DNA of 64,000 nucleotides from the NCBI GenBank assembly GCA_026705465.1, contig JAPPAP010000025.1, positions 1-64,000 on the forward strand, read 5' to 3'. This DNA is from a bacterium (GTDB lineage: Bacteria; Actinomycetota; Acidimicrobiia; Acidimicrobiales; Bin134). The position numbers and the translations under genes were made by a program. Shown here piece by piece: positions 1-64,000 of this stretch (position 1 is the first letter of the stretch; each line of letters begins with the position of its first letter). Under the pieces are notes generated by a model. The model was given only the letters and a program-made list of their open reading frames with translations, made no database searches and was not told the DNA's origin.

Positions 1-1376
1 TCATCCGCACCGTGCAGCCCCCCGAGGACTTCGACGGCGAGGCCTACACCGGCGATGGGCCGTCCATCAACAGCGAGTGGCTCGACGGCCTGTGGATGGA
101 GGAGGCCAAGGCCGCAGCTATTGACTGGTTGGAAGACCAGGGCATCGGCGAGCGCAAGGTGAATTATCGGCTGCGCGACTGGCTGCTATCCCGCCAGCGC
201 TACTGGGGATGCCCCATCCCCGTCGTTTACTGCGAGGCGTGCGGGGCAGTCCCAGTGCCCTACGAGGACTTGCCGGTGGGCCTGCCCGACGACGTGGCGT
301 TCATGCCCACCGGCCGCTCCCCGCTGGTGGACCACCCCGGCTTCCTGCACACCGCCTGCCCCGCCTGCGGCGGCCCGGCCCGGCGGGAGACTGACACCAT
401 GGACACGTTTGTGGACTCGTCGTGGTACTTCTTGCGCTTCGCCGATCCCCACAACTCCGAGCTGCCGTTCAGCCCGGAGGCGCTGGAGCGATGGCTGCCG
501 GTGGACCAGTACATCGGCGGGGTGGAACACGCCATCTTGCACCTGATGTATGCCCGATTCTTTACCCGGGCGCTGTCCGATCTGGGGGTGGCCCCCGCCG
601 GACTAAGAGAGCCCTTCCAGCGGCTGTTCACCCAGGGCATGGTGCGAATGGGCGGAGGCAAGATGTCCAAGTCTCGGGGCAACCTGGTGGCCCCCGAGGA
701 CATCATCGATGCCCACGGCGCCGATGCGCTGCGGTTGGCAATCTTGCAGGTGAAGCCCCCCGCCGAGGATGTGGACTGGGAGGACTTCGGGCTCGAGGGT
801 TGCAACCGGTTCTTGGGCCGGCTGTGGCGGCTGGCCGCGGGCACCGCTGAGCGGGCCAATCCAGCCCGATCAGGCTCTGTGTCCGAGGCCGATCTCGCCA
901 TCGACGCCGCCACGCACCGGCTGATCCATCGCATCACCTCGGAGTTCGATCGCTGGTCGTACAACACCGCAGTGGCCGGTTGCATGGAGTTCACCAACGA
1001 GCTGTACCGCTACGTCCAGTCCGACGACGGCCCCCATCACGACACGCTGGCCTTCGCCGTCGACTCCCTGCTGCTGTTGATGGCACCCATGGTTCCCCAC
1101 ATCTGCGCCGAGCTGTGGGAGATGCGCCGGGGCGGCAACATCCACGCCGAGCCGTGGCCGACCGCCGACGAGGCCAAGCTGGTGCTGGAGACGGTGACCA
1201 TGGTGGTGCAGGTCAACGGCAAGGTGCGCGACCGCATCGAGGTGCCGGCCGACGTCGCCGAGGCCGAAGCTGAGGCGCTGGCGCTGGCCTCAGAGCGGGT
1301 GCAGCAATATCTGGACGGCGGCGTGCCCCGGCGGGTGATCGCCCGCCCACCGAAGCTGGTCAACGTGGTGGTCTAG
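1..1376 (+). CDS. leuS: Leucyl-tRNA synthetase, C-terminal part (5' end outside window)
   Basis: Charges tRNA-Leu with leucine in the cytoplasm. The reading frame is already open at the first bases (Ile-Arg-Thr before a GTG at 12), so the gene enters from outside and only about 457 C-terminal residues are seen. Visible landmarks are the zinc-knuckle pairs CEACG and CPACGG, the class I segment [16 protein letters not shown], the KMSKS loop as [10 protein letters not shown] (about 650-680) and the anticodon-binding domain ending in [12 protein letters not shown]. The nucleotide-binding N-terminus and most of the editing domain are missing. The family assignment is secure; the fragment is a window cut, not a pseudogene. 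Confidence 0.97.
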
Positions 1377-1396
1377 CGGGCTGCTTTCGCCGCAAT

Positions 1397-2584
1397 TCAG
1401 ACGTCCCAAACCACGTGGAGCTCGTCGGGGCCACGGAAGGCCACCCCCCGAATGAGCGGGGGTTCGGCGTCGGGGTCGAGTCGCAGACCCGGGAGCCGCT
1501 CGAAAATGGTCCGCAGGGCCACCCGCATTTCCAGGCGGGCCAGGTGCATGCCCAAGCACAGATGCCGGCCCCAGCCGAACGCCATGTGGGGCACGGGCTG
1601 CTCGCGGTCGGGGTTCCAGCGATCGCCGTCGGAGTACACCTGTTCGTCCCGGTTGGCCGATGTCATGGTCATCATCAGCCGGGTGCCAGCCGGGATGGGA
1701 CAGCCGTCCACCTCGGTGTCCTCGGTGGCCTCCCGGGTGGCCAGCGGCGCCGAGCTCTCCCACCGCAGGGTCTCCTCGATCACCTGGTCGAGCAGTGACC
1801 AGTCGGCCATCAGTCGGTCGATCCAGCCCTCGTTGGTCAACAGCGCGGTCAACGCGATGCCCATCTCCCGGGAGGTGGTCTCCGCCCCGGCGGGCATGAG
1901 CAGCAGCAGGAAACCGTAGATGTGCTCGTCGTCGAGGCGCTGCCCGTCGATCTCGGCGTGGATGATGTCGCTGATCAGATCGTCTTGAGGCGCCTGCTTG
2001 CGATCTTCCACGATGGGGAGGAGGTAATCGCGCATGGCCTGGGAGGCGGCGTGGCCCTCCTCGGGGTAGAGGGGTCCAGCGCTCACCTGCTCGGACCACA
2101 GCCGGAACTGGTCGGCGTCGTCCAGCGGCACCCCCATGATCCCGGCGATCACCTGGGTGGGGAATCGCTGGGTCAGCTCGGCCACCAGGTCGGCCTTCCC
2201 TCGGGGGGCGATGTCGTCCAGCAGCTCGTTGACGATGGGCGCCACCAACTCGGTCTCCCAGCGGGCCAGCGCTGAGGATCGAAAGGCGTGCGATACCAGT
2301 CCCCGGTAGGCGGTGTGCTCGTCACCATCCATGCCCAGCATGAGCGGCCCCATGAACGGGCCCATCGACTCGGCCACCACCCGGGTGGAGAACACCGCGC
2401 TGTTGCGTAGCACCGACTCGGTGTGGTTGCGGCGATAGAGGTTCAGGATGCGCCCGCCGAAACCGTCGTCGCGAACCTCCGGGGGCTCAGCCCGACCCCG
2501 GTCCCACTCCCGGTGGGGGTTGATGGCCGCCTCTTCAGCCTGGGCCAAACCCTCGTGAAAGTCCGACGGGTCCTGCGCCTCCAT
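1397..2584 (-). CDS. Cytochrome P450
   Basis: Haem monooxygenase of 395 residues, the usual length of soluble bacterial P450s. The I-helix oxygen-activation motif is AGAETTSR, the K-helix ExxR is EETLRW, and the haem loop FGWGRHLCLG lies at residues 336-345 with Cys343 as thiolate ligand. The frame stays open far upstream, but ATG 2584 begins a normal P450 N-terminus and the upstream stretch is antisense noise of the neighbouring LLM gene. It lies 11 bp after the F420 oxidoreductase on the same strand, so the two are probably co-transcribed. The substrate is not predictable; a steroid, terpene or fatty acid is possible. Confidence 0.93.
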   Translation of the reverse strand: MEAQDPSDFHEGLAQAEEAAINPHREWDRGRAEPPEVRDDGFGGRILNLYRRNHTESVLRNSAVFSTRVVAESMGPFMGPLMLGMDGDEHTAYRGLVSHAFRSSALARWETELVAPIVNELLDDIAPRGKADLVAELTQRFPTQVIAGIMGVPLDDADQFRLWSEQVSAGPLYPEEGHAASQAMRDYLLPIVEDRKQAPQDDLISDIIHAEIDGQRLDDEHIYGFLLLLMPAGAETTSREMGIALTALLTNEGWIDRLMADWSLLDQVIEETLRWESSAPLATREATEDTEVDGCPIPAGTRLMMTMTSANRDEQVYSDGDRWNPDREQPVPHMAFGWGRHLCLGMHLARLEMRVALRTIFERLPGLRLDPDAEPPLIRGVAFRGPDELHVVWDV

Positions 2585-2595
2585 AGCTGGACACT

Positions 2596-3648
2596 CTATT
2601 CGGGCGACCGCCCCGGAATGGCTCGTAGCGCCTCGCGCACCTCGGCCCAAGGTCCGTCGGGGCGGAGACCCTGGCCGAATGACAGGCGGTCGATCAGCCC
2701 GCCGTAGCTGGCCGCGACGCCGGTGGCCAGGTTCTGGGGCTCGGCCACAACGCCGAAGGTTCCCAGCATGGTGTCGTCGATCACGTCGGCCATCTCCACC
2801 CACTGGCCCTGTTTGGACATGCGGTTCAGCTCGTCTTGGGCGTCGCCCCAGCCGTGGTGCTCGAGCACTGGGCGATAGGCGGGCGTCGAGCCATAGAAAG
2901 CCAGTTGCTGGCGGGCCGCCTGGGCCGACGACGCCATCTCCCCCTCGGTCTCGCCGGTGACGATGAACACGGGCATCGACACTTCGATGTCCATCGGATT
3001 GCGACCCGCTCGGGCGGCCCCGCGCTCGAGGGCGGGCAACGACACATCCCGCACGTAGCTGGGCGTGGTGAACCCGTGGCTGATCCAGCCGTCGGCCGAC
3101 TCGCCGGCCACCTCGGTCATGAGGTCGCCCACCGCGGCCAGATGGATGGGGGGTGGGCCGAAGGGATTGGCGCCGGGGCTGAACATCGGGGTCATGAGGG
3201 TGTGCTGGTAGAACTCGCCCCGGAATGACAGGCGCTCTCCGGTTTCCCAGCTTTCCCAAATGGCCTTGATGCCGTCGATCATCTCCTTCATTCGGGCGGC
3301 GGGATGAGACCAGGGCATGGAGAATCGCTTGGTGATGTGGGGCTTTATCTGCGAGCCCAGCCCGAGGATGAAGCGCCCGCTGGAATAGGCCTGAAGATCC
3401 CACCCCAAGTTGGCCAGGATCATGGGGTTGCGGGCAAATGCCACCGCAATGGAGGTTCCGATCTGGATGCGGCTGGTGTGCTCGGCGGCCAGCACCAGTG
3501 GCAGGAACGGGTCGTGGTCGAGCTCAGCAGACCAGACCCCGTCGTAGCCGGCGGCCTCCAAGCTGCGGACTGAATCGGCTACTTCGGCCAGAGGTCCGAC
3601 CGACCCCTTTCGGGCCGCCCTGGCCACGAGTCCTCCGTCGAGTTTCAT
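2596..3648 (-). CDS. LLM-class F420-dependent oxidoreductase
   Basis: A 350-residue luciferase-like monooxygenase-fold TIM barrel. The N-terminal barrel start (GYDGVWSAELDHDPF), the strand IQIGTSIAVAFARNP and the segment GRFILGLGSQIKPHI are typical of the actinobacterial F420-binding LLM group rather than FMN luciferases. Cofactor assignment comes from family resemblance. The start ATG at 3648 is preceded on the minus strand by AGGGAGGACCAG, a good ribosome-binding site. It heads a pair with the downstream P450, suggesting joint oxidation and reduction of one small molecule. Confidence 0.88.
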   Translation of the reverse strand: MKLDGGLVARAARKGSVGPLAEVADSVRSLEAAGYDGVWSAELDHDPFLPLVLAAEHTSRIQIGTSIAVAFARNPMILANLGWDLQAYSSGRFILGLGSQIKPHITKRFSMPWSHPAARMKEMIDGIKAIWESWETGERLSFRGEFYQHTLMTPMFSPGANPFGPPPIHLAAVGDLMTEVAGESADGWISHGFTTPSYVRDVSLPALERGAARAGRNPMDIEVSMPVFIVTGETEGEMASSAQAARQQLAFYGSTPAYRPVLEHHGWGDAQDELNRMSKQGQWVEMADVIDDTMLGTFGVVAEPQNLATGVAASYGGLIDRLSFGQGLRPDGPWAEVREALRAIPGRSPE

Positions 3649-3667
3649 GTCTGGTCCTCCCTAGTGG

Positions 3668-4537
3668 TCATTTTGACTCGTCCTGGTCGCGCAAGAATCG
3701 CTCAAGCTCTTCGGCCAGTTCGTCCCCGGTAGGGATCTCGGTGTTCTGCTCCCCCGCGCTGGTGTCGTAGGCGCTCTCTAGTCGGCCAACCAGCCGCTGG
3801 TGGCTGGCATTCTGGGCGATCATGGTGTCCAACTTGCGGGACACCTCCAGCCCCTCGGCAATCAGCGGGGCCGGATCGAACCGTAAATCGGCCACGGCCC
3901 GCAGCCCTTGGAACAGCGCGGCAGTAGCGGCTGGGAATGGCGAACCGGCTGCGTAGTGGGGGACCTGGGCCCACACCGACACCGTTTCCAAGCCCGCAGC
4001 CTCGAACCGCTTGGACAGAGCGGCCCCGATTCCCGCGGGAACTTCCAAGGTTCCCTGAGGGGAGCCGAATCGCTCGATGAGGTTCTGGGAAGTGCCGGTG
4101 GCCGACAGCCGTACCGGCCGGGTATGGGGCACGGCCGCCGGATACGCCCCCAATGTCACCGCCCGGGACACCCCCAACCGCTGCACGAGCTCATCGACGG
4201 CTGTGATGAACGCCTGCCAGCGGAAGTCAGGCTCCGGTCCGTGGAGCATCAGGAACTCTCGCTGGTCGAGGTCGTGAACCACCCGGAGGCTGATGGCGGG
4301 CCAGCTGATTTGATCGACTCGGCCGTCCCGCACGGTCATGGTGGGGCGGCGGGCTCGGTGGTCGATGAGCAGATCGACATCGAAGCTGGCCACCAGCACG
4401 CCATCGTTGGGCTGCGTCATGATCTCGGCGGCGTTGCGCATGCCGTATCCGGCATCCACCCACCCGTCGAGGGCCATCACCAGCACCGGATCAGCCAAAT
4501 CAGGCATTTGATGGGTGGTGATCAGATCGCTGCTCAT
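3668..4537 (-). CDS. PAC2 family protein
   Basis: A 289-residue member of the proteasome-assembly-chaperone-2 fold family. The N-terminus (DPVLVMALDGWVDAGYGMRN), the central FITAVDELVQRLGV and VTLGAYPAAVPHTRP and the C-terminal acidic helix match the actinobacterial PAC2 proteins. In bacteria the function is not firmly established; a link to proteasome or ATP-grasp partners is only suggested by the fold. Its ATG overlaps the stop of the upstream phosphotransferase gene by 4 bp (ATGA), so the two are translationally coupled. No proteasome gene lies in the window. Confidence 0.85.
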   Translation of the reverse strand: MSSDLITTHQMPDLADPVLVMALDGWVDAGYGMRNAAEIMTQPNDGVLVASFDVDLLIDHRARRPTMTVRDGRVDQISWPAISLRVVHDLDQREFLMLHGPEPDFRWQAFITAVDELVQRLGVSRAVTLGAYPAAVPHTRPVRLSATGTSQNLIERFGSPQGTLEVPAGIGAALSKRFEAAGLETVSVWAQVPHYAAGSPFPAATAALFQGLRAVADLRFDPAPLIAEGLEVSRKLDTMIAQNASHQRLVGRLESAYDTSAGEQNTEIPTGDELAEELERFLRDQDESK

Positions 4538-5568
4538 GCCACCTGCTCCGCAGCATGCGTGGCCATCTCGGTGAGCGCATCAACTCGGGCGGCGAAGCTG
4601 GCTGCTCCCTGAGGCGGGGCCTTGTCGCCCATCGCCCCCCCGACGTATCGGCTGTATACGCCCTCGAGAATGCAGGCCAGCTTCCAGTAACCGAACGCCA
4701 TGTAGAACTCGAAGTCGTCCAGATCGCGCCCCGAAGCCTCCAAATAGAGGTCCAGCATCTCGGCTCGGCTGGCGAACCCCGGTGTCGCAGTCGGGGGACT
4801 GTCGAGGGCGGATTCAGGATCGCCAGGCTCGGCCCAGTACACCAGAAGCTGGGCCACGTCGGCGTTGCGGTCGCCCAGGGTGCACAGCTCCCAGTCGAGC
4901 ACCGCCACCACTTGACCATCATCGCCCAACATGCAGTTGTCGAGGCGGTAGTCGCCGTGAACGATGCCGGCCTTGCCTTGCTCGGGGATGCGGGCCACGA
5001 GATGATCGTGCACTGCCTGGATCTCGGGCCGGTCCTGGGTCTTGGACTCCTCGAACTGGCGCAGCCAGCGGCGCAGCTGGCGGGCGATGTAGTCCTCTTT
5101 GCGACCCAAGTCGCCCAGTCCCACTTGATCGACATCCACCGCGTGGATGCGGGCCAGCGTCTCGGCGATCGACTTGGAGGCGGCTTTACGAACCTCAGGG
5201 GCCAGCGCCTCGGCCTGATTCTGGTTGCGCACCACCAGTCCGTCCACAAAGTCCATGACGTAGAAGGGCCGCTCGTTGACGGCCTCGTCGTTGCACAGCC
5301 CGAACGCCTGGGGTACTGGCACATCGGTGTTTTCCAGGGCGTCAATGATCTTGTGCTCCCGACCCATGTCGTGAGCGGTGGCCAGCACCTGGTACAGCGG
5401 AGGTCGGCGCAGCACATAGGACTGGCCGTCGGCTCCGGTGGCCTTGAAGGTGAGGTTGGAGTGCCCGCCGGCGATCAGCTCGAAGGTCAGCGGCAGAGCC
5501 ACATCGGGTACGTGGGCCTCGAACCACGCGCTGACCGCGTCATGCTGGATGCCTCGGATGTGGTCCAT
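4534..5568 (-). CDS. Aminoglycoside-phosphotransferase-fold kinase (acyl-CoA dehydrogenase-associated type)
   Basis: A 344-residue APH/choline-kinase fold enzyme. The nucleotide-binding start GGHSNLTF, the catalytic loop HGDYRLDN and the metal-binding DWE (LDWELCTLGD) are all present. It most resembles the phosphotransferase domain fused to or near acyl-CoA dehydrogenases (ACAD10/11 type), so a hydroxyacyl or fatty-acid derived substrate is more likely than an antibiotic. ATG 5568 (MDHIRG) is chosen; an upstream in-frame extension to 5703 would overlap the divergent thioredoxin gene. The divergent start of that gene is 47 bp away. Confidence 0.85.
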   Translation of the reverse strand: MDHIRGIQHDAVSAWFEAHVPDVALPLTFELIAGGHSNLTFKATGADGQSYVLRRPPLYQVLATAHDMGREHKIIDALENTDVPVPQAFGLCNDEAVNERPFYVMDFVDGLVVRNQNQAEALAPEVRKAASKSIAETLARIHAVDVDQVGLGDLGRKEDYIARQLRRWLRQFEESKTQDRPEIQAVHDHLVARIPEQGKAGIVHGDYRLDNCMLGDDGQVVAVLDWELCTLGDRNADVAQLLVYWAEPGDPESALDSPPTATPGFASRAEMLDLYLEASGRDLDDFEFYMAFGYWKLACILEGVYSRYVGGAMGDKAPPQGAASFAARVDALTEMATHAAEQVA

Positions 5569-5615
5569 GCAACTGGTGAGGGTAGCGTTCAATCTGGGTT
5601 GATGAGAGGTAGCCA

Positions 5616-6320
5616 ATGGCCGATGTAAGCGACGCAACGTTTGCGACCGCGGTTGTCGAGCGGTCCAACACCGTTCCCGTGGTAGTGGACCTGTGGGCAC
5701 CATGGTGCGGGCCGTGTAAGACCCTGGGGCCGATCTTGGAACAAGCGGTTGCAGCCACCAACGGTGCCGTGGAGCTGGCCAAAGTCAATGTGGACGACAA
5801 TCCGCAGACCGCCCAGGCCTTCCAGGTACAGAGCATTCCCGCGGTGTACGCCCTGCGCGACGGCAAGGTGGTGGACGGATTCATTGGCGCTCAGGGTGAG
5901 GCGGCGGTGGCCGAGTTTGTGCAGCGACTGTTGCCCACCGAGCTGGAGACCGAATTGGATGCGCTGGTGATCGCCGGTGACGAGGCTTCTTTGCGGCAGG
6001 CCTTGGAGTTGGACGCCGACCACGAAGGCGCGGTGGTGGCGCTGGCCGACCTGTTGGTGGCCGACGGACGGGGTGACGAAGCCCTGGACTTGTTGGAGCG
6101 GATTCCCGAGACCGCCGAGGTCCGCCGGGTTGCTGCGCTGGCTCGAACCGGCGGCGGAGAAGGCAACGGCGACATTGAGGCTCGGCTGGAGGATCTGCTC
6201 GGCCGGGTCAAGGCCGATCCAGACGCCCGCCAGGAGTTCGTGGATCTTTTGGAGATCATGGGCACTGATGATCCCCGCACCTCCATTTACCGCCGTCGAC
6301 TCACGGCTCAGATTTACTGA
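5616..6320 (+). CDS. Thioredoxin-domain protein with TPR-like C-terminus (CnoX/YbbN type)
   Basis: A 234-residue protein made of a thioredoxin domain (residues 1-110) with the redox motif WCGPC (Cys31, Cys34) and a C-terminal helical region with TPR-like repeats (ELETELDALVIAGDEASLRQ onward). This architecture is that of CnoX/YbbN, a chaperedoxin that protects folding clients and cooperates with chaperones. No signal peptide, so cytoplasmic. It starts 47 bp from the divergent kinase gene. A retained CxxC suggests true redox activity, unlike E. coli YbbN, which has SxxC. Confidence 0.9.
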   Translation: MADVSDATFATAVVERSNTVPVVVDLWAPWCGPCKTLGPILEQAVAATNGAVELAKVNVDDNPQTAQAFQVQSIPAVYALRDGKVVDGFIGAQGEAAVAEFVQRLLPTELETELDALVIAGDEASLRQALELDADHEGAVVALADLLVADGRGDEALDLLERIPETAEVRRVAALARTGGGEGNGDIEARLEDLLGRVKADPDARQEFVDLLEIMGTDDPRTSIYRRRLTAQIY

Positions 6321-6403
6321 TCTACGGTAATTCCCATTTATTTCTGATATCTTAAACGTGCTTCCCCTCTGGCTGAGACGGCGCGGCGCGCCCGGAAACG
6401 GCT

Positions 6404-7087
6404 ATGGAAGACCCCTCGCTTCCTCCTCCTCGGTTGACTCTTGCGGATCGGATCCGGGAGACGTGTGACGACTACCGCCATCTGATCACCGGCCCCCGGT
6501 TGCTAATGGCGGGGGCTGGTCTCGTGATTGCCATTGTGCTCGCGGCCTACCTGGTGGTCGGGGCCAATGGCGCCCCTCGACCAGAGGCGATCATTCCCAT
6601 GGCCACGCCCTTGCCTGCCAGCGCGACTTCTATAGCCGAGCCGACCTCGATCCTGGTTCATGCTGCCGGCGCGGTCCACACCCCGGGGGTGTACCTCTTT
6701 CAGGGTGAAGCCCGAGTCCACGACTTGGTCAACGCCGCCGGGGGACTGACCCCCGACGCCGACTTCGACCGGGTGAATCTGGCTGCACCGCTGTCAGATG
6801 GCCAATGGGTGTACTTCCCTCGCATCGGCCAGGTCACAATGCCCGCTCCGATTGGGGGAAGCGGACCGGCTGGGGGCGGCGAGGTAGGCCGCTTTGGGCC
6901 CCTCAATCTCAACACCGCCACTGCCGAGCAGTTGGAGTCTTTGCCGGGGGTGGGGCCGGCTATTGCCGCGGCAATTGTCGAGCACCGTCAGCGCATCGGC
7001 GGATTCGCCTCCGTTGATGGGTTGCTGGCGGTGTCGGGGATCGGTCCCAGCAAGCTTGAGCTGATCCGCGACTTGGTAGCCGTGTGA
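6404..7087 (+). CDS. comEA: ComEA-like DNA-binding competence protein
   Basis: A 227-residue membrane-anchored protein: short cytoplasmic N-terminus, one transmembrane helix at about 31-52, an SLBB domain at about 85-142 (ILVHAAGAVHTPGVYLF) and paired helix-hairpin-helix motifs at about 166-227 (LNLNTATAEQLESLPGVG). This is the surface double-stranded DNA receptor of transformation systems. It sits 13 bp before comEC, the usual pairing. The 83-bp upstream gap is AT-rich around 6335-6360 and probably holds the promoter, but I cannot fix the boxes. Confidence 0.93.
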   Translation: MEDPSLPPPRLTLADRIRETCDDYRHLITGPRLLMAGAGLVIAIVLAAYLVVGANGAPRPEAIIPMATPLPASATSIAEPTSILVHAAGAVHTPGVYLFQGEARVHDLVNAAGGLTPDADFDRVNLAAPLSDGQWVYFPRIGQVTMPAPIGGSGPAGGGEVGRFGPLNLNTATAEQLESLPGVGPAIAAAIVEHRQRIGGFASVDGLLAVSGIGPSKLELIRDLVAV

Positions 7088-7100
7088 GCAGCGGGTCGCG

Positions 7101-8888
7101 ATGAGCGATCGTCACACGGTGGCGCTGGCCGTGGCCGCCATGGTCGGTGCTTGGTGGTCGGCGGCCGTCCCGCTGGTACCGGCGATCGTCCTGGGGGTTG
7201 TGGCCCTGGCCGTCCGCCGGCCGTGGCTGCTGGTGGCCGCGGTCGTGCTGTTGAGCTCGTCGCTGGGGGCGCGGGCCTGGGCGGGCCTCGATCCCCTTGA
7301 GCCCTCGGCTTTCGAAGGGGAAGCCGCCCTGGTGTCCGATCCGGTGCCGATCGGCGAGGGGATGCGGGTGTTCGTGCGGGCGGACGATCGGCGCTATGAG
7401 GCATGGGCCTACGGCCGCGCCGCGCGAGACCTGGGCGACCGTCTGGCCGGGGACCGCGTCAGCGTCACCGGTAGCGTCCGGCCGATCCTGCCGCTTCCCG
7501 ACTACCAAGCGGCCCGCCACATCGCCAACCGGCTGAACATCGACCGCATCCACGATCATCGGGATGGACCTGTTCCCTATTGGCTGGCCAATTGGCTGCG
7601 ACGAACCATCGCCCGGGGCGCTCAGACGATGGACGGCGACCGCCTCGCCCTGTTCACTGGGCTGTCGTACGGAGACGACCGCTATCAGTCGCCGGTGGTG
7701 TCCGACGACTTTCGAGCCTCGGGCCTCACCCATCTGCTGGCCGTGTCGGGCCAGAACGTGGCTTTCGTGCTCATCTTGGCCCGACCCCTGATCGAGCGAT
7801 TCGACTACCGGGGCCGCTGGGTGCTCACCCTGGGGGCCATCGGTTTTTTCGCTTTGGTCACCCGGTTTGAGCCGTCGGTGCTGCGGGCCTCGGTCATGGC
7901 GGCCATCGCCGCCACCGCCACCCTTATGGGGCGCGAGGCCTCTAGCCGCCGGGTGCTAGCCCTGGCCGTGGCCCTGTTGGTGCTGGTAGATCCGCTGCTG
8001 GTCCATTCGGTGGCCTTTCGACTGTCAGTGGCCGCTTCGACGGGCATCATCTTGTGGGCCCCCCGCCTGGCCGAGCGACTGCCGGGTCCTCGGATATTGG
8101 CCGATGCGATGGCCGTGACCGTCTCAGCCCAGTTGGCCGTATCACCGCTGCTGATCGCCACTTTCGGCGGGGTGCCGGTGGCCTCCCTGCCGGCCAATCT
8201 CCTGGCTGCCCCGGTAGCCGGGCCGATCATGATGTGGAGTCTGTCGGCCGGGGTCGCAGCAGGTTTGGTGGGCGGTCCGCTGGCCCAAGTAATCCATTGG
8301 CCCACAAGCGTGGGCATTGGCTGGATCCAGGCGGTAGCTGGCTGGGCGGCGTCGGCTCGGCTGGGTGAGCTGCGAATCCCGCATCTGGTTGCCGTGGCCA
8401 TCGGCGCGGTCATCTGGTGGCTGGCCCGGCGCCGACTGTTGCGGGCCGCGGCCGCCGGGGGATTGGCCATAGCGCTACTGGTACCGGCGGTGGCCCTGCG
8501 GATCGCCGATCCTCCGTTTCACACCGTGCTCGACTCCGGCGTCGAAGTGTGGCGCCATCACCACGCGACGGTGGTCATGCTCGGTGCCAGCCGCTCTACC
8601 GAACGGCTGCTAGAGGACCTGCGTCGGGCCGGGATTGAAGCGGTGGATGTGGTTGTGGCCGACCGGGGCACCCGTGCCCAGCGCGACCAGATTCTCTCGC
8701 TCAAAGAGCGGATGTGGGTGGGGACGGTCATCGCCCCGCCTGGCCACCGCATCGGCGACGCCGCCACTATCCGTACCGGCCAGGAGGTGCTAGTCGGGGG
8801 TCTGACAGTAGAGGTGGTGTCCCACGACCCCCGTCTCGTGGTGACGGTCACTCCGTCGGCATCCCAAATCGTCGCTGGCGCGGTGTAG
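7101..8888 (+). CDS. comEC: ComEC/Rec2 family DNA-uptake channel, short form
   Basis: A 595-residue polytopic membrane protein. It has N-terminal membrane helices, an OB-like soluble region (about 60-150), then the Competence domain beginning GLTHLLAVSGQNVAFV with many hydrophobic helices. Full-length ComEC proteins are usually 700-800 residues and end in a metallo-beta-lactamase-like domain with HxHxDH. Here the last 120 residues form only a reduced soluble domain (FHTVLDSGVEVWRHHHATVV) without that motif. It follows comEA by 13 bp. The role is to pass single-stranded DNA across the inner membrane; nuclease activity of this version is doubtful. Confidence 0.92.
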   Translation: MSDRHTVALAVAAMVGAWWSAAVPLVPAIVLGVVALAVRRPWLLVAAVVLLSSSLGARAWAGLDPLEPSAFEGEAALVSDPVPIGEGMRVFVRADDRRYEAWAYGRAARDLGDRLAGDRVSVTGSVRPILPLPDYQAARHIANRLNIDRIHDHRDGPVPYWLANWLRRTIARGAQTMDGDRLALFTGLSYGDDRYQSPVVSDDFRASGLTHLLAVSGQNVAFVLILARPLIERFDYRGRWVLTLGAIGFFALVTRFEPSVLRASVMAAIAATATLMGREASSRRVLALAVALLVLVDPLLVHSVAFRLSVAASTGIILWAPRLAERLPGPRILADAMAVTVSAQLAVSPLLIATFGGVPVASLPANLLAAPVAGPIMMWSLSAGVAAGLVGGPLAQVIHWPTSVGIGWIQAVAGWAASARLGELRIPHLVAVAIGAVIWWLARRRLLRAAAAGGLAIALLVPAVALRIADPPFHTVLDSGVEVWRHHHATVVMLGASRSTERLLEDLRRAGIEAVDVVVADRGTRAQRDQILSLKERMWVGTVIAPPGHRIGDAATIRTGQEVLVGGLTVEVVSHDPRLVVTVTPSASQIVAGAV

Positions 8889-8898
8889 CGTCGCCGTC

Positions 8899-9741
8899 GT
8901 GATCGTGGAGCTCGGGCCGCATCGCTACGACGTGACCACCCGGGCTCTGGTCATGGGGATCTTGAACCGCACTCCTGACTCGTTCTACGACGCCGGCCAG
9001 TACTGGGATTTCGACGCTTTTTTGGCCAAGGCCGAGAAGCTGGTGGCTGAGGGGGCCGATTTCCTGGATGTGGGCGGGGTGAAAGCGGGTCCCGGCCCCG
9101 ATGTGACCGAGGATGAGGAGATGGACCGGGTGGTGCCAGCCATCGAAGCGTTGCGCAAGCGCTTCGATCTCCCCATATCGGTTGACACCTGGCGGGCCTC
9201 GGTAGCCCGGGAGAGCTACGCCGTCGGGGCGGTGGTGGGCAATGACATCAGCGGGTTCGCCGATCCAAACTTCCTCTATGAGGCCGCCGAAGCGGGTGCC
9301 TCGGTGGTGGCCTGCCATGTACGCCTGGCGCCCAGGGTGGCCGATCCCGAGCCGGTCTACGACGACTTGATGGGCGAGGTGAGCCGGTTCTTGTCGGAGC
9401 GGGCCCAGTGGGCTGTCGATGCGGGGATCCCTCCCCAGCGGATCATGCTCGATGCTGGCCATGATCTGGGCAAGACCCCCCAGATGTCTGCGGAGTTACT
9501 GCGCCGAGCCGACGAGCTGGTTGGCCTGGGACACCCGATATTCCTGTCGGTGTCCAACAAGGGGTTCTTGGGGGCGCTGACCGACACCGAGGTGGGAGAC
9601 CGGCGAGAAGCCACGCTGGCCGCCCATGCCCTCGGGGTTGGGCTGGGCTGTCGGGTCTTGCGGGCCCACGATGTGGTCGGCACCCGCCGGGTGGCCGACT
9701 TCATGAGCGCCATCCTCCAACACCAGAGGAGCCCCCAATGA
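8899..9741 (+). CDS. folP2: Dihydropteroate synthase family protein, FolP2-like
   Basis: A 280-residue pterin-binding TIM barrel starting at GTG 8899. The first signature reads MGILNRTPDSFYD (residues 19-31) and the second GADFLDVGGVKAGPG, where classical FolP has LNVTPDSFSDGG and IGGESTRPG. These variants match the mycobacterial FolP2 branch, which as I recall is reported not to replace FolP1 in folate synthesis. A Lys in SNKGF and the RAHDV end are retained. It lies 10 bp after comEC and overlaps holA by 4 bp. No other folate gene is in the window. Confidence 0.85.
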   Translation: MIVELGPHRYDVTTRALVMGILNRTPDSFYDAGQYWDFDAFLAKAEKLVAEGADFLDVGGVKAGPGPDVTEDEEMDRVVPAIEALRKRFDLPISVDTWRASVARESYAVGAVVGNDISGFADPNFLYEAAEAGASVVACHVRLAPRVADPEPVYDDLMGEVSRFLSERAQWAVDAGIPPQRIMLDAGHDLGKTPQMSAELLRRADELVGLGHPIFLSVSNKGFLGALTDTEVGDRREATLAAHALGVGLGCRVLRAHDVVGTRRVADFMSAILQHQRSPQ

Positions 9742-10754
9742 GCGCCACCGTTGTTCTTTTTCACGGCGACGACGAAGTGCTGTTGTCCAACGCGGTGCGA
9801 GACCGAGTGGCCGACCTGGTGGGCGACGGCGACCGGTCGCTGATGGTGGCTGAGCTGAACGAGGCTGCCTACCTAGAAGGCGAGGAGTACGAGATCGCCC
9901 CATTAGTGGACGCGGCCCAGACCCCGCCGTTTCTTACCGATCGGCGGGTGGTGGTGGGCCGGGAGATGGGTCGGTTCTCCTCCGCTGATTCCCTTGGACC
10001 CCTGTTCGGCTATCTGGAGAACCCCCTGGACACCACCGATTTGGTGCTGGTGTGGGAGAAAGGACCGGCGCTTCAAAGGCTGAACGCAGTGCCAAAGCGC
10101 CTGTCAGAGGCGGTGGCTGCGGCGGGTGGCGAGGTGGTCGGCGCCGGGGTTCCCCGGGGTCGCGATGGAGCCGCCCAGTGGATGGATACCCAGATTGCCG
10201 CCGCTGGTTTGCGGTTGCGGCCGGGGGCCAAGCGGCTGCTGTCCGACCACCTCGGGGAGGACTTGAGTCGACTGCCCGCGGTGCTCACCATCTTGGCCTC
10301 GGCCTATGGCCCAGATCGAGCCTTGGAGGCCGATGATGTGGTCCCCTTCATCTGGGAGGCCGGATCGGTGCCCCCTTGGGAGCTGACCGACGCGGTGGAG
10401 TCAGGCAACATCGCCGATGCCTTGGACAAGCTGCGCCGCATGCTCCATGCCGGAGGCCGCAACGAGATGCAAGTGCTGTCCACGCTCTACAACCACCACC
10501 ACCGGCTGCTGCGCCTCGACGGGGCCGACGCCGCCGATGAGAAAGAGGCGGCTGATTTGCTGGGCATCAAGGGCTCCACGTTTCCGGCCCGCAAGGCGCT
10601 GCGCCAAGTGAGGAAGCTGGGATCGAAGAAGGTTGCCCGATCGATCGAACTGTTGGCCCAAGCCGACTTGGACTTGCGGGGAGCCACCGCCATCCCCCCC
10701 GAAGCGGTGCTAGAAGTGCTGGTGGCTCGTCTGACCCAGCTCAATCGTTCGTAG
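9738..10754 (+). CDS. holA: DNA polymerase III delta subunit
   Basis: A 338-residue clamp-loader delta subunit that opens the beta sliding clamp. The N-terminal ATPase-like fold (TVVLFHGDDEVLLSNAVR), the middle LLSDHLGEDLSRLPAVLTIL and the C-terminal collar helices (MLHAGGRNEMQVLSTLYNHH) are characteristic, and the length is normal. ATG 9738 overlaps the folP2-like stop (ATGA). Convergent rpsT follows 18 bp downstream; holA next to rpsT is a common bacterial arrangement, which supports the call. Confidence 0.93.
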   Translation: MSATVVLFHGDDEVLLSNAVRDRVADLVGDGDRSLMVAELNEAAYLEGEEYEIAPLVDAAQTPPFLTDRRVVVGREMGRFSSADSLGPLFGYLENPLDTTDLVLVWEKGPALQRLNAVPKRLSEAVAAAGGEVVGAGVPRGRDGAAQWMDTQIAAAGLRLRPGAKRLLSDHLGEDLSRLPAVLTILASAYGPDRALEADDVVPFIWEAGSVPPWELTDAVESGNIADALDKLRRMLHAGGRNEMQVLSTLYNHHHRLLRLDGADAADEKEAADLLGIKGSTFPARKALRQVRKLGSKKVARSIELLAQADLDLRGATAIPPEAVLEVLVARLTQLNRS

Positions 10755-10772
10755 CTGGGATATCGGCGAGGA

Positions 10773-11042
10773 CTACTCGGCCTGGAGGCGAGCCAGACGC
10801 TTCATCAGGCGAGACTTCTTCCGGGCCGCGGTGTTGGGGTGCAGCACGCCCTTGCTGGCGGCCTTGTCGATGCGCTTGATGGCCATGCGGGCCGCTTCGG
10901 CGGTCTCGTCGGCATCGCCGTATTCTGCGGCGGCCTCCGCGCTCCTGGTGCGGGTGATGATCTCCGAGCGAACGGCACGGTTGCGCTGGCGGCGCTTCTC
11001 GTTCTGGCGATTGCGCTTTATCTGGCTCTTGATGTTTGCCAC
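10773..11042 (-). CDS. rpsT: 30S ribosomal protein S20
   Basis: An 89-residue, very basic helical protein (MANIKSQIKRNRQNEKRRQR) with the typical C-terminal NTAARKKSRLMKRLA. It binds 16S rRNA early in 30S assembly. It is divergent from lepA, with 83 bp between the starts, and convergent with holA. Confidence 0.98.
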   Translation of the reverse strand: MANIKSQIKRNRQNEKRRQRNRAVRSEIITRTRSAEAAAEYGDADETAEAARMAIKRIDKAASKGVLHPNTAARKKSRLMKRLARLQAE

Positions 11043-11082
11043 AGAATGACCACTCTACCGTCCCTTAAACCCCGGCAACCAC

Positions 11083-11125
11083 ATGGGAACCTAGTGAATA
11101 AGGGCGGTAGCGTTACTCGGTTCCC

Positions 11126-11128
<3 letters not shown>
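11083..11128. promoter_or_regulatory. Inverted repeat enclosing the lepA start codon
   Basis: A perfect 10-bp inverted repeat, CATGGGAACC at 11082-11091 and GGTTCCCATG at 11119-11128, with 27 bp between the arms. The right arm includes the ATG of lepA (11126-11128). In the transcript the two arms would pair and bury the start codon. No Shine-Dalgarno sequence is visible directly before this ATG. It could equally be a DNA operator in the rpsT/lepA divergent region. Confidence 0.5.
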
Positions 11129-12910
<1,782 letters not shown>

Positions 12911-12932
12911 GACCGCCCGTCTGACGTCTGCT

Positions 12933-12953
12933 GGGTGGCGCATCAGGCCACCC
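12933..12953. promoter_or_regulatory. Short inverted repeat between lepA and hrcA
   Basis: GGGTGGC at 12933-12939 pairs with GCCACCC at 12947-12953 around a 7-nt loop. It may terminate lepA transcription weakly (no T-run follows) or act as an operator for hrcA. The classical CIRCE operator (TTAGCACTC-N9-GAGTGCTAA) bound by HrcA is not present in this gap. Confidence 0.35.
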
Positions 12954-12971
12954 CGGTAGTATTCAAGTTTT

Positions 12972-13985
12972 ATGGGAAGCCAAGCCGAGACGCTGTCGGC
13001 CCGCAAGGCCGCGGTGCTGCGGGCCGTGGTGGAGGGATACATCTCCACCACTCAGCCCGTGGGCTCTTCCCATGTCTCCGAGATCGCCGACTTGGGTGTG
13101 TCCCCGGCCACGGTGCGCAACGAGATGCTGGCCCTGGAGCAGGCCGGATACCTGAGCCAGCCCCACACCAGCGCCGGCCGCATCCCTACCGACAAAGGCT
13201 ACCGCCACTTTGTGGACTCTCTCACCGACGTATCCGGCACCCTGGGCCGCACCGAGCGCCAGCAGGTGCGCTCCTTTTTCGACACCACGCACAGCGAACT
13301 CGAGCAGATGCTGGCCGACACCAGCGCCCTGTTGGCCGACCTCACCGCCTACGCCGCGCTGGTGGTGGCCCCCCAGCACTCCAGCGCCACCATCCGGTCG
13401 GTGAGCTTGGTGGATCTGTCGGAACGGCTGGTGATGGCCCTGGTGGTGTACGAGAACGGGTCGGTGGACAAGCGCACCATCGAGGTGGACCAGCCCGCCG
13501 ACTCGTTGGAGATGGCCCGGGCGTCCACCCAGCTCACCGACTTGCTGGCTGGAAGCCCGGCCAGTGCCCTGCGAGATCGCGGGCTGGCCTATGCCTTGAC
13601 CCCGCTGGCGGCCCGGGTGCTTGAGTCGCTGGCTGACCTGGGCGATGCCGAGGAGCAGCTCTACGTGGGTGGGGCGGCCAGCGTGGCCGGGCTGTTCGAC
13701 GCCACCGAGACGGTTCGCTCGGTTCTGGGAATACTGGAGAAGCAGTTGGTGGTTGTTTCGTTGGTGAGAGACATTCTGGATCGAGGTCTCACGGTGGCCA
13801 TCGGCTCAGAAACCGGGGTGGCCCCCCTGGCCGAGTGTTCGCTGATTGTGGCCCCCTACGAGGTGGCCGGCCAGCCGGTGGGCTCCATCGGGGTGCTGGG
13901 CCCCACCCGCATGAACTATCCCCAGGCGCTGGCCGCAGTAGCGGTGGTGAGCCAGAACCTGGGCAACAGGCTGTCGGCGCCTTAG
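12972..13985 (+). CDS. hrcA: Heat-inducible transcription repressor HrcA
   Basis: A 337-residue repressor of heat-shock operons. The N-terminal winged helix (LSARKAAVLRAVVEGYISTT, then SSHVSEIADLGVSPATVRNE) and SQPHTSAGRIPTDKGYRHFV are family hallmarks; a GAF-like dimerisation domain follows. dnaJ begins 3 bp downstream, giving the common hrcA-dnaJ-rsmE operon. grpE, dnaK and groEL are outside the window, so its targets cannot be seen, and no CIRCE site precedes its own gene. Confidence 0.96.
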   Translation: MGSQAETLSARKAAVLRAVVEGYISTTQPVGSSHVSEIADLGVSPATVRNEMLALEQAGYLSQPHTSAGRIPTDKGYRHFVDSLTDVSGTLGRTERQQVRSFFDTTHSELEQMLADTSALLADLTAYAALVVAPQHSSATIRSVSLVDLSERLVMALVVYENGSVDKRTIEVDQPADSLEMARASTQLTDLLAGSPASALRDRGLAYALTPLAARVLESLADLGDAEEQLYVGGAASVAGLFDATETVRSVLGILEKQLVVVSLVRDILDRGLTVAIGSETGVAPLAECSLIVAPYEVAGQPVGSIGVLGPTRMNYPQALAAVAVVSQNLGNRLSAP

Positions 13986-13988
13986 AAG

Positions 13989-15116
13989 ATGGCCTCCGAC
14001 TTCTACGAACTGCTCGGCGTGGGCCGAGACGCCACTGAGGACGACCTCAAGAAGGCATTTCGCAAGCTGGCCCGCCAGTATCACCCCGATGCCAACCCCG
14101 ACGACGCCGATGCCGAGGCCCGGTTCAAGGAGATCGCACTGGCCTATGAAACGCTGAGCGACCCGCAAAAGCGAGCCCACTACGACCGCTTCGGCACCGC
14201 GCCGGGTTCGGCGGGTGGGGGCGACCCGTTTGCGGGCATGAACCTGGGTGACATCTTCGACGCCTTCTTCGGCGGGTCGAGCCCGTTTGGAGGGAGCCCG
14301 TTCGGCACCGCTAGCGGGCGGACCCGCACCGGTCCCCAGCGGGGCGCCGACCTGGAAGCGGTGTTGACTCTCGAATTTGAAGACGCGGTGCTGGGCACCG
14401 ATGCCGAGGTGACCGTGCGCACCGCCACGGTATGCGAGCAGTGCGAGGGCCGGGGGGCTGCCGAGGGCACGGAGCCGATCACCTGCCGCACGTGCGATGG
14501 CATGGGCCAGGTGCAGCGGGTGCGCCAATCGATCCTCGGCCAGATGGTTACCCGCACCGTGTGCGACACCTGCTCGGGCAGCGGCGAGGTGATCGCCGAC
14601 CCGTGTCGAGAATGTCGGGGCGAGGGCCGGGTGGTGGGTGACCGGGACTACACCGTGACCGTCCCCGCCGGCGTGGGCCAGGGATCCACGCTGCGGGTAA
14701 CCCGTCGGGGCGCGGCCGGCCCGAGGGGCGGTCCCCCTGGTGATCTGTACGTGCATATCGACGTGCGGCCCCACCCTCGCTTCGAACGCAATGGCGACGA
14801 TCTGGTGGACCGGCTGCACCTGACCATGGTCCAAGCGGCCCTCGGGGCCAATATCAAGTACGAGACGCTGGACAGCGTGGAGGATCTGGACATTCCCGCC
14901 GGCACCCAGACCGGCGATGTGTTCCGCATCAGAGGCCAAGGAGTGCCCCGACTGGAGGGCCGGGGCCGAGGTGATCTGCTGGTGCAGGCCATGGTGGAGA
15001 CGCCGACCGGATTGAGCGACGACGAGATCGACCTGCTCCACCAGCTTGCCGAGTTGCGGGGTGAAGAGGTGGCCCCCTCGACCAGGAAGCGACGCCGTGA
15101 AGCCCGGCGGCGGTGA
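13989..15116 (+). CDS. dnaJ: Chaperone protein DnaJ
   Basis: A 375-residue type I Hsp40. Order of parts: J domain with the HPD motif (YHPDANPDD), Gly/Phe-rich region (residues about 70-115), four CxxCxGxG zinc repeats ([32 protein letters not shown]) and the beta-sandwich substrate-binding domain. It delivers clients to DnaK. It is translated directly after hrcA and its 3' end overlaps rsmE by 20 bp. Confidence 0.97.
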
Positions 15117-15792
15117 CGGACCCCACGTCTTTGTTGATGACCTAGAACACCCCGAGCTGCGCGACGAGGACCGTCATCATCTCACCCGGTCGTTGCGGTT
15201 GCGGCCCGGAGACGCCTTCACCGCCTCCGATGGCGTCGGTTCGTGGCGGCTGTGCCGCTTGGGACCTGGCTCCGACGGCGAGATTGAGCTCGATGGCGAG
15301 GTGGTGCTCGTCGAAGCACCTAGTCCCAAGCTCACCATCGGCTTCGCCCTCATCAAGGGCGGGCGGCCCGAGCTGGTGGTGCAGAAGCTCACCGAGCTGG
15401 GGGTGGACGCCATCGTCCCGTTCACCGCCGAGCACAGCGTGGTGCGCTGGGATGCGGACCGGGGTGTCCGCCATGTGGAGCGATTGCGCCGAGTGGCCCG
15501 GGAGGCCGCCATGCAAAGCCGCCAAGTGCGAATCCCCGAGATCGGCGAAGTAGCCGAGTTTGCCGACTTGGCCGTTATTCCGGGAGCCGTGCGAGCCGAC
15601 ATCACCGGCAACCCTCCATCCCTAGATCACCCCACCGTTCTCATCGGCCCCGAAGGCGGCTGGTCCGACGCCGAACGCCGCCAACTCGACGCCCTCCGCA
15701 TCAGCTCGTCGGTCCTGCGCTCCGAGACCGCCGCCATCGGTGCCGCCGCCCTCCTCACCGCCCTCCGCGACGAGACAATCTCTGCCGGCTAG
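15097..15792 (+). CDS. rsmE: 16S rRNA (uracil-1498-N3)-methyltransferase
   Basis: A 231-residue SPOUT methyltransferase that modifies U1498 of 16S rRNA. An N-terminal PUA-like RNA-binding part ([12 protein letters not shown]) is followed by the knotted SAM-binding core ([12 protein letters not shown] and [14 protein letters not shown]). I choose GTG 15097, inside the end of dnaJ, because the family begins just before the HVFVDD strand; an in-frame ATG at 15046 would add 17 atypical residues. Convergent with gltA, 7 bp between stops. Confidence 0.93.
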
Positions 15793-15799
15793 TGGTCCG

Positions 15800-17071
15800 T
15801 TAGGAGCGCTCGGTGATGGGGGTGTAGGTGCGCTCGGTGGAGCCGGTGTAGACCTGGCGGGGGCGGGCGATGCGGCTGTCTTGCTCGAGGAGTTCTACCC
15901 AGTGGGCCAGCCAGCCGGCGGTGCGGGCGATGGCGAACAGCACGGTGAACATCTCGGTGGGGAAGCCCATCGACTGGTAGATGAGGCCGGAGTAGAAGTC
16001 CACATTGGGGTAAAGCCGACGGCTGACGAAGTAGTCGTCGGCCAGAGCCACCTCTTCCAACTTTAAGGCGATGTCGAGCAGCGGGTTGGAGCCGGTTACC
16101 TCGAACACGTCGTAGGCCGCTTCTTTGATGATCCGGGCCCGGGGGTCGTAGTTCTTGTACACCCGGTGGCCGAACCCCATCAGCCGAGTCTCTCCGGCCT
16201 TGACTGCTTTGATAAACGGGTCGATGTTCTCGTAGCTGCCGATGTCGTCGAGCATCTCCATCACGGCCTGGTTGGCCCCGCCGTGGCGAGGGCCGTACAG
16301 GCTGCAAGCCGCAGCGGCGATCACCGAGTAGGGGTCGGTGTGGGCACTGCCCACCACCCGGGCGGTGCTGGTGGAGCAGTTCTGCCCGTGGTCGGCGTGG
16401 GTGATGAGCAGCAGGTCCAGTGCTCGGCTGAAGGCCGGCTCGCACTGGTAGGTGGGCTCGGCGATCTTGAACATCATCGACAGGAAGTTGGTGGCGAAAT
16501 CCAGGTCGTTGTCCGGGTAGACGAACGGCATACCGGTGTTGAACCGGGCCCCGGCGGCGGCCACGGTGGGCACCTTGGCGATAAGGCGCACGATCTGGTG
16601 CATACGGTTCTCGGGATCTTCGATGTCCTTGGCCTCGGGGTAGAAGGTGGAAAGGGCGGCAATGGTGGACACGAACATGCCCATGGGGTGGGCGTCATGG
16701 AGGAACGACTCCATGAACCGCTTGCGGAAGCGCTCGTGTATGAAGGTGTGATGGGTGATCTCGTCCATCCACACGTCGTATTCGCCGGGAGTGGGCAACT
16801 CGCCGTGCAGCAGCAGGTAGGCCACCTCCAGGAAGGTGGAGTGCTCGGCCAGCTGCTCGATGGGGTAGCCCCGGTACCGCAGGATGCCGTTCTCGCCGTC
16901 TACCTCGCTGATGGCGCTAGTAGTGGCCGCGGTGGTGCTGAAGGAGGGGTCGAGGAACCAGACGTTGGGTAAAAGCTTGCGCCATGCCGAGGCATCCACA
17001 CCGCCGTCGACAATCGGAACCTCTATTGCTTCACCGGTCCGATTGTCGGTGATCGTTATGGACTCAGGCAC
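15800..17071 (-). CDS. gltA: Citrate synthase
   Basis: A 423-residue type II citrate synthase catalysing oxaloacetate plus acetyl-CoA to citrate. Active-site segments are present: [16 protein letters not shown] and the C-terminal [13 protein letters not shown] 17071 is chosen as start because AAGGAG lies about 8 nt upstream and the protein then begins PESITITDN like its homologues. The frame stays open further upstream, but only as the antisense of the carboxylase gene. Aconitase lies two genes away, so consecutive TCA steps are clustered. Confidence 0.95.
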
Positions 17072-17157
17072 GCACGGCTCCTTCCGCTCTTCCCTCCGGC
17101 GATGCTGAAGCTTAGCCCAGGAGCTCGATTTCACCCCAGAGAAGGAAATTCCCCTGA

Positions 17158-18537
17158 TCAAAGAGGTGTGTTGTCGTGACGTCGGCGGGGGAGGGACTCC
17201 CGTTTGGACTCCAGTACCTCTAAGGCGGCGACCACCTCGGCCCGGGTGTCGGCTGGGTCGATCACCGCGTCTATCGACCCCCGCTCCGCGGCGATGTAGG
17301 GGTTCAAGTACCGCTCCTCGTAGGCGGTTTCCAGTTCGGCCCGCTCCTCGGGGCTGGACCGGCGGTGGACGATCTCCACCGCGCCCCGCGCTCCCATGAC
17401 CGCGATCTCCGCCGAGGGCCAGGCCAGAGCGATGTCGTTGCCCATGTGCCGAGAGTCCATCACGATGTAGGCGCCGCCGTAGGACTTGCGCAGGGTCACG
17501 TTCACCCTGCCCACGGTGGCTCGGGCGTAGGCGAAGGCCAGCTGTGCCCCGTGGCGGATGATGCCCCGCCATTCCAGGTCTTTGCCCGGCTGGAAGCCGG
17601 AGGTATCCACGAAGGTGACCAGCGGCAGGTTGAAGGCGTCGCAGAATGAAACGAAGCGGGCCCCCTTCTGGCTGCACGCGATGTCGAGGGTGCCAGCCAA
17701 GCTCTGGGGCTGGTTGGCCAGTATCCCCACCGGGCGCCCGGCCACCGTGGCAAAGGCGCACACCAGATTGGCGGCCCAGTCGGCCTTGTATTCCAGCAGA
17801 TCGCCGTCGTCGGCCACTGCCCGGGCCACGTCTCGTACGTCGTAGCTGCCCAGGGGTGAGTCGGGAAGCAGATCCCTCAGCTCGGGGGTGGGGCGGTCGA
17901 CGGGGTCGTCGACCGGATAGCGGGGAGGCAGCTCATCGGCATGGGCAGGCAGGAGGCTCAACAGCGCACCCACCAGATCGTCGGCTGCTTCTTTGTCCTC
18001 CACCAAGAAGGCGGCCACCCCGCTGCGCCGGGAGAGCTGGCCAGCCCCGCCCAGGGTCTGGTTGCTGATCACCTCGCCGGTGAACTGAGTAACCATGCGG
18101 GGGCCGGAAACAAAGGCATAGCTGTCCTCGGTGGCGATGGCGATGTCGGCCAGGCCGAGCAGCAGCGCTGGTCCCGATACCGCCGGGCCGGTGGCGCAGA
18201 AGATGGTGGGCACCTGCCCCGAGCAGTTCACCACTGCCTTGGCCACTCGGCCCCAGCCCATGGTGGCAGCTATGCCCGAGTCGATGTCGGCACCCGACGA
18301 GGCGATGAAGCCCACCAGGGGGATACGGCGCTGAAGGGCCTCCTGGGCAGCCCGCTCCAGCGTCTCGCTGTCGGCTGGGCTGAGCGCTCCCCGATCGGCC
18401 TCGTTGTCCTCTACCTCGAAGACCACGCAGTCCCGGCCATCGAAGGAGTCCAGCCAGGCGCGGGCCGACCCCGGTGCTCCGGCCCGCAGCGGAACCCGGC
18501 TCGGTCGGTTGCCAGTGGCAGTCATGGCGTCGGACAT
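17158..18537 (-). CDS. Acyl-CoA carboxylase carboxyltransferase (beta) subunit
   Basis: A 459-residue biotin-dependent carboxyltransferase with tandem crotonase-like halves. The N-half has GPAVSGPALLLGLADIAIA and the C-half GTLDIACSQKGARFVSFCDA, TFVDTSGFQPGKDLEWRGII and SYGGAYIVMDSRHMG. It should transfer CO2 from carboxybiotin to acetyl- or propionyl-CoA; the exact acyl-CoA cannot be read. It is shorter than typical PCC-beta (about 520 residues), mainly at the N-terminus, where the usual first oxyanion loop is reduced. No biotin carboxylase partner lies nearby. Upstream of gltA by 86 bp. Confidence 0.85.
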   Translation of the reverse strand: MSDAMTATGNRPSRVPLRAGAPGSARAWLDSFDGRDCVVFEVEDNEADRGALSPADSETLERAAQEALQRRIPLVGFIASSGADIDSGIAATMGWGRVAKAVVNCSGQVPTIFCATGPAVSGPALLLGLADIAIATEDSYAFVSGPRMVTQFTGEVISNQTLGGAGQLSRRSGVAAFLVEDKEAADDLVGALLSLLPAHADELPPRYPVDDPVDRPTPELRDLLPDSPLGSYDVRDVARAVADDGDLLEYKADWAANLVCAFATVAGRPVGILANQPQSLAGTLDIACSQKGARFVSFCDAFNLPLVTFVDTSGFQPGKDLEWRGIIRHGAQLAFAYARATVGRVNVTLRKSYGGAYIVMDSRHMGNDIALAWPSAEIAVMGARGAVEIVHRRSSPEERAELETAYEERYLNPYIAAERGSIDAVIDPADTRAEVVAALEVLESKRESLPRRRHDNTPL

Positions 18538-18565
18538 AAGCGGTGCAGTCAGTCTCGCGCCGTGC

Positions 18566-19468
18566 TCAACTGGGGTACACCCCGGCTTGGTCGTAGCCGT
18601 TGGTGCCCACCACTTCGAAGATCACGTCTTGCACTGCTCGGGTGACGGCCGATGGGGCCACCCGCCGGCTGACGATTATGCCCACGGAACGCCGCACCAG
18701 CCCGGTGATGGGGATGCGCCGCCACGGGCCGTCATCGGGGGCGGCGGTGGCGGGCAGGATGGCGGCGCCAAAGCCGGTGAGCACCAGGGTGGCGATCATT
18801 CGCATGCCGTCGATCTCAGCTCGGGTGGTGAGCTCCACGCCCTGGTTCTTGAGTTCCGAGTCGATCTCGTCCCGAAAAGCGGTGCCGACCGGGGGGAGCA
18901 GCAGCTCATGGCGGCTCAGCTCGGCTGGGGTGACCGACGATTTGCGAGCCAGCGGATGATCGGGCGGGGCGATGAGCAGGCGATCTTCGGCGAACAGCTC
19001 CTCAGAGCGGATCTCCGGGTCGTCGAGGGGCAAGTTCACCACTGCGCTGTGGAGGTCACCGGCCACCACCTGGGGGAGCAGGCTGGTGGTGGTGGCGGTG
19101 AGCACCTCGAGCCTCACGTTGGGGTACTTGGCCTCTAGGGCGGGGAGCACGATGGGGATCAGCCACCGGGCGGTGGAGTCGATGGTGCCCAGCCGAGTGG
19201 TGCCGGAGATGTCGTCGCGCATGGCGGCCATGTCGTCGGCAATGGCGTCGGTCTCGGCCCGGATGCGCCGGGCCCGGGCCACCACAGCCTCTCCCTCCTC
19301 GGTGAGGGTGCCGGCGTCGCGGTCTACCAGGCGGGTGCCCAGTTCCTCCTCCAGCTTGGCGATGTGCTTGGACACGTTGGACTGCACGGTGTGCAGCGAC
19401 CGGGCCGCCTTGGAGAATGTCTTGTGCTCGGCTATCGCCAACAGGGCGTCGAGCTGGCGGATGTCCAT
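18566..19468 (-). CDS. LysR-family transcriptional regulator
   Basis: A 300-residue LysR regulator. The winged helix-turn-helix covers residues 1-60 (ALLAIAEHKTFSKAARSLHT), followed by a periplasmic-binding-like effector domain. ATG 19468 is chosen: a TAGATT hexamer (19481 to 19476) ends 7 nt before it, which suits a leaderless actinobacterial transcript. The target may be the neighbouring carboxylase or aconitase genes; this is inferred from position only. Confidence 0.9.
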   Translation of the reverse strand: MDIRQLDALLAIAEHKTFSKAARSLHTVQSNVSKHIAKLEEELGTRLVDRDAGTLTEEGEAVVARARRIRAETDAIADDMAAMRDDISGTTRLGTIDSTARWLIPIVLPALEAKYPNVRLEVLTATTTSLLPQVVAGDLHSAVVNLPLDDPEIRSEELFAEDRLLIAPPDHPLARKSSVTPAELSRHELLLPPVGTAFRDEIDSELKNQGVELTTRAEIDGMRMIATLVLTGFGAAILPATAAPDDGPWRRIPITGLVRRSVGIIVSRRVAPSAVTRAVQDVIFEVVGTNGYDQAGVYPS

Positions 19469-19514
19469 AGCGGCAAATCTACGGTCGATGGTACGGGCGG
19501 ATGTCCATAGCGGC
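19456..19514. repeat. 19-bp direct repeat spanning the lysR start and its upstream region
   Basis: GGCGGATGTCCATAGCGGC occurs at 19456-19474, covering the lysR start codon, and again at 19496-19514, exactly 40 bp away and just before the aconitase stop. The second copy therefore repeats the lysR start region. It may be a small duplication that created a second regulator-binding site. Confidence 0.8.
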
Positions 19515-19527
19515 TCGAGGGGCCTGA

Positions 19528-21801
19528 TCAGCCCGCGGTTCGCTGACGGATCAGGTTCAGCGCGCTGCCGGCCTGGAACCACTCGATCTGGTCGTGCGAC
19601 AGGGTGTGCTCGGCGGAGACCTCAATGGTGGCGCCGTTGGGCTTTTCTACCTGCACTTGCACCGGCACGCCCGGAGCCAGATCGGACAGGCCCAGAATTG
19701 AGATGCGGTCGTCCTCATCGATGCGGTCGTAGTCGTCGGGATCGGCAAAGGTCAGGGCCAGCACGCCCTGTTTCTTCAGATTGGTCTCATGGATGCGGGC
19801 GAAGGACCGGGCAATCACCGCCGCGCACCCTCGGAAGCGGGGCTCCATGGCCGCGTGCTCCCGAGACGAGCCCTCGCCGATGTTGCGGTCGCCGACCACC
19901 ACCCAGCGCTGTCCGGCGGCGTGGTAGGCCGCAGCCACGTCAGGGAACGAGCCGGTGCTGCCGTCGAGTTGGTTCTTGCCCTCGCCGACCGCCCCCGTGA
20001 AGGCGTTCACCGCTCCCAGGTAGAGGTTGCCGGAGATGTTCTCCAAATGCCCCCGGTATCGCAGCCACGGCCCGGCCATGGAGATGTGGTCGGTGGTGCA
20101 CTTCCCCTGGGCCTTGAGCAGCACCGGCAGGCCGCTGAAGTCCTCGCCGTCCCACGGGGAGAACGGATCGAGCAGCTGGAGCCGCTCGGAGTCGGGTGCC
20201 ACCCGCACCTCCACGCCGCTGCCGTCGTCGGGCGGGGCCACGAATCCGCTGGCACCGGGGTCGAAGCCCTGGTCGGGGAGCTCAGTGCCCGGTCCCACCA
20301 TGAGCGCCACCTCGGTGCCGTCGGGAGCGGTGATGGTGTCGGTGGCCGGGTCGAAGTCCAGCGTTCCGGCCAACGCCAAGGCCACCACTGTCTCCGGCGA
20401 GGTCACGAAGGCGTTGGTGGAGGCGTAGCCGTCGTTGCGTTTGGGGAAGTTGCGGTTGTAGCTGGTGACGATGCTGTTGGGGGTGCCCTCGGCCACGTCG
20501 TCGCGGTTCCACTGGCCGATGCACGGGCCGCAGGCGTTGGCCAAAACGGTGGCCCCGATCGACTCCAGGTCGGCCAATAGCCCGTCGCGCTCGATGGTGG
20601 CCCGCACCTGCTCGGAGCCGGGGGTGACCATCAGGGGCGACTTGGCGGTGAGTCCGTGGGCGGCGGCGTGGCGGGCGATGCTGGCCGCCCGGGTGATGTC
20701 CTCGTAGCTGGAGTTGGTACACGACCCCACCAGCGCGGCGCTCACCTCCAGCGGCCAGCCGTTGAGCTTGGCCTCGGTCCCCAGTTCGGCCACCGGGCGG
20801 GCCCGGTCGGGGGTGTGGGGGCCGTTGATGTGCGGTCCCAGCTCGGACAGGTCGATCTCCACCACCCGGTCGAAGTAACCGCTGGGATCAGCCAGCACGG
20901 CGTCGTCGGCCCGCAGGTTGTGGGCGGCGGCGTTGGCCGCATCGGCCACGGCTTCCCGTCCGGTGGCCTTGAGATAGCGGGCGATGGCGTCGTCGTAGGC
21001 GAACAGCGAGGTGGTGGCGCCGATCTCGGCCCCCATGTTGCAGATGGTGGCCTTGCCCGTGGCCGACAGCGAGTGGGCCCCCTCACCGAAGTACTCCACG
21101 ACGGCACCTGTCCCGCCGGCCACGGTCAAGATCTCAGCCACCTTCAAAATGACGTCTTTGGGGGCGGCCCAGCCGTCGAGCTCGCCGGTGAGGCAGACGC
21201 CGATGAGCTTGGGCCAGCGCACGTTCCAGGGGAATCCGGTCATCACGTCCACCGCGTCGGCGCCGCCCACACCCACCGCCACCATGGCCAGGCCGCCGGC
21301 GTTGGGGGTGTGGCTGTCGGTGCCGATCATCATGCCACCGGGGAAGGCGTACTGCTCCAGCACCACCTGGTGGATGATCCCCGAGCCTGGCTTCCAGAAC
21401 CCGGCGCCGTAGCGGGCGCACACCGACTCCAGAAAGTCGTACACCTCCTCGTTGTTGTCGAGGGCGGCGGCCAGGTCGCGCTGGGCGTCGATGCGGGCTG
21501 AGATGAGGTGGTCGCAGTGGGTGGTGGTGGGCACCTGCACTTCGTCGAGCCCGGCGGTCATGAACTGGAGCCAGGCCATCTGGGCGGTGGCGTCCTGCAT
21601 GGCCACCCGGTCGGGCCGCAGATCCACGTAGGTGGCCCCCCGCTCCGGGGTGACGGTGGGGTCGTCGAGGTGGTTGACCAGGATTTTCTCGGTCAAAGTG
21701 AGGTCTCGTCCAAAGCGCTCCCGGGCGGCGCCAACCCGCTCGTCCAGGGTGGAATACACGTTTTCAATCAGCTCAATAGGGGTGGAAGCGGCAACCGGCA
21801 T
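19528..21801 (-). CDS. Aconitate hydratase (mitochondrial-type)
   Basis: A 757-residue aconitase converting citrate to isocitrate with a [4Fe-4S] cluster. Cluster cysteines lie in [12 protein letters not shown] and [11 protein letters not shown]; the swivel domain carries [13 protein letters not shown]. Length and the short N-terminus match the mitochondrial-like AcnA branch rather than the roughly 900-residue AcnA/IRP1 type. ATG 21801 is clear. Clustered with gltA and the LysR gene on the same strand. Confidence 0.95.
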
Positions 21802-21841
21802 ACCTCTGATCCTACGGGCTTCCCGGCAAAATGGCCTTGTC

Positions 21842-21869
21842 GCAGAACGGCGCGATTGAGGGGTTCTGC
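21842..21869. terminator. Inverted repeat downstream of plsC (possible weak terminator)
   Basis: GCAGAAC at 21842-21848 and GTTCTGC at 21863-21869 form a 7-bp stem with a 14-nt loop in the gap between the plsC stop and the aconitase start. No T-run follows on either strand, so intrinsic termination is uncertain. Confidence 0.3.
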
Positions 21870-21879
21870 CAGTGGTTTG

Positions 21880-22779
21880 CTAGGGCCAGCGGCGGTGTTG
21901 GCGGCGGGAGCGGGGGGAGCGGTCGCCGAGGGCCCAGGCCCGGCGCCAGGGGGAGATGTTGGGGCCGGTGAGGCCGGGGGTGGTTCCGGCGTGGGCCCGG
22001 CGGCGCGCCTGGTACCAGTCGGTGGCGCACTCGTCGGCCAGGGTGGCCACTGCCACCTCGATGCGGGCCGCGAACCGCCGGGCGTTGTCCTCCTCGCTAG
22101 GCACCAGGGGGTCGCCGAAGGTCACCGTAGTGGCCGACACCTTGGGCACGTTGCGGCCCTTGGGGAGGATCCGGTCGGTGCCCTCCACATGGACCGGTAC
22201 CACCGGCACGCCGCAGCGCACGGCCAGATAGCCGGCGCCCCCCAGGAAGGGCTGGCCCCAGCCGTCGGGGCTGCGGCCGCCCTCGGGGAAGATGAGCAGA
22301 CTCCAACCGTCTTCAATGAGCGACGCGGCCAACCGGGCCGAGCGCCGCCCCACCTTGGATCGCTCGATAGGGATAGCCCCGATCACCAACGCCGAAGCGG
22401 CCGACTTGACTGCTCCGGTGAAGAAGTAGTCAGACGCCGCCCCCACCACCAGCCGGTTGCGCCATTTGGGCGGGATGGACGTGAACAGCAACGGGGTGTC
22501 GATATGGCTGTGATGGTTGGCGGCGAATATCACCGGGCCTTCTAGTCGCTCAATCCGGTCGAGGCCCCTGCGCTGGGGTCGGGCTAGTGCGGCCATGGCC
22601 GGCTGCATCACTACTTCGGTGATGACCCGTCGGGCCGCTCGGGCTGCTGGCTTGCGGGCCCACTCGGTGTCGTAGTCGGCCCCCCGATTCTTGGCTTCGG
22701 GCGCAGGCGGCACCCCCGCGGGCGGTCGAGCCGCCCGATACGGGAAGTCCAGCTTCGAGATCACCCGCCTAGCTGACAT
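21880..22779 (-). CDS. 1-acyl-sn-glycerol-3-phosphate acyltransferase-like protein (PlsC family)
   Basis: A 299-residue LPLAT-family acyltransferase. The catalytic block I is NHHSHID (HX4D) and block III is FPEGGRSPDG; VPVVPVHVEG gives block IV. The C-terminus is Arg/Trp rich, suggesting peripheral membrane contact. It overlaps the LarA-like gene by 11 bp, so it is translated as part of that operon. The acceptor may be lysophosphatidate or another lipid alcohol or phosphate made by the upstream gene products. Confidence 0.88.
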   Translation of the reverse strand: MSARRVISKLDFPYRAARPPAGVPPAPEAKNRGADYDTEWARKPAARAARRVITEVVMQPAMAALARPQRRGLDRIERLEGPVIFAANHHSHIDTPLLFTSIPPKWRNRLVVGAASDYFFTGAVKSAASALVIGAIPIERSKVGRRSARLAASLIEDGWSLLIFPEGGRSPDGWGQPFLGGAGYLAVRCGVPVVPVHVEGTDRILPKGRNVPKVSATTVTFGDPLVPSEEDNARRFAARIEVAVATLADECATDWYQARRRAHAGTTPGLTGPNISPWRRAWALGDRSPRSRRQHRRWP

Positions 22780-24382
22780 CGGCCATCAGGATGGGGGGGT
22801 TGTGGAGGTGGGTGACGGTGGGCTGGCGGCCCACGGTGTCGCTGGCGATCTCTAGGGCGTCTTGGAGGGTGGAGGCGGGGCGGAAGCCCATGCGCTGAAC
22901 CGCTCGGGTGTCGCCGCCCACTATGATCACCTCGCCCAGGTGCTGAAGGGCGTGCGCCCCCCAGTACCACATGTAGAAGGGGTGGACCCCGTGGTAGGCG
23001 TACGACGTGCGGTACAGGTGGATGTACCACTCGTCCTCGGCGAACTGACGCTCGTAGCGGGCCTCGATCTCCACGGGGTCGGTGGTGTCGGCCAGCACTT
23101 GCTCGAAGAAGTCGATGTAGCTGGGGTGGTGTACCGGGTGGAATTCCCATCGGGTGGGGTGGCCCATGATGACCACGCCGCCCTCCCGCACCAGCGGTCG
23201 GCCCCGATAGAGGTTGAAGAAGTAGCCCAGCCCCAGGCACATCACCAGGATGGGGTTCATCACCGAGTTCACGTTGTAGGGGCAGATGTAGGGCAGCCCC
23301 ATGGTCAAGATGTCGGTCTGGCCTTCCACCGGCACCAAGTGCTGGGCGTACACGTTCTCGGTGGTCACCTTGTGGACGGCCTCCACCTCGCCGGCCTGCA
23401 CCGAGGTGAGCTCATAGGGCGCCCGCCACGACTGGAAGATCTGGCGGGCCATCTGGGGCGGGGTGTACTTCAATCCCGTGGTCATGGCCACGAAGGCGGC
23501 CCGGTCTTTGGCCGTCCACTCCCATTCCCGCTTCTGGAGCATGGCCAAAGGCCCGTCCACCCCGAAGGTGTTGTTGTTGACCGTGGTCTCGATCTGGAAG
23601 ATCTTCACCCCGGCATCGCGCAGCACCTTGCCCATGCGCCAGTTGGAGGCGTGCAGCTCGGAGCGGTGCTGGTCCATGAACGATTTGGACTCCTGCATGG
23701 TCTTGACGTTGTGGTGGTGGCGGAGACCCTGGTAGCCGGCCAGGCCGGTGGCGGTGCTCTTGTGGCCGCCGTCCATGGCCACCAGGTTGATGTTCACGTA
23801 CACCACCAGGTCGCTCTCCGCGGCCCGCTTGGAGAACTGCACCTCCTCGCCGTGGGGTGTGGTGCCCAGCACCACCATGCCGTCGGGATCCTCAGCATCG
23901 TGGTTGTAGAGGCAGCCCGAGGGGGCGAAGGCGTCGTAGGTGCGGTCGCCCAGGCAGTAGCGCAGCTCGTCTTCGGTCATGCGCCGGTGCAGCGCCAGCG
24001 CGGCGATGATGTGGACGTCGTCCACCCCGGCCGCCGCGGCCATCTCCAGCACCTGCTCGATCACCATCTGGCGGATGTCGGGGCGGCGCATGGGGGGCAG
24101 CGGCAGGGAGATGTCGTCGAAGGCGATGGTGAGCTTCATGCCCGGCCGCAGTTGGGCAGGCAGGGGGTCCTGGTCGATGGGGTTGAGCAGCGCCCGGCGG
24201 ATGGCGCCCTCGGGGTCGGCGAGGCCCAGCAGCGGCTCGGCCGGATAGATCACCCGGCTGCGTCCGGCCGGCAGCTTCTCGGTGCGGAAGCCCTCGCCGT
24301 GGTGGAACAGGATGGGCGGGGTGGAGCGGTCTACCTCCAGCACCATGCCCGGACGAGGGGTTGGTCGAACCCGGTCCTTCAT
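22769..24382 (-). CDS. LarA-like (nickel-dependent lactate racemase domain) protein
   Basis: A 537-residue protein whose N-terminal half resembles LarA (DUF2088): FDDISLPLPPMRRPDI corresponds to the family's D-x-TRP strand, ALALHRRMTEDE and NHDAEDPDG to its histidine-bearing segments, and AMDGGHKS to the Gly-rich turn. The C-terminal half (about 300-537, with EFHPVHHPSYIDFFEQV and HGVHPFYMWYWGAHALQHLG) is longer and unlike LarA, rich in His, Tyr and Trp. No larB, larC or larE cofactor gene is near. It probably acts as an isomerase or racemase in the lipid-like operon; the substrate is unknown. Confidence 0.7.
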   Translation of the reverse strand: MKDRVRPTPRPGMVLEVDRSTPPILFHHGEGFRTEKLPAGRSRVIYPAEPLLGLADPEGAIRRALLNPIDQDPLPAQLRPGMKLTIAFDDISLPLPPMRRPDIRQMVIEQVLEMAAAAGVDDVHIIAALALHRRMTEDELRYCLGDRTYDAFAPSGCLYNHDAEDPDGMVVLGTTPHGEEVQFSKRAAESDLVVYVNINLVAMDGGHKSTATGLAGYQGLRHHHNVKTMQESKSFMDQHRSELHASNWRMGKVLRDAGVKIFQIETTVNNNTFGVDGPLAMLQKREWEWTAKDRAAFVAMTTGLKYTPPQMARQIFQSWRAPYELTSVQAGEVEAVHKVTTENVYAQHLVPVEGQTDILTMGLPYICPYNVNSVMNPILVMCLGLGYFFNLYRGRPLVREGGVVIMGHPTRWEFHPVHHPSYIDFFEQVLADTTDPVEIEARYERQFAEDEWYIHLYRTSYAYHGVHPFYMWYWGAHALQHLGEVIIVGGDTRAVQRMGFRPASTLQDALEIASDTVGRQPTVTHLHNPPILMADVS

Positions 24383-24392
24383 GCCCGATCCT

Positions 24393-26705
24393 TCATGACG
24401 CCTTCCGGGAACCGATGGGCAGCAGCTTGCGGGGGCCGCCGGGGGCCTTGTCGAAGTACTCGATGAGCCAGCCCCGCTTGCGGGCCAGCATGGCCAGCTT
24501 GGGTTCGGGGTTTACCGCCACCGGGTAGCCCACCGCCTCCAGCAGGGCCAGGTCGCTGGCCGAGTCGGCATAGGCCACCGACTCCGACATGAGCAGCCCC
24601 TCGGCGTTGGCGAAGTCCCGCAGCACCTCGGCCCGGGACTCGCTGGTGGGGGGCACCTCGGCCAGCTGGCCGGTGTAGGTGCCGTGAGACTGGGCCAGTT
24701 CGGCGCAAACGATGTGGTCGAACAGCGGGCGGAGCGGCTCCACGATGAAGTCCAGCGCCCCGGTGATGAGCACGGTGGTGTGCCCGGCGGCCCGGTGCTG
24801 GCGCACCCGGCGGATGGCGGCGGGGTAGGACTGGGTCAAGATCAGGTCGCTGAACATCTCGCCGGAGTCCTCGGCCATCTGCTCGATCGGCGCACCCTGG
24901 TAGCGACGGTAGAAGTGGCGGAGGAAGTCGCTGCGGTCGCGGTGGTCCAGCGCCAGCAGCGAAGGGGCCTCCAGCAGGATCTTGGCCACCAGCCGGGCCC
25001 GTTCGTCCACTGGCAGCCGCCTGGTGGCCAGCCATCCGTAGGCCATGACCACGTTGGCGGCAATGACGGTGTTCTCCAGGTCGAAGGCCGCCATGTGCCG
25101 GTCGGGGGAGAGCACCTGGATTCGCTGTCGGTCTCTTCGAGACGGCCCCGATCGCCCCGAGGGAGCGGTCTTGACCCGGCCCTGGGCCACCACGGTGGGC
25201 AGGTGTATGTCGCCCACATAGTGGGGCCAGTCGATGATCCGGGGATCGAAGCAGAACTCCTGCTGATCGCTGCCCTCCAGGCTGTCCCACAGCTCCAGCA
25301 GGCGCTCGACTCCGAACAAGGCCTCGCACTCGGTGTAGGCGCCGTAGAGCTCCACATAGCCCAGCGCCCGCTCAACCTGATCGCGACGCTCGTCCAAATC
25401 GGCGGTGATCTCGGCTTGGCGGCCCCGGATGGGCAGCCGACCCAGCACCCGCTCGGTGGCGTTCAGACCAGTGCGCAGCCGTTTCAGCTGGCGGACCACT
25501 CGGCCCCGGCCCGGATAGGTCCAGTTGGGCGGGGGGATGGGCTGGTCCCGGTCGTCGTATATGGGGTTCTCGCTGAACCATCGGTGGGCAAGGTCGACCA
25601 GTTGGTTGAAGCGGAACGGGTTTATTGCCCCCGACGCAACCTGGATGATCTCCTGGTCGGGGTCATGCCCACGGGCCGCCACCGCGCAGATGGCCGCGGC
25701 CACCAGGTCTACCGGGATCACGTCCAGCACCCCCTGGGGGATGCCGGGGAAGTCGGTGAGCAGCCCCCGGCCGTAGCCGATGATGATGGGCTCGGCCATG
25801 CGGAAGCCCCGGATCCATCCCGGGAAGGGCTCTGCATAGGCCGACTCGATGATCGAGGGCCGCACGGTGGAGACCCTCAAGTCGCCCTTGATTTCGGTCA
25901 CCGCGGTCTCGGCCAGCGCCTTGGTGAAGGCGTAGGCGTCGGGGAAGCCCAGCGAGGCGGCCCGGGACCGGCCGGCTTCCACCATCTGGTCGTTGACCCA
26001 GCGGCTGCGGAGCTGTTCGGTCTTGGCCGCCAGCGCCGGGGTGCCGGCCGCGCCCAACTCGTGGCGGGCCCGGCTGCGGAACTCCTCCAGTCGGGCGGGA
26101 TCACGGCTCTCGGTCTCGGTGGTGATGCGCCGACGGCGGCTGGCGTCGGCCTCGTCCTGCCATGACACCGGCACGTACATGGGGCCGTCGGCCAGGGGCT
26201 CCTCAGGGGCGTTGCCCCGGCGGCTGCCTGCCACGTAGCAGGTGGACACCGCAATGAAGTGGGGGGACGCTCCCATCTCGTTGAGCATCTGCACCAGTCG
26301 AACCGGACCCATGAGGTTGACTTCCACCGCGGTGTCCAGCGGGTTGTCGAACGCCACCGCCGCGGCCGAATGGATGATGATGTCGCAGCCCGCGATCAGC
26401 TCCCGCCCGGCGTCGTCAAGCCCCAGGCCGTCGATGCCCACGTCGCCGGCCACGCCGGTTATCTGTTGGGCGCACAGCCGCTCGAACTCGTCGGTGCCCA
26501 GCTGGTCGCGCAATCGATCGAAGACGTCGTTGCGGATAATCTCCCGCCGGATGCGGTGCTCGGCGCCGCGTCGGCCGGGGCGCACCAGCAGCACCAGTTC
26601 TACGTCGGGTACGCAGCGCAGCAGCCGCTCCACGAGAGCGGTGCCCAGGAAACCGGTCGTGCCGGTGATCGCCAGCCGCTTGCCGGCCAGCGCATCAGAG
26701 ATCAC
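24393..26705 (-). CDS. Fatty-acyl-CoA-reductase-like SDR fused to HAD-IB phosphatase domain
   Basis: A 770-residue two-domain fusion. Residues 1-380 are an extended SDR of the male-sterility/FAR type: NAD(P) motif TGTTGFLG, IIIHSAAAVAFD, VSTCYVAG and the YAFTK catalytic pair. A linker follows, then a HAD-IB domain at about 545-770 with FDLENT (motif I), ITGALDFIVEP (motif II) and YADSASDLALLEAVG (motif IV). Motif I has Glu where most HAD phosphatases have the second Asp. It lies 10 bp upstream of the LarA-like gene. Likely reduction of an acyl thioester plus phosphate removal or transfer in lipid synthesis. Confidence 0.8.
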   Translation of the reverse strand: MISDALAGKRLAITGTTGFLGTALVERLLRCVPDVELVLLVRPGRRGAEHRIRREIIRNDVFDRLRDQLGTDEFERLCAQQITGVAGDVGIDGLGLDDAGRELIAGCDIIIHSAAAVAFDNPLDTAVEVNLMGPVRLVQMLNEMGASPHFIAVSTCYVAGSRRGNAPEEPLADGPMYVPVSWQDEADASRRRRITTETESRDPARLEEFRSRARHELGAAGTPALAAKTEQLRSRWVNDQMVEAGRSRAASLGFPDAYAFTKALAETAVTEIKGDLRVSTVRPSIIESAYAEPFPGWIRGFRMAEPIIIGYGRGLLTDFPGIPQGVLDVIPVDLVAAAICAVAARGHDPDQEIIQVASGAINPFRFNQLVDLAHRWFSENPIYDDRDQPIPPPNWTYPGRGRVVRQLKRLRTGLNATERVLGRLPIRGRQAEITADLDERRDQVERALGYVELYGAYTECEALFGVERLLELWDSLEGSDQQEFCFDPRIIDWPHYVGDIHLPTVVAQGRVKTAPSGRSGPSRRDRQRIQVLSPDRHMAAFDLENTVIAANVVMAYGWLATRRLPVDERARLVAKILLEAPSLLALDHRDRSDFLRHFYRRYQGAPIEQMAEDSGEMFSDLILTQSYPAAIRRVRQHRAAGHTTVLITGALDFIVEPLRPLFDHIVCAELAQSHGTYTGQLAEVPPTSESRAEVLRDFANAEGLLMSESVAYADSASDLALLEAVGYPVAVNPEPKLAMLARKRGWLIEYFDKAPGGPRKLLPIGSRKAS

Positions 26706-26754
26706 CGCAGTGTTTTACCAAACCCAGCCACTTTTCCCCAGCCCACTAGCACTC

Positions 26755-27792
26755 TCAGCGGTCGGTGCGGCGGTGTTGATGCCGGCGTTCGTAACGCTCG
26801 ACGGCCAGGTCGACCAGTGTCTCAATGAGCTGCGGGTAGGAGAGGCCCGATGCCTCCCACAGCTTGGGGTACATGCTGATGGGGGTGAAGCCGGGAATGG
26901 TGTTGATCTCGCTGAGCAGCATGCCCCTCCCGTCGGGCTCGTAGAGGAAGTCCACCCGGGCCATGCCCTCGCACCGCAGGGCGCGGTAGGCGGAGATGGC
27001 GAGGCGCTGGGCTTCTTGGGCGGCAGCCTCCGAAATCTGGGCGGGGACCAGCAGCTTGGCGCCGTCGGTGAGGTACTTGTCGGCGTAGTCGTAGAAGTCG
27101 GCGCCGGGCACGATCTCGCCCGGGACCGACGCCTTGGGGTCGCGGTTGCCCACAACGGACACCTCGATCTCCTGGCCGGTGACAGCCTCCTCGATAATCA
27201 GCGTTTGGTCGTACTGGGCGGCTGCCTCCAGCGCTTTGACCGTCTCGACTTCGGTGGTGGCCCGGCTCACCCCCACCGACGAGCCCATGTTGGCCGGCTT
27301 CACGAACAGCGGCAGCCCCAGTTCGGCGATCGCGTCCCTAGAAACAGTCTCAGCGTCGGCGTCGGCCGATGCCGTTCGGTAGCGGCACTGGGGGAGCCCG
27401 TGCTGGGCGCACACCAGCTTGGCCACGGACTTGTCCATGCACACCGCCGAGGCCAGTACCCCCGATCCCACATAGGGAACGTCAGCCACTTCCAGCAGAC
27501 CCTGAATCGTGCCGTCCTCGCCCATCGGGCCGTGCACCAGGGGGAACACCACTGTGTCGGGCTCGGCGAAGATCTCAGCAGGGGCTACACCCAGCCCGTC
27601 GGCGTCCAACCGGTCGGGAAGTGGATCGGGAAGCTGGGCCAGCCGCCACTGCCCCTCTCGGGTAATGCCCAGCGCCACCACCTCGAAGCGGTCCTTGGCA
27701 GCGGCGGCCACGTGGCGAGCCGACACGCAGGACACGTCGTGCTCGGCCGAGCGGCCGCCGAAAAGCAGCACCAAACGGGTGCGGTTTCCCAC
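26755..27792 (-). CDS. ddl: D-alanine--D-alanine ligase
   Basis: A 345-residue ATP-grasp ligase making D-Ala-D-Ala for peptidoglycan. LLFGGRSAEHDVS, HGPMGEDGTIQGLLE, VKPANMGSSVGVS and SEINTIPGFTP are the family signatures. The start is probably GTG 27792; another GTG at 27810 is possible. murF starts divergently 48 bp away, so the last two steps of the pentapeptide branch sit back to back. Confidence 0.95.
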   Translation of the reverse strand: MGNRTRLVLLFGGRSAEHDVSCVSARHVAAAAKDRFEVVALGITREGQWRLAQLPDPLPDRLDADGLGVAPAEIFAEPDTVVFPLVHGPMGEDGTIQGLLEVADVPYVGSGVLASAVCMDKSVAKLVCAQHGLPQCRYRTASADADAETVSRDAIAELGLPLFVKPANMGSSVGVSRATTEVETVKALEAAAQYDQTLIIEEAVTGQEIEVSVVGNRDPKASVPGEIVPGADFYDYADKYLTDGAKLLVPAQISEAAAQEAQRLAISAYRALRCEGMARVDFLYEPDGRGMLLSEINTIPGFTPISMYPKLWEASGLSYPQLIETLVDLAVERYERRHQHRRTDR

Positions 27793-27820
27793 AGGCCGAC
27801 GGTACCCCACCGCTCGGCCT
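27793..27820. promoter_or_regulatory. Hairpin/operator in the ddl-murF divergent gap
   Basis: AGGCCGA (27793-27799) plus CGGT pairs with ACCG and TCGGCCT (27814-27820) across a 5-nt loop with one bulged base, giving an 11-bp interrupted palindrome that fills over half of the 48-bp gap. It may be a shared operator for both cell-wall genes, or part of the ddl leader if ddl starts at 27792. Confidence 0.4.
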
Positions 27821-27840
27821 GACGGTGGGAGGCTAGGGGG

Positions 27841-29145
27841 GTGAGGCTTTTGGCATCGGAGGTTGTACAGGCAGTGGGTGGTCGACTCGTCGGTCCCGAT
27901 GTCGCAGTGTCTGGAGTGTCCATCGACTCCCGGACAGTGGGGCGGGGCGAGTTGTTCGTTCCGGTGGTGGCCGAGCGAGACGGCCATGACTTCATCGACG
28001 ATGCCCTGGCCGCGGAAGCGGCCGCCTATCTGACTGCTGAAGTTCCCCGAGGGGCTACCGCGGTAGTGGTGGACGACACCGCCGCCGCCCTGGCCGAATT
28101 GGGCCGCTACGCCCGCCGTCGGTTCAGCGGCCCAGTGGTGGGCATCACCGGGTCGGTGGGCAAGACCTCGGTGAAGGACATGGCCGCTGCCGCCATCGGA
28201 GCCGATCGCCCGACCCACGCCAGCCCGATGTCGTTCAACAACGAGCTGGGGGTGCCGCTCACCCTGGCGAACTGCCCGGAGAGCGCCCAGGCAGTGGTGG
28301 TGGAGATGGGGGCTCGGGGCCAGGGCCATATCGCCTGGCTCTGTTCGCTGGCCCAGCCCACCGTGGGAGTAGTGACCTCCGTCGGGGCGGCCCACACCGA
28401 GCTGTTCGGGACCGTGGAGGCGGTGGCCGACGCTAAGGGGGAGCTAGTGGAGGCCCTGGATGCATCAGGCGTGGCCGTGCTCAACGCCGACCAGCCCCTG
28501 GTGGCGGCCATGGCGAGTCGCACCAAGGCCGAGGTGCTGGCCTTTGGCCGGACGGCGGGGGAGGTGCGAGCGTCGGGGGTGAGCTTGGACGATGGGCTGT
28601 GTGCCCGGTTTCGGTTGGAGACGCCCAATGGCCAGGCGGAGGTGTCGCTGGCGGCGTGCGGCGAGCACATGGTGGACAACGCGCTGGCGGCCGCGGCTGC
28701 CGCGCTAGCGGTCGGAGTGGGGGTAGACGAGATCGCTACCGGGTTGAGCTCGGCCAAGCTGTCGCCGTGGCGCATGGAGGTGACAGAGCTGGTCTCGGGG
28801 GCGGTGCTAATCAACGATGCCTACAACGCCAATCCCATGTCGATGGCCGCAGGCCTGCGGTCGCTGGCCGCGGTGGACCGCCGCCGCCGGGTGGCCGTGC
28901 TAGGGGTCATGGCCGAGCTGGGGGACCGTGCCGCGGCCGAGCATGCCGCCATCGGCGCATTGGCCCAAGAATTGGGCATCGAGGTCATCCCGGTGGCCAC
29001 TGCCGAATACGGACTTTCTCCGGTCGCGGACGCCGCCGCCGCGGTAGCAGCCCTTGGGGCGCTCGACGCCGACACCGCGGTGTTGGTCAAGGCCAGCCGA
29101 GCCGCCGGCCTGGAAGCCGTGGCCACTGCCCTTTCCAGGCTTTAG
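27841..29145 (+). CDS. murF: UDP-N-acetylmuramoyl-tripeptide--D-alanyl-D-alanine ligase
   Basis: A 434-residue Mur ligase adding D-Ala-D-Ala to the UDP-MurNAc-tripeptide. The ATP loop is GITGSVGKTS; FNNELGVPLTL, NDAYNANPMSM and LGVMAELG are MurF-specific. It starts at GTG 27841 with GGGAGG 10 nt upstream. It uses the product of the divergent ddl gene. The rest of the dcw cluster is not adjacent. Confidence 0.95.
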   Translation: MRLLASEVVQAVGGRLVGPDVAVSGVSIDSRTVGRGELFVPVVAERDGHDFIDDALAAEAAAYLTAEVPRGATAVVVDDTAAALAELGRYARRRFSGPVVGITGSVGKTSVKDMAAAAIGADRPTHASPMSFNNELGVPLTLANCPESAQAVVVEMGARGQGHIAWLCSLAQPTVGVVTSVGAAHTELFGTVEAVADAKGELVEALDASGVAVLNADQPLVAAMASRTKAEVLAFGRTAGEVRASGVSLDDGLCARFRLETPNGQAEVSLAACGEHMVDNALAAAAAALAVGVGVDEIATGLSSAKLSPWRMEVTELVSGAVLINDAYNANPMSMAAGLRSLAAVDRRRRVAVLGVMAELGDRAAAEHAAIGALAQELGIEVIPVATAEYGLSPVADAAAAVAALGALDADTAVLVKASRAAGLEAVATALSRL

Positions 29146-29185
29146 GAGCGGTACTGTCGGGGTTTCGGCGACGGAGGTGACCCAG

Positions 29186-30574
29186 ATGGATTTTCGTGAG
29201 CGGTCGGTGCAGGGGTGGGCCGCAGCGGTAAGGGACCGGGAGGTGTCGGCCCGGGAGATGGTCGAGGCCTCACTAGCAGCCATCGAGGCCCAAGAGGAGT
29301 TGAACGCATTCGTGGCCACCGACCCCGAGCGGTCGCTGGCCGAGGCCGACGAGATCGACGCCCGACTGGCCTCAGGCGACGAGGTCGGGCCGCTGGCTGG
29401 CATTCCATTCGGGGTCAAGGACTTGGAGGACGCCGCCGGGTATGTGACCACCCAGGGCTCGTTTCTTCATGCCGACGACCCGCCGGCGGAGGCCGACAGC
29501 ATTCTGGTAGAGCGCCTGAGAGCCGCGGGCTGTGTGGTGATGGGCAAGACCAACACCCCGGAGTTCGGCTGGACCGGCGACACGTACAATCCCGTGTTCG
29601 GGGCCACCGGCAACCCGTGGAATCCGAAGCGCTCGCCAGGGGGTTCGTCGGGGGGCACCGCGGCAGCGTTGACCGCGGGCCTGGTGCCGCTGTGCACCGG
29701 CTCCGATGGGGGCGGATCGATCCGCATCCCAGCTGCGGCCTGCGGGTTCAGCGGCTTCAAGGCCAGCCTGGGCCGGGTGCCGGTGGAAGGGACCTACCGG
29801 CTGTGGCCCCTTTCGGTCCATGGGCCGATGGCGCTGCGGGTGGCCGATGTCGCGTTCGTGCAAGACCTGGTGATGGGGCCGTCGCCCCGCGACCTCGACT
29901 CGCTGCCCCGTCCCGGCCAGTCATGGCGGGAGGCGCTGGACGAGGGCTGGCAGCCGAAGCGTGCCGTTTGGTGCCCGTCACCCGACGGCAACCCCTCCGA
30001 CGCCGAGGTGGTTGCGGTGTGCGAAGCGGCGGTGGCCCAGATGGAGGCGGCCGGCGTGGCGGTGGAGGTTCGGGAAGAGGGCCTGTTCAACGACCCGATC
30101 TGGGAGTACGTGCTGTTGTCGGCCAACGCGGTGTCGGGCGAGCTGGGCGAGTTGACCGACGAGCAGATGGAGAAGATCACCCCCGGTCTGCGCTACTACT
30201 TCGGGCTTTCCACCGCCCCTCAAGTGGCCGATTTCAACCGGGCGCTTGACATCTTCTATGACATGTCCGAAACCCTCAACGGCGTGCTGGCTGACGCCGA
30301 CCTGCTCCTCACCCCCACTGTGGCCGGCCATTTTCCCGAGTGCGGGGGCCAGGGGCTGGTCAACGGGGAGCTGGTCGATAACTGGATCCGCCACACCTAC
30401 CCGTACAACCTGACCCGGCTGCCGGCGGGCAGCGTGAGAGCAGGTTTCGCCGCCGACGGCATGCCGGTGGGACTCCAGCTGGTGGGCCACCAACTGGGGG
30501 ATGTGCGGGTGCTCCAGGCGATGGCCTACTGCGAAGAACTGTTCGCGCCCCCGATGTGGCCTGCGCTATCCTGA
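29186..30574 (+). CDS. Amidase (amidase signature family)
   Basis: A 462-residue serine amidase with a Ser-cisSer-Lys triad: Lys in FGVKDLED, Ser pair in GGSSGGTAAAL and GSDGGGSIRIPAA. ATG 29186 is chosen because GGAGGTGA precedes it by 5 nt; the open frame upstream overlaps murF. The substrate is unknown; it could be a GatA-like housekeeping amidase, but no gatB or gatC is next to it, and sequence details (SPGGSSGG, YPYNLTRLPAG) suit catabolic amidases. Confidence 0.9.
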   Translation: MDFRERSVQGWAAAVRDREVSAREMVEASLAAIEAQEELNAFVATDPERSLAEADEIDARLASGDEVGPLAGIPFGVKDLEDAAGYVTTQGSFLHADDPPAEADSILVERLRAAGCVVMGKTNTPEFGWTGDTYNPVFGATGNPWNPKRSPGGSSGGTAAALTAGLVPLCTGSDGGGSIRIPAAACGFSGFKASLGRVPVEGTYRLWPLSVHGPMALRVADVAFVQDLVMGPSPRDLDSLPRPGQSWREALDEGWQPKRAVWCPSPDGNPSDAEVVAVCEAAVAQMEAAGVAVEVREEGLFNDPIWEYVLLSANAVSGELGELTDEQMEKITPGLRYYFGLSTAPQVADFNRALDIFYDMSETLNGVLADADLLLTPTVAGHFPECGGQGLVNGELVDNWIRHTYPYNLTRLPAGSVRAGFAADGMPVGLQLVGHQLGDVRVLQAMAYCEELFAPPMWPALS

Positions 30575-30583
30575 ACGACCCCC

Positions 30584-30660
30584 GGACCGTTAGCTCAGAT
30601 GGCCAGAGCGCTCGCCTCACACGCGAGAGGTCACTGGTTCAAGTCCAGTACGGTCCACCA
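30584..30660 (+). tRNA. tRNA-Val (anticodon CAC), 3' CCA encoded
   Basis: Full cloverleaf. The acceptor stem GGACCGT (30584-30590) pairs with ACGGTCC (30650-30656); D stem GCTC/GAGC; anticodon stem CTCGC/GCGAG around the loop CTCACAC, giving anticodon CAC at 30618-30620; T stem ACTGG/CCAGT with loop TTCAAGT; discriminator A and genomic CCA at 30658-30660. It reads GUG codons. It starts 9 bp after the amidase stop. Confidence 0.97.
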
Positions 30661-30671
30661 AAACGCCGGTG

Positions 30672-31130
30672 CTAAGCCCCCAACGAGGGATTCTCAGACA
30701 TCGACTCGATGGTGGAGGAGGCAATCACATTGTGGTCGGCGTCGAGGGACTCGAACAACACTCCGGTGGGGGAGTGGAGATTGAACAGCACAATGGCACC
30801 CTCGGGCCCACCCCGCTCCATGTGGACTTCTCCGCCGGGGCTCTGGCTGTAAGTGCCGGCCGGCTTGATCTTGTGGACGGTCTCGCCGTTGGGCTCGATG
30901 TCGAACACGTGGTGCTCGCCTTGGAGCACCAGGGTGCGGGTGGCGGCCACATGGCGGTGGAAGTGGCAGTGCGAGTTGGGGGCGAAGCGCACTAGCAAGT
31001 CGAGCGTGTTGTTCTCGGGCTGCGCTCCGAGCACGGCCAAGTCGAAATCGACCAGATAGTCGAACTCCGGCCCGCCCTCCATGTGGGTCCAGTCCAAGTC
31101 GTTTAGATCGAATCGAGCCTCAAAGGTCAT
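30672..31130 (-). CDS. Cupin-fold protein, function unknown
   Basis: A 152-residue single-domain cupin, resembling the ChrR-like group. The metal-binding motif 1 is HCHFHRH (residues about 56-62) and motif 2 is GGEVHMERGG. It probably binds a divalent metal. Its start is only 20 bp from the divergent Baeyer-Villiger monooxygenase, so shared control and a link to that oxidation are likely. A role as dioxygenase, isomerase or ligand sensor cannot be separated from sequence alone. Confidence 0.75.
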   Translation of the reverse strand: MTFEARFDLNDLDWTHMEGGPEFDYLVDFDLAVLGAQPENNTLDLLVRFAPNSHCHFHRHVAATRTLVLQGEHHVFDIEPNGETVHKIKPAGTYSQSPGGEVHMERGGPEGAIVLFNLHSPTGVLFESLDADHNVIASSTIESMSENPSLGA

Positions 31131-31150
31131 GGGCCGTATCGTAGTGAGCT
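31131..31150. promoter_or_regulatory. 20-bp divergent promoter region, cupin / monooxygenase
   Basis: Only 20 bp separate the two ATG codons. The segment GTATCGTA (31136-31143) contains a -10-like TATCGT on the plus strand, 8 nt before the monooxygenase ATG, and a -10-like TACGAT on the minus strand, 7 nt before the cupin ATG. Both genes would then be leaderless with overlapping -10 boxes. No Shine-Dalgarno fits in the space. Confidence 0.45.
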
Positions 31151-32956
31151 ATGACCGACACCCTCTCTTCGGACACCGCTGGATTGGATTTCGACCCCGA
31201 CGCCCTTCGGGAGAAATACCGTGAGGAGCGCGACAAGCGCCTGCGGGCCGACGGCAACGACCAGTACATCGCCATGGACGGGGAGTTCTCGCGCTATCTG
31301 GACGATCCGGCCCAGACCGGAATCACCCGGGAGCCGCTGACCGACGAGGTGGACGTGGCCATCATCGGTACGGGCTTCAGCGGGCTCTTGGCCGGGGCCC
31401 GGTTGCGGCAATTCGGGGTGGAGAGCATCCGCATGATCGAGACCGGAGCCGAGTTCGGTGGCACCTGGTACTGGAACCAGTACCCCGGTGTGCAGTGCGA
31501 CATCGAGTCGTACATCTACCTGCCCCTCCTTGAGGAAATGGAATACATGCCCAAGGAGAAGTACTCCTACGGCCCGGAGATCCTGGAGCACTGCCGGGCG
31601 CTGGGCCGCCACTTCGACTTGTACCGCGACGTGTGCTTCGGCACCCGGGTTCACGAGATGCACTGGGACGACGCTGATGATCGCTGGGTTTTGCACACCA
31701 ACCACAACGACCGGATGCGGGCCCGGTTTGTGATCATGGCCATCGGCCCTCTTAGCCGGCCCAAACTGCCCGGCATCACTGGCATCGACACCTTCGAGGG
31801 CCATTCGTTCCACACCAGCCGGTGGGATTACGACTACACCGGCGGGGACACCAACGGTGGCCTGACCAACCTGTCCGACAAGGTGGTCGGGGTGATCGGC
31901 ACCGGCGCCACCGCAGTGCAGTGCATCCCGCATGTGGGCGAGGCCGCCCAGCACCTGTACGTGTTCCAGCGGACCCCGTCGTCCATCGATGTGCGGGGCA
32001 ATCGCCCCACCGACCAAGAATGGGTCGAGTCGCTGGAGCCGGGCTGGCAGCAGCACCGCATCGAGAACTTCGGCAACATCGTGGCCGGCAGCATGCAGGA
32101 GGAGGACCTGGTCAGCGACGGCTGGACCGACATCCTCCGCAACCTCACCGCACTGGGCGAGGGCGCCCGACTGGGCACCCCCGAGGAGATTGCCGAGGCC
32201 ATGGAGATGGCTGACTTCCAGAAAATGGAACAGATCCGCAGCCGGGTCGACGAGTTGATCGCCGATCCGAACGTCGCCGATGCGCTGAAGCCCTATTACC
32301 GGCAGTTCTGCAAGCGGCCCTGTTTCCACGACGACTATCTGCCCACCTTCAACCGCGACAACGTCACCCTTGTCGACACCGACGGCCAGGGCGTGGAGCG
32401 CATCACCACTCGTGGCGTGGTGGCCGGCGGCCAGGAGTACGAGCTGGACTGCTTGATATTCGCCACCGGGTTCGAGGTGGGTACCGACTATTCCCACCGG
32501 GCCAACTGCGAGATCTACGGCCGGGGCGGCGTGACGCTGAGCGAGCGGTGGAAGGACGGCATGTCTACCTTCCACGGAGTGGTCAGCCGGGGGTACCCCA
32601 ACCTGTTGCACATGGGTGGCATCCAGTCGGGGGTCTCGCCCAACTTCACCGAGCTCTACAACGAGCAGAGCCAGCACGTGGCCTACATCGTCGAGCAGGG
32701 GCTGTCGTCGGGGGCGACCGTGATCGAGCCCACCGAGGAGGCCGAAACCGAGTGGGTGCGCATTATCTTCGAGTCTGCCTACCGGCGGGCTGGCTTCCTC
32801 GAGTCGTGTACGCCCGGCTATTACAACAACGAGGGCAAGCCCGATGATGGCCCCGGCTGGTTCGGCGGCACCTACGGCGGCGGCGCCCAGGAGTTCTTCA
32901 AGCTTCTCAAGGCGTGGCGCGACGAGGGGTCCCTGGAAGGCCTCGAGCTGAGCTGA
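31151..32956 (+). CDS. Baeyer-Villiger-type flavin monooxygenase
   Basis: A 601-residue FAD/NADPH monooxygenase of the cyclohexanone-monooxygenase type. The first Rossmann motif IIGTGFSGLLAG covers about 71-82, the BVMO fingerprint FEGHSFHTSRWD (FxGxxxHxxxWD) covers 215-226, and the second nucleotide motif GVIGTGATAVQC follows. It converts ketones to esters or lactones. The P450 gene starts 4 bp downstream, so the pair is almost certainly one operon for oxidative breakdown of a cyclic or steroid-like substrate. Confidence 0.93.
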   Translation: MTDTLSSDTAGLDFDPDALREKYREERDKRLRADGNDQYIAMDGEFSRYLDDPAQTGITREPLTDEVDVAIIGTGFSGLLAGARLRQFGVESIRMIETGAEFGGTWYWNQYPGVQCDIESYIYLPLLEEMEYMPKEKYSYGPEILEHCRALGRHFDLYRDVCFGTRVHEMHWDDADDRWVLHTNHNDRMRARFVIMAIGPLSRPKLPGITGIDTFEGHSFHTSRWDYDYTGGDTNGGLTNLSDKVVGVIGTGATAVQCIPHVGEAAQHLYVFQRTPSSIDVRGNRPTDQEWVESLEPGWQQHRIENFGNIVAGSMQEEDLVSDGWTDILRNLTALGEGARLGTPEEIAEAMEMADFQKMEQIRSRVDELIADPNVADALKPYYRQFCKRPCFHDDYLPTFNRDNVTLVDTDGQGVERITTRGVVAGGQEYELDCLIFATGFEVGTDYSHRANCEIYGRGGVTLSERWKDGMSTFHGVVSRGYPNLLHMGGIQSGVSPNFTELYNEQSQHVAYIVEQGLSSGATVIEPTEEAETEWVRIIFESAYRRAGFLESCTPGYYNNEGKPDDGPGWFGGTYGGGAQEFFKLLKAWRDEGSLEGLELS

Positions 32957-32960
32957 GCCG

Positions 32961-34136
32961 ATGGCAGTCAAGTTCGCCTATCGCAGCGGCGAGACCTGGG
33001 CCGAGCCCTGGGACGACTACCGGGCGCTGCGCGATGAGGATCCGGTACACGAGGTGGGCGACGGCGAGTTCTGGGTTCTGTCCCGATTCGACGACGTCTT
33101 CGCCGCGGCCCGCGACACCGACACCTACTCGTCGGCCAACGGCCTGACCACCGCGCCCGACGACATGGCCAGCTTCGGTGACGAGGCCCGGCCCATCGTG
33201 ATGATGGACCCGCCCGAGCACACTGCCATGCGCCGGTTGGTTAGTCGGCCCATGACCCCTCGCCAGGTGGCGCCGGTGGAAGACCAGGTTCGGGCCTTCG
33301 TGGCCGACAAGCTCGACGCAGTGGCCGATGCCGGGGACGTCGACATCGTCCAAGCGCTGTTCAAGCCGCTGCCCAGCTATCTGGTGGCGCATTATCTGGG
33401 GGTCCCGCCCGAAGACCGGGTGCTGTTCGACCGCTGGACCGAGCGCATCGTGCAGGCTACGGCCGAGTCAACCGCCGCCTATGGCCAGAACCAGAGCGCG
33501 TTTCTGGAGCTGTTCGAGTACGCCACCGGATTGATCGAGCGCCGCAAGGCCGAACCCGGCGATGACTTGGTGACCGGCCTGGTTGAACAGGGCGAGGATG
33601 TGGCGTCGGCCATGTGGATCGTGGGATTCATCTTCACCATGATCACCGGCGGCAACGACACCGTCACCGGCATGCTCAGCAGCTCGGCGGTGCTGCTTGA
33701 CCGCCACCGGGACCAGCGCCAGCTATTGATCGACGACCCGTCGGCGATTCCCAACGCGGTGGAGGAGCTGCTGCGAATGACGTCGCCGGTGCAGAACCTG
33801 GCCCGCACGCTGACCCGCGACGTGACCCTGCACGGGGTCACCATTCCCGAGGGTAAGAAGGCACTGCTGCTTTTCGCCTCGGCCAACCGGGACGAGCGGG
33901 AGTTCGGGCCCACCGCCGGGGAGCTCGACGTGCAGCGGAAGATCGACAAGATCGTGGCCCTCGGCTACGGCGCGCATCACTGCCTCGGTGCGTCGGTGGC
34001 CCGGCTCCAATGCCGAGTCGCCCTCGAAGAGCTCTTAGGTCGCTTCCCGGATTACTCAGTCGATGAGGACACCGCCCGCTTCGCCTCCGGCTGGTCGACC
34101 CGCCGCTACGAGTACCTGCCGCTCTCCGCTAACTGA
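32961..34136 (+). CDS. Cytochrome P450
   Basis: A 391-residue P450. I-helix ITGGNDTVTG, ExxR as EELLRM, and haem loop LGYGAHHCLG at 334-343 with Cys341. The loop begins with Leu where Phe is most common, which other bacterial P450s also show. It is cotranscribed with the Baeyer-Villiger enzyme (4-bp gap) and is only distantly like the P450 at 1397-2584. Its end overlaps the convergent hypothetical gene by 8 bp. Confidence 0.93.
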   Translation: MAVKFAYRSGETWAEPWDDYRALRDEDPVHEVGDGEFWVLSRFDDVFAAARDTDTYSSANGLTTAPDDMASFGDEARPIVMMDPPEHTAMRRLVSRPMTPRQVAPVEDQVRAFVADKLDAVADAGDVDIVQALFKPLPSYLVAHYLGVPPEDRVLFDRWTERIVQATAESTAAYGQNQSAFLELFEYATGLIERRKAEPGDDLVTGLVEQGEDVASAMWIVGFIFTMITGGNDTVTGMLSSSAVLLDRHRDQRQLLIDDPSAIPNAVEELLRMTSPVQNLARTLTRDVTLHGVTIPEGKKALLLFASANRDEREFGPTAGELDVQRKIDKIVALGYGAHHCLGASVARLQCRVALEELLGRFPDYSVDEDTARFASGWSTRRYEYLPLSAN

Positions 34137-34476
34137 GCTCGTCGAGGCGCTCGAGGAACTGAGTGGGGGCACCCACGTATTGGGCGATCTCAGCGGTTGT
34201 CAGCAATTCGCTCCACTGCCCGTCGTGCTGGCGAACAATGGAAGGCAACCCAGTAGCAGCAGCCAGCTGTTCCGCGGTGGCCTCGTCTCGGTGGACCAGA
34301 TCCAGCTCAACGTCGGAGACCTCGCAGGCCTGCTTCCAGTTCCGTGACCCCATCGGATTCCACCCATGGGTGATATCGCACAAAGCGCACTTTCCTCGGC
34401 CCAGAAGCTTCCCGATGGCGTATCGCACCTCGCCGCTGAGGCCTCCGTCGGCGTCGTAAATCCCTACGAGAGACAC
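34129..34476 (-). CDS. Hypothetical protein with a CxxC motif
   Basis: A 115-residue soluble protein that I do not recognise. It opens with a beta strand (SLVGIYDADGG), carries a CALC pair in GKCALCDITHG at residues 30-33, and has a middle segment LVHRDEATAEQLAAATGLPS resembling the cis-Pro region of thioredoxin-like folds, so a small redox protein is possible. Convergent with the P450 (8-bp overlap) and 27 bp downstream of the lysozyme-like gene on the same strand. Confidence 0.7.
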   Translation of the reverse strand: MSLVGIYDADGGLSGEVRYAIGKLLGRGKCALCDITHGWNPMGSRNWKQACEVSDVELDLVHRDEATAEQLAAATGLPSIVRQHDGQWSELLTTAEIAQYVGAPTQFLERLDELS

Positions 34477-34503
34477 GCTGAAGCGTATCGGCCAATATCC
34501 CGT

Positions 34504-34923
34504 TTACTGGGGCTGGCAGGCCCACTGCGACCAAGGATCGAGGCCGGTGGCGTCTTCGAAGTGCCGGACGAACTTGGCCGCTTGGAGATTGGTCGCCGGA
34601 TCGGTCAGGTCAACCGGCTCACCGTTGTGGGAGAGGATCGACCATTCCGGGCGACTCCAGCCGGTGAGCCAGCCCTCGTTGATCTGCATGAGGCCCACTG
34701 ATTCCACTCCCCACTCCTCCATGTAGCGGGTGCTGGGGTTGCCGTGAGACTCGCAGGCCATAACCGAGAGCACGTCGTCTACCTCGTCGGCCGGGAATAT
34801 CTCTTCCACCAATGGACGCCACTGCTCGACGTCGAAGTGGTCGTAGCTCTCGATCCGGCTTCCGGCGGCAACCAGAACGAAAGCGGACAGGGCGAGGAAG
34901 GCAAACAGGCGTAGTGGGCGCAT
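34504..34923 (-). CDS. Secreted lytic-transglycosylase-like protein
   Basis: A 139-residue exported protein with an N-terminal signal peptide (RPLRLFAFLALSAFVLVAAG). The SLT/goose-lysozyme-like core has the catalytic Glu in VMACESHGNP, the GLMQIN turn and LDPWSQWACQP at the end; two Cys (one beside the Glu, one near the C-terminus) may form a disulfide. It should cleave peptidoglycan or bind it. It is short but keeps all core motifs. Confidence 0.82.
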   Translation of the reverse strand: MRPLRLFAFLALSAFVLVAAGSRIESYDHFDVEQWRPLVEEIFPADEVDDVLSVMACESHGNPSTRYMEEWGVESVGLMQINEGWLTGWSRPEWSILSHNGEPVDLTDPATNLQAAKFVRHFEDATGLDPWSQWACQPQ

Positions 34924-34955
34924 TTTGGGGCTCTTGGGTGTCCAGATTGATTGGG

Positions 34956-34979
34956 GAGATTGAAATGACGGTCAATCTC
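34956..34979. terminator. Inverted repeat after the EamA gene
   Basis: GAGATTGA (34956-34963) and TCAATCTC (34972-34979) form a perfect 8-bp stem with an 8-nt loop in the 58-bp gap between the exporter stop and the lysozyme-like start. It is well placed to end exporter transcription on the minus strand, although no strong T-run follows; it might instead be an operator. Confidence 0.45.
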
Positions 34980-34981
34980 GA

Positions 34982-35872
34982 TTAATCCGCTGCCCGTATG
35001 CCCGCCTCAGCGGCACTGCCGCCGGGCCCCTTCACGGAGCGGCTGAGCAAGATAGCGGCGATCACCAAGGCAATGCCAAGCAATTCCCGAACACTGGGCA
35101 CCTGGATGAGCACGGCTAAGCCCACCAGCACCGCGGTGGCGGGGAGCAGTGCCTGCAAGAGGGCGAAGCGGTGCTGGGTGATGCGCTTCATCACCAGTTG
35201 ATCGATCCAGTAGGGAATGACGTTGGACAGCAGGCCAGTGACCAGGGCTAATAGCAACACCACCGGTGAATCGAGGGCAGGCCCCAACTCAGGGGCGCCA
35301 AATCCGCTGATGGCTGCCGCACCGGCCAGCATCCCGATGCCCAGCCCGTCGACCGCCGCTGGACCGCGGGCCACTCGGTGGCCAAGCACGATGTAGCCGG
35401 CCCAGAACAACCCGGCAAGCAGGGCGAATCCCACCCCCCGCATGGTGCCCTCGGCTTCCACGCCGGCCAGCACTACCACGCCGCCCGCGGCCAACAGCAG
35501 CGCAGCCCCGGAGCGCAAGGTGCGGGTGAAGGCCGCGGCCACCAGAATCGGGCCGGTGAACTCGATGGCCACCGCGTTTCCCAGAGGCAGGTCGTCGATG
35601 GAGAGGTAGATCGACAGGTTCATGGCGGCCAGCGCCATCCCGAAGGCCGAGGCCCATGCCAGGTCGCGGGCCTTCCAGCGGCGCTGCCAAGAGCGCCGCA
35701 GCAGGATGATCATCAGCGCCGCGCTCAGCACCCGTATCAATGCCACGCCTGCCGGGGCCATCTCGTCGAACAGGTGAACGGCTACTGCCGCACCCAGATA
35801 CTGAGACACCGCCCCCACCACGAACAGCGGTTCGGGGGCGACTGACTCCGAACGGGGCAAGCGAACCACCAC
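34982..35872 (-). CDS. EamA/RhtA-family transporter
   Basis: A 296-residue integral membrane protein with about ten hydrophobic helices arranged as two EamA repeats (FVVGAVSQYLGAAVAVHLFD and GLFWAGYIVLGHRVARG begin the halves). It resembles RhtA-type exporters of threonine/homoserine and other metabolites. The substrate is unknown. The start of the divergent PPOX gene is 83 bp away. Confidence 0.88.
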   Translation of the reverse strand: MVVRLPRSESVAPEPLFVVGAVSQYLGAAVAVHLFDEMAPAGVALIRVLSAALMIILLRRSWQRRWKARDLAWASAFGMALAAMNLSIYLSIDDLPLGNAVAIEFTGPILVAAAFTRTLRSGAALLLAAGGVVVLAGVEAEGTMRGVGFALLAGLFWAGYIVLGHRVARGPAAVDGLGIGMLAGAAAISGFGAPELGPALDSPVVLLLALVTGLLSNVIPYWIDQLVMKRITQHRFALLQALLPATAVLVGLAVLIQVPSVRELLGIALVIAAILLSRSVKGPGGSAAEAGIRAAD

Positions 35873-35955
35873 TGTGTTCTATCCCCTCCGCCCCCGAGGC
35901 GCGGGCCAAGTCGGCCTTATCCGCGTTTCGTGCGCAGGATTCATAGAGTGCAGGA

Positions 35956-36363
35956 ATGGACAGCGGGGATATGCGGCGGCGCGTGGGAGAGGCTCGCTCT
36001 GGAGTGCTCAGCACCGTTACCGCCGACGGCCGCCCTCACTCTGTGCCGTGCTGCTTCTTCCTCAAGGGCGACGTGGTCTATTCGGCAGTGGACGCCAAGC
36101 CCAAGTCCACTCTGGCGCTGCGGCGCTTGGACAACCTGGCCGCCAACCCGGCGGCTTGCTTGTTGGTCGACTGCTACGACGACGACTGGTCGAAGCTGTG
36201 GTGGATCCGGGTGGACGGCACCGCCCGGGTGCTGGTCGATGGCGACGAGCACAACCACGCCCTCGACCTGCTGGCTGCCAAGTACGACCAGTACCGAGAG
36301 ACCCGCCCGACCGGTCCGGTTATCGCCATGGACATAACCAACTGGCGCGCCTGGTCCTATTGA
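35956..36363 (+). CDS. PPOX-class F420-dependent oxidoreductase (Rv0121-like)
   Basis: A 135-residue split-barrel flavin/deazaflavin-binding protein. GVLSTVTADGRPHSVPCCFF and DAKPKSTLALRRLDNLAANP are the cofactor-binding strands, and YDDDWSKLWWIRVDGTARVL is typical of the group named after Rv0121. F420 use is known for relatives and inferred here. Its last 7 bp overlap the convergent FAD-enzyme gene. Confidence 0.87.
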   Translation: MDSGDMRRRVGEARSGVLSTVTADGRPHSVPCCFFLKGDVVYSAVDAKPKSTLALRRLDNLAANPAACLLVDCYDDDWSKLWWIRVDGTARVLVDGDEHNHALDLLAAKYDQYRETRPTGPVIAMDITNWRAWSY

Positions 36364-37802
36364 GGTGCTTCTGCCGCGGCGTTGCGGCCGGCGACACGGC
36401 CGAAAGCCAGGGCGTCGCCGATGTGAAATCCACCGTCTTTGCATCGGCTGTAGGTGGAGCTAACAGTGCCGGCGGCGTAGAGGCGGCCGATGGTCTCGCC
36501 AAAGGGGTCGAGCACCTGGGCCTTCTCGTTGCGGCGGGGGCCGCCATTGGTCCAGCCCAACAAGGGAGCGGACGTGAACCCGTAGTAGGGGGGCGTGGCC
36601 AACGGGGCGAGGGTGGCCGCGGGGCGTCCCAGCGGGTCGTGCCCGGAGGCGCAGGCGTCGTTCCACGAGCCCACCGCAGCCTCCAATCCGTCGGGGTCGA
36701 TCCCCAAGATCTCAGCGAGCTCGGCGGGAGTGTCGGCCTGTTGGATCCACCCCTTTTCGATCTCGGCAGAGTTATCGGCGCTCCACTCGTAGCCCTCCAT
36801 GAGCAGATTCCACCCCACCGGCAAGATCTCTCTAGGCGGCGAGATGGGCCCGGCCTGCCGGGTGGCCTCGTCAAAGATCACATGCACAGGTCGCCGCTGG
36901 AACAGCTCGTAGTCGCCGTCGATGAGGCCGTGACCGTGGCCTTGGGGCGGGATCTCATTGTGGGACCGTCGGCCGTCGTTGCCCACGCATATGAATCCCA
37001 TGGAGTAGATGAACATCACGTACATCCCGGCCTCGAACCCGTCGGCGGCAAAACCGAGGGCGGCCATCATGTTGTCCATGTGCCACAGATCGGCACCGAC
37101 TTTCTGAGCCATTTTGATGCCATCGCCGGTGCCCGCCGGCGAGCCCCACACGGGAGAACCGGGCAGCTGCAAGTAGTCCCGCACCATCTCCGGGTTGTTC
37201 TCGAAACCGCCAGTGGCCAGCACCACGCCCCGACGGGCCCCCACTCGCAGCGGCTGGCCACCCGAGGATGCCACCACGCCGATCACCGAGCCGTCGTCGT
37301 CGGTCACCAGCTCCTTGGCCGGGGTGTCCAGCGCCACCTCGACCCCCCGGTCGCGCACCACTGCCGACAGGGCCTTCCACAATAGCTGCTGGCCCATTTC
37401 TCCGTTGACCCCCAGGTAGCCGCCGTAGAACTCGGCGCCGGGCAGTTCGGGGTATTCGGGCTTGTAGTCGGCATGGACACCGGGGGTCACTCCCAGGCTC
37501 TCCAGCCACTCGGTGTTCTTGTAGGTCTCGTCAGCCCATACCTCAATGATCTCCTCGGGCAGGGTGTAGGGGCCGCACAGCGACCGCAGGTATGTGGCCA
37601 TCCCGTCGCGATCGAGGCTGTTGTACCAAATGCCACCCGAGATGCGGGTGTTGCCACCCTCGCGGCCCTCGGGCATCTTCTCCAGCAAGATCACCGACGC
37701 CCCCGCATCGGCTGCGGCAATAGCCGCGGCGCAACCTGCCGCCCCCATCCCCAGCACCACTACGTCAGCTTCCCGGTCCCATCCATCACTCATGGCGGAC
37801 AT
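36357..37802 (-). CDS. FAD-dependent oxidoreductase (fumarate reductase / 3-ketosteroid dehydrogenase type)
   Basis: A 481-residue flavoprotein. The ADP-binding motif VVLGMGAAGCAAAIAAADAG is near the N-terminus and GGNTRISGG follows, as in the FAD_binding_2 family; the C-terminus has YAAGTVSS and GRVAGRNAA for flavin contact. Likely an alkene/alkane redox step on a ketosteroid or dicarboxylate-like substrate. The first ATG at 37802 has GGGGAAAT about 9 nt upstream; a second ATG at 37793 is possible. The 141-bp upstream gap carries a copy of the structured repeat. Confidence 0.87.
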   Translation of the reverse strand: MSAMSDGWDREADVVVLGMGAAGCAAAIAAADAGASVILLEKMPEGREGGNTRISGGIWYNSLDRDGMATYLRSLCGPYTLPEEIIEVWADETYKNTEWLESLGVTPGVHADYKPEYPELPGAEFYGGYLGVNGEMGQQLLWKALSAVVRDRGVEVALDTPAKELVTDDDGSVIGVVASSGGQPLRVGARRGVVLATGGFENNPEMVRDYLQLPGSPVWGSPAGTGDGIKMAQKVGADLWHMDNMMAALGFAADGFEAGMYVMFIYSMGFICVGNDGRRSHNEIPPQGHGHGLIDGDYELFQRRPVHVIFDEATRQAGPISPPREILPVGWNLLMEGYEWSADNSAEIEKGWIQQADTPAELAEILGIDPDGLEAAVGSWNDACASGHDPLGRPAATLAPLATPPYYGFTSAPLLGWTNGGPRRNEKAQVLDPFGETIGRLYAAGTVSSTYSRCKDGGFHIGDALAFGRVAGRNAAAEAPQ

Positions 37803-37859
37803 TGTTACTTATTTCCCCACAACAAGAGGAGGTGCAAGAGGGTCGAGTGCCTATTGAGA

Positions 37860-37935
37860 GGGCGGTGGGTGGCTCCGAGGCCAGGACTCGGCGGCACCGT
37901 CCGCCGAGCCGCCTCGGAGACAGGACCCGCCGCCC
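37860..37935 (+). ncRNA. Structured intergenic repeat element, copy C
   Basis: A nested hairpin. P1 is 37860-37869 with 37926-37935 (10 bp, one G-U), P2 is 37873-37881 with 37911-37919 (9 bp), and P3 is 37887-37894 with 37901-37908 (8 bp, 6-nt loop). Between P1 and P2 are TGG on the 5' side (37870-37872) and ACAGGA on the 3' side (37920-37925). The same loop bases occur in the copies at 49135 and 54571, although P2 here has a different sequence. The flanking genes are on the minus strand; the wobble pair favours a plus-strand RNA. Confidence 0.65.
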
Positions 37936-37943
37936 GGACGTGG

Positions 37944-39086
37944 TCAGGCGGGCGCCTCGACCCGGTACAGCTTCTCGGCGTTGCCCCAGAGGAGCTGGTG
38001 TTGGGCTTCGGGGGACAGGTGGCCGATGCTGGCGGCGATCTTCTCCTCCACGTTGTCGTAGAGGCAGGTGGGGTGGGGGAAGTCGGTCTCGAACAGCACG
38101 TTGTCCAGCGGGATTCGGTCGCCCAGCATGTCCTGGGGCGCCGATTCCTCGAACCAGAAGGTGGTGTACACCTGGCCGGTGAAGTACTCGCTGGGCAGCC
38201 TGTCAAACTCCGGCCGGTCATTCATACCGCCGCCTTCGACGAACTGGTTGTCGACCGCCTCGAGCATGAAGGGCAGCCACCCGATGCCCGACTCCACCGA
38301 CACCACCCTCAGCTTGGGGAAGCGGGGGAGCACACCTGACAGCAGCAGGTCGCACACCTGGATGCCGTTCTTGGTGAACAGATCCACCGATTGCAGCGCG
38401 TAAGCCTCGGCGAAACCCCGCCGCTCTACCCGGGTGCGGTCCCAGTTGAACTCGCCGCTGCCGATGTGGAACGACACCACCATGTCGCAGTCGCACACCG
38501 CTGACCAGAACGGATCCCAGTGGGGTTCGCCCAGATAGGGAAGGCCGAACACCTGGGGTTCACCGGTGAAGTTCACCGACCGGTAGCCCTTCGCCGCGCA
38601 CCGTTGCACTTCGGCCACTGCACTGTCCACGTCCCAGAACGGGGTGGCCATCGACGGGATGAGCCGCCGGGAATCAGCGCTGCACCACTCGGACAGGAAG
38701 TCGTTGTAGGCCCGGACGCACTCGTATTTCAGCTCGGCGTCCTCGATGGACAAGAACTTCTGGGCGCCGAACCCACCCACGTTGGGATACAGCACCTCGG
38801 CCCACACCCCCCGCTGGTCCATGAGCTCCAGGCGGGCTTGGGCGTCGTAGGCTGCCGGATGCACCTCGTCGTAGCCAGCCGGGGAGTCGGGCATCGGCTT
38901 GGACCACCCTGCCGGGGCCGTCGGGCCCACCGCACCGATGCGCTCGTCGCCCAGCAGCCACACCTCTCGACCTTCGGCTACCTCCACCCGGGGAACAAGG
39001 TCGCGGTGGCGGGCCGACACCCGGCTAGTCCAGGTGTCGGCCGGCTCGGTGATGTGGGTGTCGACATCGATGATCGAATAGGCCAT
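37944..39086 (-). CDS. Amidohydrolase family protein (Amidohydro_2)
   Basis: A 380-residue metal-dependent TIM-barrel hydrolase. The metal motif DVDTHITEP opens the barrel; later strands carry SFHIGSGEFNWDR, VESGIGWLPFMLEAVD and the metal Asp in VLFETDFPHPTC. It is the ACMSD-like class seen in aromatic and steroid catabolism (hydrolysis or decarboxylation). ATG 39086 is used; the two codons upstream (TTG-TGT) are an artefactual extension. Confidence 0.88.
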   Translation of the reverse strand: MAYSIIDVDTHITEPADTWTSRVSARHRDLVPRVEVAEGREVWLLGDERIGAVGPTAPAGWSKPMPDSPAGYDEVHPAAYDAQARLELMDQRGVWAEVLYPNVGGFGAQKFLSIEDAELKYECVRAYNDFLSEWCSADSRRLIPSMATPFWDVDSAVAEVQRCAAKGYRSVNFTGEPQVFGLPYLGEPHWDPFWSAVCDCDMVVSFHIGSGEFNWDRTRVERRGFAEAYALQSVDLFTKNGIQVCDLLLSGVLPRFPKLRVVSVESGIGWLPFMLEAVDNQFVEGGGMNDRPEFDRLPSEYFTGQVYTTFWFEESAPQDMLGDRIPLDNVLFETDFPHPTCLYDNVEEKIAASIGHLSPEAQHQLLWGNAEKLYRVEAPA

Positions 39087-39157
39087 ACACAAGTCTCGCG
39101 CCGTTCATGCCGTTAATGCATTGGCGGCGGACTTCGGATCGGTCAAGGATTAAGGGC

Positions 39158-40870
39158 ATGAGCAACGCTGGCAGCCCGGGGGGCGATGAGCCCGGCGAGC
39201 GCAGCGACTTCATCCGCAGCCTGATCCGCCAGGACATCGCCGATGGCGTCTATGGCGGCCGGGTGCAGACTCGATTCCCGCCCGAGCCCAACGGCTATCT
39301 CCACATCGGCCACGCCAAGTCGATTTGCTTGAACTTCGACTTGGCCGCCGAATTCGGCGGCACCTGCAACCTCCGGTTCGACGACACCAACCCCGAGAGG
39401 GAGCGGGCCGACTTCGCGGCCGCCATCGAGGAGGACATCGCCTGGTTGGGCTACGAGTCCGACCGGGGCACCCTGTACGCCTCCGACTACTTCGACCAGC
39501 TCTACCAGTGGGCCGAGGACCTGATAGTGGCCGGATTGGCCTATGTGGACGACCAAGACGCTGAGGCCATCTCCGAGAACCGAGGCAGCTTCACCGAGGC
39601 AGGCACTGACAGCCCGTGGCGCAACCGCACGCCTGACGAGAACCTCGACCTGTTCCGGCGAATGGCCGCCGGCGAGTTCTCCGATGGCGAGCGGGTGCTG
39701 CGGGCCCGCATCGACATGACCCACGAGAACATGCTGATGCGCGATCCGGTGCTGTACCGCATTCGCCATCACACCCACCACCGCACCGGCGACCGGTGGT
39801 GCATCTATCCCACCTACGACTGGGCCCACGGCCAGAGCGACGCGGTGGAAGGGGTGACCAACTCCATTTGCACTCTGGAGTTCGACGCCCACCGCCCGCT
39901 GTATGACTGGTTTCTGGACCATCTCGACCTTCCCGGCGACCGCCCCCGTCAAACCGAATTCGCCCGCCTGAACATCACCCACGCGGTGTTGTCCAAACGC
40001 CGCCTGTTGCAGTTGGTGGGAGATGGCCATGTTGACGGCTGGGACGACCCCCGCATGCCCACCTTGCGGGGCCTTCGCCGCCGCGGTTTTCCGCCGAAGG
40101 CCATACGGGAGTTCTGCCGACACATCGGGGTGGCCCGGGTGGACGGCACCGTGGAGGTGGAGCTGTTGGAGTCGTTCGTCCGCCGCGAGCTGAACGAGAC
40201 GGCGCTGCGTCGGATGGCGGTGCTCGACCCGCTGCGCCTGGTGATTGAGAACTATCCCGAAGGCCAAGTGGAGATGCGAGAGGCGGGCAACAACCCCGAA
40301 GATCCTTCGGCTGGCGCCCGGCAGGTGCCGTTCTCCAGGGAACTCTACATCGAACGGGACGATTTCATGCTCGACCCGCCCCCCAAGTTCTTCCGGCTGG
40401 CGCCGGGGCGGGAAGTGCGGCTGCGGTCGGGCTACTTCGTGACCTGCACCGGGGTGGACACCGACGCCGACGGCAACGTCACCGAGGTCCGCTGCACCTA
40501 CGACCCCGAAACCGGCTCTGGTCAGGCTCCCGACGGCCGCAAGGTCAAAGCCACCCTCCACTGGGTGTCGGCCGCCCATGCTATAGACGGCCGGGCCGTG
40601 CTCTATGAGCGCCTGTTCACCGACTCCCATCCCGGCGCCGACGGCGCCGATCCCATGGACTCGCTCGACCCCGACTCCGCCCAGCTCATCGAGGGCGCTC
40701 GCTTCGAACCGGCCATGGCCGACATCGCCCCCGGCCAAGTGGTCCAATTCGAGCGCCTCGGCTATTTCGCCCGCGACCCCGAAACCCCCGACCTGTTCCA
40801 CCGCACCGTCGGTCTCCGAGACGAGTGGGCCCGCATCCAAAAACGCCAAGGCGCAAAGAAGGCCCCTTGA
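39158..40870 (+). CDS. glnS: Glutaminyl-tRNA synthetase
   Basis: A 570-residue class I synthetase charging tRNA-Gln directly. The HIGH motif is in PPEPNGYLHIGHAKS, the KMSKS equivalent is VLSKRRLLQLV, and DDTNPERE and WDDPRMPTLRGLRRRG are GlnRS-specific. ATG 39158 has AAGGATTAAGGG upstream. Most actinobacteria make Gln-tRNA by the GatCAB route, so a free-standing GlnRS is a lineage marker or a transferred gene. Convergent with the RCC1-like gene (9-bp gap). Confidence 0.96.
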   Translation: MSNAGSPGGDEPGERSDFIRSLIRQDIADGVYGGRVQTRFPPEPNGYLHIGHAKSICLNFDLAAEFGGTCNLRFDDTNPERERADFAAAIEEDIAWLGYESDRGTLYASDYFDQLYQWAEDLIVAGLAYVDDQDAEAISENRGSFTEAGTDSPWRNRTPDENLDLFRRMAAGEFSDGERVLRARIDMTHENMLMRDPVLYRIRHHTHHRTGDRWCIYPTYDWAHGQSDAVEGVTNSICTLEFDAHRPLYDWFLDHLDLPGDRPRQTEFARLNITHAVLSKRRLLQLVGDGHVDGWDDPRMPTLRGLRRRGFPPKAIREFCRHIGVARVDGTVEVELLESFVRRELNETALRRMAVLDPLRLVIENYPEGQVEMREAGNNPEDPSAGARQVPFSRELYIERDDFMLDPPPKFFRLAPGREVRLRSGYFVTCTGVDTDADGNVTEVRCTYDPETGSGQAPDGRKVKATLHWVSAAHAIDGRAVLYERLFTDSHPGADGADPMDSLDPDSAQLIEGARFEPAMADIAPGQVVQFERLGYFARDPETPDLFHRTVGLRDEWARIQKRQGAKKAP

Positions 40871-40879
40871 ACTGAAGCC

Positions 40880-42946
40880 TCAGGGCAGCAGCACCGCCCG
40901 GTTTCCATTGCCCCAGCATTCGATGGTTTGGTCGTCGCGTAGACCGCAGCTGTAGTTGTGGCCAGCGGTGATGGCGGTGAACATGCTGGAGGGTGCGTCG
41001 GTTTGTCCGCTGTGATTTTCACCCCAGCAGGTGACGGTTTGGTCTGACTTCAAGCCGCACGAATGATATGCCCCGGCGGTCACGGCTAGGAATTGGCCAG
41101 TGACGCTACCTGCCTGTCCATAAGCGTTAGCACCCCAGCATTCGATGGTTTGGTCGTCGCGTAGACCGCAGCTGTGGTTGTGGCCAGCGGTGATGGCGGT
41201 GAACAAGCTGGAGGGCGCGTCGGTTTGTCCGCTGTGATTTTCACCCCAGCAGGTGACGGTTTGGTCTGATTTCAAACCGCACGCATGAAAGACCCCAGAG
41301 GCCACCGCCAGGAATTGGCTCGGGGGTGGCTCCGCTTGTCCGAAGAAGGAGATGCCCCAGCATTCGATGGTTTGCTCGATGCGCAAGCCGCACGCATGAG
41401 AAGAACCGGTCGAGACCGAAGTGAACTCACCTTGCGGCACAAGATCCAGGCGGTTGTCCAATTCACCCCAGCATTCGATGGTTTGATCGACCTTCACCCC
41501 ACAGGTATTCCACGCGCCTGCATCTACGGCGATGAACTGGCCTGACGGCACGCTTGCCTGGCCATCGGTGTTGTCTCCCCAGCATACGGCGGTCTGGTTG
41601 GCACCGATTCCGCATGTATGAGAATCGAACGCGGAGATGGCGGTGAACTGGCCTGCGGGAGGGTCCGCCTGTCCCCCGAAGTTGTTTCCCCAGCACACTG
41701 CGGTTTGGTTGGCTCGGATTCCGCACGAGTGGTTAGCGCCGCTGTCAATGGCAACAAACCGTCCTAGAGGTGCATTCAATTGACTGAAACTGTTTGCACC
41801 CCAGCAGGCAACGGTTGCATCCAATCGCAACCCGCAAGTGTGATTTTCTCCAACCGCAACAGCGGTGAATTGGCCAGACGGTGCTTCTAGCACCCCGAAG
41901 ATGTCGACGCCCCAGCATTCGATGGTTTGATCGGCTCGCAGTCCACACGAGTGCAAGCCTCCGCTAGAAATGGCGGTGAACTGACCCGAAGGGGCACTCG
42001 TTCTCCCCTCTAATGAGTTGCCCCAGCAAGTGACGGTCTGATTCGGGCGCAGGCCGCAGGCGTAGTAGTGGCCAGTGGTGATCGCGGTGAACTGGCCGGA
42101 AGGTGCATCTAATGACCCCGCTAGGCTTTGTCCCCAGCAGATAGCGGTTTGGTCGAGTCGCAACCCACAGGTGTGAAAGCCTCCGGCATCGATGGCAGAT
42201 AACTGACCAGAAGGGGCGGACAGCGCCCAGTCAACTTCGGAACCCCAACAGACGGCGATATTGTTGGTGCGCAGACCGCATGTATGCCATCCGCCAGCGG
42301 AGATTTCGGTGAATTGTCCTGATGGCGCCTCCGCCTGCTGGTAGCCGTTGTGACCCCAGCAGATAGCGGATCGGTCAATTCGCAACCCGCACGAGTGTTC
42401 GTAGCCGGCGGTCATGACCGTGAATCGGTCTTTGGTCGAAGAATCTGTTTCCGGGGTTAGCGTCGGAATTGCGTGTGGGGTTGGTTCAGGTGTTGAGGCG
42501 GGTTCTGTGCCCGGAATGCGGGCTGGGGCCGGGTCTGGGGTCGGCAACGTCAAGGGTTCTGCATCGGTGGATAGCGCTTCAGCAGCCTGTTCTGAGGCTT
42601 GCTCTTGTGCTTCTAGTGGCGCTGGAGGCGTGGTAACGCCGCTGTCGGTTTCGGAAGGCCCTTCTTCTTGGGAGCTGCCGCCGTTCTCCGGCCGGGGGTT
42701 TGCGTCAAAGGTCTCATCGGTATCCAGGAACCGGGTTTCAAGCGGGGCTTCGCTGTTGTTGGCGATGGCCTGGACGCTGATGATGATGGCGGCGATCAGG
42801 GCGAGCACAGCGATGCTGGCGCCCAGCCGCTGGTTCCGCTGTCGCCGTCGGGCCCGGGCTCGAATGTCGCGGAGCGCGGGCTGGTCGAGGCGGATGCCTC
42901 CGGCTCTTCGGTCGAAGTGTTTTCTCAGTTCCTCGCTAATTCCCAT
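40880..42946 (-). CDS. Sigma-factor-linked membrane protein with RCC1-like repeats
   Basis: A 688-residue protein: a basic cytoplasmic N-terminus (1-40, with a run of Arg), one transmembrane helix (41-62), a Pro/Thr/Glu-rich linker (63-170) and 14 repeats of about 37 residues ending the chain. Each repeat has the pattern H-x-CGLR-x(7)-CWG, so paired cysteines recur throughout; the repeats resemble RCC1/BNR-type beta-propeller blades. It overlaps the ECF sigma gene by 11 bp. Position and topology suggest a regulator or anti-sigma-like sensor, but the short N-terminus lacks a recognisable zinc anti-sigma motif (HxxxCxxC). Confidence 0.82.
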   Translation of the reverse strand: MGISEELRKHFDRRAGGIRLDQPALRDIRARARRRQRNQRLGASIAVLALIAAIIISVQAIANNSEAPLETRFLDTDETFDANPRPENGGSSQEEGPSETDSGVTTPPAPLEAQEQASEQAAEALSTDAEPLTLPTPDPAPARIPGTEPASTPEPTPHAIPTLTPETDSSTKDRFTVMTAGYEHSCGLRIDRSAICWGHNGYQQAEAPSGQFTEISAGGWHTCGLRTNNIAVCWGSEVDWALSAPSGQLSAIDAGGFHTCGLRLDQTAICWGQSLAGSLDAPSGQFTAITTGHYYACGLRPNQTVTCWGNSLEGRTSAPSGQFTAISSGGLHSCGLRADQTIECWGVDIFGVLEAPSGQFTAVAVGENHTCGLRLDATVACWGANSFSQLNAPLGRFVAIDSGANHSCGIRANQTAVCWGNNFGGQADPPAGQFTAISAFDSHTCGIGANQTAVCWGDNTDGQASVPSGQFIAVDAGAWNTCGVKVDQTIECWGELDNRLDLVPQGEFTSVSTGSSHACGLRIEQTIECWGISFFGQAEPPPSQFLAVASGVFHACGLKSDQTVTCWGENHSGQTDAPSSLFTAITAGHNHSCGLRDDQTIECWGANAYGQAGSVTGQFLAVTAGAYHSCGLKSDQTVTCWGENHSGQTDAPSSMFTAITAGHNYSCGLRDDQTIECWGNGNRAVLLP
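40911..41354. repeat. Tandem 222-bp duplication within the RCC1-like gene
   Basis: The unit at 40911-41132 is repeated at 41133-41354. The first 150 bp or so differ at only about five positions, then the copies diverge. Each unit encodes two protein repeats (2 x 37 residues). This indicates recent expansion of the repeat domain. Confidence 0.85.
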
Positions 42947-43484
42947 AGGGGTCCTCCAGGAGATCCTCTAGGCGGTGCAGGGCGCGGCTGAGCCGGCTCT
43001 TGACCGTTCCCGGGGCGATGTTCAGGGCATCTGCGATCTGTCGCTCGGACCAGTCGAGGTAGTAGCGGAGCACCACAACCGATCGCTGCCCGACCGAGAG
43101 CTGCTCCAATGCGTGGTCCATTTGGTTGACCACCCCCAGGGCAATGTCTTCGGTTGGGCGGGACTGGGGCAAGGGCCGGCGAAGAATCTTGCGGAGGCGG
43201 GAGCGGGCCCAGTTGAGGCCCACCCGGTACACCCATCCGGCGGGATTCTGGTACTTGCCCACCGAGTTCCAGCGTTGGTAGGCCCGGGTCATCGCCTCGG
43301 CGGCGGCGTCCTGGGCCAATTCCACGTTGTTGAGCGTCAGGGTTAGAGCCCGACAAACGCCAGCGTGATTCCGCCGATAGAAGACCTCGAAATCGGGGAC
43401 CGCCTCGAGCCGGATATCAGGGATCTGAATCTCATCACCCTTGGTATTTTCGTCTGGTCGTTCAGCCGACACGCATCCGTCCAC
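42936..43484 (-). CDS. ECF RNA polymerase sigma factor (SigE-like)
   Basis: A 182-residue group 4 sigma factor. Region 2 spans about 33-100 (FEVFYRRNHAGVCRALTL, then AQDAAAEAMTRAYQRW) and region 4 about 120-180 (LSVGQRSVVVLRYYLDWSER, then GTVKSRLSRALHRLEDLL). It resembles the SigE-type ECF group of actinobacteria. It overlaps its downstream partner by 11 bp and has a consensus ECF promoter immediately upstream, so it probably transcribes its own operon. Confidence 0.95.
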   Translation of the reverse strand: MDGCVSAERPDENTKGDEIQIPDIRLEAVPDFEVFYRRNHAGVCRALTLTLNNVELAQDAAAEAMTRAYQRWNSVGKYQNPAGWVYRVGLNWARSRLRKILRRPLPQSRPTEDIALGVVNQMDHALEQLSVGQRSVVVLRYYLDWSERQIADALNIAPGTVKSRLSRALHRLEDLLEDPYGN

Positions 43485-43493
43485 TGCAACTTA

Positions 43494-43519
43494 AACGCAC
43501 AAAGCCCAGGGTAGGTTCC
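43494..43519 (-). promoter_or_regulatory. ECF-type promoter of the sigma operon
   Basis: On the minus strand GGAACC (43519-43514) and CGTT (43497-43494) are separated by 16 bp, the classical ECF -35/-10 layout. The -10 ends 9 bp before the sigma ATG at 43484, so transcription would begin at or next to the start codon and give a leaderless mRNA. This implies autoregulation. Confidence 0.7.
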
Positions 43520-43544
43520 ATTGCGCCGGGGTATTTCCGGGTGT

Positions 43545-44342
43545 CTATTCGATGGCAGGCCAGCGTTCGGCGGTGGTGTTGGTAGCGGGCCAGGCGTCAG
43601 CGTTGAGGGCGGCGTCGCTGCCGCCGTCCATAAACACCACTGAGCCGCAGAAGAGGCTGGCATCGGGCGACAGCAGGAAGGCCAAGAGGTTGGCCACCTC
43701 GGCAGCGCGCCCGGGTCGTCCGATGGGGATGGGGTACACGTCGCCCAGGTTCATGATCATTTCAAGATTGTCGGCCACCAGTGGGGTGTCGATGAGGCCG
43801 GGAGCCACTGCATTGAGCCGGATGCCCGAGCCGATCCAGTCGTCACCGATGGCGGTGCGGCGGATCCAGCGGGCCAGGGCCAGCTTGCTGGTTGCATAGG
43901 CCGTGCCAGGGTCGGAGCCGGCTAGCTCTCGGGCTTGAGCCTCGTCGTCGTCCAGGCAGGCTTCAACCAGCCCGTCGGGCAGGGAGACCAGCGTGGTGCT
44001 GGAGTTGGAGCTGATGGCCACCGCCGAGGCGTCGGTGCCCTGGGCTAGCAAGGGGCGCAGCCCCTCTACGGTGGCCACGGCCCCGAAGTAATTGATGGAC
44101 ACAACCTGCTCGGGATCAGGTCCTGTGATCCCCGCTCCAGCCACCAGTCCGTCGATCCGCCCGCCGCTAGCTGCGGCCACCGCGCCAACCATTTCGGTAC
44201 GCCCCTCGGGAGTGGAAAGGTCGGCAATGACCTCGGCGTCGCGTATGTCCACCCCGATCACCTCGTGGCCGTCTCGGGCGAGCCGCTCCCTGGTGGCTTG
44301 GCCAATGCCGCCTGCGGATCCAGTGATGACAATCGTTCCCAT
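43545..44342 (-). CDS. SDR-family oxidoreductase
   Basis: A 265-residue classical short-chain dehydrogenase. The NAD motif is TGSAGGIG and the catalytic Tyr/Lys pair is in TAYATSKLALARW, with the Ser in AISSNSSTT. A long insert before the Tyr and RLNAVAPGLIDTPL resemble 3-alpha-hydroxysteroid dehydrogenase-like SDRs. It lies 15 bp downstream of an enoyl-CoA hydratase gene; both fit lipid or steroid breakdown. Confidence 0.9.
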   Translation of the reverse strand: MGTIVITGSAGGIGQATRERLARDGHEVIGVDIRDAEVIADLSTPEGRTEMVGAVAAASGGRIDGLVAGAGITGPDPEQVVSINYFGAVATVEGLRPLLAQGTDASAVAISSNSSTTLVSLPDGLVEACLDDDEAQARELAGSDPGTAYATSKLALARWIRRTAIGDDWIGSGIRLNAVAPGLIDTPLVADNLEMIMNLGDVYPIPIGRPGRAAEVANLLAFLLSPDASLFCGSVVFMDGGSDAALNADAWPATNTTAERWPAIE

Positions 44343-44357
44343 GGGTAAATCCTTATC

Positions 44358-45161
44358 TCATCCGGGGTCCAGGGGTGCCCATTGGGGCTCGCGTTTTTCG
44401 GCGAAGGCGGCCGGTCCTTCGATCTGGTCGGGGTGGCCCCATATGCCGGTCATGTGGAATGCGCCAGTCTTGCTGGCTTCGGTGAGGCCGTGTTCCATGG
44501 CGTCCCACAGGGCCTTCTTGGTGGCGGCCATGGCTGAAGGGGAGTTGCGGGCGATGGCCTCGGCGATCTCGCCGGCTCGCTCCCGCAGGCGCTCGGGCGG
44601 ATCGACGATCTCGCTGATCATGCCCAGCTCGTAGGCCCGTTGGGCGCCCATTCGCTCGTGGGCCCCCATCAACGCCATGCGCATGACGGTTTCAGCGGGC
44701 ATCTTCTTCAGCAGCGCGATGGCCTCCAGAGCCACGACCTGCCCTACCGACACATGGGGGTCGAAGAACTGGACATCGGAGGCGGCGATCACGATGTCGG
44801 CGTCGGCCACCCAGTGGAACCCGCCCCCGCAGCAAATCCCGTTGACCGCGGTGATCACCGGCTTGCGCACTTTCTGGTGCCAAGAGGTGAAGTGCAGATC
44901 GAAGTTCTCAACCGACTCCCGGTAGCGCTCCATGCCCTGCCCATCGGTGGCCAACTCCACCACATCCACCCCGGTTTGGAAGGCCCGACCCTCGCCGGTG
45001 TGGACGATCACCCGCACTTCGGGGTCTCGGTCCAGCTCCAGCCAGGCGTCGGCGAACTCCTCTCGCATCTTGGAGTTCATGGCGTTGAGCTGGTCGGGGC
45101 GGTTGTTGATCAGCCATCCCACCCGGCCCTTTCGCTCCACGATCAGCGTCTCGTAGCCCAT
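44358..45161 (-). CDS. Enoyl-CoA hydratase/isomerase family protein
   Basis: A 267-residue crotonase-fold enzyme. The oxyanion-hole segments are EGRAFQTGVDVVEL and NGICCGGGFHWVADADIVIA. The usual catalytic Glu after GGG is replaced by a His/Trp context, so hydratase activity is uncertain and an isomerase or hydrolase role is possible. It is divergent from the DM13 gene (93 bp) and leads a two-gene unit with the SDR. Confidence 0.87.
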   Translation of the reverse strand: MGYETLIVERKGRVGWLINNRPDQLNAMNSKMREEFADAWLELDRDPEVRVIVHTGEGRAFQTGVDVVELATDGQGMERYRESVENFDLHFTSWHQKVRKPVITAVNGICCGGGFHWVADADIVIAASDVQFFDPHVSVGQVVALEAIALLKKMPAETVMRMALMGAHERMGAQRAYELGMISEIVDPPERLRERAGEIAEAIARNSPSAMAATKKALWDAMEHGLTEASKTGAFHMTGIWGHPDQIEGPAAFAEKREPQWAPLDPG

Positions 45162-45254
45162 CTCGCCAGTCTGTCGCAGCGGTCACAGAAATGCCCGGTC
45201 ATTGGGGAGGGTCATCATCTGTGATTTTGGATTTCTCCCCGTACATTGAGGGGT

Positions 45255-46034
45255 ATGAAACGGCTGATATCCCGCTTGTGGGGCTGGTTGAAGGCACTGT
45301 CGATCCGGACCAAGGTGCTCATCGCCGTGGTGTTGGCTGCCCTGCTGGGCGTGTTGATCTGGTTGGTGTTCTTCTGGTTCGCCTTCCAGACCTATTTCAT
45401 CGACGACAAGGTAGAAGAGGCTGGCCCGGTGTTCGACAGCGGCGCGGTGGCTGAAACCCCGGCTGTCGAACCAGGTGCCCCAGCCCCTACGGCTGCCGAC
45501 CCCGGCACTCCGGCTGCGGAGACGACAGCCCCGGCTCCCGAGACCGATTCCGCCGCGCCGACACCAACCTCAGGCTCCATGCCGGGCGACGAGTTGTCGG
45601 AGGAGCTCATCGCCGAGATGGACGAGGCTATGGAAGAGCTGGGCATGCCCGAGGAGATGCCGGTCGAGGAGACCATGCCGGATATGCCCCAGGTGAGGGT
45701 GGAGGCATTGGGTGAGTTCATCAGCCGAAGTCACCCGACGCGGGGGCAAGTGGAGGTGTTGGGCGACGGCACCGGCCAGCGGTTCCTGCGGTTTGAGGAC
45801 TTCAGGACCGACAATGGCCCCGACCTAAACGTTTATCTGAGCGCGGCTCCCCCCGACGCCCCCGTCGACCAGTTCACCGACTTGTATGTCGACCTCGGCG
45901 ATCTAAAGGGCAACGTCGGGTCGCAGAACTACGAGGTCCCCCGCGATCTCGACCTCGACCTCTACTCCACCGTGGTGATCTGGTGCGTGAGATTCTCGGT
46001 GGTGTTCGGTGCCGCCGAGCTTGTCCCTAACTGA
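45255..46034 (+). CDS. Membrane-anchored DM13-domain protein
   Basis: A 259-residue protein: basic N-terminus, one transmembrane helix at 21-46, an Ala/Pro/Thr-rich and acidic linker (about 55-150), and a C-terminal DM13 domain (about 155-259) with FRTDNGPDLNVYLSA and TVVIWCVRFSVVFGAAEL. DM13 domains are linked to cytochrome-like redox or adhesion roles; the conserved Cys in IWCVRF is present. ATG 45255 has GAGGGG upstream; a TTG 9 bp earlier is not needed. TACATT at 45243-45248 may be its -10. Confidence 0.85.
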   Translation: MKRLISRLWGWLKALSIRTKVLIAVVLAALLGVLIWLVFFWFAFQTYFIDDKVEEAGPVFDSGAVAETPAVEPGAPAPTAADPGTPAAETTAPAPETDSAAPTPTSGSMPGDELSEELIAEMDEAMEELGMPEEMPVEETMPDMPQVRVEALGEFISRSHPTRGQVEVLGDGTGQRFLRFEDFRTDNGPDLNVYLSAAPPDAPVDQFTDLYVDLGDLKGNVGSQNYEVPRDLDLDLYSTVVIWCVRFSVVFGAAELVPN

Positions 46035-46056
46035 TTCTGGCTAGCCTGGGCCGGGC

Positions 46057-46866
46057 ATGAAGCCCTATCCAACGCCACCCGAAGGCCTGCAAGTGGTCGT
46101 GGCGCCGCCGATCTTGACCCTCACCCTCGACCGTCCCCAGCGTCGCAATGCCCTGACTGACGACATCGTTCTGGCTCTGATCGACACCTTGGAAGCGGCC
46201 AGCGCCGATGAGGAGATCAGGGCGGTTCTGCTCAACGCTACCGGCGACAATTTTTGCAGTGGTTTCGACTTGGCCGGTCGCGCTGGCGACGGAATCCGGC
46301 CCCGGCCAGGCAGCATCTCCCGGCGCATGCCCTATCTGGTGAACCGGCTCATCCCGGTGATGCTGGAGGTGCAGGTACCCATTGTGTGCGCGGCACGGGG
46401 ATGGGCGGTGGGCCTGGGTCTCAGCCTGGTGCTGGCCTCGGACTTCGCGGTGGCGGCTGACGACGCCCGACTGCGGGCGCCATTCACGGCCATGGGCATC
46501 ACCCCCGACAGCGGAACCTCCTGGCTGCTGCCCCGGCTAGCCGGTGTGGCCCGAGCCAAGGGAATGCTGATGCTGGGCGAGGAAGTTTCCGGAGCAGAAG
46601 CGGCCGATTGGGGACTCATCTACCGGGCTGTGCCCCCCGACCGCGTCGATGCCGAGGTGGCTGCATTGACCGTTCGGCTGGCCTCATCGGCCACTGTGGC
46701 CGTCGGGCTAACCAAGACCCTCGTCCAGCGGGGCAGAGAACGCAGCCTGGAGGCCCACTTGAGCGAAGAGGCGTTTGCCATGGAGCTGTCGTCCCGCTCG
46801 GCCGACTTCCGAGAGTGGGCCTCGTCCCGCCAAGAAGACCGCCCCCCCGAATTCACCGGCCACTAA
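46057..46866 (+). CDS. Enoyl-CoA hydratase/isomerase family protein
   Basis: A 269-residue crotonase-fold enzyme. The CoA/oxyanion loop is GDNFCSGFDLAGR and the second is AARGWAVGLGLSLVLASDFA; the Asp-containing ITPDSGTSWLLPRLAG matches isomerase-like members. It starts 22 bp after the DM13 gene and ends 47 bp before the selenoprotein gene. Acyl substrate unknown. It differs clearly from the hydratase at 44358-45161, so it is not a recent duplicate. Confidence 0.9.
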   Translation: MKPYPTPPEGLQVVVAPPILTLTLDRPQRRNALTDDIVLALIDTLEAASADEEIRAVLLNATGDNFCSGFDLAGRAGDGIRPRPGSISRRMPYLVNRLIPVMLEVQVPIVCAARGWAVGLGLSLVLASDFAVAADDARLRAPFTAMGITPDSGTSWLLPRLAGVARAKGMLMLGEEVSGAEAADWGLIYRAVPPDRVDAEVAALTVRLASSATVAVGLTKTLVQRGRERSLEAHLSEEAFAMELSSRSADFREWASSRQEDRPPEFTGH

Positions 46867-46913
46867 GAAGTTCTCAGTCCAGCTCCAACCACACCGCCCG
46901 GTAGTCTGCGGGC

Positions 46914-47447
46914 ATGTTGGTATTGGATCCGACGGCGGCTCCGCCGGCAGTAGACCCAGATCGGGGCCCCGATGCCGGTCCGCTGACCGGCAAGCGAGTG
47001 GGCATCCGCTACGACCTCACTTGGCGCTCCTTCTTGTGGACCACCGACGAGTGGACCCGCAAACTAGAGGCGGCGGGGGCCGAGGTGGTGCCGTGGTGCT
47101 CTGAGTCCCGCCAAGACGTCAAGCTCGAGGACGCGGTGCTGGAGGAGCTGGAGAGCTTCGCCACCGACGTGGACATCGCCATCGTCGGCTTGGGCAATTG
47201 AGGCAGCTGCACGTCCTGGACCGTCCACGACGCAGTTGCGGTGGCGGCCCAGGACAAGACGGCGGTCGCCGTCGTAACCGAAGAGTTCGTGCCGCTAGCC
47301 GAGATCATGGCCCGCAATATGGAGCGGCCCGGCCTGCGGCTGTGTGTGCTGCCCTATCCGTTGGACACTCGTCCCGAACCCGAGGTACGCCAGATCGCAC
47401 TCGACTTCTGGGAGCAGCTGTTGGAATCGCTGGGAGTGCCGCACTAG
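46914..47447 (+). CDS. UGSC-motif selenoprotein (in-frame TGA read as selenocysteine)
   Basis: Reads as 95 residues, then TGA at 47199-47201, then 81 more residues in the same frame to TAG 47445-47447. Across the TGA the protein is GLGN-U-GSCTSWTVHDA, so selenocysteine (residue 96) begins a U-G-S-C motif, a redox motif by which a selenoprotein family is named. The part after the TGA is clearly coding (VAVVTEEFVPLAEIMARNM) and keeps codon bias. A SECIS-like hairpin starts 1 nt after the TGA. Total 177 residues. The next gene begins directly after its stop. Likely a thiol/selenol oxidoreductase or reductase subunit; the substrate is unknown. Standard annotation would truncate it at residue 95. 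Confidence 0.88.
47199..47239 (+). promoter_or_regulatory. Candidate bacterial SECIS element with UGA
   Basis: After UGA (47199-47201), GCAGCTGC at 47203-47210 pairs with GCAGTTGC at 47232-47239 (8 bp, one G-U). Inside, TGG(A) at 47217-47220 pairs with (T)CCA at 47224-47227, leaving a small apical loop with CCG and a G at 47223, about 22 nt after the UGA. Placement and a G-containing apical loop suit SelB recognition, though the bacterial SECIS consensus is loose. Confidence 0.7.
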
Positions 47448-48494
47448 ATGACCACTGACGGCGGCGCCACTCCTGAGGGACAGGTCGAAGCCCCCGATGA
47501 CCCGGTGGAATTCATGCGCTGGGCGACGGCACAGGGCTGGGGTGACGGTCTGCCGTTGATCCCGCCCACGCAAGAGCGGGTAGCCCAGTTCACTGCCGCC
47601 GCGGGCCGCCCGGCCGATTCGGTGTTGTTGGAGGTGCCGCCGGCCAACGCCTGGTGCACGGTGGAGAAACTGGCCGTCAACGCCTGCATGGCGGGAGCCT
47701 CTCCCGAGGCCATGCCGCTGATGATGGCCGCGCTGGAGGCCATGGCCGAGCGTCCGTTCGACCTGTTCGCCCTCAACACCACCACCAGTTCGGTGGTGCC
47801 CTGCCTGTTCGTGAACGGCCCGGCCCGCGATCGGCTGGACCTGCCCTATCAAGCTGGCTGCTTCGGCGGCGCGGCGGGGGCGGGACCGGCCGTCGGCCGG
47901 GCCATTCGGCTGGTGATGCGCAACGTGGGAGGTCAAGTGGCCGGGGAGACGTCCAAGTGTGTGTTGGGTCAACCCGCTCGGGTGGTGGGCTTGGTGATGG
48001 GGGAATGGGAGGAGCGATCGCCGTGGCCGCCGCTGGCCGAGCGCCGAGGGGTGAGCGGCGACGCGGTCACCGTCTACGGGACCATCGGCACCATGGACAT
48101 TGCCGACATCGCGGCCGACGACGGCCGCTCGCTGGCCTGGGTCATCGGCCAGTCGCTGGCCTATGTGGGCACCAACGCCTACATCTCCCACTGGGGGGCT
48201 GAGGTCATGGTGGTGGTGCCCCCGCCCTGGGCTGACATGCTGGCCGCCGCCTATCCGACCATCGAAGACGTGCAAGAGGCTCTGTGGCGAAATGCCTGCC
48301 ACCCGGTGGGCGACTTCCCCGATACCCACAAGCAGTGGCTGGCCGAGCGCGACCGGATCGGCCCCGACGGCACCGCCCACATCGTGGAGCAGCCCTCCGA
48401 CGTCATTGTGATGTGCGCTGGCGGCCTGGGCAACCTCCACGCCGGCGGCCTCCACAACTTCGGCCCCACCCGGGCCATCACCCGCCCGTTCTGA
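47448..48494 (+). CDS. UGSC-selenoprotein partner, uncharacterised
   Basis: A 348-residue soluble protein whose ATG follows the selenoprotein stop with no gap (TAGATG), so the two are one unit. I know no enzymatic function. Visible features are WGDGLPLIPPT near the start, conserved-looking Cys in NAWCTVEKL, NACMAGAS, SSVVPCLFVNGP, GCFGGAAGAG and SKCVLGQ, and a Gly-rich end (CAGGLGNLHAGGLHNFGPT). The number of cysteines suggests a redox or metal partner of the UGSC protein, as in multi-subunit selenoenzymes. thiN overlaps its stop by one base. Confidence 0.75.
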   Translation: MTTDGGATPEGQVEAPDDPVEFMRWATAQGWGDGLPLIPPTQERVAQFTAAAGRPADSVLLEVPPANAWCTVEKLAVNACMAGASPEAMPLMMAALEAMAERPFDLFALNTTTSSVVPCLFVNGPARDRLDLPYQAGCFGGAAGAGPAVGRAIRLVMRNVGGQVAGETSKCVLGQPARVVGLVMGEWEERSPWPPLAERRGVSGDAVTVYGTIGTMDIADIAADDGRSLAWVIGQSLAYVGTNAYISHWGAEVMVVVPPPWADMLAAAYPTIEDVQEALWRNACHPVGDFPDTHKQWLAERDRIGPDGTAHIVEQPSDVIVMCAGGLGNLHAGGLHNFGPTRAITRPF

Positions 48495-49135
48495 TGCCTG
48501 AACCGGGGGTCACCGTGGTCGTAGTGGCTGGCGGCGACCCGCCGACCCCTGAAGAGATCGCCCGTCTCCCTGCCGACCTAGTGGTTGTGGCCGCCGACGC
48601 GGGACTTGACCACGCCCTGAGTGCCGAGCTGACGGTGGCCGTAGCGGTCGGCGACATGGACTCGGTGTCGCCCGAGGCGCTGGTCGCCGCCGAGCAGGCC
48701 GGTGCCCGCATCGAGCGCTACTCCGCCGACAAGGACCAGACCGATCTGGAGTTGGCCCTCGAACTGGCCGCCCGTTTGGCCGACCAGGTGATTGTGATTG
48801 GTGCCGGAGGAGGTCGTCTAGACCACCTCATCGGCAACTTGGCCGTGCTGGCCTCGCCCCAGTGGTCTGGGGTCAATATTGAGGCTTGGCTCGACAACGC
48901 CCGAGCGGTCGTAGTCCACGGCCATAGCACGCTCGACGTCGAGCCCGGTGCCACCGTGTCCTTGTTCGCCGTGGGCGGCCCCGCCCGAGTGACCACCACG
49001 GGCCTGGCCTGGCCGCTGCACGACGAGATCCTCAACCCCCTCACCAGCCGAGGCGTAAGCAACCAAGCCAATACATCTTCTCCTCAACTTTCCGTGCACG
49101 AGGGGGTTGTGCTGGTGGTGATCCCCTACCCGTAG
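48494..49135 (+). CDS. thiN: Thiamine pyrophosphokinase
   Basis: A 213-residue enzyme transferring pyrophosphate from ATP to thiamine. Signature segments: AADAGLDHAL, VGDMDSVSPEAL, DKDQTDLELALELA and GAGGGRLDHLIGNLAVL. ATG 48494 shares a base with the preceding TGA, giving translational coupling to the UGSC partner. The structured repeat copy A begins in its stop codon. Confidence 0.92.
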   Translation: MPEPGVTVVVVAGGDPPTPEEIARLPADLVVVAADAGLDHALSAELTVAVAVGDMDSVSPEALVAAEQAGARIERYSADKDQTDLELALELAARLADQVIVIGAGGGRLDHLIGNLAVLASPQWSGVNIEAWLDNARAVVVHGHSTLDVEPGATVSLFAVGGPARVTTTGLAWPLHDEILNPLTSRGVSNQANTSSPQLSVHEGVVLVVIPYP

Positions 49136-49223
49136 GGGTCGGGGGGTGGCCCGGCTCAGGGCGCCCGCCGCCCGGAGTTCATCGAGGACGGCGGGCTGGG
49201 CCGGGACAGGACCCGCCGACCCC
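49135..49223 (+). ncRNA. Structured intergenic repeat element, copy A
   Basis: P1 is 49135-49146 with 49212-49223 (11 pairs, one G-G mismatch), P2 is 49150-49159 with 49196-49205 (10 bp, one G-U), and P3 is 49164-49170 with 49189-49195 (7 bp, 18-nt loop). The unpaired TGG (49147-49149) and ACAGGA (49206-49211) match the other copies. It fills the 98-bp convergent gap between thiN and the SnoaL-like gene, so it could also serve as terminator. Confidence 0.7.
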
Positions 49224-49233
49224 GGTTGGAAAA

Positions 49234-49698
49234 CTAGCTAGGCCGCTCTTTCGGAAAAACCCGATTCCCCTCGACTTCGATCCGCTGCCGCCGCAGCCGC
49301 AGCGTGGCAATCCGCCACTGCCCATCCTCACCCTTGCGATACGTCTCCTCATACCAGCCGGTGCCCCACATCTGCCCTACGCCGCTCTCCGGCGGCCAGT
49401 CGAGGTGGTCTTCCATCGACCACACGGCCGAGGCGGTATCGGGGCCGTCGATGCTGATCTCGCTCATGTGGCCGTGGTGGGTGGTGATGATCGGGGCCAA
49501 GATGGGCTCCAAGTACACCCGGAAGGCCTTGTTGCCGGTGATGTCGGAGTCTTCACCGGTGTCGTCGGGGGTGGAGATCACCACGTCGTCGCAGAACACG
49601 TCCTCCCACTCGTCCCACCGCTTCTGGTCCATCAATCGGAAGTACCGAGCCTTGAGCTGGCGAATGGCCTCAATCTCAACCAAATCCTCTGGTGTCAT
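49234..49698 (-). CDS. SnoaL/NTF2-like protein
   Basis: A 154-residue alpha+beta cone-fold protein (SnoaL_4 type): EAIRQLKARYFRLMDQKRWD, ITTHHGHMSEISIDGP and GTGWYEETYRKGEDG are typical. Relatives are polyketide or steroid isomerases and dehydratases or small dioxygenase subunits. ATG 49698 (MTPEDLVEIE) is chosen; longer frames overlap the oxidoreductase gene 11 bp upstream. A function cannot be fixed. Confidence 0.85.
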   Translation of the reverse strand: MTPEDLVEIEAIRQLKARYFRLMDQKRWDEWEDVFCDDVVISTPDDTGEDSDITGNKAFRVYLEPILAPIITTHHGHMSEISIDGPDTASAVWSMEDHLDWPPESGVGQMWGTGWYEETYRKGEDGQWRIATLRLRRQRIEVEGNRVFPKERPS

Positions 49699-49708
49699 GG
49701 CTGGCACG

Positions 49709-50719
49709 CTAGTCGGCCGAAACTCGCACAAGCTGCTTGCCGATATTGCGGCCCTCGAAGAGCCGGGCCAGCGCTTGGGGGACATTCTCGATGCCGTCCA
49801 CCACGTCCACCCGGTAGCGGATGCGCCCATCGCGTACCCACTGGGCCAGGATGGGGAGTGCCTCGCCGAAGCGGTGGAAGTAGTCGGTGATGATCACGCC
49901 CTGCACCTTCAACCGCCGAAACAAGATATTGCGGAACAGCCGGGGCGACCACCAGTCGCCTTCCGCGTTGTAGGTGGAGATCAGTCCACACAGCACGACC
50001 CGGGCATGGTTGTTCACCTGGCCCAAGACGGCATCCATCACCTCGCCGCCGACATTCTCGAAGTCCACGTCGATGCCGTTCGGGCACGCCAACCGAAACT
50101 GCTCTTCCAGGTTGCCGGCCCGGTGGTCCACGCAGGCATCGAAGCCCAACTCCTCGGTCACAAACCGGCACTTCTCCGGCCCCCCGGCCACCCCCACCAC
50201 CCGGCAGCCCACGATCTTGCCGATCTGGCCCGCCACCGAGCCGGTGGCTCCGGCCGCCGCCGACACCACCAGGGTCTCGCCTGGGCGGGGTTCGCCGATG
50301 TCGAGCAGGCTCCAATAGGCAGTCATCCCGGTGGGGCCGAGGACGCTGGTGAACGCCTCGAGCGGCAACCCCAGTTCCATGGGGATGCGCTCGGCCCGGT
50401 CGAGCACCGAGTACTCCTCCCAGATCAGCCCGCCGGTGACCACATCGCCGGGCTGGAACTCGGGATGGCGGGACTCGATCACCGTGCCCCAAGTCCGACC
50501 CCGCATGGGCTCACCCACCTCAATGGGGGGCATGTAGGCGTCGATGTCGCTCATCCAGATCCGATGAGTGGGATCCATCGACAAAAACGCATTCCGCACC
50601 AGCAGCTGACCCTCGCCCGGCTCGGGCACTGGGAGTTCGGTCAGCTCCAAGTCGTCGGCGGTGATGTCCCCCTGCGGTCGGGCCCGCAATATCCACCGTC
50701 GGTTTCGGTCACCTGCCAT
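49709..50719 (-). CDS. NADP-dependent MDR-family oxidoreductase (zinc-free)
   Basis: A 336-residue medium-chain reductase of the leukotriene B4 dehydrogenase/2-alkenal reductase type: no zinc-ligand set, NADP motif VSAAAGATGSVAGQIGK, VDVDFENVGGEVMDAV-like segment (GIDVDFENVGGEVMDA). It should reduce the C=C bond of enones. ATG 50719 is chosen because GAAGGGAAG precedes it; a start at 50767 would overlap the divergent gene's start. Divergent from the amidohydrolase by 46 bp. Confidence 0.9.
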   Translation of the reverse strand: MAGDRNRRWILRARPQGDITADDLELTELPVPEPGEGQLLVRNAFLSMDPTHRIWMSDIDAYMPPIEVGEPMRGRTWGTVIESRHPEFQPGDVVTGGLIWEEYSVLDRAERIPMELGLPLEAFTSVLGPTGMTAYWSLLDIGEPRPGETLVVSAAAGATGSVAGQIGKIVGCRVVGVAGGPEKCRFVTEELGFDACVDHRAGNLEEQFRLACPNGIDVDFENVGGEVMDAVLGQVNNHARVVLCGLISTYNAEGDWWSPRLFRNILFRRLKVQGVIITDYFHRFGEALPILAQWVRDGRIRYRVDVVDGIENVPQALARLFEGRNIGKQLVRVSAD

Positions 50720-50765
50720 CCGACTTCCCTTCTCGTCGCTGGCACACCCTACGTAAGATCGATCC

Positions 50766-52151
50766 ATGAGCGAGATGTCACCCGCCGAGGTCAGGGAGCG
50801 GATCGACCACCCAGTGGTGGACAGCGACGGCCACTATTGGGAGCACTGGCCCGACTTGGACCGTTATGTGCGAGACGAGGGCATCAGCGAGGGTTTGAAC
50901 GCGTTGTGGGCCACGGGAACCTTCGACGGGAGTCCTCACTGGGCCGGGGTTGCCCCTGAAGAACGCCCCCGAGTTCGGCCGTTTCGCCAGACATGGTGGG
51001 GCGTCCCGTTCGCCAATACCGACGACCTGGCTGCCGCAATGGCCCCATCACTCATGTATCGCCGACTCGACGAGCTGGGCTTGGACCTGGCCGTCTGCTA
51101 TCCCACGTGGGGTCTGGTGGTTCCCAGCCAGCGCAACGACGAGATCCGCAGGGGGCTGTGCCGGGCCTGGAACCGCTACACCGCCGACGTGTATGACGGC
51201 TTCGGCGACCGGCTGGTGCCGGTGGCCACCATTCCCACCGCGACCCCTCAAGAAGCGGTGGCCGAATTGGACCACGCCGTGGTCGAATTGGGCTTCAAGG
51301 TGGTGATGCTGGGCGGCTTTGCGGTGCGAGATCTCGACAGCGGAGGCACCTGGATCGACTCGCTGGGCCTCGACAGCGCCTACGACTACGACCCGCTTTG
51401 GCAGCGGCTAGTGGAGCTTGGCGTGGTGGCCGGCTTCCACTCCGGGTCGATGGGGTGGAGCGGTCGGCGTTCCATCACCAACTTCTCCTACAACCACATG
51501 GGCAACTTCGCAGGGGCCAGCGAGGCCACCCTCAAGTCGCTCCTGTTCGGCGGCGTGCTCCACCGATTTCCCGACCTCCGGCTCAATTTTCTGGAGGGGG
51601 GCACAACCTGGGCGGTGCAGTTGGTGCACGACATGATCGGCCACTACCACAAGCGCGGCCCCGAGGGTCTGCCTGCCTACGACCCCGACGCCTTCGAACC
51701 CGACCGCTTCGACCAGTTGTTGGCCGAGCATGCCGGGGGGCTCAATCCTGAGCCCGGCTTCGGGGCCCAGTTCGCCGACTTCTTCCGTACTTCTGACGTG
51801 GTGAACGACTTCGAGGCGGCCGGCATTACCGGGCCTGATGATGTGATCCGCCAGATCTCGACTACCTGTTGGTTCGGGTGTGAGGCCGACGACCCCCTCA
51901 CCCGACTGGCCTTCGACCCGGAGCTCCCGGGGGGCGTCCCGTTGAACGCCGTCTTCAGCTCCGACATCGCCCACTGGGACGTGGCCAACATGGTCGACGT
52001 AATGCCCGAGGCCTATGAGCAGGTAGAGAACGGCTGGCTCGACGAGGAGCAGTTCCGGGCCTTCATGTGCGACAACGCAGTGCGGCTCTGCACCGGCGCC
52101 GACCCCAGCTTCTTCAAGGGCACGATCCTCGAGGACTACCAGCCGGCCTGA
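50766..52151 (+). CDS. Amidohydrolase family protein (Amidohydro_2)
   Basis: A 461-residue metal-dependent hydrolase. The first metal motif is VVDSDGHYWEHW; GFHSGSMGW supplies the next His, and VFSSDIAHWDV the late metal Asp. The VDSDGHY opening deviates from the DxH of the family by carrying D-S-D-G-H. It belongs with the amidohydrolase at 37944 to the same broad family but not the same subgroup (461 against 380 residues). It lies 74 bp before the first sulfatase on the same strand. Confidence 0.87.
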   Translation: MSEMSPAEVRERIDHPVVDSDGHYWEHWPDLDRYVRDEGISEGLNALWATGTFDGSPHWAGVAPEERPRVRPFRQTWWGVPFANTDDLAAAMAPSLMYRRLDELGLDLAVCYPTWGLVVPSQRNDEIRRGLCRAWNRYTADVYDGFGDRLVPVATIPTATPQEAVAELDHAVVELGFKVVMLGGFAVRDLDSGGTWIDSLGLDSAYDYDPLWQRLVELGVVAGFHSGSMGWSGRRSITNFSYNHMGNFAGASEATLKSLLFGGVLHRFPDLRLNFLEGGTTWAVQLVHDMIGHYHKRGPEGLPAYDPDAFEPDRFDQLLAEHAGGLNPEPGFGAQFADFFRTSDVVNDFEAAGITGPDDVIRQISTTCWFGCEADDPLTRLAFDPELPGGVPLNAVFSSDIAHWDVANMVDVMPEAYEQVENGWLDEEQFRAFMCDNAVRLCTGADPSFFKGTILEDYQPA

Positions 52152-52225
52152 GCTCCACCCCGTCGAGGAAGGGCGGCGCCTCGTAGCAAGTGCCGTATTG
52201 TGTCGGCGGATCACTGGGAGGATTC

Positions 52226-54544
52226 ATGACCGATCAGCGCCAGCAGGAGCACTATCCAGGGTTTGGGGGCACGGTAGGGAAGATCATGGCCACCTCCGAG
52301 TCGTGGTGGCCGCCCCGCCCGACGCCTCCGGCCGGCGCCCCCAACATCGTGGTCGTGCTGGCCGACGATATGGGCTACTCCGACGTGGGTTGCTACGGCT
52401 CGGAAATCGCCACGCCGGCCATCGACGAACTGGCCGCTACCGGAGTTCGTTACACCAACTTCCATGTCACCCCGTTGTGCTCGCCCACCCGGGCCGCGTT
52501 GTTGACCGGGCTCAATTCCCATCACGTTGGCGTAGGGTTCGTGGCCAACGCCGATCCCGGCTTCCCCGGCTACGCCAGCGAGTTACCTCACAACCAGTCG
52601 ACGCTGGCCGAGATGCTCAAGGCGAGTGGCTACGCCACCATGGCGGTGGGCAAGTGGCACCTGTGCAAGGAAACCGACCTGTCGATCGCCGGCGACAACC
52701 ACTCCTGGCCCCTCCAGCGGGGCTTCGACCAGTACTACGGGTTCATGGAGGCCCTCACCAACTTCCACCACCCCCACTTGATGTACGAGGGGAACAGCCC
52801 CATCGACATCGCCGAATACCCCGAGGGGTACTACCTCACCGACGATCTCACCGACCGGGCCTGTCGCATGATCCGCGAGGTCAAGGCCACAGATCCCGAC
52901 AAGCCATTCTTTTTGTACTACGCCCATGGGGCCGTCCACGCCCCGCTACACGCCAAGGCCGATGACATCGCCCGCCACCGAGGCAACTACGACAAGGGCT
53001 GGGACCAACTGAGAGAAGAGCGCCTGGCCCGCCAGATCGAGCTGGGGGTAGTACCACCGGGCACCGAACTGCCCCCTCGGAACTTCGAGCCCGACGAGGA
53101 CGTGGCCGCCTGGGACAGCTACCCCGAGGGCGAGCGCCGGGTCATGGCCCGCTACATGGAGGTGTACGCCGCCATGGTGGAGTCGATCGATGACAGCGTG
53201 GCCCGCATTCGGGCCGAGTTGGAGGCCATCGGCCAGCTCGACAACACCATCTTCGTGTTCACCAGCGACAACGGGGCGTCTCGAGAGGGGCGGGCCCAGG
53301 GAACCATCTCGTACTTTACCTACAGCAACCCGGGAGCGATGTCGTCGGCGTCGGTGGGCGAAGAGGAGATGGACGCCCTCGACGCCATCGGCGGCCCCAC
53401 CACCTGGCCCCATTACCCCCGGGGCTGGGCCATGGCCTGTAATACCCCCTTCCGGCTCTACAAGATCACCTCCTATCGGGGTGGCCACTCGGTGCCGTTC
53501 GTGCTGTCGTGGCCGGCTCGCACCGCGGCGGTGGGCGGGGAGCTGCGCCACCAGTACGCCCACATCATCGACCTGCTGCCCACCTTGTCGGAGCTGGTGG
53601 GGGTGGATGTACCCACCGAGCGCCACGGGCTGGAGTCGGAGAGTCCCGACGGGGTGTCGTTCGCGGCCTCGCTCCAAGATCCCGACGTCGCCTCTGAACG
53701 CATCGAGCAGTACTACGAGTGCATCGGCCACCGGGCCTTCTACCGGGATGGCTGGGCGGCGGCTGCCTTTCACGAGTTCATGACCCCGTTCAGCACCGAC
53801 CGCTGGGAGCTGTTCAACCTGGAGGAGGATCTCAACGAGCGGGTCGACTTGGCTGAGGCCGAGCCCGAGAAGCTGGCCGAGCTGGTGGAGGCCTGGGAAC
53901 AGGCCGCCTGGCGCAACCGGGTCTTCCCCCTCGACGAGGGCACCGGTCTGTACCGCCTGCTCCGGCCGGCCGAGCACGAGCTGCTTACCCGAGAGCTGCA
54001 GATTCTGCCCGGCACGCCCACCGTTGAGCGCTACCGGGCCTCCCGGGTCATTGCCGGGGGCAACTTCACCGTCACCGTCGACCTCGACCACCAACCGGGT
54101 GACCAGGGCGTGCTGGTGGCTCACGGCGGTCAGGCATCGGGCTATGTGCTCTACGTCGAAAACGGAGAGCTGCACTTCGAGGTGAACAGCGGCGGCCAGC
54201 CCATGGTGTTCGACCCCATGGCGTTGCCGGGGGAGTGCCAACAAATCGTTCTCGATGTCCAAGCCCCGGGCGGCCGCATCTGGAACATCTCGGTGAGCGC
54301 CGACGGCCAAACCGGCATCACAGCCACAGAAATCCCCCAGATCTACGGCTTCATCCCGTGGGAGGGCATCGATGTCGGCGTCGACCGCCGGTCCCCGGTG
54401 TCGTGGCAGCTCCATCAGCGCCACGGCTCCTTCCCTTACACCGGCACCATTCACCAAGTGACCTACGTCCCCGGCCCCCCCGCCCCCGACACCGAAGAAG
54501 TCCGCCTCGCCGAGCTCCGCGAAATCGGAATGGCCCTCGAATAA
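52226..54544 (+). CDS. Arylsulfatase, first of a tandem pair
   Basis: A 772-residue type I sulfatase like the large mycobacterial AtsA/AtsD group. The metal Asp pair is in [11 protein letters not shown]; the formylglycine motif is [11 protein letters not shown] with Cys85; GKWHL and TSDNGAS complete the site. A C-terminal beta-sandwich (about 610-772) follows. There is no signal peptide, so cytoplasmic. Cys85 needs a formylglycine-generating enzyme, none of which is in the window. ATG 52226 has GGGAGG upstream. It should release sulfate from organic sulfate esters. Confidence 0.93.
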
Positions 54545-54570
54545 CAAAGAGCGCTGATCCCAAGATAGGT

Positions 54571-54657
54571 GGGGCGGGGGGTGGCCCGGCTCAGGGCGCC
54601 CGTTGCCCGGAGTTCATCGAGGACGGCGGGCTGGGCCGGGACAGGACCCGCCGCCCC
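54571..54657 (+). ncRNA. Structured intergenic repeat element, copy B
   Basis: P1 is 54571-54581 with 54647-54657 (10 pairs, one G-G mismatch), P2 is 54585-54594 with 54631-54640 (10 bp, one G-U), and P3 is 54599-54605 with 54624-54630 (two G-U pairs replacing G-C pairs of copy A). TGG is at 54582-54584 and ACAGGA at 54641-54646. It lies in the 175-bp gap between the two sulfatase genes, the largest gap in the window, and is about 95% identical to copy A in its core. Confidence 0.7.
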
Positions 54658-54719
54658 GCCGGGGGATGGTTAACCGGATGGTGCCAAGCACTACCGTCGC
54701 ACACGACCAAGGGGGACAG

Positions 54720-57044
54720 ATGACTGATCAGCGCCAGCAGGAGCACTATCCCGGATTCGGGGGCAAGATCGGCCGCATTATCGCCACCTCCGAGTCATGG
54801 TGGCCGCCCAAGCCCATGCCGCCGGCCGATGCTCCCAACGTGGTGATAGTTCTGGCCGACGATCTGGGCTTCTCCGATCTGGGCTGCTACGGCTCGGAGA
54901 TTCCCACTCCAGCCATCGACGCGATGGCCGCCACCGGTGTCCGCTACACCAACTTCCACGTCACCCCGCTGTGCTCGCCTACCCGGGCGGCGCTGTTGAC
55001 CGGGCTCAACTCCCATCACGCGGGCATGGGATTCGTGGCCAACGCCAATCCTGGCTTTCCTGGCTATGCCGGCGAGCTGCCCCCCAACCAGTCGACGCTG
55101 GCCGAGATGCTGCGGGCCAACGGCTACTCCACAATGGCGGTGGGCAAGTGGCATCTTTGTTTGGAGTCCGACCTGTCTGTGGCTGGGGACACCCACTCGT
55201 GGCCGTTGCAGCGGGGTTTCGACCAGTACTACGGGTTCTTGGAGGCCCTGACCGATTTCCATTTCCCCCACCTGCTCTACGAGGGCAACAACCCTGTCCA
55301 CATCGACCAGTACCCGGAGGGCTACTACCTCACCGACGATCTCACCGATCGGGCCTGCCGCATGATCCGCGACGTCAAGACCACTGATCCCGACAAGCCG
55401 TTCTTCTTGTATTACGCCCACGGGGCGGTCCATGCCCCGCTGCACGCCAAAGCCGAGGACACGGCCCGCCATCGGGGCAACTACGACAAAGGCTGGGACC
55501 AGCTCCGCGAGGAGCGTCTGGCCCGCCAGAAGGAGTTGGGCATCGTACCGCCCGACGCCCAACTGCCTCCCCGCAATACCGAGCCCAACGAGGACGTGCG
55601 GGCATGGGACAGCTACCCCGAACCCGACCGCCGGGTCATGGCCCGCTATATGGAGGTGTACGCCGCCATGGTGGAGTCGATCGACGACAGCGTGGCCCGC
55701 ATCTCAGCCGAGCTTGAAGCCCTCGGCCAGCTCGACAACACCATCTTCGTGTTCACCAGCGACAACGGCGCATCCCGCGAGGGCCGAGCCCAGGGCAGCA
55801 CCTCGTATTTCACCCACAGCGGCACCGGAGCCCGGCCCTCGCCACCAGTGAGCGAATTCGAGTTGGAGGCTCTCGAGGCCGACGCCATTGGCGGTCCCAC
55901 CACTTGGCCGCACTATCCCCGGGGCTGGGCCATGGCCTGCAATACCCCCTTCCGGCTGTACAAGATCACCGCTCACCGGGGCGGCCATTCGGTGCCCATG
56001 GTGCTGTCGTGGCCGGCCCGCACCGAGGCGATCGGCGGGGAATTGCGCCATCAGTACACCCACATCACCGACCTGCTGCCCACCTTGGCCGATCTCTTGG
56101 GCCTAGACGTGCTTACCGAGCGCCACGGTCAGGCCTCAGACGCTCCCGACGGGGTGTCGTTTGCCGACTCCCTGGATGATCCCAACGCCCCCTCCGATCA
56201 CACCGAGCAGTACATCGAGTGCATCGGCCACCGGGGCATCTACCGCGACGGCTGGTCGGCGGCCATTTTCCACGAACATCACACCCCGTTCAGCTCCGAC
56301 CGCTGGGAGTTGTTCAACCTGGCCGACGATTTCAACGAGCGCAATGACCTGGCCGACGCCGAGCCCGAGAAGCTGGCCGAGCTGGTCGAGGCATGGGAGG
56401 AGGCCGCCTGGCGCAACCGGGTCTTCCCTCTCGATGAGGCCTCTGGTCTGTTCCGCACGGTGAAGCCGCCCGAGCACGCCAAGCTGACTCGGGAGATGCG
56501 CATTCTGCCCGGATCGCCCACGGTGGAGCGATTGCGATCGTCCCGGCTCATCGCCGGCGGCAACTTCACCGTCGTAGTCGACTTGCACCACCGCCCCGGC
56601 GACCAGGGCGTGCTGGTGGCCCACGGTAGCCAGGCATCGGGCTATGTGCTCTACATCGAGAACGACGCCGTGTGTTTCGTGGTCAACAGCTCTGGCCGGT
56701 ACCTGATGGCCGATCCCATGGAACTGCCGGGGGAGTGCCGGCAGGTGGTGGTCGATGTCCAAGCCCCCGGCGGCCGCATCTGGAACGTCTCAGTGAGCGC
56801 CGACGGCCAAGTTGGGACCTCGCTCTCCGACATCCCTCAGATGATCGGCTTTCTGCCTTGGCAGGGCATCGATGTCGGCCTAAATCGGCGTTCTCCGGTG
56901 TCGTGGGACATCTACCAGCGCCACGGCACCTTCCCCTACACCGGCACCATCCACCAAGTCACCTACACCCCCGGCCCCCCGGCCCCCGACGCCGACGACG
57001 TTCTCCTAGAAGAATTTCGCGAATTCGGCATGGCCCTGGAGTAG
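54720..57044 (+). CDS. Arylsulfatase, second of a tandem pair
   Basis: A 774-residue sulfatase close to its neighbour along the whole length (same start [15 protein letters not shown], same [11 protein letters not shown] with Cys85, same C-terminal domain). Differences concentrate around residues 370-390 and in the C-terminal sandwich (for example VCFVVNSSGRYL against [12 protein letters not shown]), hinting at a different substrate. ATG 54720 follows GGGGGACAG. The stop directly abuts the stop of the convergent third sulfatase. Confidence 0.93.
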   Translation: MTDQRQQEHYPGFGGKIGRIIATSESWWPPKPMPPADAPNVVIVLADDLGFSDLGCYGSEIPTPAIDAMAATGVRYTNFHVTPLCSPTRAALLTGLNSHHAGMGFVANANPGFPGYAGELPPNQSTLAEMLRANGYSTMAVGKWHLCLESDLSVAGDTHSWPLQRGFDQYYGFLEALTDFHFPHLLYEGNNPVHIDQYPEGYYLTDDLTDRACRMIRDVKTTDPDKPFFLYYAHGAVHAPLHAKAEDTARHRGNYDKGWDQLREERLARQKELGIVPPDAQLPPRNTEPNEDVRAWDSYPEPDRRVMARYMEVYAAMVESIDDSVARISAELEALGQLDNTIFVFTSDNGASREGRAQGSTSYFTHSGTGARPSPPVSEFELEALEADAIGGPTTWPHYPRGWAMACNTPFRLYKITAHRGGHSVPMVLSWPARTEAIGGELRHQYTHITDLLPTLADLLGLDVLTERHGQASDAPDGVSFADSLDDPNAPSDHTEQYIECIGHRGIYRDGWSAAIFHEHHTPFSSDRWELFNLADDFNERNDLADAEPEKLAELVEAWEEAAWRNRVFPLDEASGLFRTVKPPEHAKLTREMRILPGSPTVERLRSSRLIAGGNFTVVVDLHHRPGDQGVLVAHGSQASGYVLYIENDAVCFVVNSSGRYLMADPMELPGECRQVVVDVQAPGGRIWNVSVSADGQVGTSLSDIPQMIGFLPWQGIDVGLNRRSPVSWDIYQRHGTFPYTGTIHQVTYTPGPPAPDADDVLLEEFREFGMALE

Positions 57045-58532
57045 CTAGCCCCCGTACTCAGCCGCCTCCAGCTCCTTTAGCAACTCAAACCGCTCCCGCA
57101 ACTCAGTTCGCCGACTGCGATCGTTGGCCAGATTCACCAATTCGTGGGGATCGTCGTCGTGGTCGTACCACTCGTGGTCGTGGTCGTCGAAGTCGGCATC
57201 AGGCCCGAACAGCATGGAGTCGCCCAGCGATACCCCGAGGTTGCTCACCCCGCCGCCGATGCCGTAGTAGCGGCAGTACTTGTGGCGGCCGTCGAACACC
57301 CCGGAGGAGGCGTAGCGCACCTTCTCCACCCCCAGGTACCACGGCCACCGCTGGGCGAACAGGATGTGGTCGCGGACCTGTGCCGACTGATTGTGAAACA
57401 GCGGGCTCAGGCTCTGGCCAGGAAGATCCGAGGCGTCTACCCCAGCCAGTTCCAGAACGGTTGCGGCCAGGTCGGTATGGCAGGTGAGCGACTCGGTGGC
57501 GGTGCCCGCGGTGGTCAGCCCGGGCGCCGACAGATACAGCGGGATCCGCATGGTCTCCTCGTAGTTCCACGGCCCCTTGGATCGCAGCCCGTGCGAGCCG
57601 CACTGGTCGCCGTGGTCAGAGGTGAACATCACCACGGTGTTGTCCCACTGGTCGATGTCGTCCAGCGCGGCCAAGATCACCCCCAGGCATTGATCACTGA
57701 GCTGGTGGAGCTTCACGTAGTAGTCGAGCTGGCGCAGCCATAGGTCGCGGTCGCCGGGATCCATCGGCCCCGGGGTGCTATTGCGCTCCATCTCCAGCAG
57801 CCACCGGCGATGTACCTCAGGCTTGGTGTGGAGGTCGTCGTGAAAGTTCTCGGGCAGCTCGGTACACCACCGCTCGATCTCGGGGGCGAAGGCCGGCAGG
57901 TTGGTGGCCCGACCCCACTTGCGTCGGTCCAGCTTTTCCCGGCTCTGGGCCACGTAGTCGGGCTCCTGTTCCCAGAACCAGGGCTGGTCGAGTGGGAACC
58001 ACATGATGTCGTGGGGGTTCACCAGCCCCACCGTCAAGAACCACGGCTGGGCGGCGTTGCGCTGGTCACGCAGCCAGGCGGCCGAGTCGGCGGCGATGGG
58101 CTCGTCGAACTCTGTGCCGCTGCCCGGCAGTCCCCAAAAAGCCATGTCGTTACCGGTCCAATCCGAGAAGCCGTAGGCCTCCATGTCGGGCTCGGCGGCA
58201 GCCTCGAGATGCCATTTGCCCTTGTAAGCGGTGCGATAGCCGGCCTCTCGCAACCGGGTGCCCAGGGTGGGTATGTCGGTGGAGAGCTGTGTGTTTTCGG
58301 GATAGCTGGAGTTCTCGGTCACCCCGTGCTCCTCCATGTGGAGCCCGGTGAACAGCGTGGCCCGCGACGGCGAGCAGGGCGAGGTGTGGGTGTAGTGGCG
58401 GCGGAACTCCAGCGACTGGTCCAGCAAGCGCTGGCGGGCGGGTAAAGGCACATCGGAAGGCAGCCAATCCCGCTGGCGCTCCTGGTCGGACACCAATAGC
58501 AAGATGTTGGGCGGCTTCGCTTTCGGCATCAT
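57045..58532 (-). CDS. Sulfatase (choline-sulfatase-like)
   Basis: A 495-residue type I sulfatase from a different subfamily than the tandem pair. Metal Asp in LLVSDQERQRD (a single Asp where DDQ is usual), formylglycine motif CSPSRATLFTG with Cys53, GKWHLEAAAEPD and FTSDHGDQCGSHG. No signal peptide. ATG 58532 or 58529. Convergent with the second sulfatase (0-bp gap) and 105 bp from the divergent binding-protein gene. Confidence 0.92.
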   Translation of the reverse strand: MMPKAKPPNILLLVSDQERQRDWLPSDVPLPARQRLLDQSLEFRRHYTHTSPCSPSRATLFTGLHMEEHGVTENSSYPENTQLSTDIPTLGTRLREAGYRTAYKGKWHLEAAAEPDMEAYGFSDWTGNDMAFWGLPGSGTEFDEPIAADSAAWLRDQRNAAQPWFLTVGLVNPHDIMWFPLDQPWFWEQEPDYVAQSREKLDRRKWGRATNLPAFAPEIERWCTELPENFHDDLHTKPEVHRRWLLEMERNSTPGPMDPGDRDLWLRQLDYYVKLHQLSDQCLGVILAALDDIDQWDNTVVMFTSDHGDQCGSHGLRSKGPWNYEETMRIPLYLSAPGLTTAGTATESLTCHTDLAATVLELAGVDASDLPGQSLSPLFHNQSAQVRDHILFAQRWPWYLGVEKVRYASSGVFDGRHKYCRYYGIGGGVSNLGVSLGDSMLFGPDADFDDHDHEWYDHDDDPHELVNLANDRSRRTELRERFELLKELEAAEYGG

Positions 58533-58637
58533 CGGGAGCGTAGCGGCGATTGGTTCTCTATTTCTTGCGCTTCCAATTGATTAGTGCTGAACTATCGCCC
58601 TGAACGGCGTCGATTCGCGCGGACCCGAGGGGGATCA

Positions 58638-60779
58638 ATGAAAGCACGTTCTTGGCTGTATTCGCTCTTAGCCATTTTGTTGGCGTTTTCGTTGGTTGCC
58701 ACCGCTTGTGGCAACGACGATGACGACCCGGGGGCGGGCGATACCCCGTCGGCTCCTTCGGACGATTCCGGCGACGGAGCCGCGGACGATATGGCAGACG
58801 ACTCCGGTGACGGAGCCGCAGACGATATGGCGGACGACTCCGGCGATGCTGCCGCGGATGACGCTGGCGACGGCCCGGCGGACGACGCCGTCGTCATGGA
58901 GGAAATCGGGCCACCTGAGGACACCGTGGTCACCGTCTGCGATGCGCCGTCGTTCACCCAGATCTACGCCAAGGTGATGGCCAATAGGGGCTTTGCCGAA
59001 AACCGGGGATTCGAGATCGACTTTGTGGCCTGCCACTCCGGTCCGGCCCAGGCCGCGGCGCTGGTCTCCGGCCAGGTTGATATCGCACTGAACACTCCTG
59101 ACAACATGCTGGGCATCCGCAACGCCGACTTCGACGTGGTGATGTTCGCCCAGATCGTCGACAACCATTTCTTCGACATCGTGGTATCCAACAACTTCGG
59201 TGAGATCGACTGTCCGCAGGGCGATTGGGAGTGCGTGATGGCCGTGCTGAACGGCACCCGGGTGGGTGTGGTGGCCCGTGGCGCCGCCGCCGAGCAGATC
59301 GCCCGCCAGCTCTTGGACTCCGCCGGGTACGACCCCGACGACACCACCTACATCGCCACTGGCCTGGCCGGTACCACGCTGGCCGCTTTGTCGTCAGATG
59401 AGGTGGACTGGGCCATCACCTTCGAGCCCGGCTTGAGCACGGCCGAAGTCGAGGACATCGGCTACGCCCCCTTCCGGCTCCGGGGCGGCGATGGTCCGGC
59501 CGAGTTGGACTGGCCGTCGGCGGTGATGATCACTTCTCGGTCCTATTGGGATGCCAATCCCAACACTGTCTTGCAATACCGGGCCGCAATCCTCGAAGCC
59601 ATGGAGTGGCTGCGCAATCCGGATAACCGAGATGCCGTCATCGAAGAGATGCTTGGCTATCTGGGCCTCGAGGCAGACATGGCCGAGATCGTCTTCGACA
59701 ACAACATCGGCTCGATGACGGTGACGGCCGAACTCGACCGGGTCCGGATCGAGAACAACGTCAACTACGCCGTGGGCCGGGGCATCCTCAAAGAGTCCCA
59801 GGCATTCGGCGAATTCGCGGTGGGCCCGGGCATTGACGTGATCCTTCCGCCAGCGTTGGTGCCGGAGGCGACCACCGTCAACATCTGCCAGGCGCCCTCG
59901 TTCAACGGAATGATCGCTCATATCGCGGTTGAGGAGGGCTACCTCTCCCACCAAGGAGTTACCGGCGAATTCGTCCAGTGCCACTCCGGTCCGGCCAATG
60001 CCGCCGCGCTGATTGCCGGTGAGGTCCAGTTCGTGGGCAATACGCCCGACAACATGCTGGGCATCCGAAACGCCGGCTTCGACGTGGTGATGTTCCAGCA
60101 GCTGGTGGACAAGCACTTCTTCGACATCGTGGTGTCCAACAACTTCGGGCCGATCGATTGCGAACAGGGCGACTGGCAGTGCGCCATGGAAGAGCTTGAG
60201 GGCACCAACGTCGGCGTGGTGGCCCGCGGCGCGGCGGCCGAACAGATCGCCCGTCAGCTGGTCGACTCCGCCGGTCTTGATCCCGACGGGGCGACCTATA
60301 TCGCCACCGGCTTGTCAGGCACCACGCTGGCTGCATTGTCGTCCGGCGAGGTGGACTGGGCCATAACCTTCGAACCCGGCTTGAGCCAGGCCGCGGTCGA
60401 CGACATCGGGTACGCCCCGTTCAACCTGCGAGCCGGGGATGGTCCGACCGAGCTTGACTGGCCGTCGTTGGTCAACACCACTTCCCGGCAATTCGCCGAG
60501 GAGAACCCCAACACGGTGGCCATTTTCGCCAGGGCATCCCGCCAAGCCATGGACTTCATGCGCAACCCGGCCAACCGTGAAGCAGTCTTGGCGTACATGC
60601 GAGACTTCCTCAGCTTGGAAGGCGCAGTGGCCGAGGCCGTCCTCGATTCCAACATCGGGAGCCTGTCGCTCAACGGAGCCCTCCAGCCCGCTCGGCTCCA
60701 GAACAACGTGGACTACGCGGTAGGCCGGGGCATCCTCGAAGAGGCCCAGGACTTCGACGAGTTCACGGTTTCTCCATAG
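58638..60779 (+). CDS. ABC transporter substrate-binding lipoprotein with two tandem NMT1/SsuA-like domains
   Basis: A 713-residue lipoprotein: signal peptide with lipobox ending at Cys24 (LVATAC), an acidic Asp/Ser/Ala/Gly linker with DDSGDGAADDMA repeats (about 40-90), then two homologous binding domains starting near Cys101 and Cys417, 316 residues apart. Shared segments include HSGPA, NTPDNMLGIRNA, HFFDIVVSNNFG and GVVARGAAAEQIARQL. Each domain also has matching Cys (CxAPSF, xCHSGPA, DCxQGDWxC). Single-domain proteins of this family are about 320-350 residues. ATG 58638 has GAGGGGG upstream. It feeds the downstream ATPase and permease. Confidence 0.92.
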   Translation: MKARSWLYSLLAILLAFSLVATACGNDDDDPGAGDTPSAPSDDSGDGAADDMADDSGDGAADDMADDSGDAAADDAGDGPADDAVVMEEIGPPEDTVVTVCDAPSFTQIYAKVMANRGFAENRGFEIDFVACHSGPAQAAALVSGQVDIALNTPDNMLGIRNADFDVVMFAQIVDNHFFDIVVSNNFGEIDCPQGDWECVMAVLNGTRVGVVARGAAAEQIARQLLDSAGYDPDDTTYIATGLAGTTLAALSSDEVDWAITFEPGLSTAEVEDIGYAPFRLRGGDGPAELDWPSAVMITSRSYWDANPNTVLQYRAAILEAMEWLRNPDNRDAVIEEMLGYLGLEADMAEIVFDNNIGSMTVTAELDRVRIENNVNYAVGRGILKESQAFGEFAVGPGIDVILPPALVPEATTVNICQAPSFNGMIAHIAVEEGYLSHQGVTGEFVQCHSGPANAAALIAGEVQFVGNTPDNMLGIRNAGFDVVMFQQLVDKHFFDIVVSNNFGPIDCEQGDWQCAMEELEGTNVGVVARGAAAEQIARQLVDSAGLDPDGATYIATGLSGTTLAALSSGEVDWAITFEPGLSQAAVDDIGYAPFNLRAGDGPTELDWPSLVNTTSRQFAEENPNTVAIFARASRQAMDFMRNPANREAVLAYMRDFLSLEGAVAEAVLDSNIGSLSLNGALQPARLQNNVDYAVGRGILEEAQDFDEFTVSP
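58938..60779 (+). repeat. Intragenic duplication, about 948-bp period
   Basis: The coding sequence for the first binding domain (from about 58938) is repeated from about 59886 to the gene end. Nucleotide similarity is clear in blocks such as the HSGPA and DNMLGIRNA segments, but third positions have drifted, so the duplication is not very recent. Confidence 0.85.
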
Positions 60780-60783
60780 CAAA

Positions 60784-60831
60784 CCCCTCTTCTGGTCGGG
60801 TGGCCTAGGTCAGGCCGCCCGACCGGAGGGG
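60784..60831. promoter_or_regulatory. Strong hairpin between binding-protein and ATPase genes
   Basis: A 13-bp stem, 60794-60806 with 60812-60824 (one G-U), with loop AGGTC, is extended by CCCCT (60784-60788) with AGGGG (60827-60831). No T-run follows, so it is more likely an mRNA-stabilising or partial-termination element that keeps the binding protein in excess over the ATPase and permease. Confidence 0.65.
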
Positions 60832-60859
60832 CTGACTAAGGTGTCCGAATGGTGGAGTC

Positions 60860-61636
60860 GTGAGTCCAGCGGTCGAACTCAAAGACGTCACCCTCATCTT
60901 CGGGGGGGATCACCCCAAAGACGAGCCGGTGCTCGCCGTCCAGGACATCGATCTCGCCATTCCCGCTGGCCAGTTCGTGGCCGTGGTCGGTCCCAGTGGC
61001 TGCGGCAAGACCACCATCTTGAACATGTTGGCCGGGATCATCGGCCCCACCCGGGGATCGGTGATGCGACACGGCGAAGCAATCGACGGGCCCAGCGACG
61101 ACATCGGCTACATGCTGGCTCGCTCGGGGTTGAGCCCGTGGCGCACCGCTCGCCGTAATGTCGAGCTCGGGCTTGAATTTCGGGGTGTGCCCCGGGGAGA
61201 GCGGCGCGAGCGGGCCATGGAGCTGCTGGCCAAGCTGCGCTTGGAGGGCTTCGCCGACTCGTTCCCATCCCAGCTCAGCCAAGGCATGCGCCAGCGGGTG
61301 GCCATTGCCCGCACGCTGGCCATAGACCCCGACTTGTGGCTCATGGACGAGCCATTTGGCGCCCTAGACGCCCAGACCCGGCTCACCGTCCAGGCCGAAT
61401 TCCTGGAGCTTTGGTATGAGACCCACAAGACCGTCATCTTCGTGACCCACGACCTGGAAGAGGCCGTGCTGTTGGCCGACCGGGTGGTGGTAATGACCGC
61501 CCGCCCCGGACGCATCAAGTCGGACACCATCGTCGATCTGGCCCGGCCCCGGGTGATCGACGAGCTCCGCTTCGACCCGGTGTTCCGGGAGACCGAGCAC
61601 AAGATTTGGGAGGAGTTGCGCGGTGAGATCGTCTGA
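60860..61636 (+). CDS. ABC transporter ATP-binding protein (SsuB/TauB type)
   Basis: A 258-residue ATPase. Walker A GPSGCGKTT at 44-52, signature LSQGMRQRVA, Walker B LWLMDEPFGALD and switch His in VTHDLEEAV. The subfamily serves nitrate, taurine, sulfonate and pyrimidine-precursor uptake. GTG 60860 is used. Its 3' end overlaps the permease gene by 14 bp. With three sulfatases upstream, an organosulfur substrate is a reasonable guess. Confidence 0.93.
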   Translation: MSPAVELKDVTLIFGGDHPKDEPVLAVQDIDLAIPAGQFVAVVGPSGCGKTTILNMLAGIIGPTRGSVMRHGEAIDGPSDDIGYMLARSGLSPWRTARRNVELGLEFRGVPRGERRERAMELLAKLRLEGFADSFPSQLSQGMRQRVAIARTLAIDPDLWLMDEPFGALDAQTRLTVQAEFLELWYETHKTVIFVTHDLEEAVLLADRVVVMTARPGRIKSDTIVDLARPRVIDELRFDPVFRETEHKIWEELRGEIV

Positions 61637-62654
61637 CGTCGACGAGCCCCGGGAAGCCGACATGGCCGACCAGGCTCGGTTGGCCGACGCCCTCAGCCAA
61701 GAAGAAGTCGAGGCGCTGATTCCCCACGAATCCATCTGGGCGTATCGGCTGCGCCGCCTCGACATCCCAGTGCAGCTTTTGAGGATCGGGATCCTGTTCG
61801 CTATCTGGGCTCTATGGCACTACGACGTTGTCTGGGATGGTTTGACTTCGATTTCGTTCTTCGGCTGGGACAGGGTGGAAGTATTCGGCTGGTTCGGCTG
61901 GAGCATGACGTGGTTCAGCTGGGATGCCTCATTTTTCGGAATACAACCGCTTCCCTATGTGCAAGAGACTTTCCGGGCCAGCCCGGGCGAGACCTGGGAG
62001 TACTTCACCCAGATCTACCACGAGAAGCTGTTCTGGAAGGATCTGTGGGTCACGGTGAAAGAGGCATTGTTCGGCTTTGCCATCGGCTCAATCCTCGGTC
62101 TCCTCGTCGGCATCGTTCTCGGGCGCTTCCGGCAAGCGGCCAAGACGCTGGGCCCATTCATCGTCATCATCAACGCCATGCCCAAGATCGCCTTCTTGCC
62201 GCTGATCTTGATCGTGTACGGCGTGGGCGAGACCTCCAAAGTGGTTTTGGCGGTGATCATCGTGTTCTTCATCGTGCAGGTGCCCACCCAAGCCGCGGTG
62301 GCGCTGGTCGATCCCGATTTAGACCTGGTGGCCCGGACCATGGGCGCGTCCCAGCGCCAGCTCTTCACCAAGGTCACGCTGCCCGGCATCACCCCGGCGG
62401 TGTTCGGCGCGCTGCGACTGGCGGCGGTCATCTCAGTGCTGGCCGTGGTGTTTGGCGAGATCTTTTCGGCCCGGCGAGGTCTCGGCCAGCGGCTCATCAC
62501 CGCAGCCAACCAGCTCTCCTATGGCGATACCTTCGCCATCGTGTTCATCCTGGCCCTGATCGCCCTGATCATGAATGGCATCATCGGCTTCTCCGAGCGC
62601 AAAGCCCTCCGCTGGCAAGCCACCCAACAGGGCGGCCAAGTCATCTCGCTGTAG
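61623..62654 (+). CDS. ABC transporter permease (SsuC/TauC type)
   Basis: A 343-residue inner-membrane protein with six or so hydrophobic helices. The binding-protein-dependent permease core is in the C-terminal 200 residues (IGSILGLLVGIVLGRF; ATPase-contact loop DLVARTMGASQRQLF). An unusual aromatic-rich insert (SFFGWDRVEVFGWFGWSMTW) lies after the first helix, possibly periplasmic. GTG 61623 has GGGAGGAG upstream and overlaps the ATPase gene; ATG 61662 is an alternative start. Confidence 0.92.
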   Translation: MRSSDVDEPREADMADQARLADALSQEEVEALIPHESIWAYRLRRLDIPVQLLRIGILFAIWALWHYDVVWDGLTSISFFGWDRVEVFGWFGWSMTWFSWDASFFGIQPLPYVQETFRASPGETWEYFTQIYHEKLFWKDLWVTVKEALFGFAIGSILGLLVGIVLGRFRQAAKTLGPFIVIINAMPKIAFLPLILIVYGVGETSKVVLAVIIVFFIVQVPTQAAVALVDPDLDLVARTMGASQRQLFTKVTLPGITPAVFGALRLAAVISVLAVVFGEIFSARRGLGQRLITAANQLSYGDTFAIVFILALIALIMNGIIGFSERKALRWQATQQGGQVISL

Positions 62655-62668
62655 AGGTTGCGGATTTC

Positions 62669-64000
62669 TCAGGCTTGACCGTGGGCCAACTCAATAAGAC
62701 GAGCCAAGTCGGCAGGATCCAGCATTTCGATCACGTCGTAGACGGGTTTATCAGGGCCTCTGACAGTCTGAAGGGCACGGGAACCTGCGCTATTGGGTGC
62801 TGGGAGGTCGGTCGTGAGTAGCACTAGCCGAATCTTCGGGTCGAAGGAGTGAAGCACGGCCGCCTTGCCCAGCGCCTTCCATAGCGTGTCGGTGCGGCGC
62901 AGCCCAGGCCGCTGAGTGACACTGAAGGCACCGGATACATCGAACAGCCACGTCTGCCCCATCTGGTCAATGGCCTCAAAGTTCACCTCCACGCCGCAGG
63001 AAATCTTGACCTTCTCCCGGATATTGCGGAACCCACTTTGCTCCAGAATTACTTCGGCCATCTTCTGGGCTTTCCGACCCTGTTGTCCGGCCCGAACTTG
63101 GAAGTCGTTGCTTTCTGTCGCCACAGTTCCATCGAGCGAGCCTTCACGGTCAACTCGCATTGATGCTGATTCGTTGTCGGAGTCTTCGAATAGCCGCAAA
63201 TTGTCGTTGCGTGATGGTGCAACTGTGACCTTCCACTGGAGCTTGTCTGAATGTTGCGCAAGCCGTTTCCGTTCGTCAGCGATGCGCTGTTCGGCTAATT
63301 CGATATAGCCGGGATCGGTGTCAAAGCCGACGTAGTGCCGTCCCGTACGTACTGCGGCCACCGCGGTCGTTCCCGCTCCCACAAAGGGATCTAGGACCAA
63401 GTCGCCCCGATAGGTGTAAAGGTCGATCAATCGTTGGGGGAGCTCCACCGGAAACGGCGCAGGGTGACCCACCCGCGTCGCTGACTCTGGGGGAATCTCC
63501 CACACATCGGTAGTGGCTTCCATGAACTCATCCACGAAAGAAGTGCCCTCTGAGGGAAGACCCTGGGCAGCCCGTTCGGCCGCGGGTCGAGCCCGGTCGA
63601 AGCGTCCCTTGGAGGCGATCACAACCCGCTCAGTAACGTCCCGCAATACCGGGTTTCCCGGACGCTGGAAGCTGCCCCACGCGCAGCTGCCTCCTGCGCT
63701 GGGAGCCTTTTTCCAAATCACCTCGCCACGGAGTAGCAGCCCAAGGCGATCTTGGAGAATGTCGATCACATCGGCTGATAGGGATCGATACGGGCGGCGG
63801 CCCAAGTTGGCTACGTTCACCGCGATGCGCCCACCCGGTTCCAGCTTGCGTGCGCATTCGGCAAACACTTCTTCCAGCATGGCGAGAAAGTCCACGTAGT
63901 CGGCAGGGATATTGCCTTGTCCGACCGCTTCCTCGTATTCCTTGCCCACAAAGTAGGGGGGAGAAGTCACCACGAGCGCCACCGAGTTGTCGGCGATCTC
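62669..64000 (-). CDS. Beta-class DNA methyltransferase with C-terminal extension (5' end outside window)
   Basis: At least 443 residues are visible; the frame runs off the right edge (IADNSVALVVTSPPY), so the true start is beyond 64000. Catalytic motif IV TSPPY precedes the SAM motif I (LDPFVGAGTT), the order of beta-class enzymes, and SPPY favours N4-cytosine or N6-adenine targets. After the methylase core (about residue 255 of the visible part) comes an extension of some 180 residues (FRNIREKVKISCGVEVNFEA and WLFDVSGAFS) that resembles no methylase part and could be a nuclease-like or target-recognition domain. Convergent with the permease (14 bp). Confidence 0.9.
   Translation of the reverse strand, partial: EIADNSVALVVTSPPYFVGKEYEEAVGQGNIPADYVDFLAMLEEVFAECARKLEPGGRIAVNVANLGRRPYRSLSADVIDILQDRLGLLLRGEVIWKKAPSAGGSCAWGSFQRPGNPVLRDVTERVVIASKGRFDRARPAAERAAQGLPSEGTSFVDEFMEATTDVWEIPPESATRVGHPAPFPVELPQRLIDLYTYRGDLVLDPFVGAGTTAVAAVRTGRHYVGFDTDPGYIELAEQRIADERKRLAQHSDKLQWKVTVAPSRNDNLRLFEDSDNESASMRVDREGSLDGTVATESNDFQVRAGQQGRKAQKMAEVILEQSGFRNIREKVKISCGVEVNFEAIDQMGQTWLFDVSGAFSVTQRPGLRRTDTLWKALGKAAVLHSFDPKIRLVLLTTDLPAPNSAGSRALQTVRGPDKPVYDVIEMLDPADLARLIELAHGQA

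Follow-up and report, generated by a model that had tools for sequence, protein, structure and literature searches.

A UGSC-family selenoprotein gene of an Acidimicrobiales bacterium, with an apparently near-obligate partner gene and a probable remote relationship to GrdB/PrdB

In a stretch of 64,000 nucleotides (the window) from an Acidimicrobiales genome, the evidence supports a genuine selenoprotein gene whose in-frame TGA is a real selenocysteine (Sec) codon, and the preliminary description of this gene was essentially right in its interpretation. By sequence comparison, the gene immediately downstream is a near-obligate partner of the family. UGSC is already a published family, named 'UGSC-containing protein' in the GOS selenoproteome (PMC2398784) and 'UGSC family (seleno)protein' in NF041046, and the window gene is another member, not in itself new. 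Among aquatic selenoprotein families UGSC is one of the commonest, and no function has been assigned to it in the open-access literature examined. The near-obligate partner, the predicted fold and the homology to GrdB/PrdB are the first concrete handles that we found for testing its function; in open-access text we found no description of the partner, of the number of copies or of the link to GrdB/PrdB. The features of the window that concern this locus are as follows.

46057 to 46866, plus strand: enoyl-CoA hydratase/isomerase gene (PF00378, 145.5 bits), directly upstream of the UGSC gene
46914 to 47447, plus strand: gene of the UGSC selenoprotein family, encoding 177 aa with Sec as residue 96, called from the PF24696 match, TGA paralogues, TGA-keeping orthologues and an AF2 model
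47199 to 47201, plus strand: in-frame TGA, codon 96, read as Sec and opening the U-G-S-C motif, with Cys99 as the presumed partner residue
47203 to 47239, plus strand: outer stem of the SECIS-like hairpin
47213 to 47231, plus strand: SECIS-like apical hairpin, 11 nt after the TGA, with 7 of 8 register pairs and the loop CCG
47448 to 48494, plus strand: partner protein gene, 348 aa, GWxDGLPxxPPT family, beginning at the very next base after the UGSC stop codon

The frame opens with the ATG at 46914, meets the TGA as codon 96 and continues for 81 codons to the TAG at 47445-47447, giving 177 residues and the motif GLGN-U-GSC-TSW across the TGA; on all of these points, coordinates included, the preliminary description was exact. 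It had also stated that the gene appears as two fragments without recoding, and table 11 indeed yields two ORFs, one of 95 aa and a 68-aa remnant starting with GTG. The product read through the TGA matches the Pfam UGSC family (PF24696) with 102.5 bits against a curated cut-off of 25 bits, and the match spans the TGA (residues 3-174, profile positions 2-171 of 172), in agreement with the earlier assignment to the UGSC selenoprotein group. The score against NCBIfam NF041046 (UGSC_fam, an equivalog) was 65.7 bits, under the NCBI cut-off of 125. Judged from these profiles, the window protein is a UGSC family member by the Pfam rule and a relative of NF041046, not an equivalog by the NCBI rule. 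Position 96 (Cys in the alignment, Sec here), G97 and C99 are invariant among 40 sequences, all within the U/C-G-S-C motif. The window gene is like the GOS family, with 255 Sec and 21 Cys forms and a prominent place in aquatic samples (PMC2398784), in its whole-length match, its UGSC motif and the great excess of Sec over Cys. Because standard gene calling splits such TGA-containing genes in two, misannotation threatens all six UGSC copies in this genome as well as most of the 182 UGSC hits found across 99 related genomes.

The reading across the TGA goes well beyond what chance would give. Six UGSC genes are present in the genome assembly (3.11 Mb, 95.7% complete), and TGA occurs in frame just once in each of them, always as the first codon of U-G-S/A-C; these six paralogues in one genome may be compared with the 26 and 33 listed for the UGSC family in a table of PMC5029168, which we read as organisms and proteins. 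UGSC was found in 55 of the 99 genomes of the order, this genome included, and at the Sec column 61 of the 65 distinct loci sampled carry TGA, with TGT in two and TGC in two. The search for homologues aligned across the TGA, proposed as a check in the preliminary description, thus recovered them, Cys-codon homologues exactly at the TGA position among them. In one genome of the set (G073), UGSC copies carry Cys codons and tRNA-Sec scores stay at background level. All 16 same-lineage orthologue hits of the window copy, in which one genome is counted twice (L097 = L163), keep the TGA. Codon differences after it are 12-19 synonymous versus 4-7 non-synonymous, and such mostly synonymous change is the pattern of a translated protein.

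Two simpler explanations of the TGA can be weighed against these data. The first, also raised in the preliminary description, is a sequencing error for TGC or TGG, to which the existence of Cys homologues with TGT or TGC lends some plausibility; however, TGA stands at the same codon in 61 distinct loci, in the six paralogues and, across separate assemblies, in every orthologue, which refutes the error and leaves it with a negligible probability. The second takes the TGA for a true stop codon, or for a nonsense mutation that left the frame intact; the 3' half would then be either a relic or a 68-aa protein with a start of its own. The two ORFs under table 11 and the absence of a complete tRNA-Sec from the assembly agree with it, but it is refuted in practice by the retention of the TGA in all 16 orthologue hits, whose codons beyond it differ mostly synonymously, by the six paralogues with TGA at the same codon, by the Cys-codon homologues aligned at this position and by the presence of selA, selB and selD, and we consider it very improbable. 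None of the outcomes named in the preliminary description as refuting it was borne out. Taken together, the sequence comparisons indicate that Sec is almost certainly inserted at the UGA.

The preliminary description had reasoned that the organism must possess SelA, SelB, SelD and tRNA-Sec. Genes for the three proteins were found on contigs C3 and C19 of the assembly, and tRNA-Sec only as a 3' part at the start of contig C3.

C3, 16273 to 17322: selA, 330 bits
C3, 17435 to 19129: selB, 271 bits, adjoining selA
C19, 53941 to 54885: selD, 356 bits, with an in-frame TGA of its own at GAG-U-AGK

The selD product (L024) is itself a predicted selenoprotein, with a strong hairpin after the TGA in GAG-U-AGK. 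A complete tRNA-Sec gene (selC) is absent from the 95.7%-complete assembly: the Rfam tRNA-Sec search of the whole genome returned, below the cut-off, only tRNAs for Ser, Leu, Thr, Trp and Tyr, and a tRNA-Sec pattern built on the E. coli-like CTTCAAATC found no match in the genome because the arm here is CTTCAAAGC. The 3' part was located by comparing the 3-kb tRNA-Sec region of a relative with this genome. Contig C3 starts at tRNA-Sec position 42 and over its first 54 bases agrees fully (54/54) with the 3' part of the relative's tRNA, and Rfam reports a 5'-truncated tRNA-Sec at C3:1-51. Most members of the genus have a complete tRNA-Sec, and those of the relatives score about 67 bits with the anticodon TCA. 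The stretch upstream of the tRNA, 83-96% identical between relatives, also has no syntenic match in this genome, which together with the 3' part at the start of C3 fits an assembly gap, the simplest reading of the missing 5' part of selC. Alternatively, C3:1-53 could be an attachment-site remnant, a reading under which a tRNA-Sec would likewise have to lie at another place in the genome. At C3:1-53 and around position 1594 of L053, L039 and L061, members of the genus share sequence up to the tRNA-Sec 3' end, several diverge right after it and some assemblies likewise break at this point; mobile DNA may use tRNA-Sec as a site of integration.

The Sec trait had been called unusual in actinobacteria, which does not hold for this actinobacterial order, where it is common. 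UGSC selenoproteins in Actinobacteria are also on record from Geodermatophilaceae, with a tRNA-Sec of anticodon CUA (PMC5330540); both are actinobacterial UGSC selenoproteins, but the codon here is UGA and the anticodon in the relatives is TCA.

An 8-pair hairpin lies in one register across the UGSC family, 11 nt 3' of the TGA, with a mean of 6.69 of 8 pairs, a figure drawn from 58 related sequences that do not amount to 58 independent tests. Synonymous recodings of the same proteins gave 4.59 +/- 0.16 pairs (300 trials, maximum 5.05), sliding the register along the family sequences gave at most 4.52, and UGSC genes with a Cys codon form 3-5 pairs. On these comparisons the family hairpin is not explained by the protein sequence. 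The window hairpin with its 7 of 8 pairs is matched by 22% of synonymous shuffles and is, taken alone, not unusual for its protein. The 42-mer of the window folds at -20.3 kcal/mol (z -2.82), the 19-nt hairpin alone at -5.3 kcal/mol and the hairpin with its outer stem at -18.7. A published model of bacterial SECIS elements specifies an upper stem of 4-16 bp, an apical loop of 3-9 nt lying 16-37 nt from the UGA, a minimum free energy of at most -7.5 and a G as the first or second base of that loop (PMC13188914). The window hairpin follows the rules on stem, loop size, spacing and energy (7 bp with one mismatch, a 3-nt loop, 19 nt from UGA to loop) and departs from the loop rule of PMC13188914, the G of its CCG being third; G is first in the loop in 48 of the 58 family hairpins.

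The gene at 47448-48494 gave no match to Pfam, NCBIfam or PDB sequences. A homologue of it, detected by tblastn and HMM, adjoins UGSC on the same strand at 45 of 47 loci, upstream in 30 and downstream in 15, with a spacing within 250 bases at 44 of the 45 and of about 1.1 kb at one; among the two exceptions to adjacency is L105, which lies at a contig end. All six UGSC genes of the window's genome have the partner beside them. In a relative, a Cys form (L106) holds UGSC and partner in one 710-aa frame. Across the 99 genomes, 53 have both families, two UGSC only, one the partner only and 43 neither (Fisher p 2e-24, a value inflated by kinship of the genomes); outside the genus the corresponding counts are 34, 2, 1 and 40, and the copy numbers of the two families are correlated with a Spearman coefficient of 0.975. 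Apart from the partner no neighbour family recurs, the commonest Pfam families matching no more than 5 of the 114 neighbour proteins, and the adjacency is kept through reversals of gene order and amid diverse unrelated neighbours, which argues for a two-protein unit. The linkage makes it very likely that UGSC and partner act together, presumably as a physical complex. In the GOS data UGSC was found fused to a conserved unnamed domain, 'Unknown_1' (PMC2398784), which may be likened to the partner in the light of the single frame of L106; 'Unknown_1' is probably the partner family, judging from the shared fusion to UGSC. The genome with L106 (G033) has 10 UGSC hits and 9 partner hits, this Cys-codon fusion included, which suggests that the module is strongly expanded there.

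The AF2 model of the partner reaches a pLDDT of 89, and structural comparison gave no confident match for it (TM 0.25). Relationships to the Toblerone fold or to fumarase were rejected, the Foldseek hits being weak (TM 0.2-0.28), as was a relationship to GrdE (hhalign 0.2%). Cys84, in the motif MAGC, is near-invariant among partner homologues; the window partner and its ortholog at L097 have Ala in its place, and the window copy may have changed in function.

The AF2 model of the UGSC protein (pLDDT 91, pTM 0.85) shows alternating strands and helices, with Sec96 between the strand 88-94 and the helix 97-111. The best Foldseek matches were flavodoxin-like oxidoreductases (TM about 0.5), with no thioredoxin among the matches listed, and the fold is predicted from this model to be flavodoxin/Rossmann-like, not thioredoxin-like, whereas a Trx-like fold was proposed in PMC2398784. 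Profile comparison by hhalign detected a GrdB/PrdB-like profile with 93.5% probability and E 2.3e-7, the Sec column lying on the Sec column, over 81 columns and with a template of 8 sequences; the reversed-template control gave E 0.12. The aligned part corresponds to the C-terminal ~90 residues of GrdB/PrdB (PF07355; subunits of glycine-sarcosine-betaine and D-proline reductases), and the two share a strand, U-x-x-C/G, a helix, '(E)xAGIPT' and a further strand; the N-terminal part of GrdB is lacking in UGSC (177 aa). In the Pfam search with E up to 1 the window protein was reported for UGSC alone, its similarity to GrdB/PrdB falling short of the PF07355 cut-off. From the profile alignment, UGSC appears to be remotely homologous to the C-terminal, Sec-containing domain of GrdB/PrdB. 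The GrdB/PrdB-like proteins of relatives also carry a TGA after a strand-like stretch. In the window's own genome, a PrdB-like frame (C21:32970-33389, L146; C-terminal part of PF07355) stops at a TGA in ...DVAILTPV-U-PLCTR... and continues just beyond; it is predicted to be a further selenoprotein gene, probably split by gene callers. Unlike in GrdB/PrdB systems, no GrdE (PF09338) was found in this genome and the constant partner bears no relation to GrdE. Because of this, and because the partner lacks a confident structural match, the data give no support for likening it to the pyruvoyl half of glycine reductase.

A working UGSC selenoprotein forming a GrdB/PrdB-like unit with its partner is, as a whole, the explanation that we hold likely. 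SelB and Sec-tRNA would decode the UGA at the SECIS-like hairpin 11 nt downstream, the charged tRNA being supplied by SelA, SelD and tRNA-Sec. The UGSC product and the neighbouring partner (47448-48494) would together make up a two-protein unit. To this UGSC would contribute a small domain of flavodoxin/Rossmann-like fold, in which Sec96 sits at the N-terminus of the helix that follows strand three and Cys99 lies a turn further along. Sec96 would most likely serve as the catalytic selenolate, the attacking or reducing group, and Cys99 would resolve it, a Sec96-Cys99 selenenylsulfide forming during turnover, while the partner, by analogy, would bind or position the substrate. In GrdB the Sec motif hands a substrate-derived group to GrdA (PMC13188914); a similar nucleophilic or reductive Sec chemistry in UGSC is a possibility to which we give slightly less than even chances. 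The outcome would be a GrdB/PrdB-like reductase whose copies handle different substrates, a division of labour that we infer.

A competing explanation makes UGSC a general thiol/selenol oxidoreductase, thioredoxin-like in function, with the partner as a disulfide substrate or scaffold and not a substrate-binding subunit. The resemblance of U-x-x-C to redox motifs, the 'likely Trx-like fold' of PMC2398784 and the near-invariant Cys84 of the partner are consistent with it; however, the predicted fold is parallel and flavodoxin/Rossmann-like with no thioredoxin among the matches listed, Cys84 is Ala in the window partner and in its ortholog L097, and the profile homology points to GrdB/PrdB, and we judge this explanation rather unlikely. 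For the GrdB/PrdB-like unit, a broader proposal can be offered only tentatively: UGSC and partner might represent an unrecognised class of two-subunit selenoenzymes, in which a stand-alone GrdB/PrdB-type Sec domain works with an otherwise unknown substrate-binding protein family that replaces the pyruvoyl subunit. The class would have multiplied and diversified in marine, presumably aerobic Actinomycetota to act on a range of organic substrates by cleavage or reduction.

The surroundings of UGSC genes are mixed and catabolic, with monooxygenases, enoyl-CoA hydratases and CoA transferases, and the only hint they give is of the breakdown of organic compounds. The enoyl-CoA hydratase family of the gene upstream in the window occurs at only 4 of the 114 neighbour proteins scanned and is not a constant neighbour. 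Orthologues of the partner at 86-94% are found in Acidimicrobiia MAGs, including Candidatus Poriferisocius aerobius (Acidimicrobiales), and the host is probably a marine actinobacterium associated with sponges, the association being suggested by that name. At 40880-42946 on the minus strand, the window encodes a eukaryotic-like protein of 688 aa with many RCC1-like repeats (CGLR...CWG...GQ...P.G.F), which could fit a host-associated lifestyle. Further along the window, two arylsulfatase-like genes that are 78% identical to each other lie in tandem (52190-54544 and 54693-57041), adjoined by an amidohydrolase gene at 50766-52151.
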